Source of the DNA: Halopseudomonas pachastrellae
Lineage (GTDB): Bacteria; Pseudomonadota; Gammaproteobacteria; Pseudomonadales; Pseudomonadaceae
Reading direction: 5' to 3'
Assembly: GCF_900114765.1 (NCBI RefSeq)
Contig: NZ_FOUD01000007.1
Coordinates: 62,001-126,000 of the forward strand
Length of the DNA: 64,000 nucleotides
The notes below the pieces were generated by a model. That model did not search any database, was not told the origin of the DNA, and saw nothing but the letters and a program-made list of their open reading frames with translations. Shown here piece after piece: positions 1-64,000 of this stretch. Positions within the stretch are counted from its first letter, which is position 1, and every line of letters begins with the position of its first letter. The position numbers were made by a program, and so were the translations under genes.

Positions 1-118
1 CGTCGTCGCTGGACGAGGAGCTGCTCGACAGACAACCCTGCAGGCCGCTGGATACTACGATGGTGCCAACGGCCAAGGCCGAAGCGCGCAAAAAATCCCG
101 ACGATTGAATCCACCCAC
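1..118 (-). CDS. Tat-exported putative lipoprotein, N-terminal fragment
   Basis: This leftward gene is cut by the window edge, so only its first 39 codons are visible. It starts at a GTG with an AGGAG box about 6 bases upstream. The product begins MGGFNRRDFLRAS, a twin-arginine signal with consensus RRDFLR. A hydrophobic stretch follows, then LQGC, which fits a lipobox, and then a serine-rich linker (six serines after C-L) ending in Asp-Asp. The protein is therefore probably folded in the cytoplasm, exported by Tat and lipid-anchored. The mature enzyme lies outside the window. Tat phosphatases of the PhoX or PhoD type start this way, but nothing visible decides the family. Confidence 0.75.
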   Translation of the reverse strand, partial: MGGFNRRDFLRASALAVGTIVVSSGLQGCLSSSSSSSDD

Positions 119-187
119 GTTACTGCTCCTGATCTGTTGTGTGGGCAAAGGCTGGCAGCTGTGCGTGACAGGGGTGCGACAAGACCG

Positions 188-1234
188 TTACGGCTTGTCG
201 ACAAACCACAGCTCGATGGCGTCACTGGTCAACTGATCACGGTTTTGCGGGGTGGGCGTCCAACTGCGCCAGCAACGCGTGGCGTGGGTGAGGAACTCGA
301 ACAGCGGCAGGTGCTGACGCAACACCCGGCGCTTGCGATGGCTGATGACCGGGTTGAAGTAGCCGAAATAATCGAGCATCTGCCGCGGGTTCTTGCGTAC
401 CCACAGCCACGACCCCATCTCCAGCGTGAACGGCAGGAACAGGTTATCGGGCTTATGTTCCTGGCTGTGGTCGTAGAGGTAGTCCCAGAGGTCGCCGTGG
501 GTGGTGTAGTTGATCGACTGCGGCTCGATGATATAGGGGTGATGGTGCGGGTAGGTCTGCTCGAACAGCTGCTTCAGCCGCAGCACCTCGGCGATATGGG
601 CGATGGGTTTGTGGCTGCGGGCATAGCTGCACCAGAGCCGGTCGCGGCGCCCAAAACCGCTGTGGCAATCCACACTCATGGCAAAGGGCGCAGACTGCAT
701 GCGCTGCTGCACGGTGTTGACCACCGCCATGGCTTCGGGCTCCATGGGCGCGCCCATCTTGCCCCGGTACCAGGGCAGGCGGCGGCTGATACGGTGGCCG
801 CTGACCAGCCAGGGCACCGGCCCCATGGCATCGACCGGGGCGTTGCGCATCAGGTCTACGCCGTTGAGGTTGCTGCGCCGGTGATGCCAGATGCCGCCGG
901 GGTTGATCATCGGCATGAACAGCAGCCGGACCCGCTCCAGTTGCTCGCGCAACTGATCATCCCAGTCGAGCCGGTGTACCAGACTGTGCAGCCAGGAAAT
1001 CAGCACCTGGGTGCCAATCCGCTCAACGCCATGCACGCCACCAAAAAAGCCAATCACCGGCGCCTGCGGCGAGCGGCTACCCAGCTCGATCACCCGCACC
1101 GGAATGGACAACCCGTTGACCGGCACATGCAAAGGCGTACTAACCCGCAGATGCCGCGCCGCCTGATGCAACAGCTGTTCAAGCTGCGCGTGCTCGGGGA
1201 GGTGGCGATGGATCTGGTGTTGCGCGTCGCTCAT
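188..1234 (-). CDS. M14-like zinc carboxypeptidase family protein (DUF2817-like)
   Basis: The 348-residue protein carries the zinc-carboxypeptidase signature in order: HGVE at residues 68-71 (H68 and E71 as zinc ligands), INPGG near 110-114, NLNGVDLMRN at 122-131 (substrate carboxylate binding), H191 in DCHSGFG as third ligand, and E272 in LEMGSW as the likely catalytic glutamate. This is an intact M14-type active site. No signal peptide or membrane segment is seen, so it should be cytoplasmic. The substrate may be a peptide or an amidated small molecule. The start at 1234 has only a weak ribosome-binding site. The gene stands between a Tat lipoprotein gene downstream and a repeat element upstream, with no clear operon partner. 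Confidence 0.7.
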   Translation of the reverse strand: MSDAQHQIHRHLPEHAQLEQLLHQAARHLRVSTPLHVPVNGLSIPVRVIELGSRSPQAPVIGFFGGVHGVERIGTQVLISWLHSLVHRLDWDDQLREQLERVRLLFMPMINPGGIWHHRRSNLNGVDLMRNAPVDAMGPVPWLVSGHRISRRLPWYRGKMGAPMEPEAMAVVNTVQQRMQSAPFAMSVDCHSGFGRRDRLWCSYARSHKPIAHIAEVLRLKQLFEQTYPHHHPYIIEPQSINYTTHGDLWDYLYDHSQEHKPDNLFLPFTLEMGSWLWVRKNPRQMLDYFGYFNPVISHRKRRVLRQHLPLFEFLTHATRCWRSWTPTPQNRDQLTSDAIELWFVDKP

Positions 1235-1362
1235 GAGGCACTCGGGCGTGGGGAAGCCTGATCATGGCAGGGGTGTGTGACGATTGGGTTAATGTGCTCG
1301 AGCGGGAGCATCGTTTGCTCGTATTGGCATGGCTTTACGCTATCGCTCATGCGTACTCTGCT

Positions 1363-1507
1363 TTTCGCCTTCCTGGCGAGTCACTTTTCTTTGTGTGGCC
1401 AAAGAAAAGTAACCAAAAGAAAGGCACCCGGCCGCGCTGTCGGGGTGCTCTATGGGTTGTTAGGGGAAATGGGCAAGCATTTCCCCTGACTCGCCGTAAG
1501 GGCGAAA
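1363..1507. repeat. MITE-like element with terminal inverted repeats
   Basis: The gap between the M14-like gene and the esterase (1235-1610) holds a 145-base element bounded by inverted ends of the form TTTCGCC-N5-GGCGAGTCA (left 1363-1383, right 1487-1507; 17 of 21 positions match). Inside are two perfect palindromes. One is ACTTTTCTTT/AAAGAAAAGT with an 8-base loop (1383-1410). The other is GGGGAAATG/CATTTCCCC with a 6-base loop (1463-1486). Each end can also fold through TCGCC/GGCGA. The AAAGAAAAGTAACCAAAAGAAAGG core resembles a sequence I remember as dispersed between genes in Pseudomonas and related bacteria. No target-site duplication is obvious. Short open frames across it look like artefacts. 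Confidence 0.6.
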
Positions 1508-1610
1508 CCTGAATTGGATGTGGGCTTGGCAACCGGCCTTAACGACGAACTGCAACGGGTTGAGACTATCCAGCAGCGTCAGTGCCATACGACAAAGCAG
1601 CCTTCAAACC

Positions 1611-2828
1611 TCAATCCACCAACGCCCCATTCACAATCGCCCGCAACTCCTGCCGCACCGCATAACTCGACGACGGAATCAGCTGGGTCATAAAGACCAT
1701 CAGCAGGTCTTCCACCGGATCGATAAAGAAGTTGGTACTGGCCATGCCGCCCCAGCCGTATTCGCCCACCGAGCCGTTGGTTTGTGACTTGGCGACGTCG
1801 ATCTTGACCGAAAATCCAAGGCCAAAGCCGCTGCCGTCGTAGGGTGTTTCGCTGAAGGAGCCGACCGAAACGCCGGGCAAGTCCTGGTTGTTCGGCAGGT
1901 GGTTCATGCGCATGAACTCCAGCGTTTTACGGCCGATGATGCGAGCGCCGTCCAGCTCGCCGCCGTTGGCCAGCGCCTGGGCGAAGCGGTAGTAGTCGTC
2001 AATGGTGGAGACCAGCCCGCCGCCGCCCGACAGATAGCCGTGGGCCTTGCTGAAGTTGGAGTCTTGCGGGTCGTCCTGCAGGCTGAAGCTGCCGCCGGGC
2101 TGGAACTGGTAGCAGGCGGCAAAGCGCGGCAGTTTGTCGGCGGGTACGGTGAAAAAGGTATCCACCATGCCCAGCGGCGCAAAGATATGGCGCTGGAAGT
2201 ATTCATCCAGCGACAGCCCCGATAGTACCTGCACCAGGTAGCCGCATACGTCGGTTGCGACCGAGTAGTTCCAGGCGGTGCCGGGAGAAAACTCCAGTGG
2301 CAGACGGGCCAGGTCCTCGACCAGGCGGTCCAGTGTCAGACCCGGGCCGCCGTCGAGCTTGAGGCTGCGGTAGGCCGCATCGACGTTGGTGCGGTTCATG
2401 AAGCCGTAGGTCAGGCCCGACTGATGGGTGAGCAGATCGCGGATGGTCATCGGCCGCTCGCAGGCGGTGGTCAGCATCTGCGGGTAGACGCCGGTCTTGT
2501 AGACGCGCAGGTTGCTCCAGCTGGGAATGTACTTGTGGACCGGGTCATCAAGCAGAAAGCGGCCCTGCTCGTACAGCTGCATCAGGGCGATGGAGGTGAT
2601 CGGCTTGGTCATGGAATAAATGCGGAAGAGGGTGTCACGCTCCACCGGCAGGCCGCGCTCCACGTCCCGCAGGCCCTGCGCGTGACAATAGACCAGTTCA
2701 CCGCGCCGGGCGACCAGCGTCAGGGCGCCGGGCAGTTTGCCGGCGTCGATGTAGGCTGATTGTAGGTGGCTGCCAATGTGTGAAATCCGTTCCAGGTCGA
2801 CGCCGGCGATGCAGTTGCTGTGGGCCAT
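1611..2828 (-). CDS. Beta-lactamase-fold serine hydrolase / esterase
   Basis: The 405-residue protein belongs to the serine beta-lactamase-like family (class C, EstB and penicillin-binding protein fold). The nucleophile motif SMTK is at residues 72-75, inside the typical [12 protein letters not shown] context. The second catalytic motif is Y188-S189 in [15 protein letters not shown] segment near residue 366 replaces the KTG box of true beta-lactamases, as in family VIII esterases. No signal peptide is visible, which favours a cytoplasmic esterase or amidase over an antibiotic-resistance enzyme. The start at 2828 is the first methionine of a convincing N-terminus; a weak purine-rich site lies upstream. 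The gene is transcribed away from the YkgJ-like gene. Confidence 0.8.
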
Positions 2829-3037
2829 AGGTGGAGTATCCCTCGTGTGCGTGAACCCTCGATAGTAGCTTGCCGGGGCCGCTGACAGAAGGCTCCAGCG
2901 CCGGCAAATGCCGCGTCATGCGGAGGCGTGATGGCGGTTACAAAATAAAGTCGGTTTCGCCGGGCCAGACCTCTTGTGCGCCAACGCGGCGCGGAGTAAA
3001 AAAACGCTCACCGAAGCGGCCTGAGGATTGCGATGAA

Positions 3038-3415
3038 ATGAGCGACCATTCGCCCTGTCTGAACTGCGGTGCCTGTTGCGCCACATTCAGGGTGTCTTTT
3101 TACTGGGGAGAAACCGATAGTACCCCAGGGGGTGACGTACCCACCCACCTTACCGAACAGATAACGCCTTACCGTGCCTGCATGCAGGGCACCAATCAGC
3201 CCAAGCCGCGCTGCGTCGGTTTGCTGGGTACGGTTGGCGAGGGCGTGCGTTGCAGTTTGTACGAGCAGCGCCCCAGCCCGTGCCGTGAATTCCCTTATCA
3301 CGGTGAAAACGGCCAGGACAGTCCGGATTGTCAGCGCGCCAGAGCCGCCCACGGCTTGCCCCCGCTGCCATCCAATCCGACACGTCCGCGGCTGATTCCG
3401 ATCATCGCGGCTTGA
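3038..3415 (+). CDS. YkgJ-type cysteine cluster protein
   Basis: This 125-residue protein begins MSDHSPCLNCGACCATF. It has the CxxCxxCC cluster near the N-terminus (C7, C10, C13, C14) and further cysteines at RCVGL, RCSLYEQRPSPC and DCQRA. This is the pattern of the YkgJ/UPF0153 family, thought to bind zinc or an iron-sulfur cluster. The role is unknown. The open frame extends upstream to 2870, but the start at 3038 is preferred. It matches the family N-terminus and follows a GAGGA box, while the upstream segment is basic and unlike the family. The gene stands alone and converges on the metallopeptidase gene, with a hairpin between them. Confidence 0.8.
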   Translation: MSDHSPCLNCGACCATFRVSFYWGETDSTPGGDVPTHLTEQITPYRACMQGTNQPKPRCVGLLGTVGEGVRCSLYEQRPSPCREFPYHGENGQDSPDCQRARAAHGLPPLPSNPTRPRLIPIIAA

Positions 3416-3423
3416 TCTGAGTG

Positions 3424-3449
3424 CACGCACGCCATTACCGGCGTGCGTG
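3424..3449. terminator. Convergent hairpin between cysteine-cluster and peptidase genes
   Basis: A perfect 10-bp stem, CACGCACGCC with GGCGTGCGTG, and a 6-base loop lie in the 37-base gap between two convergent genes. There is no clear T-run, so this may be a weak or bidirectional terminator. Confidence 0.5.
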
Positions 3450-3452
3450 ATC

Positions 3453-4598
3453 TCATTCAGCGCTGCTGCGGGTGCTGCTATCGGCAATCAGCGCATGCAC
3501 CAGATAGAGCTTGCGCAGGCTGTCGACGTTGAGCACAAAGGGGTAGATATCGGTCTGCCCCATGCTGCGCGCCAGTACGTTCAGCACGCTGCTCAATTGC
3601 ACCCAGCGATTGCAGAAATCCAGAAAGGCCTCGCGTTCGTCCTGCCCCAGCGGCAGCGGCGGTAGCTGACTGCTGTCAAAGGGTTCAACGTGCATGGCCA
3701 GGCTCCCGGGCTGGATGCCAAAGTCCAGGGCGGCATTCAGGGTGTCGGTCATGTGCAGGTAATGCGCCCAGGTTTCGGCCCAGTCTTCCCAGGGGTGAGC
3801 GCTGGCGTACTGGCTGATGAAATGCTGCTGCCAGTCGCTCACGGGCTGTTCGTAATGCGTTTTGAGGGCGGCCTGATAGTCGGCGCGCTCATCGCCGAAC
3901 AGCTCGCGGTAGGGCGTTAGCCAGTCGGTGGTCTGTACCAGCCGGTCCCAGTAGTAATGCCCACTTTCATGGCGGAAGTGCCCGAGCAGGGTGCGGTAAG
4001 GTTCGTGCAGTTGCTGACGACGCTGCTCGCGGTTGGCCGGGTCCGCTTCGGCCAGATCCAGGGTGATTTCACCGGCCATGTGCCCGGTGGTGATCGGTGG
4101 CCCGCCCGGCAGCTGGCGCAACAGGTGAAAGCCCAGACCATGCTCCGGGTCCAGCCGGCGCGGCACTACCGGCAGCCCCAGGAGAACGAGCTGCGCCACC
4201 AGGCGGCGCTTGGCCTGCTCGACCTGCAGCCACAGGGCCTCGCTGTTCGCTTGGCTGAGATCGGGGATGGTCAGGTTGAGGTCGCATGACAGGCACAGGG
4301 CCGCGTCGCTGTCAGCGGGAATCAGCCAGTTGCACTGGGCCGCGCTGGCACGGTTGGTGCAGCAGCGCACACGGCGCGGCTCGGCAGCCTGGGTGCGGTA
4401 ATGCTCGGCGTCTGGTTTCAGGGCCAGCAGCTGGCCCTGTTCCGGCAGGTAGCCCAGCTCGGCGCCGCAGCGCACGCAATGGGTGTTGTCAAAGAAGATC
4501 GGCTGGCCGCAGCTACAGCGCTGCAGCAAGCCATTGGGATGGTAATCGAACAGCTGTTGTCCGCGACTGCGCTGCAGCAGTTGCTCGAAGTAGCTCAT
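3453..4598 (-). CDS. Putative zinc-binding metallopeptidase with N-terminal zinc ribbon
   Basis: The 381-residue protein starts with paired cysteines (C28/C30, C41/C44) forming a zinc ribbon. More cysteines follow at C79/C80, C89, C102 and C105. The peptidase core has HESGH at 210-214 (H210, E211, H214), the HExxH metal site. The DERADYQAALKTHYEQ and WEDWAETWAHYLHM stretches downstream fit a third metal ligand and a helical C-terminus. The family is known only as putative zinc-binding metallopeptidases, often encoded beside alpha-E and ATP-grasp genes, as here. It is the last gene of the leftward ATP-grasp/alpha-E/peptidase operon, 18 bases after the alpha-E gene. A job in cleaving or trimming the peptide product of the neighbouring ligases is inferred. 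No export signal is visible. Confidence 0.8.
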   Translation of the reverse strand: MSYFEQLLQRSRGQQLFDYHPNGLLQRCSCGQPIFFDNTHCVRCGAELGYLPEQGQLLALKPDAEHYRTQAAEPRRVRCCTNRASAAQCNWLIPADSDAALCLSCDLNLTIPDLSQANSEALWLQVEQAKRRLVAQLVLLGLPVVPRRLDPEHGLGFHLLRQLPGGPPITTGHMAGEITLDLAEADPANREQRRQQLHEPYRTLLGHFRHESGHYYWDRLVQTTDWLTPYRELFGDERADYQAALKTHYEQPVSDWQQHFISQYASAHPWEDWAETWAHYLHMTDTLNAALDFGIQPGSLAMHVEPFDSSQLPPLPLGQDEREAFLDFCNRWVQLSSVLNVLARSMGQTDIYPFVLNVDSLRKLYLVHALIADSSTRSSAE

Positions 4599-4616
4599 GG
4601 TGCCTCCTGTGCTCGC

Positions 4617-5573
4617 TCAACTGCTGCCTTGCAGTTGCTCCGGGCTGGCGAAGTAGGTTTGGCTGATGGCCGCGTGTAGTTCGTCAAAGTCGATCTGGAT
4701 CTCGTCGACAAAGGCGTGCAGCTCGTCGGGCTCGGCGGCCAGCAGGGCGACGTCCGGCTTGCTCAGATTCTGCCGACAGGTTTCCACCTCCTGCAGGGCC
4801 AACTCATGCCGCGGTAAGGTCTGCAGAGCGTTGGCCAGGCGTTCCATGCAGCAGGCCACGCTGCGCGGGAACAGCCGATCCTGCAGCAGGAAGCTAAGCA
4901 CATCCGGCCCGCGAATGCGCAGACGTACGTGCTGGCGATACATCTGGTAGCCGGTGAGGGATTTGAGCACGCTCATCCACTGCAGGGTTTCAAATGGCTT
5001 CAGGTCTTCGTCGCTGCGCGGCAGCAGGTTGGCCGAGCGCACGTCGATGATGCGGGTGGTCATGTCGGCGCGTTCCAGCTGGCGGCCCAGCATCAGGAAG
5101 GAGCGCACCTGGGTGTAGCTCAGGATGCCCTCAATCAGGCCGTTGACCGTCTGGCAGCTGCGAATCACGCGGCCCAGAAAGGCGTCGCGGCGGCGCGGTG
5201 TGATACCCGAGCCGACCTGCTCCTTGACGCTCAGATACAGCTGGTTGACCTCTTCCCAGATTTCGCGCGGAATCACGTCGCGGGTGGTACGCAGGTTCTC
5301 CCGAGCGGCGGCCAGCGAGCTGAGAATGGAGCCGGAATAGCGGCGGTCACCGCACATGAAGGTCAACACGCTGGCTTCATCGCGGGTGGGGTACAGCTCG
5401 TCGAACAGGGCGTCGTTGCCGGTAATGGCAATGATCTCGGCCCATCCCAGCTTGGTCGAGCGGGGCAGGTCGAGTAACAGGTGACTGGTGACGCTCAGCA
5501 GGCGGGCGGTATCTTCGGCGCGCTCAAGATAGCGGGCCATCCAATAAATATTTTCGGCTACACGTGAAAGCAT
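4617..5573 (-). CDS. Alpha-E domain protein
   Basis: The 318-residue, mainly helical protein starts MLSRVAENIYWMARYLERAED. This is the N-terminal signature of the alpha-E family (DUF403), with its conserved arginine and glutamate pattern. The whole length is one alpha-E domain, the usual family size. No enzyme activity is established. Comparative genomics links the family to circularly permuted ATP-grasp enzymes and transglutaminases in predicted peptide-synthesis systems. It follows the ATP-grasp gene by 3 bases and is almost certainly co-translated with it. A second copy of this domain is fused to an ATP-grasp enzyme in the rightward arm (10624-13209). It may be a scaffold or specificity partner of the ligase. 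Confidence 0.9.
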   Translation of the reverse strand: MLSRVAENIYWMARYLERAEDTARLLSVTSHLLLDLPRSTKLGWAEIIAITGNDALFDELYPTRDEASVLTFMCGDRRYSGSILSSLAAARENLRTTRDVIPREIWEEVNQLYLSVKEQVGSGITPRRRDAFLGRVIRSCQTVNGLIEGILSYTQVRSFLMLGRQLERADMTTRIIDVRSANLLPRSDEDLKPFETLQWMSVLKSLTGYQMYRQHVRLRIRGPDVLSFLLQDRLFPRSVACCMERLANALQTLPRHELALQEVETCRQNLSKPDVALLAAEPDELHAFVDEIQIDFDELHAAISQTYFASPEQLQGSS

Positions 5574-5576
5574 GAT

Positions 5577-7031
5577 TCAGTTCCCTGCCAGGTCAACGAT
5601 CCAGGTGTCTTTGCTGCCGCCGCCCTGCGAAGAGTTGACGACCAGCGAACCCTTGGTGAGCGCGACCCGGGTCAGGCCGCCGGTAGTAACCCAGGTGGAT
5701 TCTCCAGACAGGATGAAAGGTCGCAGGTCCACGTGGCGCGGCTCCATGCTGTTGCCGCACAGAGTTGGCGAGGTAGACAGGCTCAAGGTGGGCTGCGCCA
5801 TGTAGTTGCGCGGGTTGGATTTGATCAGCTCGGCAAAGGTGTCGCGTTCCTTTTTGGTCGCGTGCGGGCCGATCAGCATGCCGTAGCCGCCAGACTCGTT
5901 GGCGGGTTTGACCACCAGCTTGTCGAGGTTATCCAGCACGTACTTGCGGTCGTCTTCGAACATGCACAGGTAGCTGGGCACGTTGGGCAGCAGGGGCTCC
6001 TGGCCCAGATAGTATTCGATGATCTTGGGTACAAAGGCGTAGATCACCTTGTCGTCTGCCACACCGGCGCCCGGTGCGTTGGCCAGCGCGACGTTGCCCT
6101 TGCGCCAGGCGCGCATCAGGCCGTGGACGCCGAGCATGGAGTCCGGGTTGAATACCTCGGGGTCGATGAACATGTCATCGACGCGGCGGTAGATGACATC
6201 CACCCGCGCCAGCCCGTCGATCTTGCGCATGTAGACGCAGTCGTCGTCACCCACCACCAAGTCGGTGCCTTCGACCAACTGCACGCCCATCTGCTGAGCC
6301 AGGTAGGAGTGCTCGTAGTAGGCCGAGTTGTAGATGCCGGGGGTGAGGATGACGATACTCGGGTCATCGCCGGGGCGCGGCGACAGCGAGGCGAGCATGT
6401 CATACAGCTGTGCGGTGTAATCGTCGACCGGCTGGATCAGCCCGGTGGCGAACAGGTCGGGCATCACGCGCTTGGTGACGTTGCGATTCTCCAGCATGTA
6501 GGACACACCAGAGGGAACGCGCAGGTTGTCTTCGAGCACGTAGAGCGTGCCGTCATTGTCGCGCACCAGATCGGAGCCGCAGATGTGTGCCCAGACGTTG
6601 TGTGGGGTGGAGATGCCCACGCACTGCGGTCGGAAGTTGACCGACTGGGCCAGCACCTCCTTGGGTACTACGCCATCTTTGACGATCTTTTGGTCGTGGT
6701 ACAGGTCGTCGATAAACATATTCAGAGCCTGCACACGCTGCTTGAGCCCGGCGTCGGTCTTCTGCCACTCGGCCAGCGGAATGATGCGCGGCACAATGTC
6801 GAAGGGCCAGGCCCGGTCGATCATGTTGCCTTCGGTATAGACGGTAAAGGTGATGCCCATCAGCTGGATGGCCACCTCGGCTGCGGTCTTGTGTTCGGTC
6901 AGCTCGCGGGCGTCGAGATTGGCGAGATACTGGCACAACAGCTCGGCCTCCGGGCGCGGCTGTCCCGGTGCCTTGATGAGTTCGTCGTAAAAGCCCTTCG
7001 AAGTGTAATCGTCCCAGTTTACTTTACTCAT
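5577..7031 (-). CDS. Circularly permuted type 2 ATP-grasp protein
   Basis: The 484-residue protein matches the circularly permuted ATP-grasp type 2 family over its full length. Recognisable blocks are YDELIKAPGQPR near the N-terminus, DNLRVPSGVSYMLENR, TPGIYNSAYYEHSYLAQQMG, EGTDLVVGDDDCVYMR and, near the C-terminus, VVKPANESGGYGMLIG with TWVTTGGLTRVAL. The lysine and glycine-rich block is the probable nucleotide-binding loop. ATP-grasp enzymes form carboxyl-amine bonds through an acyl phosphate, so a peptide or amide ligase is expected; the substrate is unknown. It is the first gene of the leftward operon and faces the transglutaminase-amidoligase gene across 216 bases. The start at 7031 gives the typical family N-terminus. 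Confidence 0.9.
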   Translation of the reverse strand: MSKVNWDDYTSKGFYDELIKAPGQPRPEAELLCQYLANLDARELTEHKTAAEVAIQLMGITFTVYTEGNMIDRAWPFDIVPRIIPLAEWQKTDAGLKQRVQALNMFIDDLYHDQKIVKDGVVPKEVLAQSVNFRPQCVGISTPHNVWAHICGSDLVRDNDGTLYVLEDNLRVPSGVSYMLENRNVTKRVMPDLFATGLIQPVDDYTAQLYDMLASLSPRPGDDPSIVILTPGIYNSAYYEHSYLAQQMGVQLVEGTDLVVGDDDCVYMRKIDGLARVDVIYRRVDDMFIDPEVFNPDSMLGVHGLMRAWRKGNVALANAPGAGVADDKVIYAFVPKIIEYYLGQEPLLPNVPSYLCMFEDDRKYVLDNLDKLVVKPANESGGYGMLIGPHATKKERDTFAELIKSNPRNYMAQPTLSLSTSPTLCGNSMEPRHVDLRPFILSGESTWVTTGGLTRVALTKGSLVVNSSQGGGSKDTWIVDLAGN

Positions 7032-7177
7032 TCAGCTACTCTATTCGCCAGGGGAAGGTTGGTGTGCAACCTGCAATTGCCATACCAGATGCACTGGATC
7101 GGGGCACTGTCCTGATGCGTGCGTTGTTACGGACGGCAGCGAAGATTGTCACCCACCTGTGTTAAGGGTTGAGTATC

Positions 7178-7194
7178 GCTGTGCTTGGCACAGC
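7178..7194. promoter_or_regulatory. Palindrome in the divergent promoter region
   Basis: The 216-base gap between the two divergent arms of the ligase/transglutaminase cluster contains GCTGTGC-TTG-GCACAGC, a perfect 7-bp inverted repeat with a 3-base spacer. It lies 54 bases before the rightward start. Its symmetry and position suit a repressor or activator site, but no family consensus was recognised. No convincing -35/-10 pair was identified for either arm. Confidence 0.35.
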
Positions 7195-7247
7195 CATTGC
7201 TTCTACTGTCGCGGGCACGGCCGCACACTTGATTGGGATCATCTGTC

Positions 7248-10200
7248 ATGACAATCCGCGTAGCACTAAGGCACCAGACCACCTACGATTTCGACAAGCC
7301 GGTTGCGCTGTCGCCACACCTGGTGCGTCTGCGCCCGGCGCCGCACTGCCGCACGCCGGTTGATGCCTATAGCCTCAAGATTAGCGGAGGTGAGTACTTC
7401 ATCAACTGGCAGCAGGACCCTTTTGGCAACCATGTGGCCCGTTTGGTGTTTCCGGAAAAGATGAGCCACCTGTCCATCGAGGTAGAGCTGGTTGCCCCGA
7501 TGACGGTCATCAACCCCTTTGATTTCTTTGTCGAGGAGTACGCCGAACAGTTCCCCTTCGACTATCAGGAAGGCTTGCGCAAGGAGCTGGCGCCCTACCT
7601 TGAATGCACCAAACCGGGGCCGCTGTTGAGCAAGTGGCTGACCTCTGTCAGCCGCGAGGAATGCTCCATTACCGATTTTCTGGTCACCCTGAATCAGCGG
7701 CTGGCCAACGACATTACCTACGGCATCCGTATGGAGCCTGGCGTTCAGACGCCAGAGCAGACGCTGGAGCTGGCCAGTGGGTCTTGCCGGGATTCAGCCT
7801 GGCTGCTGGTGCATATCTGCCGCCAGCTGGGCCTGGCAGCGCGCTTTGTCTCCGGTTATCTGGTGCAGCTGACCGCTGACGTCAAGGCGCTGGATGGCCC
7901 TTCGGGTACCGAAACCGATTTCACCGATCTGCATGCCTGGACCGAAGTCTTTGTGCCGGGCGCGGGTTGGATCGGGTTGGACCCGACTTCCGGGCTACTG
8001 GCAGGCGAGGGGCACCTGCCGTTGGCCGCTACAGCCGAGCCGGCCAGCGCCGCGCCCATTACCGGCGCAAGCGACCCCTGCGAAGTCGAGTTTGGCTTTG
8101 ACATGAGCGTCACCCGGGTGCACGAAGACCCGCGGGTAACCAAGCCTTACAGCGACAGCCAGTGGGAGGATATTCTGGCGCTGGGGCAGCAAGTTGATGC
8201 GCGTCTGGATGAGCTGGACGTGCGTTTGACCATGGGCGGCGAGCCGACCTTTGTCTCCATTGACGATATGGATGCACCAGAATGGACCATCGCAGCGCAG
8301 GGGCCGACCAAAAGAGGGCTTTCCGAGCGTCTGTTACGCCGGCTGCGGCCGCATTTTGCGCCCCATTCGCTGATCCATTATCAGCAGGGTAAATGGTACC
8401 CGGGCGAGCCACTGCCGCGCTGGGCGCTGGCCTGTTACTGGCGCCGAGATGGCAAGCCGATGTGGCAGGATGATCGCTGGCTGGCTGATGTAGACCGCGA
8501 CTACGGCGCGGACGAGCACAGCGCCAAACGCTTTGCCGAGGCGCTGATGCGCCGTCTGGGCGTGTCGGGTAAGCATTTGCTGCCTTGCTTTGAAGACGCC
8601 TACTACTACCTCTGGCTGGAACGTACTCAGCCCATCGACGTTGACCTGCGCGGTGAAGACCTCAAAGATGATGAAAATCGCCTGCGCCTGGCGCGTCTGC
8701 TGGAGCGTGGTCTAGATCGTACCGTGGGCTACACCTTGCCGCTGACACGGGCAGAGCGGGGCGGCTGGCTCAGTGGCGACTGGCCCCTGCGGCGTGAGCA
8801 ACTGTATCTGGTGCCGGGTGACTCGCCCATGGGCCTGCGCCTGCCGCTGTCGTCGTTGCCCATTGCCCGGCGTGAAGAAGCGCAGCCGTTGTCGCTGTTT
8901 GACGAACCCGCGCCGCTGCCTGACCTGCACGGTGAGGTGGCGAGTCGCTACAGCGCTGTGCACAGCATCCGCCATGACGGCATGCATCACATGGCCGCGG
9001 GGCAGGACTGGCAGGAACAACTGCCCGAGTTGAGCGACGGAGGTGTCATCGGCACTGCGCTGTGCATCGAGCCGCGTGACGGCAAGTTGTTTATCTTCAT
9101 GCCGCCGCTCGCTGAACTTGAGTCCTATCTGGAGTTGCTGGCCTGCATTGAGCACTCGGCTGCCGAGCTGGACATGCCGGTCTGCATCGAGGGCTATGCG
9201 CCGCCGTCTGACAACCGCATCGAAAAATTCATGATCACGCCGGACCCGGGGGTGATTGAGGTGAACATCATGCCGGCGGCCAGTTGGCCGGAGCTGGTAC
9301 GCAATACGGAAATCCTCTATGAGGAAGCGCGTCAGACGCGTCTGGGCACCGAGAAGTTCATGCTCGACGGGCGTCATACCGGCACCGGCGGCGGTAACCA
9401 CGTTACCCTGGGCGGCCGCACGCCAGCCCAGTCGCCGTTCTTGCGCCGGCCCGATCTGCTGGCCAGCATGCTGACCTACTGGCAGCACCATCCGAGTCTC
9501 TCGTATCTGTTCTCCGGCATGTTTATCGGCCCGACCAGCCAAGCGCCGCGGGTGGATGAAGCGCGTTACGAAGCGCTATACGAGCTGGAAATCGCACTGT
9601 CGCAGATGCCGGAAGGTGAGGTGCCGCAGCCCTGGCTGGTTGACCGCCTGGTGCGCAACCTGCTGACGGATATCACCGGCAATACCCACCGCGCCGAGTT
9701 TTGTGTCGACAAGATGTATTCGCCCGACAGCGCCACCGGGCGCCTTGGGCTGTTGGAGCTGCGCGGTTTTGAAATGCCGCCGCATGCGCGCATGAGTCTG
9801 ATGCAACAACTGCTGATTCGCGCGCTGGTAGCGCGCTTCTTTGCCGACCCGTATCGCCAGCCACTGGCGCGCTGGGGCACCGCCCTGCATGACAAGTGGA
9901 TGATGCCGCATTACCTCTGGCGCGATCTGTGCGAGGTGCTGGCGGATCTGCGCGATCACGGCTTTGACTTTGCAGAAGACTGGTTTGCGCCTTTTCTGGA
10001 GTTTCGCTTTCCGCACGCCGGCGAGGTGCAGTACGGCGATACCCGTATCACCCTGCGCCAGGCTATCGAGCCCTGGCACGTGCTGGGCGAGGAGGTCAGT
10101 GGCGGCGGTACGGCGCGCTATGTGGACTCCTCCGTCGAGCGGCTGGAGGTCAAGCTGCAGGACTATAACCCGGCGCGTCACGTGCTGACCTGCAATGGCT

Positions 10201-10568
10201 TTCGGGTACCGCTGCAGTCAACCGGTGTGGCGGGCGAGGCGGTAGCCGCGGTGCGCTATCGCGCCTGGCAGCCACCGTCGGCGCTGCATCCGACCATCGC
10301 CGTGCAGGCGCCGCTGGTGTTCGATCTGGTCGATACCTGGAACGCCCGCTCGCTGGGTGGCTGCACCTATCACGTGGTGCACCCGGCCGGACGCAACTTC
10401 GAGCGCTTCCCGATCAATGCCAATGAAGCAGAGGCGCGGCGCATGGCGCGATTCTGGGAGTATGGGCATACCCAGGGTGCGATGGCAGAGATCCAGCAGG
10501 CGCCCGGACAGGAGTATCCACATACGCTCGATCTACGACGCGCCGGGGTGCGCAGTCCTGGTTTATAA
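7248..10568 (+). CDS. Transglutaminase-like / DUF2126 putative amidoligase fusion
   Basis: The 1106-residue protein has three parts. An N-terminal beta region (about 1-85) precedes a transglutaminase core with Cys180 (GSCRDSAW), His229 (LHAWTEVF) and Asp245 (LDPTSG), a complete catalytic triad. From about residue 290 to the end is the DUF2126 region, starting RLTMGGEPTFVS. This region is classed as a putative amidoligase of the glutamine-synthetase/GCS fold. Later blocks include DAYYYLWLER, PGVIEVNIMP and GGGNHVTLGG, the last being a likely ATP or metal-binding element. One chain could thus both form and cleave or exchange amide bonds. ATG 7248 is preferred over TTG 7233 because MTIRVALRHQTTY is the usual N-terminus and GGGAT lies upstream. 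It is the first gene of the rightward arm. Confidence 0.9.
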   Translation: MTIRVALRHQTTYDFDKPVALSPHLVRLRPAPHCRTPVDAYSLKISGGEYFINWQQDPFGNHVARLVFPEKMSHLSIEVELVAPMTVINPFDFFVEEYAEQFPFDYQEGLRKELAPYLECTKPGPLLSKWLTSVSREECSITDFLVTLNQRLANDITYGIRMEPGVQTPEQTLELASGSCRDSAWLLVHICRQLGLAARFVSGYLVQLTADVKALDGPSGTETDFTDLHAWTEVFVPGAGWIGLDPTSGLLAGEGHLPLAATAEPASAAPITGASDPCEVEFGFDMSVTRVHEDPRVTKPYSDSQWEDILALGQQVDARLDELDVRLTMGGEPTFVSIDDMDAPEWTIAAQGPTKRGLSERLLRRLRPHFAPHSLIHYQQGKWYPGEPLPRWALACYWRRDGKPMWQDDRWLADVDRDYGADEHSAKRFAEALMRRLGVSGKHLLPCFEDAYYYLWLERTQPIDVDLRGEDLKDDENRLRLARLLERGLDRTVGYTLPLTRAERGGWLSGDWPLRREQLYLVPGDSPMGLRLPLSSLPIARREEAQPLSLFDEPAPLPDLHGEVASRYSAVHSIRHDGMHHMAAGQDWQEQLPELSDGGVIGTALCIEPRDGKLFIFMPPLAELESYLELLACIEHSAAELDMPVCIEGYAPPSDNRIEKFMITPDPGVIEVNIMPAASWPELVRNTEILYEEARQTRLGTEKFMLDGRHTGTGGGNHVTLGGRTPAQSPFLRRPDLLASMLTYWQHHPSLSYLFSGMFIGPTSQAPRVDEARYEALYELEIALSQMPEGEVPQPWLVDRLVRNLLTDITGNTHRAEFCVDKMYSPDSATGRLGLLELRGFEMPPHARMSLMQQLLIRALVARFFADPYRQPLARWGTALHDKWMMPHYLWRDLCEVLADLRDHGFDFAEDWFAPFLEFRFPHAGEVQYGDTRITLRQAIEPWHVLGEEVSGGGTARYVDSSVERLEVKLQDYNPARHVLTCNGFRVPLQSTGVAGEAVAAVRYRAWQPPSALHPTIAVQAPLVFDLVDTWNARSLGGCTYHVVHPAGRNFERFPINANEAEARRMARFWEYGHTQGAMAEIQQAPGQEYPHTLDLRRAGVRSPGL

Positions 10569-10623
10569 TCGACGGTTACACATTTAAGGCTGCTGATGTT
10601 CAGCCGTCACCGGGAACTGCTGC

Positions 10624-13209
10624 ATGCAACAAGCTGTGAATCTGGGATCTGCCGTCAAGGCCATCCTTGGGGAGTATCCGGGATGCGCCGGGCACGACGA
10701 GCTGCTGGGCGAGGATCAGCAGCCGCGTGTCCCCTGGCAGGCACTGCTGGAGGACGTCGCGCGTCTCGGTCCTGACGTGCTCGTTGGACGTTGGGAAGAA
10801 ACCCAGAATCTGCTGCATGAGAATGGCGTTACCTTCAACCCTTACGAAGATGACCCGGGCCAGCTCCGTTCCTGGCAGCTGGACTGTCTGCCTTGGGTGG
10901 TTGGTACCCAGGAGTGGGATGAGCTGGAAGCTGGCCTGCGTCAGCGCAGCCGCCTGCTTGAGCACATTCTGGATGACCTCTACGGTGCGCGGCGCATCAT
11001 CAGTGAGGGCCTGTTGCCGCCGGAGCTGATTTTTACCCATCCGGGCTTTCTGTTTTCGGCCGCAGACAGTCCGCCGCAGGTAGAGCGACCGCTGCTGATT
11101 TTTCATGGTACGGATCTGGTGCGCGACAGCCAGGGCGGCTGGCAGGTGCTGGCCGACTGGACCCAGTCGCCGGCCGGCGCAGGCTACGCGCTGGAAAACC
11201 GCATTACCCTGGCGCGGGCCTTGCCGAGTATCTACCGTGAAGCGCCGATCAAACGGCTGGCGGGCTTTCTGCAGGCGCAGCACCGCTGTTTGGCCAGTCT
11301 GGCCAACGGGCAGCGCGAGCAGCCGAATATCGTCCTGTTGTCGCCGGGCCCGGGCAGCCCCGGTTACTTTGAACACGCCTGGCTGGCCAACTACATGAAT
11401 TTCTCGCTGGTCGAGGGCGATGACCTGGTGGTGCGCGACGGGCAGGTTGCCATGCGTACTCTGGGCGGCCTCAAGCAGGTGGATGTGATTCTGCGGCAGA
11501 TTAACGACCCCTGGTGCGACCCGCTGGAACTGCGCCCGGACTCGCTGCTCGGGGTGCCTGGGCTGCTACAGGCCGCGCGTTGCGGCAATGTGCATATCGC
11601 CAATGCGCTGGGCGCCGGTATTTTGGAGCACCCGGGGCTCTCGGCCTTTTTGCCGACGCTGTGTCAGGCGCTGCTGGGCGAAGAGCTGCTGCTGCCGTGC
11701 CGAGAAACCCTCTGGTGCGGCGATGCCCGCTCGCTGGAACAGGTCAAGTCCGAGATCGACGGCTGGATACTGCGCGATATCAGCAAGCCCGGACGCCTCT
11801 ACCATGCCGATCAAATGGGTCTCGAAGCGCTGCGCGACCTGCGCATCAGCATGGAACGCCACCCTTATCTGTTTACCGCTCAAAGGCCGATCGAAGCCGC
11901 GGTGACCCCTGGTTTCAACCCGCAGACCGGCACTCTGGAGCGGCAAAGTGCGACCCTGCGCTTTTTCAGTCTGGTCGAGCCCGATGATCTGACCAAGCCG
12001 GTCAACGAGCGTAACTACCGCGTCATGCCGGGCGGCCTGGCTTGGGTTGGTGAGCCGGGTGCACCGCTGATGAAGAGTCGGCTGGTCAAGGATATCTGGG
12101 TCATGGCGCCGGTGCCGCAGCCGCACATCAGTTTGCTGCGTCAGGCACTGGGGCCGATTGTCGTGACCCGCGACGGCAAGGATCTGCCATGCCGAGTAGC
12201 GGAAAGCCTGTTCTGGATGGGCCGTTACGGTGAGCGGCTGGACACCCGTGGCCGGCTGCTGCGCGAGGCGCTGGCCCGACTGCTGCAGGACGAGCGCCCG
12301 GAAACCGGCTCGCAGCTGATGCCGGACTTGTTGCGTGCGCTGGAAATTCCGCTGGACCCGGCCGATCTGGAAGGGGAGGCGCCAAGCAACAGCCGCTTCT
12401 CGCGCGAGTACATCGCCATTCGGGATCGCCTGCTGCAGATGTTTTCTGATGATCTGCCAGACGGCCTGCCGGTGCTGTTCGGGCACTTTGTACGCAACAG
12501 TCGGGCGGTGCGAGACCACCTTGGGGACGACACCTGGCGTGCTATCAACAGTTTGCGTCAGCACTTCAACAGCATGTCTCGGGCCCGGGGCGTGGTGGTC
12601 GGTCAGCGTCATCTGGAAGCCATGGTGCTGGATCTGGCGGCGTTCTTCGGTCTGTGCAACGAGACCATGCCGCACCATTATGGCTGGCGCTTCCTTGATA
12701 TTGGCCGTTTTCTGGAGCGTGCCATCGGCTCGCTGGAGTTGCTCAAGCTCGCGCTGCTGACCGCTGATGAGCCCGGTATTCCGCTATGGGAGGTGGTGCT
12801 CGCTACCACCGACAACCTGACTGTCTACCGTCGGCGCTATCGCTCACAGCTGCACCCGCTGGCGATTCTGGACCTGTTGTTGTTCGATGAGGCCAACCCG
12901 CGCTCCATTGGCTACATGCTCAAGCGGCTGGGTTCGCAGATTGCCAAGTTGCCGTCGCCGGGCAGCTCACCGTACCGTAATCAGGAACAGCGGCTGATTA
13001 TTCAGGCGACCAGTGCCCTGCATCTGGTCGACATCGAAACCCTGTCGGATCTGGAAGGCTCTGTTTCGGCGCGCAAGGCGTTGAGCGAGCTGCTGGATCA
13101 GTTGATTCAACCGATGGCTGAGCTGTCCAACGCCATCACCCACAGTCATTTCAGTCATGTTGAAGCGCCTCGTCAGTTGGTCAGCATGCACTTCAGCGGC
13201 CAGGCCTGA
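10624..13209 (+). CDS. Fused circularly permuted ATP-grasp and alpha-E protein
   Basis: The 861-residue protein is a fusion. Residues 1 to about 495 repeat the ATP-grasp type 2 plan of the leftward gene: LSPGPGSPGYFEHAWLAN, VEGDDLVVRDGQVAMR, NPQTGTLERQSATLRFF and MPGGLAWVG. From about 522 (CRVAESLFWMGRYGERLDTRGR) to the end is an alpha-E domain. The fusion supports the idea that the separate alpha-E and ATP-grasp proteins of the leftward operon also work as one complex. The C-terminal part of the ATP-grasp region lacks the KPANESGGYG loop seen in the leftward paralogue. The two enzymes may therefore differ in nucleotide binding, or this one may be inactive. It lies 55 bases after the amidoligase gene and 10 before the next. 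Confidence 0.9.
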   Translation: MQQAVNLGSAVKAILGEYPGCAGHDELLGEDQQPRVPWQALLEDVARLGPDVLVGRWEETQNLLHENGVTFNPYEDDPGQLRSWQLDCLPWVVGTQEWDELEAGLRQRSRLLEHILDDLYGARRIISEGLLPPELIFTHPGFLFSAADSPPQVERPLLIFHGTDLVRDSQGGWQVLADWTQSPAGAGYALENRITLARALPSIYREAPIKRLAGFLQAQHRCLASLANGQREQPNIVLLSPGPGSPGYFEHAWLANYMNFSLVEGDDLVVRDGQVAMRTLGGLKQVDVILRQINDPWCDPLELRPDSLLGVPGLLQAARCGNVHIANALGAGILEHPGLSAFLPTLCQALLGEELLLPCRETLWCGDARSLEQVKSEIDGWILRDISKPGRLYHADQMGLEALRDLRISMERHPYLFTAQRPIEAAVTPGFNPQTGTLERQSATLRFFSLVEPDDLTKPVNERNYRVMPGGLAWVGEPGAPLMKSRLVKDIWVMAPVPQPHISLLRQALGPIVVTRDGKDLPCRVAESLFWMGRYGERLDTRGRLLREALARLLQDERPETGSQLMPDLLRALEIPLDPADLEGEAPSNSRFSREYIAIRDRLLQMFSDDLPDGLPVLFGHFVRNSRAVRDHLGDDTWRAINSLRQHFNSMSRARGVVVGQRHLEAMVLDLAAFFGLCNETMPHHYGWRFLDIGRFLERAIGSLELLKLALLTADEPGIPLWEVVLATTDNLTVYRRRYRSQLHPLAILDLLLFDEANPRSIGYMLKRLGSQIAKLPSPGSSPYRNQEQRLIIQATSALHLVDIETLSDLEGSVSARKALSELLDQLIQPMAELSNAITHSHFSHVEAPRQLVSMHFSGQA

Positions 13210-13219
13210 GAGGTTTTTG

Positions 13220-14104
13220 GTGAAATATCTTTTGCGCCACAGCACCCGTTATCAGTACAGCGGCCCGGCCAGCCTGAGTCAGAACGAGGCGCGCATTTTG
13301 CCCCGTGTACTGCCCTGGCAGGAGTGCAATAACAGCCAACTGGAGATCAGCCCGCGTCCTGATCGCATGCGTGAGCGCACTGACTTTTTTGGCAATCGGG
13401 TGGTGTACTTCTCCATCGAGTCCTTGCATGACAGCCTGGACGTTAGCGTCAGCAGTGAAATCATCACCCATCCAAGACCCTTGGCTGACATCTTCTCGGG
13501 CATCGCCTGGGAGCAAGCGGTGCTGGAACTGCGTCAGGACCCGCGCCAGACCAACCGCGATTGTCTGGATGCGCGGCTCTATGTGCTCAGCTCGCCCTTT
13601 GTGTATCAAAGTGCCGAGCTGGCCGAGTTTGCCCGCAGCAGTTTCACGCCCGCGCGCAACCTGATTGATGCGGTGCTGGAGCTGAACACCCGTATCTTCA
13701 CCGAGTTCACCTACGACCCTGAATTCACCACGGTCGCAACGCCCCTGCAGGACGTGCTGGCCAGCAAACGGGGCGTCTGTCAGGACTTTGCCCACCTGGC
13801 CATCGGCTGCCTGCGCTCGCTGGGCCTGGCGGCCCGTTATGTCAGCGGCTACATGGAAACGCTGCCGCCGCCCGGTCAGGAAAAACTCCTCGGCGCAGAC
13901 GCCACCCACGCATGGCTGGCGGTCTACGTGCCCGGTTGGGGCTGGCTGGAGATCGACCCCACCAACGGCTGTGTGCCCGATGAGCGCTACATCGTACTCG
14001 GCTGGGGACGCGACTTCGCCGACGTCACGCCGCTCAAGGGCGTGATGACGGGCGGTGGGGAGCATGTGCTCAGTGTGGCGGTGGATGTGTTGCCGCAGGC
14101 CTAG
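13220..14104 (+). CDS. Transglutaminase-like cysteine peptidase family protein
   Basis: The 294-residue protein has a beta-rich N-terminal domain typical of bacterial transglutaminase-like proteins and a core with Cys187 (GVCQDFAH), His230 (THAWLAVY) and Asp246 (IDPTNG). The spacing nearly equals that of the large fusion protein upstream. It ends soon after the core, the usual length for a stand-alone member. Such proteins mostly act as peptidases or amide-exchange enzymes. GTG 13220 is chosen because GAGAGG precedes it and MKYLLRHSTRYQYSG matches the family start. An in-frame ATG at 13157 would overlap the previous gene by 53 bases. It is the last gene of the rightward arm and is followed by a terminator. 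Confidence 0.9.
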   Translation: MKYLLRHSTRYQYSGPASLSQNEARILPRVLPWQECNNSQLEISPRPDRMRERTDFFGNRVVYFSIESLHDSLDVSVSSEIITHPRPLADIFSGIAWEQAVLELRQDPRQTNRDCLDARLYVLSSPFVYQSAELAEFARSSFTPARNLIDAVLELNTRIFTEFTYDPEFTTVATPLQDVLASKRGVCQDFAHLAIGCLRSLGLAARYVSGYMETLPPPGQEKLLGADATHAWLAVYVPGWGWLEIDPTNGCVPDERYIVLGWGRDFADVTPLKGVMTGGGEHVLSVAVDVLPQA

Positions 14105-14142
14105 ATCAAGCTGCAAGCCACAAGCTTCAAGCTGCAAGAAAG

Positions 14143-14178
14143 AACCCGCGCGGTTGCGAATCGCGCGGGTTTTCTTTT
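14143..14178 (+). terminator. Rho-independent terminator of the transglutaminase operon
   Basis: A 10-bp stem, AACCCGCGCG with CGCGCGGGTT, and a 9-base loop are followed by TTCTTTT. It lies 38 bases past the last gene of the rightward arm. The bases before it (14107-14141) are AAGCT-based short repeats like those near the ETF and lpxH genes. Confidence 0.85.
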
Positions 14179-14265
14179 GCTGGTGCATGGGCGCCAACAG
14201 CGTTGAGAAAAGGTTGTCGGAGTACCAGCAGAGCTCACCCTGATTACGTTTGCGCCTCAGAGCAC

Positions 14266-14290
14266 AAAAAAACCCGGCCGGAGCCGGGTT
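14266..14290 (-). terminator. Rho-independent terminator of the ETF-QO gene
   Basis: The stem AACCCGGC/GCCGGGTT with a CGGA loop is preceded on the + strand by a run of seven A, counting the two in the stem. On the leftward strand this is a hairpin with a T-run, 43 bases after the ETF-QO stop codon. Confidence 0.8.
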
Positions 14291-14332
14291 TGCTTGCAGC
14301 TTGCCGCTTGAGGCTTGCCGCTGTAACGCGCG

Positions 14333-15997
14333 TTACATATTCGGATAGTTCGGGCCACCCGTGCCTTCGGGCGCGATCCAGTTGATGTTCTGGGCCGGGT
14401 CCTTGATGTCGCAGGTTTTGCAGTGTACGCAGTTCTGCGCGTTGATTTGGAAGCGCTTCTCGCCGTCGTCCTGAGTGACAACCTCGTATACGCCGGCCGG
14501 GCAGTAACGTTGTGCCGGCTCGTCGTACAGCGGCAGGTTTTTCTCCAGCGGGATGCTCGGGTCTTTCAGCGTCAGGTGGATCGGCTGATCTTCTTCATGG
14601 TTGGTGTTGGACATGAAGACAGAAGACAGCTTGTCGAAGCTCAGCACGCCATCGGGTTTCGGATAGTCGATCTTGGTCGCTTCGGAGGCCTTTTTCAGGC
14701 AAGCGTAATCCGGCTTGGTGTCGTGCAGGGTGACCGGGATCTTGCCGCCGAACCAGTTCTGGTCGATGTAGTTGAACGCGCCACCGAACAGCGGGCCGAA
14801 CTTGTGAATCGCCGGGCCGAAGTTACGGGCTGCAAACAGCTCGTCGTACAGCCAGCTGGACTTGAAGTTGTCGACGTAACCGGTCAGCTCGTCACCGCCT
14901 TCGCGGCCAGCCTTGAGGGCTTCAACAACGGCCTGGCCGGCCAGCATGCCGGATTTCATGGCAGTGTGGCTGCCTTTAATCTTGGCAAAGTTCAGGGTGC
15001 CCAGATCGCAACCGATCAGCGCGCCGCCCGGGAAGACCATCTTCGGCAGGGAGTTGATGCCGCCTTTGCAGATGGCACGAGCGCCGTAGGCAACGCGCTT
15101 GCCGCCTTCCAGGTACTGTTTGATGACCGGGTGGTGCTTGTAGCGCTGGAACTCATCGAACGGCGACAGGTGCGGGTTGGAGTAGGACAGATCAATGATC
15201 AGACCAACGACAACCTGGTTGTTCTCGATGTGGTACAGGAACGAACCACCGGTGTTTTCGGTGCCGACGATATCCAGCGGCCAGCCAGCGGTGTGAACAA
15301 CCAGGCCTTGTTCGTGCTTGGCTGGGTCGATATCCCAGATTTCCTTGATGCCGATGCCGTAGTGCTGGGCATCTGCTTCGGAGTCCAGGTTGTAACGTTT
15401 GATCAGCTGCTTGCCGATGTGGCCGCGGCAGCCTTCGGCGAACAGGGTGTACTTGGCGCGCAGTTCCATACCCGGGGTATAGAAGCCGTCTTTCGGGTTG
15501 CCTTCACGGTCGACACCGAGGTCACCGGTGAGGATGCCGCGAACGACGCCGTTTTCGTCAATCAGCGCTTCCTGGGCGGCAAAGCCCGGATACACCTCTA
15601 CGCCCAGGCCTTCGGCCTGCTCGGCCAGCCAGCGGCACAGGTTGCCGAGGGAGATAATGTAGTTGCCATGGTTGTGCATGGTCTTGGGTACGAGGGCGTC
15701 GGGCAGCTTGGTCGACTTGTCTGCGCTGGTGAGCATATAGATGTCATCGCGCTTGACCTCGGTGTTCAGCGGGGCGCCCATCTCTTTCCAGTCAGGGAAG
15801 AGTTCGTCCAGGGCGCGCGGCTCGAATACCGCACCGGAGAGAATGTGGGCGCCGACTTCGGAGCCTTTTTCTACGACACAGACGCTGATTTCCTGTTCGG
15901 CTTCAGCGGCTTGCTTTTTGATTTGGCATGCAGCTGCCAGGCCAGAGGGGCCGGCACCTACGATGACAACGTCAAACTCCATGAATTCGCGTTCCAC
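14333..15997 (-). CDS. Electron transfer flavoprotein-ubiquinone oxidoreductase
   Basis: The 554-residue membrane-associated flavoprotein passes electrons from reduced ETF to ubiquinone, linking acyl-CoA and amino-acid dehydrogenases to respiration. The N-terminal FAD motif VIVGAGPSGLAAAC is near residues 10-23. The region GGINSLPKMVFPGGALIGCDLG is typical of this enzyme. The C-terminal ferredoxin-like part has CVHCKTC plus an earlier CPAGVYEV cysteine, giving four ligands for one [4Fe-4S] cluster. Its length fits the family. A GTG start at 15997 is chosen because AGGAG sits 8 bases upstream. It is divergent from etfBA across about 300 bases, so donor and acceptor are probably coregulated. 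Confidence 0.97.
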   Translation of the reverse strand: MEREFMEFDVVIVGAGPSGLAAACQIKKQAAEAEQEISVCVVEKGSEVGAHILSGAVFEPRALDELFPDWKEMGAPLNTEVKRDDIYMLTSADKSTKLPDALVPKTMHNHGNYIISLGNLCRWLAEQAEGLGVEVYPGFAAQEALIDENGVVRGILTGDLGVDREGNPKDGFYTPGMELRAKYTLFAEGCRGHIGKQLIKRYNLDSEADAQHYGIGIKEIWDIDPAKHEQGLVVHTAGWPLDIVGTENTGGSFLYHIENNQVVVGLIIDLSYSNPHLSPFDEFQRYKHHPVIKQYLEGGKRVAYGARAICKGGINSLPKMVFPGGALIGCDLGTLNFAKIKGSHTAMKSGMLAGQAVVEALKAGREGGDELTGYVDNFKSSWLYDELFAARNFGPAIHKFGPLFGGAFNYIDQNWFGGKIPVTLHDTKPDYACLKKASEATKIDYPKPDGVLSFDKLSSVFMSNTNHEEDQPIHLTLKDPSIPLEKNLPLYDEPAQRYCPAGVYEVVTQDDGEKRFQINAQNCVHCKTCDIKDPAQNINWIAPEGTGGPNYPNM

Positions 15998-16293
15998 AAT
16001 TTATCTCCTAACTCAAGGCCCGTCACATGTAATTGGATTCTTTAGATGATCTTCCGTGATCCATTGAGCCGCGCAGTATAACAGCCCGTTTTTTGCGCTC
16101 CAACGCAAAGATGGCGTTTTGGCCCTTTATTGGACCTTTTGTCGAATTGCTCCTATTGACCGCCTGTGCTTGGAAAGTCATGATAAAGAGCTTTTGAACG
16201 ACGGGCCCGCTTTAGTCTTATTGTGAACGTTTTTTTATTTCTGGTCACTATTTGTTCGGGCTTTGTTTTGGCTACACATTAAATGAGGCAACC
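15998..16293. promoter_or_regulatory. Divergent intergenic region between ETF-QO and etfBA
   Basis: This 296-base gap is locally AT-rich, notably around 16080-16140 and 16205-16270, as expected for two opposing promoters. The ribosome-binding sites of both flanking genes are visible (AGGAG for ETF-QO, GAGG at 16285 for etfB). I found no promoter pair or operator palindrome good enough to name. Confidence 0.4.
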
Positions 16294-17043
16294 ATGAAGG
16301 TACTTGTAGCGGTTAAGCGAGTCGTTGACTACAACGTCAAGGTTCGCGTCAAAGCGGATAACTCCGGTGTTGATCTGGCCAACGTCAAGATGTCGATGAA
16401 CCCCTTCTGCGAGATCGCCGTAGAAGAAGCCGTACGCCTGAAAGAAAAAGGCGTTGCGACCGAAATCGTCGCTGTCACTGTCGGCCCGACTGCCGCCCAG
16501 GAACAACTGCGCACCGCCCTGGCACTGGGCGCCGACCGCGCTGTTCTGGTTGAGTCCGCAGACGAGCTGAGCTCCCTGGCCATCGCCAAGGCGCTGAAAG
16601 CCGTTGTTGATAAAGAGCAGCCGCAGCTCGTTATCCTCGGCAAACAGGCCATCGACTCCGACAACAACCAGACTGGCCAGATGCTGGCTGCACTGTCTGG
16701 CTACGCTCAGGGCACCTTTGCCTCTGAAGTTGCCGTTGAAGGCGACAGCGTCAAGGTCACCCGCGAAATCGACGGCGGTCTGCAGACCGTTGCTCTGAAG
16801 CTGCCGGCCATTGTTACCACTGACCTGCGTCTGAACGAGCCGCGCTACGCGTCGCTGCCGAACATCATGAAGGCCAAGAAAAAGCCGCTGGAAACCCTCA
16901 AGCCGGAAGACCTGGGCGTGAGCACTGCCTCCACCGTCTCCACCCTGAAGGTTGAAGCCCCGGCTGCCCGCAGCGCTGGCATCAAGGTCAAGAGCGTTGA
17001 CGAGCTGGTCGACAAACTGAAGAACGAAGCCAAGGTGATCTGA
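16294..17043 (+). CDS. etfB: Electron transfer flavoprotein beta subunit
   Basis: The 249-residue protein starts [20 protein letters not shown], the conserved N-terminus of ETF beta. It contains the AMP-binding-region sequence [10 protein letters not shown] and the ETF signature [25 protein letters not shown]. It forms a soluble heterodimer with EtfA, encoded immediately after it, and collects electrons from several flavin dehydrogenases. The frame opens 14 codons earlier, but ATG 16294 follows a GAGG box and gives the family start. The operon faces the ETF-QO gene. Confidence 0.97.
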
Positions 17044-17045
17044 AC

Positions 17046-17975
17046 ATGAGCATTCTGGTTATTGCTGAACACAACAACGCCGAGCTGAACGCAGCTACTC
17101 TGAACACCGTTGCGGCCGCTCAGGCTATCGGTGGCGACATCGATGTACTGGTTGCCGGCGCTGGCTGCGCAGCCGTTGCTGACGCCGCTGCCAAAGTTGC
17201 TGGCGTAAGCAAGGTCCTGCTGGCTGATAACGCTGCCTACGCAAACCTGCTGCCGGAAAACGTTTCCCTGCTGATCGCTGAGCTGGGCAAGGGCTACACC
17301 CACATCCTGGCGCCGGCCAGCACCAATGGTAAAAACTACCTGCCGCGCGTTGCTGCGCTGCTGGACGTTGATCAGATCTCCGAGATCACTGCTGTTGAGA
17401 GCGCTGACACCTTCAAGCGCCCGATCTACGCCGGTAACGCGATTGCCACCGTGCAATCCAGCGCTGCCATCAAGGTCATCACCGTACGCGCCACCGGCTT
17501 TGACGCCGTTGCGGCCGAAGGCGGCAGCGCTGCCGTTGAAGCCGTTGCCTCTGCCCACGACGCTGGCACCTCCAGCTTTGTTGGCGAAGAGCTGGCCAAG
17601 TCCGACCGTCCGGAACTGGCAGGCGCCAAGATCGTCATCTCCGGTGGCCGCGGCATGCAGAACGGCGACAACTTCGAAATGCTGTACAAGGTCGCCGACA
17701 AGCTGGGCGCTGCTGTAGGTGCCTCGCGCGCCGCGGTTGACGCCGGCTTCGTACCGAACGACATGCAGGTTGGTCAGACCGGTAAGATCGTTGCGCCGCA
17801 GCTGTACGTCGCGGTCGGCATCTCCGGTGCCATCCAGCACCTGGCCGGTATGAAAGACTCCAAGGTGATCGTTGCGATCAACAAGGACGAAGAAGCGCCG
17901 ATCTTCCAGGTAGCCGACTACGGCCTGGTTGCCGACCTGTTCGAGGCGGTACCGGAGCTGGAAGGTAAGCTCTAA
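17046..17975 (+). CDS. etfA: Electron transfer flavoprotein alpha subunit
   Basis: The 309-residue protein has the ETF alpha signature [34 protein letters not shown] and, near the C-terminus, [28 protein letters not shown]. These form the FAD-binding domain. The N-terminal half supplies the second domain that packs on EtfB. Length and motifs are those of the standard Pseudomonas protein. It starts 2 bases after the etfB stop, so the two subunits are translationally linked. Two hairpins follow; the second is a strong terminator. Confidence 0.97.
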
Positions 17976-17982
17976 GCCACAA

Positions 17983-18000
17983 GCCGGCCCTTGGGCCGGC
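17983..18000 (+). terminator. GC hairpin after etfA
   Basis: A perfect 8-bp stem, GCCGGCCC/GGGCCGGC, has a TT turn 8 bases after the etfA stop codon. It has no T-run and may act as a transcript-end stabiliser ahead of the stronger terminator at 18070. Confidence 0.5.
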
Positions 18001-18069
18001 GGCTGGAAGCTAGAAGCTGAAAGCTGTAAGACCACTGCCGCGTGAGTGGCTGGTTTTTCGCTTTAAACA

Positions 18070-18108
18070 AACCCCTGACGCGCAAGCGTTGGGGGTTTTG
18101 TTTTTTTT
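18070..18108 (+). terminator. Strong rho-independent terminator of etfBA
   Basis: A 12-bp stem (AACCCCTGACGC with GCGTTGGGGGTT, two wobble pairs) has a GCAA tetraloop and is followed by TTTTGTTTTTTTT. This is a textbook intrinsic terminator. Confidence 0.9.
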
Positions 18109-18224
18109 GGGAAAGGGTTGAGGGCTGGCTAGAGGCTTAAGGTTGGAAGCCATAATCCTGAGTAAGTGGTTAGGCTATGGGAAGGGCCTTTGCCGCGTCA
18201 GTTCAACGACTTCGCGGAGTCGAA

Positions 18225-18275
18225 ACTTCCAGCTTCCAGCTTCCAGCTTCCAGCTTCCAGCTTCCAGCTTCCAGC
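18225..18275. repeat. Tandem heptamer repeat (AGCTTCC)
   Basis: Six perfect head-to-tail copies of the 7-base unit AGCTTCC run from 18231 to 18272, with partial copies at both ends. They lie just past the lpxH stop codon (18288) on its downstream side. Related AAGCT-type words occur at 18000-18030, 18125-18150 and near 14107-14141 and 14290-14322. The rest of the 17976-18287 gap holds the two etfA terminators and nothing that looks coding. Confidence 0.9.
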
Positions 18276-18287
18276 CTGCGGCCGGCT

Positions 18288-19010
18288 CTAAAGCTCGAAG
18301 GCTTCGAGCCGCTTGCCGTTTTCGTCGACCTCAAGTGCCCAGCCGGCCTGGTCCCAGTCTCCCAGGACAATGCGTACGGCGGGAGCGCCGTCGATCATCA
18401 GGTCGTGGATGGCGGGGCGGTGGGTGTGGCCGTGGATGAGGGTTTTTATGCCTTTCTCACGCATGATGTGGGCAACCGCGCCCAGGTTGACGTCGGTAAT
18501 GTCGGCGGCTTTCATGCGGGTGCGGCTCTGGCTTTCGTTGCGCAGTTTGCGGCCCAGTTTGTAGCGGGTGCGTTTGGGCAGGTTACGCAGCAACAGGCGG
18601 CTGGCGGGGTTGCGCAGCCAGCGGCGCATGCGCATGTACTCAAGGTCGTCGGTGCAGAGGCTGTCGCCGTGCATCAGCAGTACCGGCTCGCCATTGAGTT
18701 TGACCACCGTCGGGTCGTTGAGCAGGGTGCAGCCAGCGGCGCGGCAGAAGCGTCGGCCGAGCAGAAAGTCCCGGTTGCCGTGCATCAGGTATACCCGGGT
18801 GCCTTGCGAGCTTAGGTGGGAGAGGGCGCGCACAACCTCGCGTCCCAGCTCGTCGATGGTGTCGTCACCCAGCCAGACTTCGAAAAAGTCGCCCAGGATA
18901 TACAGTTCATCAAAGCTCGGGGCGCGGGTTTCAAGCAGACGCAAAAACGCCCGGGTGATATCCGGGCGTTTTGCTTCCAGATGCAGATCCGAGATAAACA
19001 GATAGCGCAT
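18288..19010 (-). CDS. lpxH: UDP-2,3-diacylglucosamine diphosphatase
   Basis: LpxH cleaves UDP-2,3-diacylglucosamine to lipid X and UMP in lipid A synthesis at the inner membrane face. The 240-residue protein shows every metallophosphoesterase block in order: SDLHLE at 7-12, [30 protein letters not shown] and HGHTHRPA. This is the two-metal site of the LpxH family, and the length is normal. It lies 13 bases downstream of ppiB on the same strand. A ppiB-lpxH pair is common in Pseudomonas, so the two are probably one transcript. The AGCTTCC heptamer array lies 13 bases past its stop codon. Confidence 0.95.
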
Positions 19011-19023
19011 CGGGATAATGGGC

Positions 19024-19518
19024 TCAGTCGACCAGTTCGGCGCGCTCGATGATCACGTCCTCGGCGGGTACGTCCTGGTGGCCGGAGCGGGAGGTGGTGC
19101 GCACGCCCTTGATCTTCTCAACTACGTCCATGCCATCGGTCACCTTGCCGAAGACCGCGTAACCCCAGCCGTGCATGGTCGGAGCGGAGAAGTTGAGAAA
19201 GTCGTTGTCAGCCACGTTAATGAAGAACTGGGCGCTCGCCGAATGCGGATCAGGTGTGCGCGCCATGGCGACGGTGCCGACACTGTTGCCAACGCCGTTG
19301 TCGGCTTCGTTCTTGATCGGATCACGGGTGTCTTTTTGCTGCATGCCGGGGGCAAAGCCACCGCCTTGAATCATGAAGTTGCTGATCACGCGGTGGAAGA
19401 TGGTGCCGTCATAGTGGCCGTCACGCACATACTGCTTGAAGTTCTCAACGGTCACCGGTGCTTTGTCGGCAAAGAGTTCCAGGGTGATGACGCCGTAGTT
19501 GGTATGCAGTTTGACCAT
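19024..19518 (-). CDS. ppiB: Cytoplasmic peptidyl-prolyl cis-trans isomerase B
   Basis: The 164-residue cyclophilin starts [21 protein letters not shown]. It has the classic active-site elements: [19 protein letters not shown] (catalytic Arg in FHRV), [26 protein letters not shown] and [10 protein letters not shown]. No signal peptide is present, so it is the cytoplasmic form that speeds proline isomerisation during folding. The open frame extends 19 codons upstream, but ATG 19518 follows a GAGGAT box and gives the family start. It is divergent from glnS and leads into lpxH. Confidence 0.95.
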
Positions 19519-19575
19519 GGGGTAATCCTCAGACAGTCGGGCGATGGAGGTTTGATGCCAGCTGCATTGCTGCAT

Positions 19576-19603
19576 TCAGGCACCTGCAAGTTTCGGGTAT
19601 GAT
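19576..19603 (+). promoter_or_regulatory. Possible glnS promoter
   Basis: A good -10 box, TATGAT (19598-19603), stands 110 bases before the glnS start. The -35 candidate TTCAGG (19576-19581), 16 bases upstream, is weak. Confidence 0.35.
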
Positions 19604-19713
19604 ACGGGTTTTGGCCATGATGGCCTAGGGATGCGCAGGCTAATGCACTAGTCTGCCTGTCCCGAGTGATCCCCGATGCGAAAAACATCACCTGAGCGAG
19701 TTTTGCCGACCTT

Positions 19714-21381
19714 ATGAACAAGCCCGACGCTACCCCTCCGAGTCACTTCCTGCGCCAGATCGTCCAGGCCGATCTGGACAGTGGCAAGCACAGCAGCATT
19801 GTCACGCGTTTTCCGCCGGAGCCTAACGGCTACCTGCACATCGGGCACGCCAAGTCGATCTGTCTGAACTTTGGCCTCGCCAAGGAATTTGGTGGTGTCT
19901 GCAACCTGCGCTTTGACGACACCAACCCGGCCAAGGAAGAACAGGAATACATCGACGCCATCAAGGCCGATGTCGAGTGGCTGGGCTTTGAGTGGGGCGG
20001 TGATGTGCGTTACGCCTCTGATTACTTTGACCAACTGCACGCCTGGGCCATCGAGCTGATCAAGGCCGGCAAGGCCTATGTCTGTGAGCTGACGCCCGAG
20101 CAGGCCCGCGAGTATCGCGGTACCTTGACCGAGCCGGGCAAGAACAGCCCGTTCCGGGAGCGCAGCGTTGACGAGAACCTGGATCAGTTCCAGCGCATGA
20201 CTGCCGGCGAGTTTGCCGATGGCGCCAAGGTGCTGCGTGCCAAGATCGACATGGCCGCGCCGAACATGAACCTGCGCGACCCGATCATCTATCGCATCCG
20301 CCATGCCCATCACCACCAGACCGGTGACAAGTGGTGCGTTTACCCGAGCTACGACTTTACCCACGGTCAGTCCGATGCCCTTGAAGGCATCACTCACTCG
20401 ATCTGCACCCTGGAATTTGAAGATCATCGCCCGCTGTACGAGTGGTTCCTCGACCAGCTGCCGGTACCGGCGCACCCGCGTCAGTACGAATTCGCTCGTC
20501 TGAACCTGAACTACACCGTCACCAGCAAGCGCAAACTCAAGCAACTGGTCGATGAGAAGCACGTGGACGGCTGGGATGACCCGCGCATGTCCACGCTCAG
20601 CGCCTTCCGTCGTCGTGGCTACACGCCTGCTGCCATTCGCGAGTTCTGCGAGCGCATCGGCGTGACCCGGTCTGACGGTGTGGTTGATATGGGCGTGCTC
20701 GAATTCTGTATCCGCGACGACCTGGATGCCAACGCACCGCGCGCCATGTGCGTACTCAAGCCGTTGAAAGTGACCATTACCAACTACCCGGAAGGTCAGA
20801 CCGAAGAGCTGCGACTGCCGCGTCACCCCAAGCAGGACATGGGCGAGCGCGTACTGCCGTTTGAGCGGGAGATTTACATCGATCGTGAGGACTACATGGT
20901 CGATCCGCCGAAGGGCTACAAGCGCCTGGTGCCGGGCGGTGAAGTACGTTTGCGTGGCAGCTACGTGATTCGCGCGGATGAAGCGATCACCGACGCCGAC
21001 GGCAACATCGTCGAGCTGCTGTGCAGCTATGACCCGGACACCCTGGGCAAGAACCCGGAAGGCCGCAAGGTCAAGGGTGTGATTCACTGGGTGCCGGCGA
21101 GCAGCAGCGTTGAGTGTGAGGTGCGACTGTACGATCGCCTCTTCAACACCGCCAATCCGGATAAGGGCGAAGCGGGCACCACCTTCCTCGACAACATCAA
21201 CCCGGATTCCCTGCAGGTGCTGAGCGGCTGCCGCGCCGAGCCGTCGCTGGCTGAGGCAACGCTGGATGATCGCTTCCAGTTCGAGCGCGAAGGGTACTTC
21301 TGCGTCGACTCGCGCGACTCCAAGGCCGGTGCAATGGTCTTCAACCGCACCGTTACTTTGCGCGACTCCTGGGGGGGCTGA
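19714..21381 (+). CDS. glnS: Glutaminyl-tRNA synthetase
   Basis: The 555-residue class I synthetase charges tRNA-Gln. The ATP site motif [15 protein letters not shown] lies at residues 33-47 and a [11 protein letters not shown] segment stands in for KMSKS. Conserved blocks include [35 protein letters not shown] and [13 protein letters not shown]-like anticodon-binding sequence near the C-terminus ([15 protein letters not shown]). The length equals that of other proteobacterial GlnRS proteins. The ATG of cysS overlaps its TGA stop by one base, a standard glnS-cysS pair in Pseudomonas. Confidence 0.98.
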
Positions 21382-22766
21382 TGGCGCTCGCACTTTACAA
21401 CACCCTGACCAAGACCAAGGACACCTTCAAGCCGCTGGTTGGCAATCAGGTACGGATGTATGTCTGCGGCATGACGGTTTATGACTTCTGTCACATCGGC
21501 CACGCCCGGGTGATGGTGGCGTTTGACGTGGTGGCGCGCTGGTTCCGCCATCGCGGCTATGACCTGACCTACGTGCGCAACATCACCGACATCGACGACA
21601 AGATCATCAAGCGCGCCAACGAAAACGGTGAAACCTTCGAGCAACTGACCGAGCGCATGATCGCGGCCATGCACGAAGACGAGGCGCGCCTGAACGTGCT
21701 GCGGCCGGACCAGGAGCCGCGTGCCAGTCAGCATATCGAGGGTATGTTCTCGATGATTCAGACGCTGATCGACAAGGGCTACGCGTACGCGCCGGGTAAC
21801 GGCGACGTTTATTACCGCGTTGGCAAATTCGAAGGCTACGGCAAGCTGTCGCGTCGCAAGATCGAAGATCTGAAAATCGGCGCGCGCATCGAAGTGGACG
21901 AAGCCAAGCAGGACCCGCTGGACTTTGTACTGTGGAAAGCAGCCAAGCCAGGTGAGCCGAGCTGGACGTCGCCTTGGGGTGAAGGTCGCCCTGGCTGGCA
22001 TATCGAGTGCTCGGTCATGTCGACCTGCTGCCTGGGCAATACCTTTGACATTCACGGCGGCGGCCCGGATCTGGTGTTCCCGCACCATGAGAACGAGATC
22101 GCCCAAAGCGAAGCGGCCACCGGCGAGCAGTACGCTGCTGCCTGGATGCACGCCGGTGCGGTGCGCGTTGATGGCGAGAAGATGTCCAAGAGCCTGGGTA
22201 ACTTCTTCACCATTCGCGAGGTGCTGGAAAAGTATCATCCGGAGGTGGTGCGTTACCTGCTGGTGTCCAGTCACTACCGCAGCGCAATCAATTATTCCGA
22301 AGACAACCTCAAGGAAGCCAAAGGGGCGCTGGAGCGTTTCTATATCGCACTCAAGGGCCTGCCAGACGCGGCGCCTGCCGGTGGCGAAGCCTTTGCTGAG
22401 CGCTTTGGCGCCGCAATGGACGACGACTTCAACAGCCCTGAAGCCTGCGCCGTGCTGTTTGAAATGGTGCGCGAGGTTAACCGCCTGAAAGAGACCGATG
22501 TCGCCGCTGCTGCTGCACTGGCAGCCAGCCTGCGTCAGTTGGCCGAGGTGCTGGGCGTACTGCAACTGGATGCTGACACCTTCCTGCAGGCGGGTGCTGC
22601 CGGCAAGGTCGATGCTGCCGAGGTTGAGGCGTTGATTGCGGCGCGCCTGCAGGCACGTGCCGACAAAAACTGGGCCGAGTCCGACCGCATCCGCGATCAG
22701 CTCACCTCCATGGGTGTGGTGCTGGAAGACGGTAAGGGCGGCACTACTTGGCGGCTGGCGGACTGA
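21381..22766 (+). CDS. cysS: Cysteinyl-tRNA synthetase
   Basis: The 461-residue class I synthetase charges tRNA-Cys. [24 protein letters not shown] carries the zinc-binding cysteine and the HIGH box. The zinc site continues in [11 protein letters not shown] and [13 protein letters not shown], and the KMSKS loop is in [11 protein letters not shown]. The helical C-terminal domain ends with the typical WRLAD. It overlaps glnS by one base upstream, and its own stop overlaps the start of the SDR gene, so three genes are read as one unit. Confidence 0.98.
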
Positions 22767-23551
22767 TGCCACAGGATATGACCGATCTCCGGGGCCGCGT
22801 GGCCCTGGTAACCGGTGCCGGTAGCGCCGACGGTATTGGCTTTGCGATTGCCAAGATGTTTCACGTCGTTGGCGCGACTGTGGTTCTGACCTCGACCACC
22901 AATCGAATTTTTCAGCGCCAGAATGAGCTGGACCCTGAGCGCCTGCGCAGTTTGGCGGTGGTTGCCGATCTGACTCACCCCGAGCAGGCTGCCCAGCTGA
23001 TTGATCAGGTCATGGCGCAGTTTGGACGGATCGACATTCTGGTCAACAACGCCGGGATGTCGCAGTCCGGTATTGAAGAGCCGATTGGCGATTTGTTCCA
23101 CCGCATGGCGTTTGAGCACTGGCAGCGCGAGATTGATCTGAATCTCAATACCTGCGTGCACGTGAGCCAGCCGGTACTCCAGCACATGCTGGCGGCGGGC
23201 TTTGGTCGTGTGATCAATATCGCCTCGGTGACCGGCCCGCTGGTGACCTTTCCGGGTACCGCCGGTTACAGCGCGGCCAAATCTGCAATGGTTGGTCTGA
23301 CTCGCTCCATTGCTCATGAGGTGGCGGGGCAGGGTATAACCGTCAACGCCATCGCTCCTGGCTGGATTCACACCCCCTCCAGCTTGCCCGCCGAGCTGGA
23401 AGCCGGGCGACACACGCCGGTTGGCCGGCCTGGTAGGCCGGACGAAGTGGCGCGCGTTGCGTTGTTCCTGGCCAGCGAAGGCTGCAGCTACATGACAGGG
23501 CAGATGCTGGTGGTGGACGGCGGGAATTCTTTGCAGGAAATCAAGGGTTAG
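22766..23551 (+). CDS. Short-chain dehydrogenase/reductase (SDR)
   Basis: The 261-residue classical SDR has the NAD(P)-binding motif TGAGSADGIG, the NNAG motif (VNNAGMS), a catalytic serine in NIASVTGPL and Y-S-A-A-K. The C-terminal LFLASEGCSYMTGQMLVVDGG is typical of 3-oxoacyl-ACP reductase (FabG)-like members. The physiological substrate cannot be read from the sequence. It is probably not the essential FabG, since no fab genes are nearby. The start at 22766 shares bases with the cysS stop (ATGA overlap). An alternative start at 22778 (MTDLRGRVALVTG) is also plausible and is closer to the usual SDR N-terminus. Its stop codon lies inside a hairpin. Confidence 0.85.
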   Translation: MPQDMTDLRGRVALVTGAGSADGIGFAIAKMFHVVGATVVLTSTTNRIFQRQNELDPERLRSLAVVADLTHPEQAAQLIDQVMAQFGRIDILVNNAGMSQSGIEEPIGDLFHRMAFEHWQREIDLNLNTCVHVSQPVLQHMLAAGFGRVINIASVTGPLVTFPGTAGYSAAKSAMVGLTRSIAHEVAGQGITVNAIAPGWIHTPSSLPAELEAGRHTPVGRPGRPDEVARVALFLASEGCSYMTGQMLVVDGGNSLQEIKG

Positions 23552-23574
23552 CCCGCTGCACGGCAGCGGGCTAA
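23548..23574. terminator. Bidirectional hairpin between SDR and symporter genes
   Basis: A perfect 11-bp stem, TTAGCCCGCTG/CAGCGGGCTAA, has a CACGG loop. The left arm includes the SDR stop codon. No long T-run follows, but the position between convergent genes fits a shared terminator. Confidence 0.6.
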
Positions 23575-23591
23575 CACGGTTACCACGTTGA

Positions 23592-25004
23592 TCAGTACCA
23601 GATATCGGAGTTGATCTTGTCCTTCAGCTCCGGGTACTCGTCAGCCCGGAACACCGGCTCCACGCCGGTTTTGCGCTGGGCCAGATAGTCCTTGGTCAAC
23701 TTGGCCACGGTGCCGGACAGCAGCAATATGCCGATCAGGTTGATGGTCGCCATCAGCCCCATCGAGGCGTCCGCAGCGTTGAATACGGTGCCAACCGCCT
23801 GGTAAGCCCCCCAGACCACCATCGCCAGTGCCGCGCAGCGCAGGCTGAGCATGCCCATCTTGCCGCCAAGCCCGAGGAAGATCATCGCATTCTCGGCGTA
23901 GGAGTAATTGGCCACGATGGAGGTAAAGGCGAAGAACAGAATCGCGAAGGCAATGAAGTAGCGGCCGGCGTCACCAATGTGCGCTTCCATCGCCGCCTGT
24001 GTCAGCTGGGTGCCGGTTACGCCGTTGCCAGGTTCCAGTACGCCTGAGAGCAGAATCATCACTGCGGTGGCGGTACAGATGACCAGGGTGTCGATAAATA
24101 CCCCTGTGGCCTGCACGAAGCCCTGCGATGCGGGGTGGTGCGGGTTGGGTGTTGCGGTGGCGGCGACGTTGGGCGCCGAGCCCATGCCCGCCTCGTTGGA
24201 GAACAGCCCGCGCTTGATACCGTTAAGCATCGCCGCGGCGACCGAGCCGGCTACGCCACCGGCGGCCTCTTCCAGCCCGAAGGCGCTTCTGACGATGGTC
24301 GCCAGCACGCCGGGCACCTCGTCATAGTGCATCGCCAATACCACCAGCGCCATCAGCACATAGGCGGCAGCCATAAAGGGCACGACAAATTCGGCAAAGC
24401 GGGCAATTGAGCGCAGGCCGCCAAAGATAACGACAGCGGCAACCAGCGCAATGGCAATGCCGACAATCAGTTTGTTGAAGCCAAAGGCGCCTTCCATCGC
24501 ATCGGCAATCGAGTTTGCCTGCACGGCGTTGAACACCAGACCAAATGAAATGATCAGGCAGACCGAGAAGATACTGCCGGCCCACGGCGCCTTGAGGCCC
24601 TTGGACAGGTAGAACGCAGGCCCGCCACGGTACTGGCCTTCGCCGTCGCGCACCTTGTAAAGCTGCGCCAGGGTACTTTCGGCATAGGCCGTTGCCATGC
24701 CGACCAGCGCAACCATCCACATCCAGAAGATTGCCCCGGCACCGCCAAGGTACAGAGCGACAGCAACGCCAGCCAGGTTGCCGGTGCCAACCCGGGAGGC
24801 AAGGCTGGTGCACAGGGCCTGAAAGGGCGAGATGCCGGACTTGTCACTTTGCCGCGCACCCAGTACCGAGCGGATCATCTCCCCAAAGTGAAGAAACTGC
24901 AGAGCGCCCAGGCGGATGGTGAAGAAGATCCCGACGGCCAGTAGTCCGTATATAAGGACATACCCCCAGAAAATCGTGTTCAGCGCGTCAATTATCGTGT
25001 TCAT
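23592..25004 (-). CDS. Sodium:alanine/glycine symporter (AGCS family)
   Basis: The 470-residue inner-membrane carrier starts MNTIIDALNTIFWGYVLIYG and has about 10-11 hydrophobic segments. AGCS family signatures are present: GTGNLAGVAVALYLGGAGAIFWMW, an AYAESTLAQLYK motif, GLFSNEAGMGSAPNVAATATPNPHHPASQGFVQ and a C-terminal cytoplasmic tail. It should take up alanine or glycine with sodium. The open frame reaches 25046, but the ATG at 25004 (or 25010) follows GGGGGAT and matches the family. No glycine riboswitch was found upstream. Confidence 0.93.
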   Translation of the reverse strand: MNTIIDALNTIFWGYVLIYGLLAVGIFFTIRLGALQFLHFGEMIRSVLGARQSDKSGISPFQALCTSLASRVGTGNLAGVAVALYLGGAGAIFWMWMVALVGMATAYAESTLAQLYKVRDGEGQYRGGPAFYLSKGLKAPWAGSIFSVCLIISFGLVFNAVQANSIADAMEGAFGFNKLIVGIAIALVAAVVIFGGLRSIARFAEFVVPFMAAAYVLMALVVLAMHYDEVPGVLATIVRSAFGLEEAAGGVAGSVAAAMLNGIKRGLFSNEAGMGSAPNVAATATPNPHHPASQGFVQATGVFIDTLVICTATAVMILLSGVLEPGNGVTGTQLTQAAMEAHIGDAGRYFIAFAILFFAFTSIVANYSYAENAMIFLGLGGKMGMLSLRCAALAMVVWGAYQAVGTVFNAADASMGLMATINLIGILLLSGTVAKLTKDYLAQRKTGVEPVFRADEYPELKDKINSDIWY

Positions 25005-25179
25005 GGTCATCCCCCAGATACTTTTGAAATAGATTGTTACTTTCAATGTAGCGGCCCTGCGCCACGGCGCCAGCTGAGGATCTGATAATGTCTATTGTCA
25101 AAAGTGTGGAAAGGGCAGAGGATGGGAGAGCTGCTCGACCTAACGACGATAACAAAAACTGCAATACCAGAGGTGAGTC

Positions 25180-26022
25180 ATGTCTGTGTTGACGCCTGAA
25201 AACCTGACTATTCAGCCCCGGCGCATTGATTTTGGCCTGCCTGATCCGCTGCCTCGGCATTGGCTTGGTGGCGACCCTTTCAAGACACATTTCTTCAACG
25301 CCATGTCATTGCTGTTCCCCGATGGCGAGTGTTTTTTTATCGACTCTGTCAGGCACTTTCGCGATCAGGTTACCGACCCGCAGCAACAGGCTCTGATCAA
25401 AGGTTTTATCGGCCAGGAAGGCCATCACAGTCGTGAGCACATCGAATACAACAACCGTTTGCAGGCGCTTGGCTACGACGTTGAGCGGCTAACCCAGCCG
25501 GTGCGTCGCCGTATTGCCTATGCAAACAAGCACCTTTCTCCTGAGCGCCGTTTGGCCGGCACTGTGGCCATGGAGCATTTCACCGCCATCATGGCTGATT
25601 CGGTGCTGCGTGAACTGCGCTGGTTCGAGGGCTCTGATGAGGCGATGCGACGCATCTGGCGCTGGCATGCCTTGGAAGAAACGGAGCACAAGGCAGTCGC
25701 CTTCGACCTGTACATGCAGGTATGCGGTGATCGCAAGCTGCTGCGCGAGGCCATGCGCTTTTCCACCTGGTTTTTCCTACGGGACGTTACCCGTGGTGTC
25801 TGGCACATGCTCAAGCGCGATGGGCACCAGTGGGATGTGCGTTTGTGGTGGCGAGGGATGCGCTGGTTGTGGGGGCGCGGCGGCTTCTTTTCGAGCCTGT
25901 GGGGCGCTTATCGCGACTTTTATCGCGAGGACTTTCACCCCTGGCAGCATGACAACGAGGCGCTGATGCGCGACTGTCAGCGCGAGTTTGATTTGGCTAA
26001 TACGTTACGAACAAACTACTGA
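25180..26022 (+). CDS. Metal-dependent hydrolase family protein (PF10118-like)
   Basis: The 280-residue protein has a helical, histidine- and glutamate-rich pattern: FNAMSLLFPDGECFFIDSVRHF, FIGQEGHHSREHIEYN, AMEHFTAIMAD and WHALEETEHKAVAFDLYMQV. The E-x-x-H repeats suggest a di-metal site in a four-helix bundle resembling ferritin-like enzymes, despite the family name of predicted metal-dependent hydrolase. The function is unknown. No signal peptide is present. The start follows an AGAGGTGAG site. It is monocistronic, between the divergent symporter gene and the pnt operon. Confidence 0.75.
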   Translation: MSVLTPENLTIQPRRIDFGLPDPLPRHWLGGDPFKTHFFNAMSLLFPDGECFFIDSVRHFRDQVTDPQQQALIKGFIGQEGHHSREHIEYNNRLQALGYDVERLTQPVRRRIAYANKHLSPERRLAGTVAMEHFTAIMADSVLRELRWFEGSDEAMRRIWRWHALEETEHKAVAFDLYMQVCGDRKLLREAMRFSTWFFLRDVTRGVWHMLKRDGHQWDVRLWWRGMRWLWGRGGFFSSLWGAYRDFYREDFHPWQHDNEALMRDCQREFDLANTLRTNY

Positions 26023-26095
26023 ATTGTCTCGGTCTGAGGCGACGTTTTGTCGCTACTGGTGTATCCTTGCGCGCAATCTCTTGTGAGGAGCTACC

Positions 26096-27220
26096 ATGCC
26101 AATACAACTACACATCGCAAAAGAAACCCGGCGTCACGAGAATCGCGTTGCCCTGGTGCCGGCGGTTGTTGCCAAGCTGCAGAAGCTGGGCATTGAGCCG
26201 CACTTGGAGCCGGGCGCCGGTGAGGCGGCCCGTATTCCGGATGCCGACTACACCGCCGCCGGTGCCACCGTCGGTGCTGCGCCGGCCGAGACACGGCTTT
26301 TTTTTCGCGTCCAGCCGCCCAGCCTCGCTGACATTCAGCTGATGCCCGAAGGCTCCATTCTGTGCAGCTTTATCTACGCACAGCGTGAGCCAGAGGTGGT
26401 GAAGGCGCTGCGTGATCGTCGCATCACCTGTTTTGCGATGGAGCTCATCCCGCGTATTACCCGCGCCCAGGCAATGGACGCGTTGTCCTCCCAGGCAGCC
26501 CTGGCCGGCTACTACGCCGCGCTGCTGGCAGCTACCCACCTGAACCGCATTCTGCCGATGATGACCACGGCCGTAGGTTCGCTGCGCCCGGCCAAGATTC
26601 TGGTCATGGGGGCCGGGGTCGCCGGTCTGCAGGCGCTGGCTACCGGCAAGCGTCTGGGTGCGATGATTGAAGGCTACGACGTACGACCGGAAGTGCGCGA
26701 ACAGGTCCAGTCGGTGGGTGGCAAGTTCGTCGATACCGGCGTGTCCGCAGTGGGCGAGGGCGGTTACGCCCGTGAGCTGACCGAGGAGGAGCAGAAGCAG
26801 GTGCAGGAGGTGCTGACGCGCCACGTGCAGCAAGCTGACGCGATCATCACTACGGCCTCCATTCCCGGCAAGCCAAGCCCCAAGATTCTGACCGAAGAGC
26901 AGATCATGGGCATGAAGAGCGGCTCGGTGATTATTGACCTGGCGGCAGAAGGGGGCGGTAACACGCCGCTGACGCAGCCCGGTGACACTGTTGAAGTCGG
27001 ACCGGCGACCATTGTTGCGCCGCTGAACATTGCCAGCCACCTGGCCGAGCACGCATCTGAGCTGTACGCCCGTAACCTGCTGGCCCTGGTGGGCTTGATG
27101 GTGCAGGACGGTGAGCTGTCCCTGGATTGGGAAGACGAAGTGCTGGCCCGTTCAGTACTGACCCACGACGGCGAAATCCGCAACGATGCAGCGCGCGCTG
27201 CTGTCGAAGAGCAGGCTTGA
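26096..27220 (+). CDS. pntAA: NAD(P) transhydrogenase subunit alpha part 1
   Basis: This soluble NAD(H)-binding domain I of proton-translocating transhydrogenase has 374 residues and starts MPIQLHIAKETRRHENRVALVP. The nucleotide fold is VMGAGVAGLQALATGKRLGA, followed by GYDVRPEVREQVQSVGGKFV and the mobile-loop region. It lacks the C-terminal membrane part found in the fused PntA of E. coli, because that part is a separate gene here (pntAB, 11 bases downstream). GAGGAG precedes the start. The complex makes NADPH from NADH using the proton gradient. Confidence 0.95.
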   Translation: MPIQLHIAKETRRHENRVALVPAVVAKLQKLGIEPHLEPGAGEAARIPDADYTAAGATVGAAPAETRLFFRVQPPSLADIQLMPEGSILCSFIYAQREPEVVKALRDRRITCFAMELIPRITRAQAMDALSSQAALAGYYAALLAATHLNRILPMMTTAVGSLRPAKILVMGAGVAGLQALATGKRLGAMIEGYDVRPEVREQVQSVGGKFVDTGVSAVGEGGYARELTEEEQKQVQEVLTRHVQQADAIITTASIPGKPSPKILTEEQIMGMKSGSVIIDLAAEGGGNTPLTQPGDTVEVGPATIVAPLNIASHLAEHASELYARNLLALVGLMVQDGELSLDWEDEVLARSVLTHDGEIRNDAARAAVEEQA

Positions 27221-27231
27221 GGATTTAAAAA

Positions 27232-27552
27232 ATGGATATGAGTGTCACTATCACAGGCTTTGTTGCCCTGTATATTTTCCTGCTGGCAGCCTTTGCCGGC
27301 TATGAAATCATCGGTCGTGTACCGGCCATTTTGCACACCCCGCTAATGTCGGGCTCCAACTTCATTCACGGCATCGTGGTGGTCGGCGCGATGTGGGCGC
27401 TGCTCAACGCGGGCTCCACTCTTGAGCAGGTCATCGGTTTTGTCGGCGTTCTGCTGGGCGCGGGTAACGCGGCTGGCGGTTACGTGGTAACCGAGCGCAT
27501 GCTGGAAATGTTCAAGCCGACCAACAAAGCGCCCGGCGCAGACAAGGAGTAA
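27232..27552 (+). CDS. pntAB: NAD(P) transhydrogenase subunit alpha part 2
   Basis: The 106-residue membrane protein supplies the alpha-side part of proton channel domain II. About three hydrophobic helices are visible: VTITGFVALYIFLLAAFAGY, FIHGIVVVGAMWALLN and VIGFVGVLLGAGNAAGGYVVTERML. The GYVVTERML ending is highly typical. It sits 11 bases after pntAA and 7 before pntB, completing the three-gene split form common in Pseudomonas and alphaproteobacteria. Confidence 0.95.
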   Translation: MDMSVTITGFVALYIFLLAAFAGYEIIGRVPAILHTPLMSGSNFIHGIVVVGAMWALLNAGSTLEQVIGFVGVLLGAGNAAGGYVVTERMLEMFKPTNKAPGADKE

Positions 27553-27559
27553 GTAGACC

Positions 27560-28987
27560 ATGTTCAGTGCTTTTCTGATTGACGCGGCCTACTTCGTCGC
27601 AGCCTTTCTGTTTTTGTACGGTCTCAAACGCATGGCCAGCCCGGTTACTGCACGCTCGGGCATCATTGTTGCCGGCGGCGGTATGCTGGTCGCCGTGGTT
27701 GCGGCCTTTCTGTACGGCTTTGATGTCAGCCCGCGCGCCGAGGCGCATCTGGGCACCAACCTGTTCCTGCTGATCCTGGCGCTGGGGCTGGGTACCGGCT
27801 GGGCGTGGTTCAGCGGCAAGCGCGTTGCCATGACCGACATGCCGCAAATGGTCGCCTTGTACAACGGTATGGGCGGCGGCGCCGCGGCGGCGATTGCTGC
27901 TACCGAGCTGCTGTCGGGCAATGCTCTGGCGCACGGCGTGGTTGTCACTGTGCTGGCAATTCTCGGTGGTTTGATCGGTGCTGTTGCGCTGTCCGGCTCG
28001 CTGATTGCCTGGGCCAAGCTCGATGGTCGAATGAACAAGACCTGGCGTCTGGCCAAGCATCAGTACGTCAACGCGGCCTTGCTGGGTGGTGCGCTGTTTA
28101 TCGGTGCGATCATCAGTGTGATGGCGATTGCCGGCGCAACGGAAACGCCAGTGTTCCTGATCCTGGTGTTCTTTGCCGTCGCTCTGGCGCTGGGTGTACT
28201 GCTCACCACGCCGATTGGTGGCGCCGATATGCCGGTGGTCATCTCCCTGTACAACGCATTCACCGGCCTGGCCGTTGCCTTTGAAGGTTTTGTGCTGCAG
28301 AACCCGGCGATGATCATTGCCGGTACGGTAGTAGGCTCGGCCGGCACGCTGCTGACGTTGATGATGGCCAAAGCGATGAACCGCCAGGTCAGTAACATCA
28401 TCTTCAGCGATTTTGGTGGCGAAGACGATGGTGCCGATGGCGAGATTCAGGGCACCATGAAGTCGGCTGATGCTTCCGATGCGGCCATTGCCATGTACTA
28501 CGCAAGCAAGGTGATCATCGTTCCGGGTTACGGCCTGGCGGTGGCACAAGCGCAGCACAAGCTGTATGAGTTTGTGAAGCTGCTGCAAAAGCAGGGTGTC
28601 GAGGTGAGCTTTGCCATTCACCCGGTTGCCGGCCGTATGCCGGGCCACATGAACGTGCTGCTGGCCGAGGCGGGCGTACCCTACGACATCATCTTCGACC
28701 TGGAAGACATCAACGAAGACTTCGCACAGGCCGATGTTGCCATCGTGCTGGGCGCCAACGACGTGGTTAACCCCGCGGCGCGCACCCGCAAGTCCAGCCC
28801 GATCTACGGCATGCCTATCCTTAACGTGGATCAGGCGCGTCAGGCCTACGTCGTCAAGCGTGGCCAGGGCAAGGGCTACTCCGGCGTCGAGAACGAGCTG
28901 TTCTTCCTCGACAACACCTCCATGGTGTACGGCGATGCCCAGAAGGTCATGGTTCAGATGATCGAAGCGGTCAAGTCGCTGGGCTAA
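27560..28987 (+). CDS. pntB: NAD(P) transhydrogenase subunit beta
   Basis: The 475-residue protein has an N-terminal membrane part of about nine helices, including KRVAMTDMPQMVALYNGMGGGAAA. The C-terminal NADP(H)-binding domain III carries VIIVPGYGLAVAQAQHKLYEF, HPVAGRMPGHMNVLLAEAGVPYD, DVAIVLGANDVVNPAA and KSSPIYGMPILNVDQA. It completes the inner-membrane transhydrogenase with PntAA and PntAB. A strong terminator follows 17 bases after its stop codon. Confidence 0.97.
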   Translation: MFSAFLIDAAYFVAAFLFLYGLKRMASPVTARSGIIVAGGGMLVAVVAAFLYGFDVSPRAEAHLGTNLFLLILALGLGTGWAWFSGKRVAMTDMPQMVALYNGMGGGAAAAIAATELLSGNALAHGVVVTVLAILGGLIGAVALSGSLIAWAKLDGRMNKTWRLAKHQYVNAALLGGALFIGAIISVMAIAGATETPVFLILVFFAVALALGVLLTTPIGGADMPVVISLYNAFTGLAVAFEGFVLQNPAMIIAGTVVGSAGTLLTLMMAKAMNRQVSNIIFSDFGGEDDGADGEIQGTMKSADASDAAIAMYYASKVIIVPGYGLAVAQAQHKLYEFVKLLQKQGVEVSFAIHPVAGRMPGHMNVLLAEAGVPYDIIFDLEDINEDFAQADVAIVLGANDVVNPAARTRKSSPIYGMPILNVDQARQAYVVKRGQGKGYSGVENELFFLDNTSMVYGDAQKVMVQMIEAVKSLG

Positions 28988-29004
28988 GCCTATCGGCAGT
29001 GATC

Positions 29005-29036
29005 AGGCCTCTGTCCGCAAGGGCAGGGGCCTTTTT
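29005..29036 (+). terminator. Rho-independent terminator of the pnt operon
   Basis: A 12-bp stem (AGGCCTCTGTCC with GGGCAGGGGCCT, two wobble pairs) has a GCAA loop followed by TTTTG. Confidence 0.85.
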
Positions 29037-29110
29037 GTATTCTGCAGGAACCAAAAAGCGCGGCCCCTGGTCAGCTTGAGCGTAGATAGCCCGCATAAGG
29101 AGTTCGTGAG

Positions 29111-29695
29111 GTGGATGAATCACCACAAAACCTGGAGCAGTTGCTTAAACACGTGGACGGGCTGGCCGAGGGGCAGGAACAGGTCTCGATGCGGGCCGTG
29201 GTGGACTCGATTGGTCGGCGCTCGTTCGGCCCTTTGCTGCTGATCATGGGGGTGATGTTGTTCTCGCCCTTGAGTGGCATCCCGGGGATGGCCATCTTTG
29301 CCGGCATCTTCGTGATGCTGATTGCCCTACAGATGCTGTGCGGGCGCAGCAACTTCTGGCTGCCGGCCTTTATTCTTGATCGTGCGGTGCCGCAGGCGCG
29401 TCTGCGCAAGGCGATAGGCTGGGTGACCCCGACGGCGCGGCGAATTGACAGGCTGATCAAGCCGCGGCTGGACTTTATGCTGCAGCGCACGTCCACCTTC
29501 TTGATCGCCGGGTTGTGTGTGGCGGTCGCGGCGGCCTTACCCCTGCTGGAGCTGGTGCCGTTCTCGTCTTCGATTGTTGGGTTGGCGCTGGCAATTATGG
29601 GCCTGGCGCTGGTTGCACGCGATGGCTTGCTGGTACTGATTGCGGTCACGTTGATTGTGACAGCGGCGAGCCTGGTGCTGAGCAAGCTGCTTTAG
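29111..29695 (+). CDS. ExoD-like inner-membrane protein
   Basis: The 194-residue protein has a short polar N-terminus followed by four or more hydrophobic segments, such as FGPLLLIMGVMLFSPLSGIPG, GMAIFAGIFVMLIALQML and VAVAAALPLLELVPFSSSIVGLALAIMGLALVARDG. This matches the ExoD family, named for a Sinorhizobium protein affecting exopolysaccharide. The biochemical role is unknown. The start is a GTG at 29111 with AAGGAG upstream. No exopolysaccharide genes are nearby, so a broader membrane role is likely. It converges on the aldehyde dehydrogenase gene with a hairpin between them. Confidence 0.85.
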   Translation: MDESPQNLEQLLKHVDGLAEGQEQVSMRAVVDSIGRRSFGPLLLIMGVMLFSPLSGIPGMAIFAGIFVMLIALQMLCGRSNFWLPAFILDRAVPQARLRKAIGWVTPTARRIDRLIKPRLDFMLQRTSTFLIAGLCVAVAAALPLLELVPFSSSIVGLALAIMGLALVARDGLLVLIAVTLIVTAASLVLSKLL

Positions 29696-29725
29696 CCGTC
29701 TCGCGGAAGGGATTAGGAGGTGGGG

Positions 29726-29752
29726 TGTGCCCGGCCATGGCGGTCGGGCACA
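29726..29752. terminator. Convergent hairpin between exoD-like and aldehyde dehydrogenase genes
   Basis: An 11-bp stem, TGTGCCCGGCC/GGTCGGGCACA with one wobble pair and a 5-base loop, lies between two convergent stop codons. No T-run is present on either side. Confidence 0.5.
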
Positions 29753-29759
29753 GTCAGGC

Positions 29760-31193
29760 TCAGGCCTTGGCGGTGTAGCCGTAGATGGACTTCACCTCCA
29801 GGAAGTCGTCAAACCCGTAGTGCCCCCACTCGCGGCCGATGCCAGACTCCTTGTAGCCACCGAAAGGAGCTTTTGGGTCCAGCGGTGCGCCGTTCAGGTG
29901 TACCATGCCGGTACGGATGCGGCGAGCAACATTACGCGCACGATCCAGGTCGCCGGAGGAGACATAGCCAGACAGACCGTAACGGGTGTCGTTGGCGATG
30001 CGCACGGCGTCCTCTTCATCTTCATAACCAATGATCGACAGTACCGGCCCGAAGATCTCTTCGCGGGCGATGGTCATGTCGTTGGTGACGTGGGTGAACA
30101 CGGTGGGCTTGACGTAGTAGCCCTTGTCCAGACCCTCGGGGCGTCCGGGGCCGCCAGCAGCCACTTTGGCGCCTTCTTCGATGCCGGCGCTGATCAGGTC
30201 CTGAATCTTGGTCCACTGTGCTTTGGAAACAACCGGGCCCATGACCGTATCGGCAGCTTTGGGGTCGCCAGTCTTGACCTTGGCGGCGGCGGCCTGGGCG
30301 ATGGCGGCAACGTCGTCCATGCGGCTGTTGGGTACCAGCATGCGGGTCGGTGCGTTGCAGGACTGGCCGGTGTTGTTCATGCAGGACATGACGCCATGGG
30401 CCACCATCTTCTCGAAATTGACGTCGTCGAGCAGGATGTTGGCAGATTTGCCGCCCAGCTCGAGCGCAACACGCTTGATGGTCTGTGCGCCGTTGGTCAT
30501 GACCTGGCGGCCGGCAGCGGTGGAGCCGGTGAAGGACATCATGTCGATATCCGGATGGGCTGACATCGCGGCGCCAACGGTGGGGCCGTCGCCGTTAACC
30601 AGGTTGAAGACACCTGCGGGTACGCCGGCTTCATCGAGAATTTCGGCAAGGATCAGAGCCGACAGTGGCGCGACTTCAGAGGGCTTCAGCACCATGGTGC
30701 AGCCGGTAGCCAGTGCCGGTGCGATCTTGCAGGTCAGCTGGTTCATCGGCCAGTTCCACGGGGTAATCAGGCCGCAGACGCCAATCGGCTCCTTGACCAC
30801 CAGAGTGGTGCCGATTTCTTCTTCAAATTCGAAATGCTTGAGGGCTTCCAGTGCCGTCATGAAGTGCGACAGGCCAGACGGGGCTTGGGCAGTCTGGGCA
30901 AGCTTGGTTGGTGCGCCCATTTCCAGTGAGATCGCCTCGGCGACATCACCCATGCGCTTTTTGAAGACTTCAATCACGCGTTCTAGCAGGGCGATGCGCT
31001 CTTCACGGGTGGTATTGGCGTAGCTCGGGAAGGCGGCGCGGGCGGCGGCTACCGCGGCGTCTACGTCTTCCTTGGTGCCGAGCGCGATGCTGGCAACGGC
31101 TTCTTCGGTGGCAGGGTTGATGACATCAAGCTGCTGATCGCCTTTGGGGGCTACCCACTGACCGTTGATGTAAAACTGCTGATGATGGCTCAT
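29760..31193 (-). CDS. NAD(P)-dependent aldehyde dehydrogenase
   Basis: The 477-residue cytoplasmic enzyme oxidises an aldehyde to its acid. The fold markers are in order: TPWNWPMNQLTCKIAPALATG, FTGSTAAGRQV (cofactor loop), LELGGKSANILLDD with the general-base glutamate, and catalytic Cys279 in GQSCNAPTR, then EEIFGPVLSIIGY. The overall type resembles the class that includes betaine, phenylacetaldehyde and vanillin dehydrogenases. The true substrate cannot be decided. The frame runs 89 codons further upstream, but ATG 31193 follows GAAGGAG and gives the normal family N-terminus. It is divergent from iscR. Confidence 0.9.
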   Translation of the reverse strand: MSHHQQFYINGQWVAPKGDQQLDVINPATEEAVASIALGTKEDVDAAVAAARAAFPSYANTTREERIALLERVIEVFKKRMGDVAEAISLEMGAPTKLAQTAQAPSGLSHFMTALEALKHFEFEEEIGTTLVVKEPIGVCGLITPWNWPMNQLTCKIAPALATGCTMVLKPSEVAPLSALILAEILDEAGVPAGVFNLVNGDGPTVGAAMSAHPDIDMMSFTGSTAAGRQVMTNGAQTIKRVALELGGKSANILLDDVNFEKMVAHGVMSCMNNTGQSCNAPTRMLVPNSRMDDVAAIAQAAAAKVKTGDPKAADTVMGPVVSKAQWTKIQDLISAGIEEGAKVAAGGPGRPEGLDKGYYVKPTVFTHVTNDMTIAREEIFGPVLSIIGYEDEEDAVRIANDTRYGLSGYVSSGDLDRARNVARRIRTGMVHLNGAPLDPKAPFGGYKESGIGREWGHYGFDDFLEVKSIYGYTAKA

Positions 31194-31378
31194 TGCGCAT
31201 GGCTCCTTCTTATTTATGAGGGTGGTACTCTGGGGCCAACCATAGCACTGCAGTCCGCGCGAATTCACGCAATTTGGCGACATTTGTTGTGTATCTGTGT
31301 AAGTGTCTCGCGGGTGAGGCCTTTCGCCTTCCGAAGGCGCGCTGCAGCCTCTATAATGCGCCGGCTGCGAGCAGCGTA

Positions 31379-31403
31379 ATACTTGACTGAATTGCTTGGA
31401 TAT
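31379..31403 (+). promoter_or_regulatory. Candidate type 1 IscR box overlapping the iscR promoter
   Basis: The left half, ATACTTGACTGAATT, fully matches the published type 1 IscR consensus (ATASYYGACTRWWWYAGTCRRSTAT). The right half, GCTTGGATAT, keeps the outer positions; about 21 of 25 positions agree. TTGACT (31383-31388) inside the box is a good -35 element, with CATAGT (31406-31411) as -10 after 17 bases. This layout, with the repressor covering the -35, is like the E. coli iscR promoter and implies autoregulation. Confidence 0.6.
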
Positions 31404-31443
31404 TGCATAGTGTCGCGGTGAAATCAACCGCTTGAGAGCGTCT

Positions 31444-31926
31444 ATGCGACTGACTACCAAGGGTCGTTACGCCGTTACAGCCATGCTGGATCTGGCGTTG
31501 CATGAAGACCAGGGCCCCATCACGCTGGCCGATATTTCGATGCGCCAGGGTGTTTCCATCTCCTATCTGGAACAGCTGTTTGCCAAGTTGCGGCGCGGCA
31601 AGCTGGTCGAGAGCGTGCGCGGTCCCGGCGGTGGTTACCGCCTGGCAGGTGGCGCGGCAGCGATCAGTGTGGCGCAGATTGTTGAGGCGGTGAACGACTC
31701 GATGGACGCCACCCGGTGCCTGGGCAAGGGTGATTGCCAGGACGGTGAGGTCTGTTTGACCCACCACTTGTGGTCCGATCTGAGTGCCCGGCTGCGGCAG
31801 TTTCTCAATGACATCACGCTGGCTGAGCTGGTCTCGCGAGAGGACATCCGTCGCGTCAGCTCGCGGCAGGATCATTGCATTTCCAGAGCGCGTCACACTG
31901 TGAGCGAGCTGGAGCGCATTATCTGA
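31444..31926 (+). CDS. iscR: Iron-sulfur cluster regulator IscR (Rrf2 family)
   Basis: The 160-residue transcription factor starts [20 protein letters not shown], the winged-helix DNA-binding domain. Its recognition helix region is [27 protein letters not shown]. The [2Fe-2S] ligands are Cys92, Cys98 and Cys104, followed by His107, the same numbering as E. coli IscR. It should bind a cluster and repress its own operon when iron-sulfur supply is sufficient. ATG 31444 is chosen over 31432 because it gives the conserved start. It leads the suf operon, whereas in E. coli it leads isc. A candidate type 1 site overlaps its promoter. Confidence 0.95.
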
Positions 31927-31958
31927 AAGAGCCGTAGAGCTCTCCATTTTCATGTGTC

Positions 31959-31978
31959 GGCCCGTGCCGGCACAGGCC
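31959..31978 (+). other. Near-perfect palindrome between iscR and sufB
   Basis: The 106-base gap between iscR and sufB contains GGCCCGTGCC directly followed by GGCACAGGCC, a 20-base palindrome with one mismatch. It could form a strong hairpin in the transcript and cause partial termination or processing between regulator and structural genes. No T-run follows. Confidence 0.5.
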
Positions 31979-32032
31979 TGAATCAAGCATTGGCGATCGC
32001 GTGATCGTGATTGCAGAATCTGAGGTGATACC

Positions 32033-33469
32033 GTGACTGAAGAAGTCGAAAGCCTTATCAGAAAGGACTATGCGGCAGGTTTCCACTCTGCCATCGAGTC
32101 CGAGACCCTGCCACCGGGGCTGAATGAGGACGTGATCCGTTTCATTTCTGCCAAGAAGGAAGAGCCTGAATGGCTGCTGGAATGGCGCCTGAAGGCATTC
32201 CGTGCCTGGCAGGAAATGGAAGAGCCCACCTGGGCCCACGTGCATTACCCGGAAATCGACTTCCAGGCGGTATCCTACTATTCAGCACCCAAAAGCATGG
32301 ACAGCAAGCCCAAGAGCCTCGATGAGGTCGACCCTGAGCTGCTGGCCACCTATGAAAAGCTGGGTATCCCGCTGCATGAGCAGGAAATGCTCGCCGGTGT
32401 CGCGGTAGACGCTGTATTCGACTCGGTCTCGGTAGTCACCACCTTCCGTGAAAAGCTCTACGAAGCCGGTGTGATCTTCTGCCCGATCAGCGAAGCGGTA
32501 CACAAGTACCCCGAGCTGGTGCAGAAGTATCTGGGCAGTGTGGTGCCGCAGAAAGACAACTATTACGCCGCCCTGAACTCGGCGGTCTTCTCCGATGGCT
32601 CCTTTGTCTATATCCCCAAGGGCGTGCGTTGCCCGATGGAGCTGTCTACCTACTTCCGCATCAACGAAATGAACACCGGGCAATTCGAGCGTACCCTGAT
32701 CGTCGCCGACGAAGGCTCCTACGTCAGCTACCTCGAAGGCTGCACGGCGCCGATGCGCGACGAGAACCAGCTGCATGCTGCAGTTGTCGAACTGGTCGCC
32801 CTGGATGATGCACAGATCAAGTATTCCACCGTGCAGAACTGGTATCCGGGTGATGCCAACGGCAAGGGCGGTATCTATAACTTTGTTACCAAGCGCGGTA
32901 TTGCCCACACCAACGCCAAGATCTCCTGGACCCAGGTAGAGACCGGCTCGGCAGTGACCTGGAAGTATCCCAGCTGCGTGCTCAAGGGCGACAACAGCGT
33001 GGGCGAGTTCTACTCGGTTGCCCTGACCAATAACTTCCAGCAGGCCGATACCGGCACCAAGATGATCCATCTTGGCAAGAACACCCGTTCGACCATCGTC
33101 GCCAAGGGTATTTCTGCCGGTCGCAGCGACAGCGCCTATCGCGGTCTGGTGCGGATCAACCCGGGTGCCGATGGCGCGCGCAACTATACCCAGTGTGATT
33201 CGCTGCTGATCGGTGATCGCTGCGGCGCGCACACCTTCCCGTATATCGAAAGCAAGAACCCGAGCGCCGTGGTTGAGCATGAGGCGACAACATCCAAGGT
33301 CAGTGATGACCAGATGTTCCTCTGTCAGCAGCGCGGCCTGGATGCCGAGAAAGCGGTCTCGATGATCGTTAACGGCTTCTGCCGCGAGGTATTCAAGGAG
33401 TTGCCGATGGAGTTTGCGGTAGAAGCCGGCAAACTGCTTGAGGTCAGTCTCGAAGGTTCTGTGGGCTGA
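32033..33469 (+). CDS. sufB: Fe-S cluster assembly scaffold SufB
   Basis: The 478-residue beta-helix protein is the core of the SufBC2D scaffold that assembles clusters from SufE-delivered sulfur. It starts at a GTG ([17 protein letters not shown]) after TGAGGTGATACC. Recognisable blocks are [34 protein letters not shown] (with the conserved cysteine), [12 protein letters not shown] and [24 protein letters not shown] near the C-terminus. The length matches the family. It follows iscR by 106 bases, with a hairpin between, and leads sufCDS. Confidence 0.97.
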
Positions 33470-33516
33470 GCGCAGTGCGCCGCCCACTCACGGTTAAAGT
33501 AATTTATCAGGCGTAA

Positions 33517-34269
33517 ATGATGCTGAATATCAAAGACTTGTACGCAAAAGTTGAAGAGAAAGATATCCTCAAAGGGCTGTCCATCGAGGTCAAGCCGGGC
33601 GAGGTACATGCCATCATGGGCCCCAATGGCTCGGGCAAGAGCACCATGGGCAACGTGCTGTCCGGCCGCCCCGGTTACGAAGCGACCGCCGGCTCTGTGA
33701 CCTTCAAGGGCAAGGATTTGCTGGAGCTCGAAACCGAAGAGCGTGCGCGTGAAGGTCTGTTTCTGGCGTTTCAATATCCGGTCGAGATTCCGGGCGTCAG
33801 CAACATGGAGTTTCTTAAGGCTGCGGTAGATGCCAAACGCAAGCATCAGGGGCTTGAAGAGATCTCCTCTGTCGACTTTCTCAAGCTGGCCCGTGAGACC
33901 TGCAAACGCGTCAACCTGGATGCCAGCTTCCTCAAGCGCGGTGTCAACGAAGGCTTCTCCGGCGGCGAGAAGAAGCGCAACGAGATCATGCAGATGATGC
34001 TGCTTGAGCCCGAACTGTGCATTCTCGACGAGACTGACTCCGGTCTGGATATCGACGCCCTGCAGGTCGTTGCTGATGGTGTTAACGCCATGCGCGACGG
34101 CAAGCGCAGCTTTCTGGTCGTAACCCACTATCAGCGCCTGCTGGACTACATCGTGCCGGACTACGTGCACGTGCTGGCCGGTGGTCGTATCGTCAAGTCC
34201 GGCGACAAGAGCCTGGCGCTGGAGCTCGAAGCCAAAGGTTATGGCTGGCTGGAAAACGAGGTGGTCTGA
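33517..34269 (+). CDS. sufC: Suf ATPase SufC
   Basis: The 250-residue ABC-type ATPase of the SufBCD complex has Walker A GPNGSGKST, the Q-loop region FLAFQYPVEIPGV, an ABC signature FSGGEKKRNEIMQ, Walker B LCILDETDSGLDID and the H-loop VVTHYQRLL. The DETDSGLDID variant is diagnostic of SufC. Start 33517 (MMLNIKDLY) or 33520 are equally possible. The product is cytoplasmic and drives conformational change of the SufB-SufD pair. Confidence 0.97.
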   Translation: MMLNIKDLYAKVEEKDILKGLSIEVKPGEVHAIMGPNGSGKSTMGNVLSGRPGYEATAGSVTFKGKDLLELETEERAREGLFLAFQYPVEIPGVSNMEFLKAAVDAKRKHQGLEEISSVDFLKLARETCKRVNLDASFLKRGVNEGFSGGEKKRNEIMQMMLLEPELCILDETDSGLDIDALQVVADGVNAMRDGKRSFLVVTHYQRLLDYIVPDYVHVLAGGRIVKSGDKSLALELEAKGYGWLENEVV

Positions 34270-34273
34270 TCCG

Positions 34274-35581
34274 ATGACTGATTTTCAACAGACGGCCTTG
34301 CAGCTGGCGGGGCAGCAGCAATCACCAGAGTGGTTGGCAGGCCTGCGTGAGCAGGGCGCCAGCACCTGGGCGCAAGCAAGCTGGCCGACGCGCAAGACCG
34401 AGAACTGGAAGTATCTGTCGCTGGCACCACTTCAGCAGTATCAGCAGCTGGACTGGGGCGTGGCGGCAGACGGCCAGGCGCTGGACGATGTTGAGCAACT
34501 GCAGCTGGATGCGACCCGCCTGGTGTTCATCAATGGCCGCTTCAGCAGCGAACATTCCAGCAGCCTGCCGGCCGGTATCGTCCGCTTTGGTGAGGCGGAC
34601 GGCGAGCAGCGCGCACTGATCAGTCAGCACCTTGGCCGTGTGGTCGACAGCGAGCGTCATCTGTTCGCCGCGCTGAGCAATGCCTGGGCGGCTGATGGCG
34701 TACTGGTGCATGTGCCGCGCGGTCAACGTCTGGAAAAGCCGTTGTACGTGCTGAATATCAGCACCCCGCAGCGCACTCCGGTCGCTGCCAGTCAGCGCCT
34801 GCTGCTGGTGCTGGAGGATAACGCCGAGGCCGAGCTGATCGAGCACTACGCCTCCGATATTCACGCCCAGAACGGCTTCGTCAACAGCCTGACTGAAGTG
34901 GTTGTTGGCAATAACGCGCAGGTGCAGCACTACCGCATCAACCTGGAGCAGGAAGACCTGCTGCATGTGGGCGGTGTGCACGTTAACCTGCAGCGCGACG
35001 CGCGTTTTCATGGTTTTACCCTGGCCCAGGGCAGCCGCCTCAAGCGTATCGACTATCAGGTGAATATGCTGGGTGAGGGTGCCCATCTGGATCTGAACGG
35101 CATCTATCTGCCGCGCAACCGTCAGGTGATCGACTATCACACCAACGTTGAGCATTGCGTACCGCACTGCACCAGCAACGAGGTGTTCCGCGGCATCATT
35201 GGTGACGCTGCCAAGGCGGTCTTTAACGGTCGGATTCATATCCACCCGCAGGCCCAGAAAACACTGGCCGAGCTCAGCAACAAGAACCTGCTGACTTCGC
35301 GCACCGCCGAGATCAACACCAAGCCTGAGCTGGAAATCTACGCCGACGACGTACGTTGTGCCCACGGCGCGACCATCAGCCAGTTGGACGAGACCTCGAT
35401 GTACTACCTGCAGAGCCGCGGTGTTTCCAAGGCTGACGCCATCACCATGCTGAGTTTTGGCTTTATCAACGAGTTGCTCAACCAGGTGCCGGAGCAGGCG
35501 GTGCAGGACTATCTGCGGCCGCGCCTGGTGTCGCTGTTTGGGCAGGCCAGCGAGACGGTAGGGCAGATCGGTTATGAATGA
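34274..35581 (+). CDS. sufD: Suf scaffold subunit SufD
   Basis: The 435-residue protein is the beta-helix partner of SufB. Its N-terminal helical part is MTDFQQTALQLAG; the core includes DYHTNVEHCVPHCTSNEVFRGI, with the conserved histidine, and KTLAELSNKNLLTSRTAEINTKPELEIYADDVRCAHGATISQLDE. These are strong SufD signatures. ATG 34274 lies 4 bases after the sufC stop; the longer frame from 34181 overlaps sufC. Its stop overlaps the sufS start by 8 bases, so the two are coupled. Confidence 0.96.
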   Translation: MTDFQQTALQLAGQQQSPEWLAGLREQGASTWAQASWPTRKTENWKYLSLAPLQQYQQLDWGVAADGQALDDVEQLQLDATRLVFINGRFSSEHSSSLPAGIVRFGEADGEQRALISQHLGRVVDSERHLFAALSNAWAADGVLVHVPRGQRLEKPLYVLNISTPQRTPVAASQRLLLVLEDNAEAELIEHYASDIHAQNGFVNSLTEVVVGNNAQVQHYRINLEQEDLLHVGGVHVNLQRDARFHGFTLAQGSRLKRIDYQVNMLGEGAHLDLNGIYLPRNRQVIDYHTNVEHCVPHCTSNEVFRGIIGDAAKAVFNGRIHIHPQAQKTLAELSNKNLLTSRTAEINTKPELEIYADDVRCAHGATISQLDETSMYYLQSRGVSKADAITMLSFGFINELLNQVPEQAVQDYLRPRLVSLFGQASETVGQIGYE

Positions 35582-36812
35582 GCAGGTCAAACCGCTGCCC
35601 TTTGACGCCGAGCGCGTGCGTGCCGACTTCCCGATTCTGAATCAGGAGGTCAATGGGCACCCGCTGGTGTATCTGGACAACGCCGCGACAACCCAGAAGC
35701 CGCGCGCGGTGATTCAGGCGCTGGTCGACTACTACGAGCAAGACAACAGCAATGTGCACCGGGGCGCCCACGCGCTGGCTGATCGTGCAACGCAGAAGTT
35801 TGAAGCAGCCCGCGTGAAGGTCGCCGAGTTCATCAACGCGCCCGAGGCGCGGCAGGTGATCTGGACTCGTGGCACCACCGAGGGTATCAACCTGGTGGCA
35901 TCCAGCTGGGGGCGCAGCAACCTCAAGGCGGGTGATCGCGTACTGGTCTCGGCAATGGAGCACCACTCCAACATCGTGCCTTGGCAGATGGTGGCGGCCG
36001 AGAAGGGCGCCACGGTTGAGCCGATTCCGGTCGACGTCGATGGTGTGCTGGATCTCGCTGCGCTGCAGGACATGCTTGATGAGCGCGTGAAGATGGTGGC
36101 CTGCGGTCACGTCTCCAACGCACTCGGCACGGTCAATCCGGTGGAGCAGGTGATCCGTCTGGCGCATGGCGTGGGCGCGTTGACCTTGATTGACGGCGCT
36201 CAGGCGGTCAGCCACTGGCCGGTTGATATGCAGGCGCTAGACTGTGATTTTTACGTGTTTTCCGCGCACAAGCTGTTTGGCCCGACAGGGCTGGGTGCGC
36301 TGTATGGCAAGGTGGCGCTGCTGGATGCCATGCCGCCTTATCAGGGCGGTGGTGAAATGATCGAGTCGGTCAGCTTTGCCGGTACCACCTACAATCAGCT
36401 GCCTTACAAGTTTGAGGCCGGCACCCCGGATATCGCCGGTGTGATCGCCTTTGGCGCGGCTATTGATTACCTCAACCAGCTCGACCGAGCCGGCGCTGCC
36501 GCTCATGAGAAGGCGCTGCTGGCTTATGCCGAAGAGCGTGCCAGAGCCACACCGGGTGTGCGGCTGATAGGTACCTCGGCAAACAAGACCAGCGTCATGA
36601 GCTTTTTGCTCGAGGGCGCGCACCCCAACGATGTGGGTATGTTGCTTGATCAGCAGGGTGTGGCGGTGCGTACCGGCAACCACTGTGCGCAGCCGATCAT
36701 GGAGCAGTACGGCGTACCGGGTACGGTGCGTGCGAGTCTGGCCTTTTACAACACCCGGGATGATATCGACCGGTTGTTTGCCGCACTGGAAAAAGTACGG
36801 CTGTTTTTATAG
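35574..36812 (+). CDS. sufS: Cysteine desulfurase SufS (group II)
   Basis: The 412-residue PLP enzyme removes sulfur from cysteine and hands it to SufE. The PLP-binding lysine is Lys233 in SAHKLFGPTG, and the catalytic cysteine is Cys371 in GNHCAQPIM. The short active-site loop RTGNHCAQP marks group II (SufS type) and not IscS. EHHSNIVPWQ and TLIDGAQAVSHWPVD are further family motifs. Overlap with sufD and the downstream sufE at 37790 complete the sulfur-transfer path inside one operon. Confidence 0.96.
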   Translation: MNEQVKPLPFDAERVRADFPILNQEVNGHPLVYLDNAATTQKPRAVIQALVDYYEQDNSNVHRGAHALADRATQKFEAARVKVAEFINAPEARQVIWTRGTTEGINLVASSWGRSNLKAGDRVLVSAMEHHSNIVPWQMVAAEKGATVEPIPVDVDGVLDLAALQDMLDERVKMVACGHVSNALGTVNPVEQVIRLAHGVGALTLIDGAQAVSHWPVDMQALDCDFYVFSAHKLFGPTGLGALYGKVALLDAMPPYQGGGEMIESVSFAGTTYNQLPYKFEAGTPDIAGVIAFGAAIDYLNQLDRAGAAAHEKALLAYAEERARATPGVRLIGTSANKTSVMSFLLEGAHPNDVGMLLDQQGVAVRTGNHCAQPIMEQYGVPGTVRASLAFYNTRDDIDRLFAALEKVRLFL

Positions 36813-36822
36813 GAGTCATCAG

Positions 36823-37179
36823 ATGAGCGTAGAGTCTTTCGACCCCAAGCAACAGGCCGTGACCGTGACACCGGCCGCGCTCGCGCATTTCCGCCGCCAG
36901 CTGGGCGGTCAGCAGGGCAAGGCGGTACGCCTGAGTGTGAAAAAAAGTGGCTGCACCGGCTTCAAGTATGTCATTGACCTGGTCGAGCAGGCCGGCGCCA
37001 GTGATCTGCATTATCAGCTCGACGAGCAGGTAGAGCTGCTGGTTGATGGCGAGAGCCTGCAGGTGTTGTCCGGTACGGAAATTGATCTGGTGCGCGAGGG
37101 CATCAACCAGCAGATCAAGTTCGTCAATCCCAACGTGAAGGACGAATGCGGCTGCGGCGAAAGCTTCAGCGTCGATTGA
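36823..37179 (+). CDS. A-type Fe-S carrier (IscA/SufA/ErpA-like)
   Basis: The 118-residue protein has the three invariant cysteines of A-type carriers, one in KKSGCTGFKY and two in ECGCGESF near the C-terminus. It is thought to receive clusters from the scaffold and deliver them to target enzymes. A start at 36823 follows AGGAG and lies 10 bases after sufS; the frame from 36631 runs inside sufS. Position inside the suf operon suggests a SufA role, but sequence alone does not separate SufA from IscA or ErpA. Confidence 0.92.
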   Translation: MSVESFDPKQQAVTVTPAALAHFRRQLGGQQGKAVRLSVKKSGCTGFKYVIDLVEQAGASDLHYQLDEQVELLVDGESLQVLSGTEIDLVREGINQQIKFVNPNVKDECGCGESFSVD

Positions 37180-37243
37180 TCCGTCGCTGTTCAGGGTGCG
37201 GCGCCATGCGTCGCACCGTCTTGTCTTGCTGTGAGGAAATCTG

Positions 37244-37777
37244 ATGGAACGTCGCATGGTGGTGGCACGGGCTGACTGTCCGGCCCGCCGAGTTCCCGAC
37301 GGAACCCCCCTGACCATCCCCAAGGATACCTTTGTCACCATTACCCAGGCGCTGGGTGGCAACTACACGGTTACCTATAACGGGCAGATGGTGCGGGTTG
37401 ATGGTACTGACGCCGAAGCACTCGGCCTTGAGCCGGAGCTGCTGTCCTTTGCCGAGCCGACTGATGACCAAATCCGCGAGGAGCAGGTCTGGGAGGCGCT
37501 CAAAACCGTCTATGACCCAGAGATACCGGTCGATCTGGTGAATCTGGGGCTTATTTACCATGTGGCGGTGGATCAGCAGGCGCACAAGGTGACGATCGAG
37601 ATGACCCTGACCGCGCCTGGCTGTGGTATGGGCCCGGTGCTGGTAGGTGATGTGGAATACCGCGTCAAGCTGGTGCCCAACGTAGACGAGGTCAAGGTTG
37701 ATCTGGTCTTTGACCCGCCCTGGCAGCGTGACATGATGAGCGAAGAAGCACAGCTTGAAACCGGTATGTTTTTCTGA
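37244..37777 (+). CDS. sufT: SufT, putative Fe-S maturation factor with DUF59 domain
   Basis: The 177-residue protein starts MERRMVVARADCPARRVPDGTP, with the SufT N-terminal region DTFVTITQALGGNYTV. From about residue 75 is a DUF59/MIP18 domain: VWEALKTVYDPEIPVDLVNLGLIYHVAV and MTLTAPGCGMGPVLVGDVE. The cysteine in APGCGMG is the conserved DUF59 residue linked to iron-sulfur transfer. SufT is a common late member of suf operons; its work in other bacteria is as an accessory cluster maturation factor. It lies between the A-type carrier and sufE. Confidence 0.93.
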   Translation: MERRMVVARADCPARRVPDGTPLTIPKDTFVTITQALGGNYTVTYNGQMVRVDGTDAEALGLEPELLSFAEPTDDQIREEQVWEALKTVYDPEIPVDLVNLGLIYHVAVDQQAHKVTIEMTLTAPGCGMGPVLVGDVEYRVKLVPNVDEVKVDLVFDPPWQRDMMSEEAQLETGMFF

Positions 37778-37789
37778 GGACAGCGATAC

Positions 37790-38206
37790 ATGAGCCGATT
37801 TGGTACGGACATCACCAGCGACGATATCGTTGATACCCTGTCGTTCTTTGATAGCTGGGAAGACCGCTACAAGTACATCATTGATCTGGGGCGTGAGCTG
37901 CCTGAACTGGCGGCCGAGCAGCGTACCGAGGACAACCTGGTGCGCGGCTGTCAGAGTCAGGTATGGCTGGTGAGCCGCCGCGAGGGCGACAGGCTATATT
38001 TTGATGCTGACAGCGATGCATTCATTGTGAAGGGGCTGCTGGCCGTGGTGCTGGCTGCCTACAACGGCAAGCGGGCAGACGAAATTCGCGATTTTGATAT
38101 CGAGGGCTATTTCGCCAGCCTGAATCTGCTCAAGCACTTGAGCGTGACGCGCGGCAACGGCCTGCGTGCTATGGTGCAGCGCATTCAGGCCAGCGCCGCA
38201 GCCTGA
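37790..38206 (+). CDS. sufE: Sulfur acceptor SufE
   Basis: The 138-residue protein accepts persulfide from SufS on Cys54 in NLVRGCQSQVWL, then passes it to SufB. FDSWEDRYKYIIDLGRELPEL and the C-terminal LNLLKHLSVTRGNGLRAMVQRI are SufE signatures. Its presence means this SUF operon uses SufE and not the zinc-dependent SufU. It begins 12 bases after sufT and is the last gene of the operon. No clear terminator follows in the 161 bases before the next gene. Confidence 0.95.
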   Translation: MSRFGTDITSDDIVDTLSFFDSWEDRYKYIIDLGRELPELAAEQRTEDNLVRGCQSQVWLVSRREGDRLYFDADSDAFIVKGLLAVVLAAYNGKRADEIRDFDIEGYFASLNLLKHLSVTRGNGLRAMVQRIQASAAA

Positions 38207-38367
38207 AGCGCTGCGGCGCCAAATGATGGCGCGCTGCAATCAATAGTTGTGCTTGACTGCGGCTGCGGTTATGGTCGCGTTGCGACTGAGGGGCGTTCTG
38301 AAGAGCTTCGTGCGCCCAGCCACATGAATGATGTAACCACAAAAACAACAACTGCAGAGTTCACTGC

Positions 38368-39420
38368 ATGCGGACATTCTGGCCCAGGCTGAAGGACGAC
38401 TTTCAGCTATCCATCATCACGCTCGTTGGCCTGCTGGCCGTCGTCGGCGTATCCCCCTACGCGGTTTTTCGGCTCGGCGAAGGCAGTTGGCTGGTTGGCG
38501 CCACTGATACTTTCCTGGTGGTCAGCACCCTGCTGGCCGTGGTGTACGCCTGGCGCACAGGCGATACCATTCGCCCTGGGCAATTTCTCGCGCTGATCTA
38601 CTCGACTGGCGCTTTTCTGGTCTCGGCCAAACTGGGTGCTAACGGCCTTTTCTGGATGTATGTCCTGATTCTCTTCAACTTTTTTGTTGTGCCGCCCTTG
38701 CAGAGCCTGATTGCCACGATGAGCACGCTAGTGGCGATATGCGTTTACGGCTGGTTGCACCCGGAGCGGGTATTCGAGAGTCATTACCAGATGGCGTCCT
38801 TTGTCGTCACCTGTCTGCTGTCAGGCTTGTTTGCCTTTGTGTTTGCTCACCGCGCCCGGGTTCAGCGCCGACTGCTGGCCCGCCAGGCCACCATCGATCC
38901 GCTGACCGGTATCGGCAACCGGCGCACCATGGATGCCGAGCTGGATATTGCCATGGCCGATAGCAAGCGTTACGGCATCGATTTTGGCCTGCTGGTACTC
39001 GATTTGGACTACTTCAAGCAGATCAATGACCGCTTCGGACATGGCATTGGTGATCAGGTGTTGGTCGACTTTGTTGATTGTGTCCGTGAGGTATGCCGCC
39101 CATCAGACAGGCTGTTTCGCCTTGGTGGAGAGGAGTTCGTGTTGCTGGTACCCAAGGCGGACCTGAATAGTCTGAAGGCGATCGCTGAGCATATTCAGCA
39201 GCGGGTACGCACACAGCTTCTTCGTCCGGATGGGGCGCCTGTGACGGCGTCGATTGGCGGCAGCCTCTTGCGCGGCCACGCTGATCGGGATGGCTGGTTG
39301 AAACATGCCGACGAGTGCATGTATGACGCCAAACGCGCGGGCCGTGACCAGACTGTCATTCGGCCATTGGCACCCAATCGGGCGGTTGCAGCCACCGAAG
39401 GACCTGATTACCATCAATAG
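38368..39420 (+). CDS. Membrane diguanylate cyclase with GGEEF motif
   Basis: The 350-residue protein has an N-terminal membrane domain of about six hydrophobic helices (residues roughly 15-165) and a C-terminal GGDEF domain starting DPLTGIGNRRTMDAEL. The active-site motif is G253-GEEF, which is catalytically competent in this family. An RxxD product-inhibition site (RPSD, residues 244-247) lies exactly five residues upstream. It should make cyclic di-GMP from GTP in response to a signal at the membrane. No recognised periplasmic sensor domain is present. Genes downstream encode small membrane and copper-type proteins with no obvious link. Confidence 0.9.
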   Translation: MRTFWPRLKDDFQLSIITLVGLLAVVGVSPYAVFRLGEGSWLVGATDTFLVVSTLLAVVYAWRTGDTIRPGQFLALIYSTGAFLVSAKLGANGLFWMYVLILFNFFVVPPLQSLIATMSTLVAICVYGWLHPERVFESHYQMASFVVTCLLSGLFAFVFAHRARVQRRLLARQATIDPLTGIGNRRTMDAELDIAMADSKRYGIDFGLLVLDLDYFKQINDRFGHGIGDQVLVDFVDCVREVCRPSDRLFRLGGEEFVLLVPKADLNSLKAIAEHIQQRVRTQLLRPDGAPVTASIGGSLLRGHADRDGWLKHADECMYDAKRAGRDQTVIRPLAPNRAVAATEGPDYHQ

Positions 39421-39456
39421 CAGGCCATTACTGGCAGCCAATGGGAGTCAGTCATT

Positions 39457-39810
39457 ATGAAATCGACTTTTACCGATCGAGAGTTCTGGCAAAAATTGTC
39501 CAATCACGCTCGCCTGGCGGGCCGTGAAGTGGTAGAGAAGGCTCTTTGCCTGTATTACGCCGCGCGACGCCCGGAAACCCCTACTTGGGCCAAGGCGGTG
39601 ATCGTTAGCGTATTGGCGTACTTTATTGCCCCGCTAGATGCGATTCCGGATTTTACCCCGCTAGTTGGCTTTACCGATGACTTGGGCGTCTTTGCATCTG
39701 CACTGGCCATGGTCGCCATGTATATCGACCGCGACGTGCAGATTCAGGCGCGCGAGCGGGCCGAAAGCTGGTTTGGCCCGCATATCGAGGAAGTATTCGA
39801 AGGTCGTTGA
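39457..39810 (+). CDS. YkvA-type DUF1232 membrane protein
   Basis: The 117-residue protein contains the DUF1232 core AVIVSVLAYFIAPLDAIPDF with the following TDDLGVFASALAMVAMYID, one or two short hydrophobic helices. The family role is unknown. It begins 36 bases after the diguanylate cyclase and may be co-transcribed with it. The start (ATG 39457) has GGGAG upstream. It converges on the DUF411 gene. Confidence 0.85.
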   Translation: MKSTFTDREFWQKLSNHARLAGREVVEKALCLYYAARRPETPTWAKAVIVSVLAYFIAPLDAIPDFTPLVGFTDDLGVFASALAMVAMYIDRDVQIQARERAESWFGPHIEEVFEGR

Positions 39811-39822
39811 GTTACAGCGCGG

Positions 39823-40245
39823 TCAGTGGCTGTTGAACACCCGCCGCTGACCGTCGCTGCCTACTGCAATCACGTCGTAACTGTCCCGCCGATCGCCCAT
39901 TTCCATGCCCGGCGAGCCAACCGGCATGCCGGGAACGGCAAGGCCGCGGACACTATTTGCACTATCAAGCGCCAGAATATCGCTGGCCGGTACGTGTCCT
40001 TCTATAAACATGTCCTTGTACACGGCGGTATGGCAGGAGCGTAGATCAGGCGTGATGCCCAGCTGTTGCTTGAGCGGCAAAACGCTCTGAGTCACGTGAT
40101 CGGTCACTTCAAATCCGTTTTCTTCCAGGTGTTCTATCCAGGCGTGGCAGCAGCCGCAGTTGGGGTCGCGGTAGACATCAATGCTGGCGGCCTGAGCGAG
40201 GCCTCCGATCAAAAGCAAGCCGCCGGCGAGCAGGGTTTTCATCAT
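39823..40245 (-). CDS. DUF411 family exported metal-binding protein
   Basis: The 140-residue protein has an Sec signal peptide (MMKTLLAGGLLLIGGLAQA) and a CxCC motif at C30, C32 and C33 in DPNCGCCHAW, followed by GFEVTDHVT and a conserved SCHTAV motif. DUF411 proteins often sit with copper resistance genes and probably bind copper in the periplasm, but no copper genes are adjacent here. ATG 40245 follows AGGAG by 5 bases; the frame extends to 40284 without a better site. It converges with the DUF1232 gene only 12 bases away. Confidence 0.85.
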   Translation of the reverse strand: MMKTLLAGGLLLIGGLAQAASIDVYRDPNCGCCHAWIEHLEENGFEVTDHVTQSVLPLKQQLGITPDLRSCHTAVYKDMFIEGHVPASDILALDSANSVRGLAVPGMPVGSPGMEMGDRRDSYDVIAVGSDGQRRVFNSH

Positions 40246-40398
40246 TAGGGCTCCTGAGAGGGCGTGGCAGGGACAGGGAGTCAAACTGGGATTCTCCAGA
40301 GTATGCCCACTTCTGGTATCTTGTGCGGCTTTCTAGGCTAGTCTGTTAAGTGGCAGGTGTCACGCGGGCTGCCAATTCAAATTGTGTGTTACCGCTGC

Positions 40399-41646
40399 AT
40401 GATACGTTCTCCTTTGCCACATTTCGCTGCGCGCTCGTGTAGGCGCTCCCGGTGCCTGGCCATCTCGGTCATGCTGCTGGGCGTGCTGCTGTCTCAGCCG
40501 ACTTGGGCGATGCGGGTAGTCTTTGTCAGCCCGGGCAAACTGGACGAGCCTTTCTGGCACGATGCTGATGAGGGGCTGCGGCACGCGGCCGCCTCATTGG
40601 GCATTGAGCTGGAGCTATTGCACGCCGAGCGTGATCATCTGGCCCAGCTGAGCCTGTTGCGTGAGGTGGCAGAGCGCCCAGTGGAGCAGCGTCCTGATTA
40701 TTTGCTGGTTACGGCTGACAAACAGGTGCTGCCAGGCCAGCTGGAGCTGGCTGAGGGGGCCGGGATTCCAATTTTTTCTGCCTACAACGGCGTGCAGCGT
40801 AAGGAACGTGACCTGCTCGGCTATCCGCGTGATCGTTTCTCGTACCGGCTCGGCAGCCTGGTCCCTGACGCTGAAGAGGCCGGGTTCCTTAGCGCGCGTG
40901 CGCTGATCAAAGAGGCTCAGGCGCGCTGGCCGGGGCCAGAAGACGACATACTTGAGCTGGTAGCGATCTCTGGTGACCGCGGTACTGATAGCTCGTTACG
41001 GCGCACGCGCGGCATGGAGCATGCTACCAGCCGCTTTCCGCGTGTGCGGCTGCGCCAGACAGTTTACGGCGATTGGCAGCAGGAGCTGGCCCGCTATCAA
41101 ACCCCCATTTTGCTTGATCGCTATCCGCGTACTCGGCTGATCTGGACTGGCAGTGACCTGATGGCATTTGGCGCCAGCGATGGGCTGCGTAGCAGTGGTC
41201 GGGTGCCCGGGCAGGACGTCTTGCTGTCGACAATCAACATGACCGAAAGGGCGACACGGGCACTGCTCAATGGCGAGTTGGATGCCATGGTTGGTGGCCA
41301 TCACCTGGCGGCGGCCTGGGCGCTGGTGGTGTTATACGACTATCACAATGGTGTCGATTTTGCCGAAGCAGATGGGCTTGAGATGAGTAAGAGCATGTTC
41401 GCCCTGTTTGATCGGGGGATGGCGCAAGATTATCTGGGTTACCTGGCGGCGGGGCATCCGGAGGTGGATTACTGCCGTTTCAGCAAGGTGTGTAACCCGG
41501 AGTTGAAGGCCTACGATTTCTCCATCAGCAACTGGTTGAGCGCCGCTCGTGTCGCGACACAGCGCTCAACCGCACGTCTATCAGCGCTTGGCGATAATCC
41601 AGACGGCGTGCACGATGCCGGGGATGTAGCCGAGCAGCGTCAGTAG
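40399..41646 (+). CDS. Periplasmic substrate-binding protein (sugar/LuxP-like)
   Basis: From ATG 40399 the protein has 415 residues with a basic N-terminus, a hydrophobic signal core (LAISVMLLGVLLSQPTWA) and a two-lobed periplasmic binding fold. Markers are RVVFVSPGKLDEPFWHDADEGLRHAA, ISGDRGTDSSLRRTRGMEHA, DRYPRTRLIWTGSDLMAFGASDGL and ELDAMVGGHHLAAAWALVVL. The type resembles type 1 sugar-binding or LuxP-like receptors. No permease or ATPase genes are adjacent, so it may feed a two-component or cyclic di-GMP sensor. A GTG at 40357 is an alternative start. Its last 66 bases overlap the antisense YqaE gene tail to tail. Confidence 0.75.
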   Translation: MIRSPLPHFAARSCRRSRCLAISVMLLGVLLSQPTWAMRVVFVSPGKLDEPFWHDADEGLRHAAASLGIELELLHAERDHLAQLSLLREVAERPVEQRPDYLLVTADKQVLPGQLELAEGAGIPIFSAYNGVQRKERDLLGYPRDRFSYRLGSLVPDAEEAGFLSARALIKEAQARWPGPEDDILELVAISGDRGTDSSLRRTRGMEHATSRFPRVRLRQTVYGDWQQELARYQTPILLDRYPRTRLIWTGSDLMAFGASDGLRSSGRVPGQDVLLSTINMTERATRALLNGELDAMVGGHHLAAAWALVVLYDYHNGVDFAEADGLEMSKSMFALFDRGMAQDYLGYLAAGHPEVDYCRFSKVCNPELKAYDFSISNWLSAARVATQRSTARLSALGDNPDGVHDAGDVAEQRQ

Positions 41647-41739
41647 AATATTCAGCCAGAACGCGCCGCCAAAACCCACTTGCAGAAATACGCCAAGAGG
41701 CGGCAGCAAAATCGCGATTAGGATGCGAATCAGGTCCAT
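41581..41739 (-). CDS. YqaE/Pmp3 family small membrane protein
   Basis: The 52-residue protein starts MDLIRILIAILLPPLGVFLQ and continues to a second hydrophobic helix ending GYIPGIVHAVWIIAKR. The LPPLGVF and GYIPGIVHA motifs are diagnostic of the Pmp3/YqaE (UPF0057) family, two-helix proteolipids linked to membrane potential and salt stress in other organisms. An AAGGAA box lies 7 bases upstream. Its 3' 66 bases are antisense to the end of the substrate-binding protein gene, an unusual degree of tail-to-tail overlap. Confidence 0.9.
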   Translation of the reverse strand: MDLIRILIAILLPPLGVFLQVGFGGAFWLNILLTLLGYIPGIVHAVWIIAKR

Positions 41740-41798
41740 GTGTCATTTCCTTTTGTGGTTAAAGACTCTCTTGTGTGACTCGCCTGAGGCCAGATTGT

Positions 41799-43763
41799 TC
41801 AGTTGCCGATAACGCCACCGTCTTCTCTGGTGACCAGTACGGTCGTTGAACGGGGGCGTGTTTTACCATCGCTGGCCGGATAGCTGATGCCCGGATGCTG
41901 AACGTTGACCCACATGGCTCGGGCGTCCGGCGTCCAGGTGATACCCGTGATCTCCGCGCCGCGCGGGCCTACCAGAAAACGGCGTATTTCTCGGCTGAGC
42001 GGGTCGGCGCAAAGCATCTGGTTGCAGCCAATGTCCGCGGTGTAGGGCGCTTGTTCATCTGCGTCGGTCAAAATCCACAGTCGGCCGTCCGGGTCAAAGG
42101 CCAGACCGTCTGGCGAGGAGAACAGATCACCGTTGATGTTGCCGAGGCGATGGGACGGGACGCTGTCATCAGCTTTCTGGCGCTCGCCGGCAATAACGAA
42201 CAGATCCCATTCGAATTCAGTTGCCCTTGGGTCGGCGCCGTCCTCGCGCCAGCGCAGAATCTGCCCGTGAACGTTTTGCTCACGGGGGTTGGCTGCATCG
42301 GTCGGGTCTGCTTTGCCGCGCTCGGTGTTGTTGGTCAGGCTGACGTACATCTCGCGCGTTGTCGGGTGCGACGCGACCCACTCTGGGCGATCCATCGGCG
42401 TCGCACCGACGGCATCTGCCGCGCCACGGGCATTGAGCAACACGGCGTACTGATCCGCGAAGCCGTTCTCCGGCGTAAGACCCGGCTGTCCCCAGCGCAG
42501 CGGCAGCCAGCGGCCTCGGCCGTCGGCGTCAAACCGGGCGGCGTAGAGTGTGCCTGCGTCGAGCAAGTCGCGGTTGTGGTCCCTGTCGCCAGACTTGTAG
42601 GCCTGCTCTGGTACGAACTTGTACACGTACTCGCCGCGCGCATCATCGCCGGAGTACACGGCCATATGGCCGTTGTCATCGATTACGCAGGTGGCGCATT
42701 CGCGACCAAGGCGACCCATGGCTGTGCGCTTGCGTGGCCTGTGGGTCGGGTTGAACGGGTCGACTTCGACCACCCAGCCAAAGCGGTTGGGTTCGTTGAT
42801 GTGGCCCTGATACGGGCGACTGGCGTCCGGTGTGGCGTCAAAGCGCGGCTCGACTGCCTCCCAGGCATAGTAGCGGCTGCTGCCGCCAAGACCGATGCCG
42901 TAGCGCTTGTGGGTAGGGCGTGCGTTGTAATCCGCTTCGTCGCGGTTGACGAAGTAGTTGTGGAAGTTTTCTTCGCAGGCCAGATAGGTGTGCCAGGGGG
43001 TAGCGCCCATCGAGCAGTTGTTGATTGTGCCCAGAATCTCCAGTCCACTCGGGTCGCTTTCCGTGCGCATTGCCGGGTGGGCGGCCAGGGGCCCGCTGAC
43101 GGCCATGGGTGTTGCTGCAGTAATGCGGCGGTTGAGCGGTGAGTCTGCCACTCGCTGCCATTGGCCACGGGCGTCGCGCCGGATTTCGATAATGCTCAGG
43201 CCGTGCGCGGCGATCTCCTTGTAAACCTGCTCGCTGGGACGGCCACGGCTGTTGTCAGGCCCTGAAGTGAACTGCATGCCCGCAGGGTGCAGCGTCGGGT
43301 TGACGTATTCGTGATTGACCACCAGCAGGCCGCGCTCATTGGGCTGGTCGGCAAAGGGGAAGTAGTGCATGCCGTCGTGGTTATCACCGGCTTGCATGAG
43401 TTGGTCTTCCCAGCTGTTGCTGGCATCGCTGTGCCAGTCCGGCGCGTTGGCCAGAACAGCGTCGCCCCAGCTGAAGAAAGGGGTGGCCCGGTAACCTGGC
43501 GGTACAATTACCGAGTCGAATGTGCTGGAGGTTTGTGCTGCAACTGATTGAAATCCAAGTAGAGAAGCTTGAGCGGTCTTGCTTGCACTGCAGGCGCTGA
43601 GCAGCGAAGGCAGCAGGGTAGCCAAGGATGCTGCCCCCAGGCCCTTGAGCAGCGTGCGCCGGCTGAGAGCGATATCGCCCAGCCCCTGCTTGTCAGTCGG
43701 GTTGATCGAGTGGTCGTCGACTGCTTCCAGCTGACGGTGAAATTCGGGGTTTTGCCAACTCAT
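41799..43763 (-). CDS. PhoX-family alkaline phosphatase (DUF839), Tat-exported
   Basis: The 654-residue protein has a Tat signal (SRRTLLKG at residues 34-41) after a polar N-terminus, and LLSAC resembling a lipobox. The PhoX-type core follows: GDNHDGMHYFPF, LLVVNHEYVNPTLH, NCSMGATPWHTYLACEENFHNYF, GRLGRECATCVIDDNGHMAVYSGDDARGEYVYKFV and FSSPDGLAFDPDGRLWILTDAD. PhoX enzymes use calcium and iron and release phosphate from monoesters in the periplasm. It is the last gene of the TonB/phytase operon, 7 bases after tonB. It could act on partially dephosphorylated inositol phosphates. No terminator was seen downstream. Confidence 0.9.
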   Translation of the reverse strand: MSWQNPEFHRQLEAVDDHSINPTDKQGLGDIALSRRTLLKGLGAASLATLLPSLLSACSASKTAQASLLGFQSVAAQTSSTFDSVIVPPGYRATPFFSWGDAVLANAPDWHSDASNSWEDQLMQAGDNHDGMHYFPFADQPNERGLLVVNHEYVNPTLHPAGMQFTSGPDNSRGRPSEQVYKEIAAHGLSIIEIRRDARGQWQRVADSPLNRRITAATPMAVSGPLAAHPAMRTESDPSGLEILGTINNCSMGATPWHTYLACEENFHNYFVNRDEADYNARPTHKRYGIGLGGSSRYYAWEAVEPRFDATPDASRPYQGHINEPNRFGWVVEVDPFNPTHRPRKRTAMGRLGRECATCVIDDNGHMAVYSGDDARGEYVYKFVPEQAYKSGDRDHNRDLLDAGTLYAARFDADGRGRWLPLRWGQPGLTPENGFADQYAVLLNARGAADAVGATPMDRPEWVASHPTTREMYVSLTNNTERGKADPTDAANPREQNVHGQILRWREDGADPRATEFEWDLFVIAGERQKADDSVPSHRLGNINGDLFSSPDGLAFDPDGRLWILTDADEQAPYTADIGCNQMLCADPLSREIRRFLVGPRGAEITGITWTPDARAMWVNVQHPGISYPASDGKTRPRSTTVLVTREDGGVIGN

Positions 43764-43770
43764 GGAAAGC

Positions 43771-44588
43771 TCACTGTGACAGACGGTAGCGGAAGGTATT
43801 ACGCACTCCGGCTACTGTAACCGGCTGGCCGTCGACCAGGCGGGGTTGATAGATGAAATCCCGGGCAGCAGCCAGCGAGGGGCGCGCAAACAGTGGGCTG
43901 TCGCAGGCACCGTCGACCAGCCGCGGGTTATCCACTCGACCGCTTGCCGTGACGTCGTACTCGACGGTGCAATCGCCCTCCAGTTTCTGGGTTAGCGCCC
44001 GCCTAGGATAGTCCGGTTCCGGTTTGTTGATAGGGCGATATTGCTGCTCAGCGGCGATCCGCGCGGCCTCGGCTGCGGCGTGGGCGTGGGCGTGGGCTTG
44101 TGCCTGCTGTCTGGCCAGCTCGTCACGCCGTTGTTGCTCGGCGGCTGCGGCTTCTGCCAGCCGCTGTTGTTCAGCGCGCTCACGCTCGCGTTCCGTCGCT
44201 TCTTGCTGTTGCCGCAGCTCGCGTTGACGTTGCTGTTCCTGTTCCTGCTCCAGGCGCTTGCGGGCAATGGCCGCTTCGTCCACCACCGGCTTGGGTGGGG
44301 GCGCTTCTGCCACCGGTGGCGGCGGGGCAGGCTCAGGCGGCGGCGCTGCAGCAGGTGGCTCGACTAGTGGCTCAGGCTGCGGTGCGGGCAGGGTAACAAG
44401 CTGTGTGCGCAGGCTGGGCGCTTGCGCAGCAGGGCTGGGGCTTGCCGGTGCCCAGCCCTGCCACAGCATGGCTGCAATCGCCGTATGCAGCAACGCGGTG
44501 GCCAGCAACGGCAGGGCGACCGAGCTGCGCGCCTCGCCAGGTATGCTGCAGCGATGCTCCGAGTTGGTGAGGATGGGGCTTGCTGTGC

Positions 44589-44592
<4 letters not shown>
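43771..44592 (-). CDS. tonB: TonB energy transducer
   Basis: The 273-residue protein has one N-terminal membrane helix (SVALPLLATALLHTAIAAMLW). A proline- and glutamate-rich periplasmic span (PEPLVEPPAAAPPPEPAPPPP) follows. Next comes a long charged helix rich in Q, R, E and A, ending in an unusual HAHAHAAAEA stretch. The C-terminal TonB domain is PDYPRRALTQKLEGDCTVEYDVTASGRV. It couples the proton gradient of ExbBD to outer-membrane receptors. Its start overlaps the exbD stop (ATGA). It is probably dedicated to the TonB-dependent receptor of this operon. Confidence 0.93.
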
Positions 44593-45035
<443 letters not shown>

Positions 45036-45040
45036 GGTAG

Positions 45041-45718
45041 TTACCCCGCGTGCTGGCTGTGCAGGCGACGATGGAGGATGGCGCTGAATTCATCAGCAAA
45101 GTTGTAGTAGTGCCCAAGCAGATTTTCGCTGCGGGTGCTGAAGCGGTTGTAGGCGATAACCGCTGGAATGGCGGCGAACAGGCCAATGGCGGTTGCAATC
45201 AGCGCCTCGGCGATGCCGGGCGCGACGGTGGCCAGTGTTGCCTGCTGGACCTGCGACAGGCCAATGAACGAATTCATAATGCCCCACACGGTGCCGAACA
45301 GGCCGATATAAGGACTGACGGAGCCGACAGTGGCCAGGAAGGGCAGGTGACGATCGAGTCGCTCCTCTTCCCGGAAGATTGCTACGCGCATGGCACGCTG
45401 CACGCGCTGCATCACCGCCTCAGGTTCGCCGTTGCCGCGCTGGTTCAGCTGGGTGTACTCCTTGAAACCCGCGCGGAAGATTTGTTCGACACCGGGGGCG
45501 CCGCCTTCCAGGCGATACAGCTGGGCCAGTTCGGTACCCGACCAGAACTGATTTTCAAATTGCTTGAGTGCGTTTTGTGCCTGGGCGAACAGGCGCCCGC
45601 GCTGGGCGATCAGGAACCAGGTAGCGACGGATGCCAGCAGCAGCGTCAGCATCACCCCCTTGACCAGTAGGCTGGCTTCCATCACCAGACTCCAGATGCT
45701 GTGATCGGTTGCAGTCAT
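45041..45718 (-). CDS. exbB: ExbB biopolymer transport protein
   Basis: The 225-residue inner-membrane protein has a first helix near residues 17-36, a cytoplasmic loop (RMRVAIFREEERLDRHLPFLATVGSVSPYIGLFGTVWGIMNSF) and two further helices with ATVAPGIAEALIATAIGLFAAIPAVIAYNRF. These are the MotA/TolQ/ExbB signatures. It could be confused with TolQ, but the following exbD-tonB genes and the phytase context favour ExbB. A GAGG box precedes its ATG. A perfect GC palindrome (45732-45749) separates it from the phytase gene. Confidence 0.92.
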   Translation of the reverse strand: MTATDHSIWSLVMEASLLVKGVMLTLLLASVATWFLIAQRGRLFAQAQNALKQFENQFWSGTELAQLYRLEGGAPGVEQIFRAGFKEYTQLNQRGNGEPEAVMQRVQRAMRVAIFREEERLDRHLPFLATVGSVSPYIGLFGTVWGIMNSFIGLSQVQQATLATVAPGIAEALIATAIGLFAAIPAVIAYNRFSTRSENLLGHYYNFADEFSAILHRRLHSQHAG

Positions 45719-45731
45719 ATTTGCCTCGCTG

Positions 45732-45749
45732 CCGGCCCGATCGGGCCGG
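45732..45749 (-). other. Intercistronic GC hairpin, phytase to exbB
   Basis: CCGGCCCGA/TCGGGCCGG is a perfect 18-base palindrome in the 58-base gap between the phytase stop and the exbB start. It has no T-run. It may stabilise the upstream transcript or cause partial termination inside the operon. Confidence 0.6.
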
Positions 45750-45776
45750 TCTTGTCATTTGGTTAAGCAGGAAGGT

Positions 45777-47699
45777 TCAGGGCAGTTGCAACAGCTCGGC
45801 GATGGCTTGCCAGGGCACCAGTTTGTAGTTCTGGTTGCCCTCGGGAAGCCGCTTGCGGCCGTCCTGTACTACCAGCAGGCCGCCGGGCCAGGCGGCGCCA
45901 AAGTCGGCGGAGCTGACTTCAAGGCCATCGGTTTCGGATACGCCGTCGATGCCGCGCTCAGCATTCAGGCCGATGCGGAACGCGCCATGGGCGGTGTAGG
46001 GCGGCACGGCATCGAACACCACGTAGCTGTCGTTACCCTGGCTGGAAACAACCAGATACGGGCGGTCCTGGTGCTGGTATACGCCCATGCCTTCCACGTC
46101 GTCGTTCAGCAGCTCGCTGAGACGGGCAACTTCGGTCAGTTCTGTGGGCTTATCTTCTGCGGCCGAAAGGGTCCAGATGCCGACGCCTTCCTCGCCGACA
46201 AACAGCTGCTGGCGGGCATCGTCAGCCACGCAGCCTTCGGGCTGGGTCTCGGTCGTGAAGTGGCGAACAGCCTTGGCGGTAACCTGGCCGCTGCTGCCAT
46301 CAAGCCGGTATTGAATGAAGCGCCCGTCTTTGTCGTTGGGGATGGCGTAGACAACACCCTCCGGGCTCTGCGCCATGCACAGACCATAGATGTCTGTCAG
46401 CTCGGTAGGCACATCGCCCAGACCGGTAGTCTGGCCGCTTGCCGGGTCAATGGCGAACAGTTCCAGGCTGTTGCGGTCGCGGTTGGAAGCAACGGCCAGA
46501 TCAATTTGGCGCTCACCCAGGGTAAAGCCCTTGCGCAGATCGACGTTGTTGATGCGGCCGACCGGCAGATATTGCAGCTCTCGGCCCTGCAGGTCGTACA
46601 CGCCCAGACCGCCACGTTTGTCGGTTCCCAATACTCGAGCCAGCTCAGGGACGCTCGGGTGTGTCCAGATCGCCGGGTCGTCGGCGGCGTCGCCGCCATG
46701 GGGGACTGGCTCTGTTTGCGCCAGGGCAACCACCTCGGGCAGCGGGGCTTCACCGGCAAGGTGGGTTGCGCCGTTCAATTCGGTGAGTAGCTGGGCGCCG
46801 CTGTCGTCGGTTATCAACAACTGCAGTGTGTCGTCCTTGGCCCGTGCCGACAGTTGTTCGGGTTTGCTGCCCTCGGTCAGTTGCCAGCTGTCGTGTTGCC
46901 ATTGCTCGTTCTGCCAGCGATAGCGGTGCAGGCTGTTGCTGCCGGTGTCCAGTGCAAGCAGCCCGTCCGGGCTGGCCGCAAGCCCCTCCGGCCCTTCAGG
47001 CAGTGCACCCCAGGGCTGGATCAGGTCGACGATACGGCGAGTGCTGTCCGTTTCGGGGTGGGCGGCGTACTGCCAGATGCCGATCTCTTCTTCGCTGATG
47101 AACAGCGCGTCCAGCGCGGTATTCACCGCACACCCCTTGGCGCCTACCGGCAAGTGCAGATTGCGCACCAGGCGCGACGGGGCCCCCTGTTCGCCGAGCA
47201 ACCATTGCTGCCCGAGGCCTTCTTCGCCGATCAGAAACAGGTAGTTGTGCTCGCTCTGGTCCCGGTAGAAGCACAGGTCCTCCAGCGGGTAGCCGGTGCT
47301 GGGCAGGTATTCCGGCGCAGAGGCAGCGCCGGCGGTGTTCCAGCGCAGAATGACGGGTTGGTCCCGCTGCAGATCGTGGCTGGCCGCAAGCAGGCCAGCG
47401 GTGCCTGGCTGCACGGCGAGGGTGTCGTAGTAACCGGGCAGGGCGGTGGCTACCGGGCTGTCGTTGCTGTCGAGCAGTTGAATGCCCTGAGCGTTGATCA
47501 CCAGGCTGCCTGCCTGCTCGCCGGCGATCAGGCGCTGGGCGCTGATGCCGCTGGCGCTGCGTACCTGCAGGGCCAGGTCGCTCTGGGTGGCAGGTGCGGC
47601 TGCTTGCGACTGCGGCTGCTCGCTGTTGTTTTGTTCGTTACAGGCAGCCAGCAGCAGCGCGCTGCCGACCACCGCGATAATGGATGGTACTGGACGCAT
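45777..47699 (-). CDS. Beta-propeller phytase, dual-domain, lipoprotein
   Basis: The 640-residue protein starts MRPVPSIIAVVGSALLLAACNE, a lipoprotein signal. The C-terminal half is a beta-propeller phytase: GGDAADDPAIWTHP (about residue 335), TDKRGGLGVYDL, NNVDLR, EGCVADDARQQLFVGEEGVGIW and DVEGMGVYQ. It should hydrolyse phytate in a calcium-dependent way at the cell surface or in the periplasm. The N-terminal half is a degenerate copy, shown by KGCAVNTALDALFISEEEIGIW, which parallels the EGCVADD block. This dual-domain plan is known in some phytases. It lies between the TonB-dependent receptor and exbB. Confidence 0.9.
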   Translation of the reverse strand: MRPVPSIIAVVGSALLLAACNEQNNSEQPQSQAAAPATQSDLALQVRSASGISAQRLIAGEQAGSLVINAQGIQLLDSNDSPVATALPGYYDTLAVQPGTAGLLAASHDLQRDQPVILRWNTAGAASAPEYLPSTGYPLEDLCFYRDQSEHNYLFLIGEEGLGQQWLLGEQGAPSRLVRNLHLPVGAKGCAVNTALDALFISEEEIGIWQYAAHPETDSTRRIVDLIQPWGALPEGPEGLAASPDGLLALDTGSNSLHRYRWQNEQWQHDSWQLTEGSKPEQLSARAKDDTLQLLITDDSGAQLLTELNGATHLAGEAPLPEVVALAQTEPVPHGGDAADDPAIWTHPSVPELARVLGTDKRGGLGVYDLQGRELQYLPVGRINNVDLRKGFTLGERQIDLAVASNRDRNSLELFAIDPASGQTTGLGDVPTELTDIYGLCMAQSPEGVVYAIPNDKDGRFIQYRLDGSSGQVTAKAVRHFTTETQPEGCVADDARQQLFVGEEGVGIWTLSAAEDKPTELTEVARLSELLNDDVEGMGVYQHQDRPYLVVSSQGNDSYVVFDAVPPYTAHGAFRIGLNAERGIDGVSETDGLEVSSADFGAAWPGGLLVVQDGRKRLPEGNQNYKLVPWQAIAELLQLP

Positions 47700-47725
47700 T
47701 GGAGTTCTCGTTTATGTCTCGGGTC

Positions 47726-47749
47726 GCGGCGGGCGTGACTGCCCGCCGC
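47726..47749 (-). other. Intercistronic GC hairpin, receptor to phytase
   Basis: A perfect 9-bp stem, GCGGCGGGC/GCCCGCCGC, with a 6-base loop lies in the 56-base gap between the TonB-dependent receptor stop and the phytase start. No T-run follows, so it is more likely a stabilising or attenuating element than a full terminator. Confidence 0.6.
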
Positions 47750-47755
47750 AGTCGC

Positions 47756-50266
47756 TCAGAAGTGGGTCAGGGTCAGGCCATCTTTGTAGGTTGGGCCGTA
47801 TTCTTCGTACTGAGCGTTGTATTTCCGGTCGCCGGTGTAGACGTAGTAGCTCTCGTCGGTGATGTTCTGGGCCGCCATGAAGAGCTGCAGGTTGTCAGTC
47901 AGGAAGTAGCTGGCCGACAGGTCGACGAACAGCTGATCGTCAACGCGGTAGTCGTAGCGTTTATCGAGCACATCGCCAACTTCGTCGAGGTAGTCCGATT
48001 TGTAGTTGGCAGACACGCGCAGGCTGAGCTTGTCGTTTTCCCAGCCCAGCGTCAGATTGCCGGTAAGATCCGACTGGCCCGGCAGGTCGATGCTGCGTGA
48101 TTGCATGCGGCCGGTGTCGGGGTTGTATTGCTCGATGTCAGCATCGGAACGGCTGAGGGTGGTGTTGGCGTTAACCAGCAGACCGTTCCACGGAGCGGGT
48201 AGCCAGCTGAATTTTTGTGCATAGGCCAGCTCAAGTCCGTAGACCGTGGCGCTGTCGCCATTGACGTAGCTCATCGCCTCGTCAAAGGTTGCGTAGTCGC
48301 CCGTGCCGGCCAGGTCGGCGTCGTAGACGAAGTTCTCGATATCCTTATAGAAAACAAAGGCCGAGACGGCGCCGGCGCGGCCCATGTAGTGCTCGATACC
48401 CAAGTCCAGGTTGCTCGACTCCAGTGGTTTGAGGTTGGGGTTACCGAACTCGGCTTCATTACCGTCAACCACAAAGCCTGGGAAAAGCTGGCCGAAGGTG
48501 GGGCGCACCACGCTGTTGGTCCAGCTGGCACGCAGCTGGCTGTTGGCGCCAAGCTGGTAGATGGCATGCAGTCCGGGCAGCCAGTGGTGATAGCTGTTGC
48601 GGGTGTCAACGCTTTCGAATACGCCCTCATTCAGGCCGGTGCCCTCGGTTTTCAGGCGTGTGCCTTCGTAGCGCAGGCCGGCGATGATGCGCAGGTCGTC
48701 AATATCGACCGTGTTCATCAGGTAGGCGGCGTTGATGTTCTCCTGGATGGTGAAGTCGTTGATGCGCGATTCTTCATCATCATAGAAATCGGCCGGATTG
48801 AGACCGCTGAGCAGACGCTCCAGCGCGCTGGCGGAGATTTTCGGGCCAAGACGGGTGGTGCCGCTGACAAAGTGTTCAAGGCTGAGCTGGTCGTCGGTGA
48901 ATCCGTAGGTGTCAAAGTCCTCGTAGGCCCAGACATCAAGGTTATTGTCCTTTTCGCGAGTGCTGAACTTGGCACCAAACTGCAGCTGCGAGGGCAGGTC
49001 AGCCATGAACCAGTCGCGGGTCAGATCGACACGGATGTTTTGCTCGGTGTCGGTCGTCAGCCCTTGCTCGCGTTCAATCTCGGCCAGGCTGAAGTTGGCC
49101 GGATCGTAGAACGCGTCATCAATGCTCAGGTTGGGTTGCTTGCTGTCGTCGTAACCAGCGTTGACAAAGTCGTCGTTGCCCTCGAAGACCGCGCCGGGCG
49201 TGTGCAGCGGGCTATCCTCTTCGGCCTCGCTGTAACCGTATTGTGCGGCGACTTTCCAGTCGCCCAATTGGCGCTCGCCGCCAATAACCAGGCTTTTGAT
49301 CTCCTGGGTCTCTTCGCGGTCTTTGATTTCGCGTGCGCCTTCGGCATCACCTCGCTCACCTGCCAGCTGAGCGTCGGCAAACTCAATCACGTTGGCCTGG
49401 CGGGTTTCGCTGTCCTTGAAGCGGCTGTAGAGGGTGCGCAGGTACAGCTCGGTGTCCTCGTCCGGGCGATAGTCAACGTTCAAGCCAATGCCTGCGCGCT
49501 CTCGATTGATGTCGTAGCGGCGTTCTTCCAGCTCTTCAAGGCGAGCGCCGGCCGGGTCGTCAAAATCCCAAGCGCCGCCGGTTTCAACGTTGTCAGAGCC
49601 GAAACTGCGATCTGCCCAGCTGAGCGCGGCAGCGATCGCCAGGTTGTCGACGCCATCGCCGACGCTGAAGCGGTTGCTGAACGCGCCAGACACCTCTGGG
49701 CTGGTGTCGCCGGTGTTGTCGTCGTAGCTGGCTTCGGTGGACAGGCTGTAGAACAGGCCGTCGTGGTCGAAGCCGGACAGGCTCTCGACTTCGATGGTGC
49801 CGCCCAGGGAGTTGGCATCCATGTCTGGCGTCAGGGTCTTGACCACCGAGAGGGACTGGATCAGTTCGCTGGGCAGCACATCCATCGCCACGGCGCGGCG
49901 GTCGCTCTCTGGCGCCGGGACCAAGGTTCCGTTGATGGTCACGCTGTTGAGATCTGCGCCCAGGCCGCGAACGCGGACGAAGCGGCCTTCGCCCTGATCG
50001 CGTTCGACCGAGATGCCAGGTACGCGCTGCAGCGCTTCGGCGGCGTTTTCGTCGGGCAGTTGGCCAATGGCGTCGGCGTGCACCACGCTCTCGGTGTTGT
50101 TGGACAGGCGCTGTTCTTCGAGCGCCTGTTCCATCTGGGCGGCTTGGCCGATGATGGTCATGACTTCGGTTGTGGCCTGCGCCCAGCTGGCGGAGCTGCC
50201 GGCGATGGCAAGGGCCAGCGTGCTGATGCGAAAGCCTGCGTGCAGACGTGAATGGCGGGCAGACAT
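47756..50266 (-). CDS. TonB-dependent outer-membrane receptor, phytase-associated
   Basis: The 836-residue protein has a signal peptide (ISTLALAIAGSSASWAQA), then a plug domain with EDNAAEALQRVPGISVERDQGEGRFVRVRGLGADLNSVTINGT and SLGGTIEVES. A long beta-barrel ends in a C-terminal phenylalanine (THF). The TIGR01782-like plug type is common in receptors for sugars and organic molecules. With a phytase and its own ExbBD-TonB next door, import of phytate or an inositol phosphate is inferred. There is no N-terminal signalling domain, so a sigma/anti-sigma switch is not expected. It is the first gene of a six-gene operon. Confidence 0.9.
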   Translation of the reverse strand: MSARHSRLHAGFRISTLALAIAGSSASWAQATTEVMTIIGQAAQMEQALEEQRLSNNTESVVHADAIGQLPDENAAEALQRVPGISVERDQGEGRFVRVRGLGADLNSVTINGTLVPAPESDRRAVAMDVLPSELIQSLSVVKTLTPDMDANSLGGTIEVESLSGFDHDGLFYSLSTEASYDDNTGDTSPEVSGAFSNRFSVGDGVDNLAIAAALSWADRSFGSDNVETGGAWDFDDPAGARLEELEERRYDINRERAGIGLNVDYRPDEDTELYLRTLYSRFKDSETRQANVIEFADAQLAGERGDAEGAREIKDREETQEIKSLVIGGERQLGDWKVAAQYGYSEAEEDSPLHTPGAVFEGNDDFVNAGYDDSKQPNLSIDDAFYDPANFSLAEIEREQGLTTDTEQNIRVDLTRDWFMADLPSQLQFGAKFSTREKDNNLDVWAYEDFDTYGFTDDQLSLEHFVSGTTRLGPKISASALERLLSGLNPADFYDDEESRINDFTIQENINAAYLMNTVDIDDLRIIAGLRYEGTRLKTEGTGLNEGVFESVDTRNSYHHWLPGLHAIYQLGANSQLRASWTNSVVRPTFGQLFPGFVVDGNEAEFGNPNLKPLESSNLDLGIEHYMGRAGAVSAFVFYKDIENFVYDADLAGTGDYATFDEAMSYVNGDSATVYGLELAYAQKFSWLPAPWNGLLVNANTTLSRSDADIEQYNPDTGRMQSRSIDLPGQSDLTGNLTLGWENDKLSLRVSANYKSDYLDEVGDVLDKRYDYRVDDQLFVDLSASYFLTDNLQLFMAAQNITDESYYVYTGDRKYNAQYEEYGPTYKDGLTLTHF

Positions 50267-50330
50267 GGGGTTCCTCTCCTGGCGAAATGGGTTTCGTGTC
50301 CCGTTTGGGAGGGGAACTTAGGCAGGGCAG

Positions 50331-50348
50331 ATGGCGTTTCTGTGACAG
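50331..50348 (-). promoter_or_regulatory. Candidate Pho box before the phytate operon
   Basis: Read leftward, the site is CTGTCAC-AGAA-ACGCCAT, two 7-base units 11 bases apart. The first matches the PhoB unit CTGTCAT at 6 of 7 positions and the second at 4 of 7. Ten bases further is TAAGTT, a weak -10 box, at the distance expected when a Pho box replaces the -35. The operon start codon is 65 bases away. The rest of the 50267-50583 gap (317 bases) holds the opposing promoter region of the GGDEF gene, with no other structure that I could support. Confidence 0.4.
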
Positions 50349-50583
50349 TGTTTCGGCGGGCGGGGTGAAACCGCGTCAAATCAGCGGGTTTGGCGGCCTG
50401 ACTGAGCTTAATTGACCTTCTTGGCCTGTCTGCAAGCCTCGTAACAGAGGGCTTTCGGCGCATTTCCCCGGCTTTTTTCAGTGCTTGGGCAAAGTCGCTT
50501 GAGCCAATTTGACCCGCGGCGCTGACATCGAACCGTCATATTGCTCTGGTCTGCTTGCGCCATTGCCCACGCGCGAGGTCCCG

Positions 50584-51501
50584 ATGAGTTCAATGTTCTT
50601 CCTTCACCGCATCAAATGGATTGGTCTGCTGTTGCTTGCCAACGCGGGGATGGTCCTCTATCTGAGCCTGGGGGAGATAAAGCCGACCGCCATATGGGAC
50701 TGGACCGATATCGCCGGTGAGGGTGGCTCGGCGCTTCTGGTGCTGCTGTGGACGGCGCTGATGTTGAAGAGTCGCCCCGCCGGGCGGGTGACCAACCTGC
50801 TGTTTGTCGGGCTGGCGTGTCTGTTTCTGTCGCTGTGGATGGACACGCTGGATGAGTTTGTCGCGCTGCCTGAGGCGTGGGTCTGGGACCACTGGCTTGA
50901 GTCCGCGCCCATGCCCATTGGCTTCGTGCTGCTGACTATCGGTATCTATCACTGGCACCGTGAGCAGTTGGCCATCAACGCGCAGATGGTTAACCGGGAG
51001 CGGTATTTTCGGGAGCATCGTCACTTCGACAAGGTGACGCCACTGGCCGATGCCGGATATCTGCGCAGCCAGTTGGCCCAGGCCTTGCCGCGATCGGCGG
51101 CCGCTCAGGAGCCATTGTCGATGCTCACCATTGATCTGGACGACTTCAATCGGGTTAACGCTCGCTATGGTCATCAGGAGGGCGATCGGGTGCTGCAACT
51201 GGTCTGTCAGCTGCTGCTGATGAGCTTGCGCCGGCATGATCTGTTGTGCCGACTGGCGGGCGACCGCTTTGCGGTGGTGCTGCCCAACACGCTGGAGGAG
51301 CAAGCCCAGACCATGGCCCGCGAATTAAGCCAGTCGATTGCCCATCTGGCCTGCAGAAGCGCACAGCAGGGCGAGCGTATCGTGTTGAGCGCGACGGTTG
51401 TGGCGGTCATGGCACGACAGGACGATGCCGAATCATTGCTGCAACGCAGCAACCTTGCCATGGCGCACGCCAAGCAGGCGTTGCAGTTGAAGAGAGCCTG
51501 A
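50584..51501 (+). CDS. Membrane protein with degenerate GGDEF domain
   Basis: The 305-residue protein has four hydrophobic segments in residues about 8-125 and then a GGDEF-type domain (MLTIDLDDFNRVNARYGHQEGDRVLQLV). The catalytic motif is AGDRF at residues 225-229 in place of GG[DE]EF, so cyclase activity is doubtful. An RxxD site (RRHD, 216-219) remains exactly five residues upstream, so it may still bind cyclic di-GMP. ATG 50584 follows a GAGG box; an earlier in-frame start at 50509 lacks one. It ends 4 bases before an AraC-type regulator gene, suggesting a sensor-regulator pair. Confidence 0.85.
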   Translation: MSSMFFLHRIKWIGLLLLANAGMVLYLSLGEIKPTAIWDWTDIAGEGGSALLVLLWTALMLKSRPAGRVTNLLFVGLACLFLSLWMDTLDEFVALPEAWVWDHWLESAPMPIGFVLLTIGIYHWHREQLAINAQMVNRERYFREHRHFDKVTPLADAGYLRSQLAQALPRSAAAQEPLSMLTIDLDDFNRVNARYGHQEGDRVLQLVCQLLLMSLRRHDLLCRLAGDRFAVVLPNTLEEQAQTMARELSQSIAHLACRSAQQGERIVLSATVVAVMARQDDAESLLQRSNLAMAHAKQALQLKRA

Positions 51502-51505
51502 CGGC

Positions 51506-52531
51506 ATGACGGACTGGTTTGATGCCGATGCAAGGGTAATCAGCGCGGGTTATCAGCCGGCCTGTCTGATCGATCTGGCGCTTTGCCGTGGTCTGGACAG
51601 CCACCGACTGATGCGCGGCAGCGGGCTGTTCTACGAAGACCTGCTACTGCCGGATGCGGTGATCAGCGCGCGACAGTATCTGAAGTTGGTCGATAACGCC
51701 CGCCAACTGCTGGGCGCTGACGACAGCAGCTTTTTGCTGGGCCAGCGCCTGTTGCCGGGGCACTTCGGTCCATGCAGTAATCTGCTGCTGCTTGCCGACT
51801 CCGGTTTGCAGGCCCTGCAGGACCTTGTGCAGTTCCGCGCGATATTGTGTCCGCTGCTGTCCCCAAGATTGGTATTGGACGAACATCACGCCTATCTCTA
51901 CTGGGTGGATGCGGTCGGGCTGGGGCGAAATCGGCAGTTTCTGTTTGAGGCCAGCATGACAGCGGTTACCGCGCTGCTGCGTACCTTGATGGGCGCCAGC
52001 TTGCCCTGGGAATATCGCCTGGCGTGGGGTGAGCCAAGGCACGTGGAGCAGTACTGGGTGCACCTGGGCGAGCGCTTGCGCTTTGATGCGCCGGTCACCT
52101 GCATGCGCTTGCCGCGTGAGCTGCTGGTTACTGCGCCGCAGTCGGCCTCGCCGATGCTCGCGCGTATCACCCGGCAGCAGGCTGAGCTGGCGCTGGCGGC
52201 TATGCCAGGGCAGGGGACCTTGTCAGAAGTGGTGTTCGCAGCGCTCTATCAGCAGATTCGCAAGCGGGTGGGGCTGGAGCAGTTGGCCGAGCAGCTGGGC
52301 ATGAGCCCGGCTACCTTCAAGCGTCGCTTGCAGCGCGATGGCGCGGGGTTTCAGGAGTTGCTGGATCGGGCCCACACCCAGCTGGCGATGGAGCTGTATC
52401 AGGGGCGTGGCTACAGCCACGAACAAGTGGCTGCCAGCCTGCAGATCAGTGATCGCACCAATTTTCGGCGCTTGCTGAAACGGCTGACCGGGAAGTCACC
52501 GGACAGCCTTAGGGTTTGGCTGGAAAGCTGA
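51506..52531 (+). CDS. AraC-family transcriptional regulator
   Basis: The 341-residue protein has an N-terminal domain of the arabinose-binding-like type found in OruR/ArgR-like regulators (CRGLDSHRLMRGSGLFYEDLLLPDAVIS). The C-terminal double helix-turn-helix is LEQLAEQLGMSPATFKRRLQRDG and YSHEQVAASLQISDRTNFRRLLKRLTGKSP (about residues 255-335). It is probably a DNA-binding activator responding to an amino acid or lipid ligand. It is immediately downstream of the degenerate GGDEF gene, so it may be controlled with it. Its target genes are not evident. Confidence 0.9.
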   Translation: MTDWFDADARVISAGYQPACLIDLALCRGLDSHRLMRGSGLFYEDLLLPDAVISARQYLKLVDNARQLLGADDSSFLLGQRLLPGHFGPCSNLLLLADSGLQALQDLVQFRAILCPLLSPRLVLDEHHAYLYWVDAVGLGRNRQFLFEASMTAVTALLRTLMGASLPWEYRLAWGEPRHVEQYWVHLGERLRFDAPVTCMRLPRELLVTAPQSASPMLARITRQQAELALAAMPGQGTLSEVVFAALYQQIRKRVGLEQLAEQLGMSPATFKRRLQRDGAGFQELLDRAHTQLAMELYQGRGYSHEQVAASLQISDRTNFRRLLKRLTGKSPDSLRVWLES

Positions 52532-52554
52532 TCTATTTCAAATGCTTGCCGCTG

Positions 52555-53373
52555 TTACTTCAAGCGGCGCTCAATGCCCATTTGCATCAGAATCTTGGCC
52601 GAAATCTCTTCAACAGAGAAATGCGTCGAGTTGATGTAGGGGATGTTCTCCTTGCGGAACAGGTTCTCCACCTCGCGCACCTCAAACTCGCACTGGGCAA
52701 AGCTTGAATATCGGCTATTGGGCCGGCGCTCGTTGCGAATGCCCTGCAGACGATCAGGGTCGATAGTCAGGCCAAACAGCTTGTGCTTGTGCTCCTTCAG
52801 CGCCTTGGGCAGCTGCAGGCGCTCCATGTCGTCTTCGGTCAGCGGATAGTTGGCGGCACGAATGCCGTATTGCAGGGCCATGTACAGGCAGCTGGGCGTC
52901 TTGCCGCAGCGCGATACGCCGACCAGGATGATGTCCGCCTGGGCGTAGTGGTGGGTGCGGGCACCATCGTCGTTGTCCATGGCGTAGTGCACCGCGTCGA
53001 TCCGATCCTTGTAGTGCGTGTTGTGCTGAATCGAGTGGGTCTTGCCGACCGAGTAGGACGAGCCATCACCCAGTTCCTGCTCCAGCGGGGCCAGGAAGGT
53101 CGAGAATATATCGATCATGTAGCCCTGAGACTTGGCCAGCTCGCGGCGAATCTCATCATTGACGACGGTATCGAAAATGATCGGCCGCGCCGCATCTTTC
53201 TCGGCAGCGGCATTGATTTGTTGTACCATGTCACGCGCTTTTTCCACGGTATCCACGTAGGGACGCAGCAACTTGCTGAACTGGATGTTCTCGAATTGCG
53301 CCAGCAGGCTCTGGCCAAGCGTCTCGGCAGTGATGCCAGTACCATCAGAAATGAAAAAAGCAGTGCGTTTCAT
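52555..53373 (-). CDS. PEP synthase regulatory kinase/phosphorylase (DUF299, PSRP)
   Basis: The 272-residue protein switches PpsA off and on by ADP-dependent phosphorylation and phosphate-dependent release at a threonine. It starts [20 protein letters not shown]. The nucleotide loop is [15 protein letters not shown], and the DNDDGA and NYPLTEDD segments are typical of the family. ppsR (ydiA in E. coli) is the usual name. It is divergent from ppsA, its substrate, with 155 bases between the starts. Confidence 0.93.
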
Positions 53374-53528
53374 TTACGAAGCCTTAATATGTCGTCTCTC
53401 GTAGACAGGATGACCCGGACCTATGGCCTGCGTGTCTCCTCGGTGAACGGCATTGTGGCGCATTTGCAGCAGGCAGGCCAGTATGCCGCTGCCGCCAGAT
53501 TTATTAATTGATTGACGGAGAGATCACC

Positions 53529-55898
<2,370 letters not shown>

Positions 55899-55930
55899 GC
55901 CGGTTTACCTTCACGTTCAAGGAGAATGCC

Positions 55931-56416
55931 ATGCATTACATAACGCCTGATCTGTGTGACGCCTATCCCGACGTTGCTGTCGTTGAGCCGATGTTCAGCA
56001 ACTTTGGTGGTCACGACTCCTTTGGTGGTCAGATCGTCACCGTGAAGTGTCACGAGGACAACTCCATCGTCAAGGAGCAGGTCGATCAGGACGGCACGGG
56101 CAAAGTCATGGTCGTTGATGGCGGCGGCTCCCTGCGTCGCGCCCTGCTGGGCGACATGCTGGCCGAAAAGGCTGCCAAGAACGGCTGGGAAGGCATCATC
56201 GTTTACGGCTGCGTTCGTGACGTGGATGTGCTGGCCCAGACTGCGTTGGGTATCCAGGCGCTGGCCAGTCACCCGATGAAAACCGACAAGCGCGGTATCG
56301 GTGACCTTAACGTTGTGGTGACCTTTGGCGGCGTGACCTTCCGCCCGGGTGAGTACGTCTATGCCGATAACAACGGCATTATTGTTTCACCCACGGCGCT
56401 CAGCATGCCCGAGTAA
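55931..56416 (+). CDS. rraA: RraA-family regulator of RNase E
   Basis: The 161-residue protein starts [20 protein letters not shown] and has the RraA core: [46 protein letters not shown] and [23 protein letters not shown]. RraA inhibits RNase E in E. coli; related folds are aldolases, and the Gly-Gly-Gly-Ser-Leu motif keeps the RraA version. It follows ppsA by 32 bases with an AAGGAG box and may share its transcript. In P. aeruginosa I remember further genes on either side of it that are absent here. Confidence 0.9.
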
Positions 56417-56517
56417 AGGTCTGCTGGCACCAGTTGGCGAGGGGGAGAGTAGCAATACCTCCCCCTTGCTGCGTTATAGCTGGTGTTCAAGTGCTGCCAA
56501 CCCGCCCGGAGACCGCT

Positions 56518-56772
56518 ATGTCAGACGACGATTCCCTGGAGCGCGCACTGCGCGCCATGCTGCAAGACGATACGGACAATCACGCTGGACGCAGTGATGA
56601 CCAGCGCCTGGATAGCGTATTGCACCGAGCACATTTGCACGGCGCTGCCGGCGACCTGCTGGGGTTGTTCAGTCGCTGGGGCTGGGTGCTGTCTGAGGGC
56701 GGTGCGCGTGGCCTCAAGCACGCGCGCCCGACGCGGCGTGATGCCGATAATTCCAAATCGCCTGAGCTCTAA
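56518..56772 (+). CDS. crfX: CrfX-like small protein
   Basis: The 84-residue acidic-to-basic protein starts MSDDDSLERALRAMLQDD and ends in a basic tail. No catalytic motif is seen. Identification rests on place: it is directly upstream of cmpX-sigX-oprF, where Pseudomonas genomes carry crfX (cfrX). RLDSVLHRAHLHGAAGDLLGLFSRWG fits what I remember of that short protein. The function is unknown. ATG 56518 is chosen over the frame start at 56434, since upstream residues look non-coding. Confidence 0.7.
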   Translation: MSDDDSLERALRAMLQDDTDNHAGRSDDQRLDSVLHRAHLHGAAGDLLGLFSRWGWVLSEGGARGLKHARPTRRDADNSKSPEL

Positions 56773-56808
56773 CGAGCGGTTCACCTGTCAAATCTGGAGA
56801 GTTCTGCC

Positions 56809-57630
56809 ATGGAGTTCGACGTCTGGAGCCAAAGCTTCGTTGCTGCCATGACCACCCTGTGGAGCAAGGTAGCGTCTTTTATTCCTGACCTGATTGCTGC
56901 GCTGGTCATCATTGTTCTGGGCCTGATCGTGGCCAAGATAGCGGATGCGGTGCTTGGTAAGGGCCTTGCCAAGCTGGGGCTCGACCGCCTGATGAGCGGC
57001 ACGGGTGTCAACAAGATGCTCGCGCGCATCGGCATCAACATGTCGGTCTCGGCCATCACGGGCAAGGTGGCCTACTGGTTCATCCTCTTGACCTTTGTGG
57101 TGTCCGCGTCTGAGTCGCTGGGCCTGGCCCGGGTCTCGTCTACGCTGGACGCCATCACTCTGTACCTGCCCAAGGTGGTCGGGGCTGCGTTGATTCTGCT
57201 CGGCGGTCTGCTGCTGTCGCACCTGGCAAACGGGGTTGTACGTGGTACGGCCGAGAGCGTCGGCGTTGAGTATGCCAATGGCATTGGCCGTTTTGTACAG
57301 GGCTTGCTGGTCATCATTACTGTCTCGCTGGCTATCGGGCAGCTGCAGATCGAAACCGCGCTGCTGAATATGGTCATCGCCATCGTGCTGATTACCTTTG
57401 GCATGGCGGCAGCTCTGGCGCTGGGTCTTGGCAGTCGCGACCTGGTTGCACAGATTATTGCCGGCATCTATGTGCGCGAGCTGTACCAGCCGGGCGATGA
57501 TATTGCGGTGGGTGACGTCGAGGGCGTGATAGAGGAAATCGGCACTGTCAAAACCCAGATTCTGAACGCTGACGGGCAACTAATCTCAGTCGCCAACCGT
57601 GAGCTGATCGAACAACGGGTGCGGCGCTGA
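56809..57630 (+). CDS. cmpX: CmpX-like mechanosensitive ion channel (MscS family)
   Basis: The 273-residue inner-membrane protein has about five hydrophobic segments, including IPDLIAALVIIVLGLIVAKIADAV, VVGAALILLGGLLLSHLANGVV and LLNMVIAIVLITFGMAAALALGLG. The pore-lining type sequence is followed by the MscS beta domain: IYVRELYQPGDDIAVGDVEGVIEEIGTVKTQIL and ANRELIEQ. It fits the small-conductance mechanosensitive channel class, and gene order fits cmpX. Membrane stress sensing ahead of sigX is a known link in Pseudomonas. It begins 36 bases after crfX. Confidence 0.93.
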   Translation: MEFDVWSQSFVAAMTTLWSKVASFIPDLIAALVIIVLGLIVAKIADAVLGKGLAKLGLDRLMSGTGVNKMLARIGINMSVSAITGKVAYWFILLTFVVSASESLGLARVSSTLDAITLYLPKVVGAALILLGGLLLSHLANGVVRGTAESVGVEYANGIGRFVQGLLVIITVSLAIGQLQIETALLNMVIAIVLITFGMAAALALGLGSRDLVAQIIAGIYVRELYQPGDDIAVGDVEGVIEEIGTVKTQILNADGQLISVANRELIEQRVRR

Positions 57631-57666
57631 GCGCCGGTTCCGCCGATAACGGAAGATGTTGGTACC

Positions 57667-58254
57667 TTGACCAAGCAGAGCCGAACAGCGCGCCGCTATA
57701 ACCCAGCCGATCTTGATGATGACGCGCTGGTTCTCAAGGCAAAAAGTGAACTAATTCACACCACAACTGCCTATGAGGAGCTGATGCGGCGATATCAGCG
57801 AACTTTGTTTAACGTCTGTGTTCGTTATTTAGGTAACGAGCGCGACGCAGACGATGTTTGTCAGGAAGTAATGCTTAAAGTGTTGCACGGCCTCAAGCAG
57901 TTTGAGGGTAAGGCCAAATTTAAAACGTGGCTTTATAGCATCACTTACAACGAGTGCATTACCCAGTACCGCAAGGACAAGCGAAAGCGTCGGCTGATGG
58001 ATGCGCTCAGTCTCGATCCTCAGGAAGAGGGCGAGGAGCAGGAAGCGAGCACGTCCGAGGGATCGGAAGGATTGAGTCGTTTGCTGGCTCACGTCAATCC
58101 GATCGACAGGGAAATTCTGGTGTTGCGGTTTGTCGCGGAATTGGAGTTCCAGGAAATCGCCGACATCATGCACATGGGCTTGAGCGCAACAAAGATGCGT
58201 TACAAGCGTGCGTTGGAAAAGTTGCGAAACCAGATTGACAGTCCTTTCATATAA
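57667..58254 (+). CDS. sigX: Extracytoplasmic-function sigma factor SigX
   Basis: The 195-residue ECF sigma factor has region 2 in YEELMRRYQRTLFNVCVRYLGNERDADDVCQEVMLKVLHGLKQFEGKAKFKTWLYSITYNECI and region 4 in NPIDREILVLRFVAELEFQEIADIMHMGLSATKMRYKRALEKL. The match to P. aeruginosa SigX, as I remember it, is very close. It controls envelope and fatty-acid genes and oprF. A TTG start at 57667 is used because the only nearby ATG (57656) hits a stop. No anti-sigma gene is present, as is usual for sigX. Confidence 0.95.
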   Translation: MTKQSRTARRYNPADLDDDALVLKAKSELIHTTTAYEELMRRYQRTLFNVCVRYLGNERDADDVCQEVMLKVLHGLKQFEGKAKFKTWLYSITYNECITQYRKDKRKRRLMDALSLDPQEEGEEQEASTSEGSEGLSRLLAHVNPIDREILVLRFVAELEFQEIADIMHMGLSATKMRYKRALEKLRNQIDSPFI

Positions 58255-58345
58255 GGCTTGTATAGTTTTTAGCGATATTCAGCTATACTGTGTCGGAGTT
58301 TTGCGAAAGCTAAAACGTCTTAATGGATTTGATGGGGATTCAAAG

Positions 58346-59311
58346 ATGAAATTGAAAAACACTGTGGGTCTCGTTGTTGGTGCCGCGGTTGCTGCCTCCA
58401 GCATGTCTGTGCTGGCCCAGGGTAAAGCCGGCTCTGTTGAAGTGGAAGCCTTTGCGGATCGCTACTTCACCGACAGCATGTACAACATGAACGACGGCAC
58501 CCTGGTTGGTGGCAGCATCGGTTACTTCGTCAACGACGATGTCCTGCTGAGCATCGGCCTGGGTAAGTACAAGAACCTGGAGCACGAGCCGACTGACACT
58601 GATGTCGACGGCAAACTGGCTCAGGTTGAAGCTGTTTACCACTTCGGCGCTGGCAACGTTCGTCCGTACGTTTCCGCAGGCCTGGCTCACCAAGAGCTCG
58701 AGCCGGACGGAACTACCATCGAAGACCGCACCACTATGGCCATGGCTGGCGTGGGCATCAAAAACTACCTGAACGAAAACTTCTTCGTGAAGGCTGGTGT
58801 TGATGCGCTGTACGGGTTTGACCACGGTAACACCGAGTGGCAGGCAGGCGTAGGCCTGGGTATCAACTTCGGTTCGAAGTCCCAGCCAGTTGCTGAGCCC
58901 GCTCCGGCTCCGGCACCCGCCCCGGCACCAGCTCCGGAACCCGCTCCGGAAATGCAGTCGGTCCGCGTTGAGCTGGACGTGCTGTTCGATTTCGACAAAG
59001 ACACCATCCGTCCTGAGTTCCGCCAAGACATCCAGAGCCTGGCTGAATTCATGAAGACCTACCCGTCGGTTACTACTACCGTTGAAGGTCACACTGACTC
59101 CGTTGGTAGCGATTCCTACAACCAAAACCTGTCTGAGCGTCGTGCCAATGCGGTACGTGAAGCTCTGATCAGCGAAGGTGTAGACGGCTCCCGTGTTAGC
59201 TCCGCCGGTTACGGTGAAGCTCGCCCGATTGCTGACAACGCTACCGATGAAGGCCGCGCGATGAACCGTCGCGTAGAAGCCGAAGTCGAAGCGCAGGTTG
59301 AAGTGAAGTAA
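58346..59311 (+). CDS. oprF: Outer-membrane porin OprF (OmpA family)
   Basis: The 321-residue protein has a signal peptide cleaved after about residue 24 (SMSVLA-QG), an eight-strand beta-barrel part (about 25-180), a proline-alanine hinge, and an OmpA-like peptidoglycan-binding domain. The last has VLFDFDKDTIRPEF, TTVEGHTDSVGSDSYNQNLSERRANAVREAL and VSSAGYGEARPIADNATDEGRAMNRRVE. It is the major structural porin. The hinge region is PAPAP-type and lacks the cysteine pairs that I remember for P. aeruginosa OprF. TTGACA at 58235-58240 and TATACT at 58284-58289 are weak promoter hints. It follows sigX by 91 bases. Confidence 0.95.
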   Translation: MKLKNTVGLVVGAAVAASSMSVLAQGKAGSVEVEAFADRYFTDSMYNMNDGTLVGGSIGYFVNDDVLLSIGLGKYKNLEHEPTDTDVDGKLAQVEAVYHFGAGNVRPYVSAGLAHQELEPDGTTIEDRTTMAMAGVGIKNYLNENFFVKAGVDALYGFDHGNTEWQAGVGLGINFGSKSQPVAEPAPAPAPAPAPAPEPAPEMQSVRVELDVLFDFDKDTIRPEFRQDIQSLAEFMKTYPSVTTTVEGHTDSVGSDSYNQNLSERRANAVREALISEGVDGSRVSSAGYGEARPIADNATDEGRAMNRRVEAEVEAQVEVK

Positions 59312-59330
59312 CACTTCTCCCAAGCAGAAA

Positions 59331-59357
59331 AACCCGGCCATTGGCCGGGTTTTTTTG
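59331..59357 (+). terminator. Rho-independent terminator of oprF
   Basis: A perfect 9-bp stem, AACCCGGCC/GGCCGGGTT, with an ATT loop is followed by a run of T and preceded by a run of A. It can serve both oprF and the convergent thioesterase gene. Confidence 0.9.
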
Positions 59358-59375
59358 TGTCCGGAAAACGCGCTT

Positions 59376-59840
59376 TTAGTCGTCAGCGTTGTCTTCAGGC
59401 TCAACTGAGTTGACACCGGGAAAGCGCAGGCGAAAGTCTTCGGGCATGGGGCGAACCTTGCCGGTAGCAAAATGGAAGAACACGAAGCCGGACTTGGCCA
59501 GTGCCACAAGCTCGCCATTGCTGGCCTTGCTGATGCGGAAGATGATGTCACCGCCGTACTTGTTCAGATCCATCAGGCCGACTTCAAAGATCAGGGCGTC
59601 GCGAGCGAACGCTTCGCGCAGGTAGGTCGTGGCCAGATCGGTCACGATGATGCCGACGCCTTTCTCGCTGACTTCCTCGATACCGAACTGGTACAGAAAG
59701 CGTGCACGTGCCTCGGAGATCATTGAGATCATCGAGTCGTTTGCCAGGTGGTTCGCCGAGTTGATGTCGGTAATGCGCACCGTGAGCTGAGTGGTGAAGT
59801 AAAACTGGTTCTCGGGAAAGTCGAGTTGCAGGCGTGCCAT
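59376..59840 (-). CDS. 4HBT-type acyl-CoA thioesterase
   Basis: The 154-residue protein starts MARLQLDFPENQFYFTTQLTVRITDINSANHLANDSMISMISEARARFL, the hot-dog-fold pattern with the N-terminal beta strand and the helix containing the conserved Asn-Asp region. It lacks any signal peptide. A YbgC/PaaI-like cytoplasmic thioesterase is the best call; the substrate is not evident. It converges with oprF and precedes aceA's tail, with the aceA terminator between. Confidence 0.82.
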   Translation of the reverse strand: MARLQLDFPENQFYFTTQLTVRITDINSANHLANDSMISMISEARARFLYQFGIEEVSEKGVGIIVTDLATTYLREAFARDALIFEVGLMDLNKYGGDIIFRISKASNGELVALAKSGFVFFHFATGKVRPMPEDFRLRFPGVNSVEPEDNADD

Positions 59841-59921
59841 AACTGAATAATGCCTTGTTGCGTGAACCGGGGTAGGGCAGAAGTGCTGCGCATTCTACCT
59901 GAGCAGTTTGATGCTTTACAG

Positions 59922-59950
59922 AAAAAAGGGGCTGCCAGTGGCAGCCCCTT
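59922..59950 (-). terminator. Rho-independent terminator of aceA
   Basis: An 11-bp stem, AAGGGGCTGCC/GGCAGCCCCTT, with an AGT loop is preceded on the + strand by AAAAAA. Read leftward, it is a hairpin with a T-run, 39 bases past the aceA stop codon. Confidence 0.85.
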
Positions 59951-59988
59951 CTTCACACCTGAGCCTTGCGGCTCTGAATCAGTGGCTA

Positions 59989-61584
59989 TCAGCCGAACTG
60001 GTTCATGGTGTTGTCTTTACCGCTAGCTTTCAGAGCAGCTTCGCCAGCGAAGTACTCTTTATGGTTGTCGCCGATGTCGGAGCCAGCCATGTTCTGGTGC
60101 TTGACGCAGGCGATACCCTGGCGCAGTTCCTGGCGCTGAACGCCTTTCACGTAAGCCAGCATGCCTTGCTCTGCGAAGTAACCTTTTGCCAGGTTGTCGG
60201 TAGACAGTGCGGCAGTGTGGTATGTCGGCAGAGTGATCAGGTGGTGGAAGATGCCAGCGTGAGCCGAACCATCGCGTTGGAAGGTGCGGATGCGCTCGTC
60301 AGCTTCAGCAGCCAGTTCGGACTCGTCGTAGTCAACGCTCATCAGGTTGGCACGATCGTAGGCAGAAACGTCTTTGCCAGCTTCAGTCCAGGCATCGAAC
60401 ACTTGCTGACGGAAGTTCAGGGTCCAGTTGAAGGACGGGCTGTTGTTGTAAACCAGCTTGGCGTTCGGGATGACTTCGCGTACGCGGTCAACCATGCCTT
60501 TGATCTGGCCAACGTGCGGCTTCTCGGTTTCGATCCACAGCATGTCTGCGCCGTTCTGCAGGGAAGTGATGCAGTCCAGTACGCAGCGGTCTTCACCAGT
60601 GCCCTTGCGGAACTGGAACAGGTTGGACGGCAGACGCTTCGGACGCAGCAGCTTGCCATCGCGCTTGATAACAACGTCGCCGTTGCCCAGTTCGGCATCG
60701 GAGATTTCGTCGCAATCCAGGAAGCTGTTGTACAGGTCGCCCAGGTCACCCGGCTCAGCGGTAACAGCGATCTGCTTGGTCAGGCCAGCGCCCAGGGAGT
60801 CGGTACGAGCAACGATCACGCCGTTGTCGATACCCAGCTCGAGGAACGCGTAGCGAACAGCGTTGATCTTGGCCAGGAAGTCAGCGTGCGGAACGGTAAC
60901 TTTACCGTCTTGGTGGCCGCACTGCTTCTCGTCGGAAACCTGGTTTTCGATCTGGATGCAGCAGGCACCGGCTTCGATCATTTTCTTGGCCAGCAGGTAG
61001 GTCGCTTCAGCGTTACCGAAACCAGCGTCGATGTCAGCGATGATCGGCACAACGTGAGTTTCGTAGTTGTCGATCTGGTTCTGGATGTCAGCAGCCTTGG
61101 CTTGGTCGCCAGCTTCGCGAGCAGCGTCCAGAGCGGTGAACAGCAGGTCCAGTTCGCGAGCGTCAGCCTGGCGCAGGAAGGTGTACAGCTCTTCGATCAG
61201 AGCGGCAACAGAAGTCTTCTCGTGCATGGACTGGTCAGGCAGCGGACCGAAGTCGGAACGCAGTGCAGCAACCATCCAGCCGGACAGGTACAGGTAGCGC
61301 TTGTTGGTGGTTTTCAGGTGCTTCTTGATGGAGATCAGCTTCTGCTGACCGATGAAGCCGTGCCAGCAACCCAGAGACTGAGTGTACACAGAGGAGTCGG
61401 CGTCGTACTCAGCCATGTCCTTGCGCATGATGTCTGCGGTGTACTGAGCGACTTCCAGACCGGTCTTGAAGCGGTTCTGAACACGCATACGAGCTACGTA
61501 TTCCGGGTTGATGGCACTCCAGGAGCTGCCCATTTTCTCTTTCAGAGCGGCAACGGCCTTGATCTCATTTTGGTAAGCTGACAT
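59989..61584 (-). CDS. aceA: Isocitrate lyase, long form
   Basis: The 531-residue glyoxylate-cycle enzyme splits isocitrate to succinate and glyoxylate. MSAYQNEIKAVAALKEKMGSSWSAINPEYV is the usual start. The metal and catalytic region is DIDAGFGNAEATYLLAKKMIEAGACCIQIENQVSDEKQCGHQDGK, with catalytic Cys222 in KQCGH. The KQCGH variant and the extra length mark the Pseudomonas long subfamily, unlike the shorter E. coli KKCGH enzyme. ATG 61584 follows AAGGAT; a GTG two codons upstream is a poorer choice. With ppsA nearby, growth on acetate or fatty acids is supported. Confidence 0.96.
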   Translation of the reverse strand: MSAYQNEIKAVAALKEKMGSSWSAINPEYVARMRVQNRFKTGLEVAQYTADIMRKDMAEYDADSSVYTQSLGCWHGFIGQQKLISIKKHLKTTNKRYLYLSGWMVAALRSDFGPLPDQSMHEKTSVAALIEELYTFLRQADARELDLLFTALDAAREAGDQAKAADIQNQIDNYETHVVPIIADIDAGFGNAEATYLLAKKMIEAGACCIQIENQVSDEKQCGHQDGKVTVPHADFLAKINAVRYAFLELGIDNGVIVARTDSLGAGLTKQIAVTAEPGDLGDLYNSFLDCDEISDAELGNGDVVIKRDGKLLRPKRLPSNLFQFRKGTGEDRCVLDCITSLQNGADMLWIETEKPHVGQIKGMVDRVREVIPNAKLVYNNSPSFNWTLNFRQQVFDAWTEAGKDVSAYDRANLMSVDYDESELAAEADERIRTFQRDGSAHAGIFHHLITLPTYHTAALSTDNLAKGYFAEQGMLAYVKGVQRQELRQGIACVKHQNMAGSDIGDNHKEYFAGEAALKASGKDNTMNQFG

Positions 61585-62002
61585 GGTCAATCCTTCACAG
61601 TTGGCGTTAGGTTCAGCACGATTTGTCGACCCATTGCTCCGCTGCTGCGGTTACTGCTCGGAAGGATATGAAAAGGGGAGACTGGCGATGCGCCAAAAGG
61701 AGAGGAGGTGACAGTCGTGCGAGCGCTAAGCCATCGGTAATGGCGTTTGCTTGCCGGCGTTAACTGTGCAGCTTAAATCGCTTCCCCGTCCCTCAGGACA
61801 ACTTTCGTTCCAGTCGCCACCTCGTCAATCTGCCTTATGAGCGGTATAGACACATAACGAGCCGTTGGTATTGGCGCCGTTACGGAGGCCTCAGGGCCTC
61901 TGGCTAGCGGGAGCGTGGGCAATGATGGGACTTCGATTGGGATAAGTCAATGCCGTATGTAGTGTTTTTTGGCTGGCACTACAACGTGCAGTACGTGACG
62001 CA
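61585..62002. other. Intergenic region between aceA and the secretin-like gene
   Basis: This 418-base gap contains the aceA promoter region on its left side, a 16-base hairpin GAGGCC/GGCCTC with a TCAG loop (61885-61900), and a 31-codon frame at 61668-61763 that I do not believe. No RNA gene or mobile element was recognised. It also has to hold the end of the leftward secretin-like operon, for which no terminator is clear. Confidence 0.4.
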
Positions 62003-62824
62003 TCAGTCAACGCGGTCAACTTTCAGGCGAATCGAGCCGCTGCTGCTGCGCTGTGTGCTGATGCGTCGTCCAACATCGCTATCGCGTCCCGAGGTTGCGT
62101 CGTCCAGCCCGCCAACGGTTACCCACTGGCCGAGCGGGGCGGTGACCACGGTGTCGGCCTGCTGTACATCGATGACGCCTTGACGACGGTTGTTCAGGCG
62201 GTTGTTGTTGGCACTCAGGGTGATGGTCGCCATGTCGCCGCTCAGCTGCACAGTGGCGTAAAAGCCCTGGGTTACGTCCTGGTATTGGGTTTGCTCAATG
62301 ACCTGGCCGTAGACATTGGTGGTTCTGGTGGTGATGGGCACGCTTTGCCCACCCTGAATCAGTACCGGGTAGCCTTCGCTAGCCATAACCTGGCGAACGC
62401 CATCGTTGCTGCCATAGGTACGCCGGTTGATGATGCGTGCGCTGTTACCGTGATTGTCTGGGTTTCCGATGATGATCTCGGCTGGCCCGGTGTCGATGCT
62501 GCCATCAACCCGGTAGCCACCGCTGCTGCCGCTGCTACTGCCGGAGTTGGCAACGCTGATCATCAGCCGGGAAGGCTGAGTGTCCAATTGGCCGACCAGC
62601 GCTTTGATTTCGTCAATGCGCTGCGGTTCTGCGCGTATCAGCAGCTGGTTGCCGTAGGCTGACACCCGCTCGTTGGATTGCAACATCGGCTGGATGGCGG
62701 GGATGATGTTTTCGGCCATGTTGTAGCCCAGCGGCACAATCTCGGTAGTCGGCGCGGCATTGGCCATCAGGGTGGCGATGGAGAGCGTCATCCAGCACAG
62801 TAGTTTGAGCATGCCTGACTTCAC
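62003..62824 (-). CDS. Secretin N-domain-like exported protein without the channel domain
   Basis: The 273-residue protein has a signal peptide (MLKLLCWMTLSIATLMANA) and then TEIVPLGYNMAENIIPAIQPMLQSNERVSAYGNQLLIRAEPQRIDEIKALVGQLD, a secretin N0/N1-type ring-building motif. A serine-glycine-rich linker (SSSGSSGG) and a beta-rich C-terminal part follow, in the style of a partial secretin gate domain (SGDMATITLSANNNRL and TAPLGQWVTVGG). It is far shorter than GspD or PilQ. It may form a periplasmic ring or bind a partner. The GTG start at 62824 has GGAGG upstream and overlaps the GNAT gene by 4 bases. Confidence 0.75.
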   Translation of the reverse strand: MKSGMLKLLCWMTLSIATLMANAAPTTEIVPLGYNMAENIIPAIQPMLQSNERVSAYGNQLLIRAEPQRIDEIKALVGQLDTQPSRLMISVANSGSSSGSSGGYRVDGSIDTGPAEIIIGNPDNHGNSARIINRRTYGSNDGVRQVMASEGYPVLIQGGQSVPITTRTTNVYGQVIEQTQYQDVTQGFYATVQLSGDMATITLSANNNRLNNRRQGVIDVQQADTVVTAPLGQWVTVGGLDDATSGRDSDVGRRISTQRSSSGSIRLKVDRVD

Positions 62825-63825
62825 AGTAGAAACCTCCTCAGTGTCGGGTCGGTTTGGCTGCTTGCCCAGAGTTCATTGAAGCGATCACCCCAGCGTTTAG
62901 CTTGATCGGCGCTGTCGCGCCGCACGAAGCCGTCGCGCTGACGTGCCTTAGGTAGCATAAGAAATCCGCGATCGTCGCTGATGACCTGTACATGGGCCTG
63001 GAGTGGCAGGTCAGGGTGCTGACGTCTTACCTGGCACAGGCTGGGAAAGCGATGGGCCAGTGCTAGCGGCGTATGGCCGGAGAGAAACTCCGGGTCAACG
63101 CTCTGCAGCAGAATGCGTATCTGGGCTTTCGGATTGCGGGCAATGAGTGCTTCGCAGGCGCCGATGAAATCGCGTCGCTTAAACAGCCATGCCGCCTGCT
63201 CCGGGGCGAATACCAGCAGTTGCTGGCGACAAGCGGTTACCAGCTCGTTGAGCAGCGCCTGGGCGTTGCCCTCGTTGAGCGGGGTCAGCGCCGGGTCGTC
63301 TTCGGGGTAGCGCGTAGCCTGCTCGGACTCGGTGTCCGGGTTGAGGATGCTGAAGCGCCCGGGGGAGATAAACTCGATGTCGGCGAGCGAATGCTCCACC
63401 TGATCGCTGGCTTTCCAGCACATGTCCTGGTGATCAATCCCGGCGTCCAGGTAGACCTCAGAGCAGACGCTGAAGCCAAGACGCTGATAGAACGCAATGG
63501 CGTGGGTCTGGGCGCTGAGCAATAGCTCATCCATGCCCTGGGCCTGGGCGTGTTCGATAATGGCGCGCATCAATTGATCGCCCAGCCCGGCACCACGATG
63601 CTCTGGCAGGATGGCGATACGCCCTATGTGACCGTCGCTGAGCAACCGGCCGGTGCCGACCGGCTGCTCGGCTCGATACAGGAGAAAGTGGGTGGCTGTT
63701 TCATCCAGCGCGTCCCACTCCAGGTCCTCGGGAACCTGTTGTTCGTCAATGAATACCCGCTGACGTATGTCGCGCAGGGCCTTGCCTGTGCGCCAGTCAG
63801 CAGTGGTAACAAAGACGTCATTCAT
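62821..63825 (-). CDS. GNAT-family acetyltransferase with C-terminal extension
   Basis: The 334-residue protein has an N-terminal GNAT domain (residues about 1-150): RQRVFIDEQQVPEDLEWDALDETATHFLLY, GRIAILPEHRGAGLGDQLM (acetyl-CoA loop) and LSAQTHAIAFYQRLGF. The remainder (about 160-334) is a separate domain of no named function, resembling a DUF7931-type extension as I remember it. The first part is like ElaA-type enzymes. Its stop overlaps the secretin-like start, and its start overlaps the preceding gene by 8 bases. The three are co-translated, leftward. Confidence 0.85.
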   Translation of the reverse strand: MNDVFVTTADWRTGKALRDIRQRVFIDEQQVPEDLEWDALDETATHFLLYRAEQPVGTGRLLSDGHIGRIAILPEHRGAGLGDQLMRAIIEHAQAQGMDELLLSAQTHAIAFYQRLGFSVCSEVYLDAGIDHQDMCWKASDQVEHSLADIEFISPGRFSILNPDTESEQATRYPEDDPALTPLNEGNAQALLNELVTACRQQLLVFAPEQAAWLFKRRDFIGACEALIARNPKAQIRILLQSVDPEFLSGHTPLALAHRFPSLCQVRRQHPDLPLQAHVQVISDDRGFLMLPKARQRDGFVRRDSADQAKRWGDRFNELWASSQTDPTLRRFLL

Positions 63826-64000
63826 CCTGTCTCTCCATCAACAAAAAACCTTTGGCCACCAGTTGCTCCAGCAGTTGCTGGGCGTCTTCTTCCTGCGTCC
63901 AGCCAAGCAACAGCTCGGCTGGCAGATAGCGCTGATTACAGATTAGCTGAACCAGCGGCAGCAGGGCCGGACCCACAGCGCAATGCTCGCCATTGGCAAA
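63818..64000 (-). CDS. Probable cupin-type ribosomal oxygenase, C-terminal fragment
   Basis: The last 60 codons of a leftward gene enter from the window edge. The visible part reads FANGEHCAVGPALLPLVQLI and ends VAKGFLLMERQDE before TGA (63818-63820). A winged-helix-like tail with this FANGE start is what I remember at the end of YcfD/RoxA-type cupin oxygenases that hydroxylate ribosomal protein L16. A gene of this type next to a GNAT gene is familiar in Pseudomonas. With no catalytic domain in view, this is only probable. Confidence 0.5.
   Translation of the reverse strand, partial: FANGEHCAVGPALLPLVQLICNQRYLPAELLLGWTQEEDAQQLLEQLVAKGFLLMERQDE

Follow-up and report, generated by a model that had tools for sequence, protein, structure and literature searches.

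An intact and a degenerate ATP-grasp protein in a divergent ligase and transglutaminase cluster of Halopseudomonas pachastrellae

Among the described systems closest to the locus analyzed here, the predicted peptide-ligation system of Iyer (2009) is said to occur often with Anbu, a relative of the proteasome, and reportedly also contains a circularly permuted glutamine-synthetase-like ligase and an Ntn-hydrolase peptidase. Its ATP-grasp, alpha-E and transglutaminase components are the same as those found here, as described in the relevant passages of papers that cite it, which credit it with a prediction of peptide ligation or tagging for such modules (PMC6376114, PMC5666114, PMC3597751); the idea that the cluster makes and trims amide bonds, advanced in the preliminary description of this DNA, agrees with these published predictions. 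The Anbu operon of Yersinia bercovieri and of P. putida (PP_2685-2688) likewise combines an ATP-grasp with an alpha-E gene, PP_2687 being assigned as alpha-E from its position, and the P. putida operon is induced by nitrogen limitation. According to the pertinent sections of PMC6376114, the Yersinia ATP-grasp liberates phosphate from ATP, and pull-downs with Anbu as bait yielded no specific partner, a design in which pairing of ATP-grasp with alpha-E lay outside the question. The genes I35_5080-5083 of B. cenocepacia H111, which the relevant part of PMC5491218 places under NtrC and sigma-54 control, resemble the present locus by their names: DUF404/407 (ATP-grasp), DUF403 (alpha-E), a transglutaminase-like protein and a large transglutaminase-like protein. 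A transglutaminase/carboxylate-amine-ligase fusion of the type found here was noted in 2008, when a passage of PMC2588565 described mycobacterial proteins of the Rv2566 type, with an N-terminal papain-like domain and a carboxylate-amine ligase domain, and claimed a single superfamily for this ligase domain and that of PafA, the ligase of pupylation. In the open-licence literature that we searched, no substrate or product of the system was found in print.

We analyzed a window of 64,000 nucleotides of the H. pachastrellae genome. In a profile scan, each of the six genes showed its domains at very high family scores (Table 1), bearing out the gene content and the two arms of the preliminary description. 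Arm A runs from the ATP-grasp through alpha-E to the zinc metallopeptidase, and arm B from the transglutaminase-DUF2126 protein through the ATP-grasp-alpha-E fusion to a further transglutaminase. The gaps within the arms are so short (3, 18 and 55 nt, the gap 5' of the last arm B gene varying with its start) that each arm resembles an operon. The start of the DUF2126 gene is most likely ATG 7248 rather than TTG 7233, and the last gene of arm B may, judging from its translation, begin at GTG 13220 instead of ATG 13157. Terminator-like sites are frequent across the region (14 found, 8.1 expected from shuffles), so that the hairpin 3' of arm B draws its support from position and length. Among the nine proteins scanned between positions 188 and 14104, neither the retropepsin-like protease nor the RimK-type ATP-grasp of RimK/Rlo systems was found.

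Table 1. Features of the two arms and of the spacer between them (positions within the window).
Feature	Position	Strand	Remarks
Zinc-ribbon PF10005 and HExxH metallopeptidase PF15887 (Peptidase_Mx)	3453..4598	-	E 7.4e-27 and 4.9e-97; last gene of arm A
Standalone alpha-E PF04168	4617..5573	-	E 9.4e-86; internally duplicated; arm A
Standalone circularly permuted ATP-grasp PF14403	5577..7031	-	E 3.6e-166; motifs intact; first gene of arm A
Sigma-54-type -24/-12 promoter, arm A side	7072..7087	-	TGGTATGGCAATTGCA; 2 mismatches to TGGCACN5TTGCW
Sigma-54-type -24/-12 promoter, arm B side	7186..7201	+	TGGCACAGCCATTGCT; perfect match
Transglutaminase PF08379+PF01841 fused to DUF2126 PF09899	7248..10568	+	E 0, 1321 bits (PF09899); first gene of arm B
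Fusion of degenerate ATP-grasp PF14403 and second alpha-E PF04168	10624..13209	+	E 3.4e-119 and 7.4e-63; arm B
Second transglutaminase-like protein PF08379+PF01841	13157..14104 (ORF)	+	PF01841 E 4.2e-20; arm B
Terminator-like hairpin with T-rich tail, 3' of arm B	14141..14173	+	15 pairs, 8 of them G-C

The locus departs from the Iyer 2009 system in three respects: the host genome gave no match to Anbu, alpha-E is followed by a zinc metallopeptidase, and one divergent promoter region serves both arms; compared with the Anbu operon, arm A lacks a transglutaminase and Anbu, and arm B is additional. In contrast to pupylation, the arms hold no Pup-sized gene and the cluster no proteasome operon. 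Order and orientation of all six genes are identical in L114, L115 (Pseudohongiella) and the near-identical relative L117, whereas L057, L119 and L121 share the layout except that the peptidase gene is turned around. Both arms also occur in Vreelandella, Salinicola and Marinomonas, as represented by L119, L121 and L122. These comparisons draw on gene lists built from our own profiles and the longest open reading frames of at least 80 amino acids, in two sets of loci: 61 stretches, comprising the window and 60 chosen by hand, mostly by family and not at random, and the best 80 of 593 matching contig stretches (L114-L193). The loci are mutually related, so every count given here overstates independence.

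The Cys-His-Asp triad of the transglutaminase fused to DUF2126 is present in 106 of 106 rows, the window included; for the second transglutaminase, the triad is present in 81 of the 82 rows from this place in the cluster, the remaining row being truncated; and the HExxH motif of the metallopeptidase is found in all 11 scored rows, again with the window among them. DUF2126 retains long invariant blocks and was assigned to its ligase family by family score (PF09899, 1321 bits); a profile search with it for solved relatives returned none (best E 0.35), and we regard it as a putative glutamine-synthetase-like amidoligase. The two halves of alpha-E align with each other (hhalign probability 99.3, E 1.2e-20, against a probability of at most 0.3 for reversed and eight shuffled controls), which identifies the domain as an internal duplication.

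Alpha-E, the mark of the system, was found in 132 of 249 sampled genomes of the host's phylum, or about half. DUF2126 occurs in 71 of the 249, all 71 of which also carry alpha-E; a further 61 have alpha-E and no DUF2126. The preliminary description had proposed an undescribed system, a claim that neither these frequencies nor the fusion pointed out in the consulted part of the 2008 paper (PMC2588565) allow to stand: the cluster is part of a widespread, already predicted system whose product is unexplained. All 38 searched Pseudomonadaceae with DUF2126 have two alpha-E matches each, one at 280-321 bits (the standalone range) and one at 205-242 bits (the fused range). The idea that the fusion serves DUF2126 exclusively is weakened by eight genomes that have the fusion and no DUF2126 match, so that the fusion is more than simply DUF2126's partner, and by G182 and G207 (99% complete) and G352 (86%), which combine DUF2126 with a single, standalone-type alpha-E. 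A phage origin seems unlikely, with just two (alpha-E) and four (ATP-grasp) phage records matching, at less than 60% identity.

A reading that we consider possible though unlikely is protein tagging, in which target proteins would receive a peptide or amino acids from the ligases, to be detagged or degraded afterwards by Anbu, by the metallopeptidase or by the transglutaminases. This idea is credited to Iyer 2009 in passages of PMC6376114 and PMC5666114, and it gains from the distribution of Anbu, which accompanies alpha-E in 83 of 84 Anbu genomes. An Anbu protein reaches just 23.6 bits with the PF00227 profile, which makes that profile a poor test for Anbu, and a search with the Anbu protein was therefore used instead. 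By this search, however, the host genome has the system but no Anbu match; the one proteasome-family match in this genome, obtained with PF00227, is an HslV adjoining HslU. Of the DUF2126 genomes, 30 of the 71, some of them incomplete, likewise give no Anbu match. The largest gap within an arm, 55 nt, is too small for a Pup-sized gene, the passage of the 2008 paper on the fusion reports no Pup-like gene near it (PMC2588565), and the 14 listed neighbour groups, Anbu and core genes aside, include no widely recurrent small protein of at least 80 amino acids, the widest among them being a 631-aa sensor-like protein (seven genus labels), a 417-aa protein (five) and a 233-aa response regulator (four). 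That the metallopeptidase generally replaces Anbu was rejected, since Anbu is also present in 25 of the 34 peptidase genomes and the two genes are direct neighbours in L060 and L066.

The spacer between the arms (7032-7247) carries matches to the sigma-54-type promoter pattern in both directions. In all 15 resolved spacers (17 given), one with 1-2 mismatches points toward the ATP-grasp gene, and in 15 of 15 one with 0-1 mismatch stands on the arm B side. Here the arm A site lies 40 nt 5' of the start codon, and the arm B site is the sole match without mismatch within the 64 kb. Matches with one mismatch occur across the window at chance level (4 found, 3.8 expected); the case for the promoters rests on the perfect site and on the footprint across spacers. 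With upstream stretches shorter than 200 nt excluded from both the core-gene and the non-core counts, a match with at most one mismatch precedes 37 of 195 genes that are usually first, as compared with 1 of 315 remaining core genes and 7 of 350 genes outside the core whose upstream gap is at least 120 nt. Among the best 80 of 593 stretches, 17 of the 18 loci labelled Pseudomonas have no such match before the DUF2126 gene. The host genome encodes NtrC, and inspection of the spacer by eye gave no convincing NtrC-binding site.

Published expression data, as given in the relevant parts of each paper, bear on the same question. For an ntrC mutant of B. cenocepacia, I35_5080-5083 are listed with values from -6.0 to -9.4 (PMC5491218); in P. 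putida, nitrogen limitation raises PP_2686-2688 11- to 15-fold (PMC7801951), with 3.7-fold given for the PP_2688 promoter (PMC8050072), and Anbu (PP_2685) does not rise (1.12; PMC7801951). The induction of PP_2686 in the P. putida rpoN mutant (14.2-fold, as compared with 12.6-fold in the wild type) argues against sigma-54 dependence; urtA behaves in the same way in that table (PMC7801951). The main text of the P. stutzeri A1501 NtrC paper mentions no transglutaminase, ATP-grasp, alpha-E or proteasome. The divergent promoter region, which the preliminary description had passed over, is the best physiological lead, and it points to nitrogen limitation.

A nitrogen-rich small amide, for example a gamma-glutamyl or polyamine-peptide conjugate, might instead be made and broken for nitrogen storage or scavenging, although we would not expect this to be the answer. 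The closest solved relative of the standalone ATP-grasp, 3n6x (E 2.8e-159), is annotated as a putative glutathionylspermidine synthase, a name with no tested activity behind it. In glutathionylspermidine synthetase, too, an ATP-grasp is combined with an amidase of papain-like type. Consistent with such a route, the consulted parts of two papers report that related operons are co-induced with urea and amino-acid uptake genes (PMC5491218, PMC7801951), and those of a third tie these domains to urea metabolism in marine metagenomes (PMC3597751). However, no transporter or amine-catabolic gene is present among the 14 listed neighbour groups (within 2.5 kb); a group of ABC-transporter ATPases occurs in eight loci, yet at a median distance of 4.3 kb, and four domains that cut or transfer amides look excessive for one compound.

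The two ATP-grasp copies differ in their catalytic residues. Six positions of the standalone protein (E167, N169, K375, G381, G382 and G384) are near-invariant in the standalone family, and all six are kept in 87 of 90 standalone rows; of the three deficient rows, two are truncated where a locus or contig ends and probably represent fusions. In contrast, 84 of 85 fused rows keep at most two of the six. Position by position, E167 is found in 88/90 standalone and 2/85 fused rows, N169 in 88/90 and 0/85, K328 in 88/90 and 0/85, G384 in 88/90 and 2/85, and D435 in 87/90 and 0/85, while D109, R183, E240, D257 and D290 are retained in all 85 fused domains (rows below 100 bits or 330 residues were left out of the motif counts). 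The motifs are also lost in 8 of 8 further fusions, from genomes without a DUF2126 match. A single branch of the tree parts 85 fused from 88 standalone ATP-grasps (SH-aLRT 100), and the fused domain evolves faster, with a mean identity of 0.41 as compared with 0.61 for the standalone over 820 locus pairs; L070 and L136, whose rows break off where the locus or contig ends, were excluded from both analyses. The alpha-E part of the fusion is likewise eroded (rows shorter than 220 residues left out). By its residues the fused ATP-grasp is a predicted pseudoenzyme of long standing, and the two copies are not equivalent. Thus the balance of amide-bond makers and breakers across the arms, proposed earlier, fails for the fused ATP-grasp; catalytic-residue loss, which the preliminary description had named as evidence against its own reading, is found in one of the two ATP-grasps, the standalone copy being intact.

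That the fused domain is instead a divergent living enzyme, with a different nucleotide or reaction, is very unlikely: it has lysine 375 in 54 of 85 rows, fold residues in nearly all, and conserved residues of its own (R at 169 in 70/85, G at 177 in 85/85), but the complete E-x-N pair, presumably metal-binding as in glutathione synthetase, is found in none of the 85 fusions and none of the 8 additional ones, and the domain changes faster than its standalone counterpart.

We have moderate confidence in a different reading, an amide ligation and hydrolysis system induced by nitrogen starvation, in which the active ATP-grasp works with its dead twin. It builds on the gene content, the pattern of retained and missing catalytic residues, the one branch that separates fused from standalone forms, the co-occurrence of DUF2126 and the fusion with the standalone alpha-E, and the conserved sigma-54-type promoters; the regulation of related operons by NtrC or nitrogen and the release of phosphate by an ATP-grasp are carried over from published relatives and would apply here by analogy. 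Ligation and hydrolysis would be ATP-dependent and probably cytosolic. Arm A would supply the active ATP-grasp ligase and its alpha-E partner, with a zinc metallopeptidase here in place of the transglutaminase and Anbu of many genomes. Arm B would add a second ligase, the putatively glutamine-synthetase-like DUF2126, fused to a papain-like transglutaminase, together with a further transglutaminase and the fusion with its predicted dead ATP-grasp, which may pair with the living ATP-grasp and alpha-E as a scaffold or regulatory subunit. The ligases would use ATP to activate a carboxylate and would then couple it to an amine of a peptide or protein. Removal, transfer or trimming of the joined group would fall to the thiol and zinc enzymes, and nitrogen would thereby be stored, marked or recovered.

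Tentatively, we go one step further: an old, obligate pair of living and dead ATP-grasp/alpha-E proteins, present in several phyla, may lie at the centre of a machine for nitrogen starvation, one that couples a nitrogen-bearing group to peptides or proteins, with the dead twin controlling or positioning the ligase and DUF2126 as an optional second ligase. If true, this would amount to a new type of covalent modification under the control of starvation. Alpha-E marks the system in roughly half of the genomes sampled, with an orphan proteasome relative alongside in 83. For experimenters, recognition of the dead ligase separates the protein to be assayed from the one to be added as its partner, and the promoter footprint and the published expression data indicate the condition to examine. 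Together, these clues make a long-standing question directly testable.

The cluster consists of six intact genes in two divergent arms, A and B, and gene calls together with family profiles bore out the preliminary description, which had listed two circularly permuted ATP-grasp proteins, two alpha-E domains, two transglutaminase-like active sites, one DUF2126 domain and one HExxH peptidase. Three compared loci from other genomes (L114, L115, L117) share this layout, and in three others (L057, L119, L121) the metallopeptidase gene is flipped. None of the three neighbouring genes at 188-3412 belongs to a listed neighbour group that recurs outside the window and its near relative. A 417-aa protein (L123:6656-7909 and relatives) that scores above the cut-off of no Pfam family was observed near core genes under five genus labels, among them Methylomonas, Gallionella and a zetaproteobacterium.

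Cluster features and flanking genes, in window coordinates
Feature	Position	Strand	Details
Cluster neighbours	188-3412		zinc carboxypeptidase (PF00246), beta-lactamase-fold protein (PF00144), CxxCxxCC metal-binding protein (PF03692)
Whole cluster	3453-14104		arms A and B
Arm A		-	circularly permuted ATP-grasp, then alpha-E, then zinc-ribbon/HExxH metallopeptidase; gaps 3 and 18 nt
Sigma-54-type promoter toward arm A	7072-7087	-	2 mismatches
Inverted-repeat-like element	7148-7164		TGTCAC-N5-GTGTTA
Sigma-54-type promoter toward arm B	7186-7201	+	perfect match
DUF2126 gene start	7248	+	most likely start
Arm B		+	transglutaminase-DUF2126, then ATP-grasp-alpha-E fusion, then transglutaminase

Judged by its sequence, one of the two ATP-grasp ligases, the fused copy, is catalytically dead. 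In the ATP-grasp fold, the E-x-N motif and a lysine/glycine loop provide the metal and ATP ligands. When the domain was aligned across 90 standalone-type and 85 fused rows, residues that hardly vary among standalone forms were found in standalone versus fused rows as follows: E167, 88 versus 2; N169, 88 versus 0; R171, 88 versus 4; K328, 88 versus 0; G381, 88 versus 7; G382, 89 versus 15; G384, 88 versus 2; and D435, 87 versus 0. K375 is retained in 54 of the 85 fusions, and the non-motif residues D109, R183, E240, D257 and D290 in all of them. All six motif positions are present in 87/90 standalone rows, while 84/85 fusions keep at most two and one keeps three. Of the three incomplete standalone rows, L070 and L136 probably represent fusions truncated by the end of a locus or contig, and L181 has five of the six positions and adjoins a second, overlapping ATP-grasp ORF. 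Motif loss extends to 8/8 additional fusions, which come from genomes lacking a DUF2126 match.

In a tree from a quick search without bootstrap, in which several fused branches are long, all 85 fusions and 88 standalone rows fall on opposite sides of one branch (SH-aLRT 100). Mean identity between loci is 0.41 for the fused domain versus 0.61 for the standalone domain (820 pairs, 41 loci). Fused-domain distances track standalone-domain distances (Mantel r 0.48; 0/2000 permutations as high), a correlation that common host ancestry alone could also yield.

The dependence among the parts is ordered. Of 249 genomes sampled from the phylum, 132 carry alpha-E, 84 the proteasome relative Anbu, 71 DUF2126 and 34 the metallopeptidase; alpha-E accompanies DUF2126 in 71/71 genomes, the metallopeptidase in 33/34 and Anbu in 83/84, and 61 of the 132 alpha-E genomes lack DUF2126. 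Within the family, 66 other genomes were DUF2126-positive; each of the 38 that were searched has two alpha-E matches, one at 280-321 bits (the range of standalone copies) and one at 205-242 bits (the range of fused copies). The pair is present even with distant arms, as in genome G042 (3.2 and 4.6 Mb; loci L054 and L106). A full standalone-type copy accompanies the fused copy in 46 of 47 fusion genomes searched; in the remaining one (G290, 74% complete) the second match is partial. DUF2126 occurs without the fusion in G182, G207 and G352, and the fusion without DUF2126 in some genomes. In five genomes with the arms apart (G174, G238, G285, G292, G308), coordinates place the metallopeptidase gene next to DUF2126, on the opposite strand, and not next to alpha-E. 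The titles of the best 80 of 593 matching genome_contigs stretches name Gamma-, Beta- and Zetaproteobacteria, Desulfuromonas, Bacteroidota, Verrucomicrobia, Planctomycetes, Nitrospirota, Bryobacterales and others. One joint system is supported by loci L074, L081 and L097, in which Anbu and both arms share a single cluster. No match to Anbu was found in the window's genome, where the sole proteasome-family match is HslV beside HslU.

The retention of the dead copy beside a living one across several phyla, together with the analogy to enzyme/pseudoenzyme pairs, suggests that the dead ATP-grasp may act as a structural or regulatory subunit.

The remaining catalytic sites appear functional in the alignments. 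The Cys-His-Asp triad is present in 106/106 DUF2126-fused transglutaminases, 81/82 of arm B (the exception is truncated), 29/30 of arm A (in L100:10474-11331, Ser replaces the catalytic Cys) and 6/7 without arm assignment (the exception is gapped at Asp). HExxH is found in 11/11 metallopeptidase rows, and DUF2126 contains long invariant blocks (24-row alignment).

In most of 85 rows the fused alpha-E no longer has R91, N93, R95, D170 and R174; its N-terminal ER motif and G163/E167 are retained. Profiles of the N- and C-terminal halves of 50 standalone alpha-E sequences align over 137 columns (probability 99.3, E 1.2e-20), with reversed and eight column-shuffled controls at ≤0.3 and the fused halves at 61.4, indicating that alpha-E is an internal duplication. 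Searches for a solved relative of alpha-E gave none; the top hits (E 0.45, and E 0.039 to cullin-4B) were not accepted as kin.

Both sigma-54-type promoters are, by eye, the best conserved blocks of the inter-arm spacer in an alignment of 15 sequences (the window, 11 genomes of its genus, and loci L114, L117 and L120; the spacers of L115 and L116, also submitted, did not resolve). Matches with at most one mismatch precede 23/89 ATP-grasp and 14/106 DUF2126 genes, compared with 1/315 other core genes (Fisher p 9e-16) and 7/350 non-core genes whose upstream gap is at least 120 nt (p 8e-12); these p values are too small because related loci are non-independent. Across the whole window the one-mismatch pattern is at chance (4 observed versus 3.8 expected), and before the DUF2126 gene such a match is absent in 17 of 18 loci titled Pseudomonas. 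Between the promoters, the inverted-repeat-like element is partly conserved by eye; in L201 and L202 it forms a perfect palindrome, and it could serve as a binding site for an activator or a repressor.

The window's genome carries an NtrC gene. In published work, an operon of DUF404/407, DUF403 and two transglutaminase-like proteins stands at -6.0 to -9.4 in a B. cenocepacia ntrC mutant (PMC5491218). P. putida PP_2685-2688 is attributed to NtrB/NtrC; under nitrogen limitation PP_2686-2688 rise 11- to 15-fold, equally in an rpoN mutant, and PP_2685 (Anbu) does not rise (PMC7801951). The PP_2688 promoter responds 3.7-fold (PMC8050072). The main text of a P. stutzeri NtrC paper mentions no transglutaminase, ATP-grasp, alpha-E or proteasome (PMC8443478). 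The evidence fits a system in which the cluster would carry out amide ligation and hydrolysis during nitrogen shortage; protein tagging and a small-molecule route are about equally probable as its role.

The window's DUF2126 is 73-78% identical to those of Pseudohongiella, an uncultured gammaproteobacterium and Nitrincola, and 57-60% to those of the other Pseudomonadaceae compared; the nearest rows to both window ATP-grasps come from those same sources. Within the window's genus, only 12 of the 19 genomes sampled have DUF2126. On these grounds, the compact cluster may have been acquired by horizontal transfer. Four records filed as phages (MT835738.1, MT835541.1, CAKLQH020000004.1, CAKLQF020000002.1) encode such an ATP-grasp, two of them also alpha-E, and may be misfiled host DNA.

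A role in peptide synthesis or tagging was first predicted by Iyer et al. 2009, as reported by PMC6376114, PMC5666114 and PMC3597751; a transglutaminase/carboxylate-amine-ligase fusion of this type had been noted in 2008 (PMC2588565). Searches of the open-licence literature turned up no account of the alpha-E duplication or of a degenerate fused ATP-grasp, either of which Iyer et al. may contain. Thus the kind of cluster is already known and details of it are new, and these details make its function easier to test.
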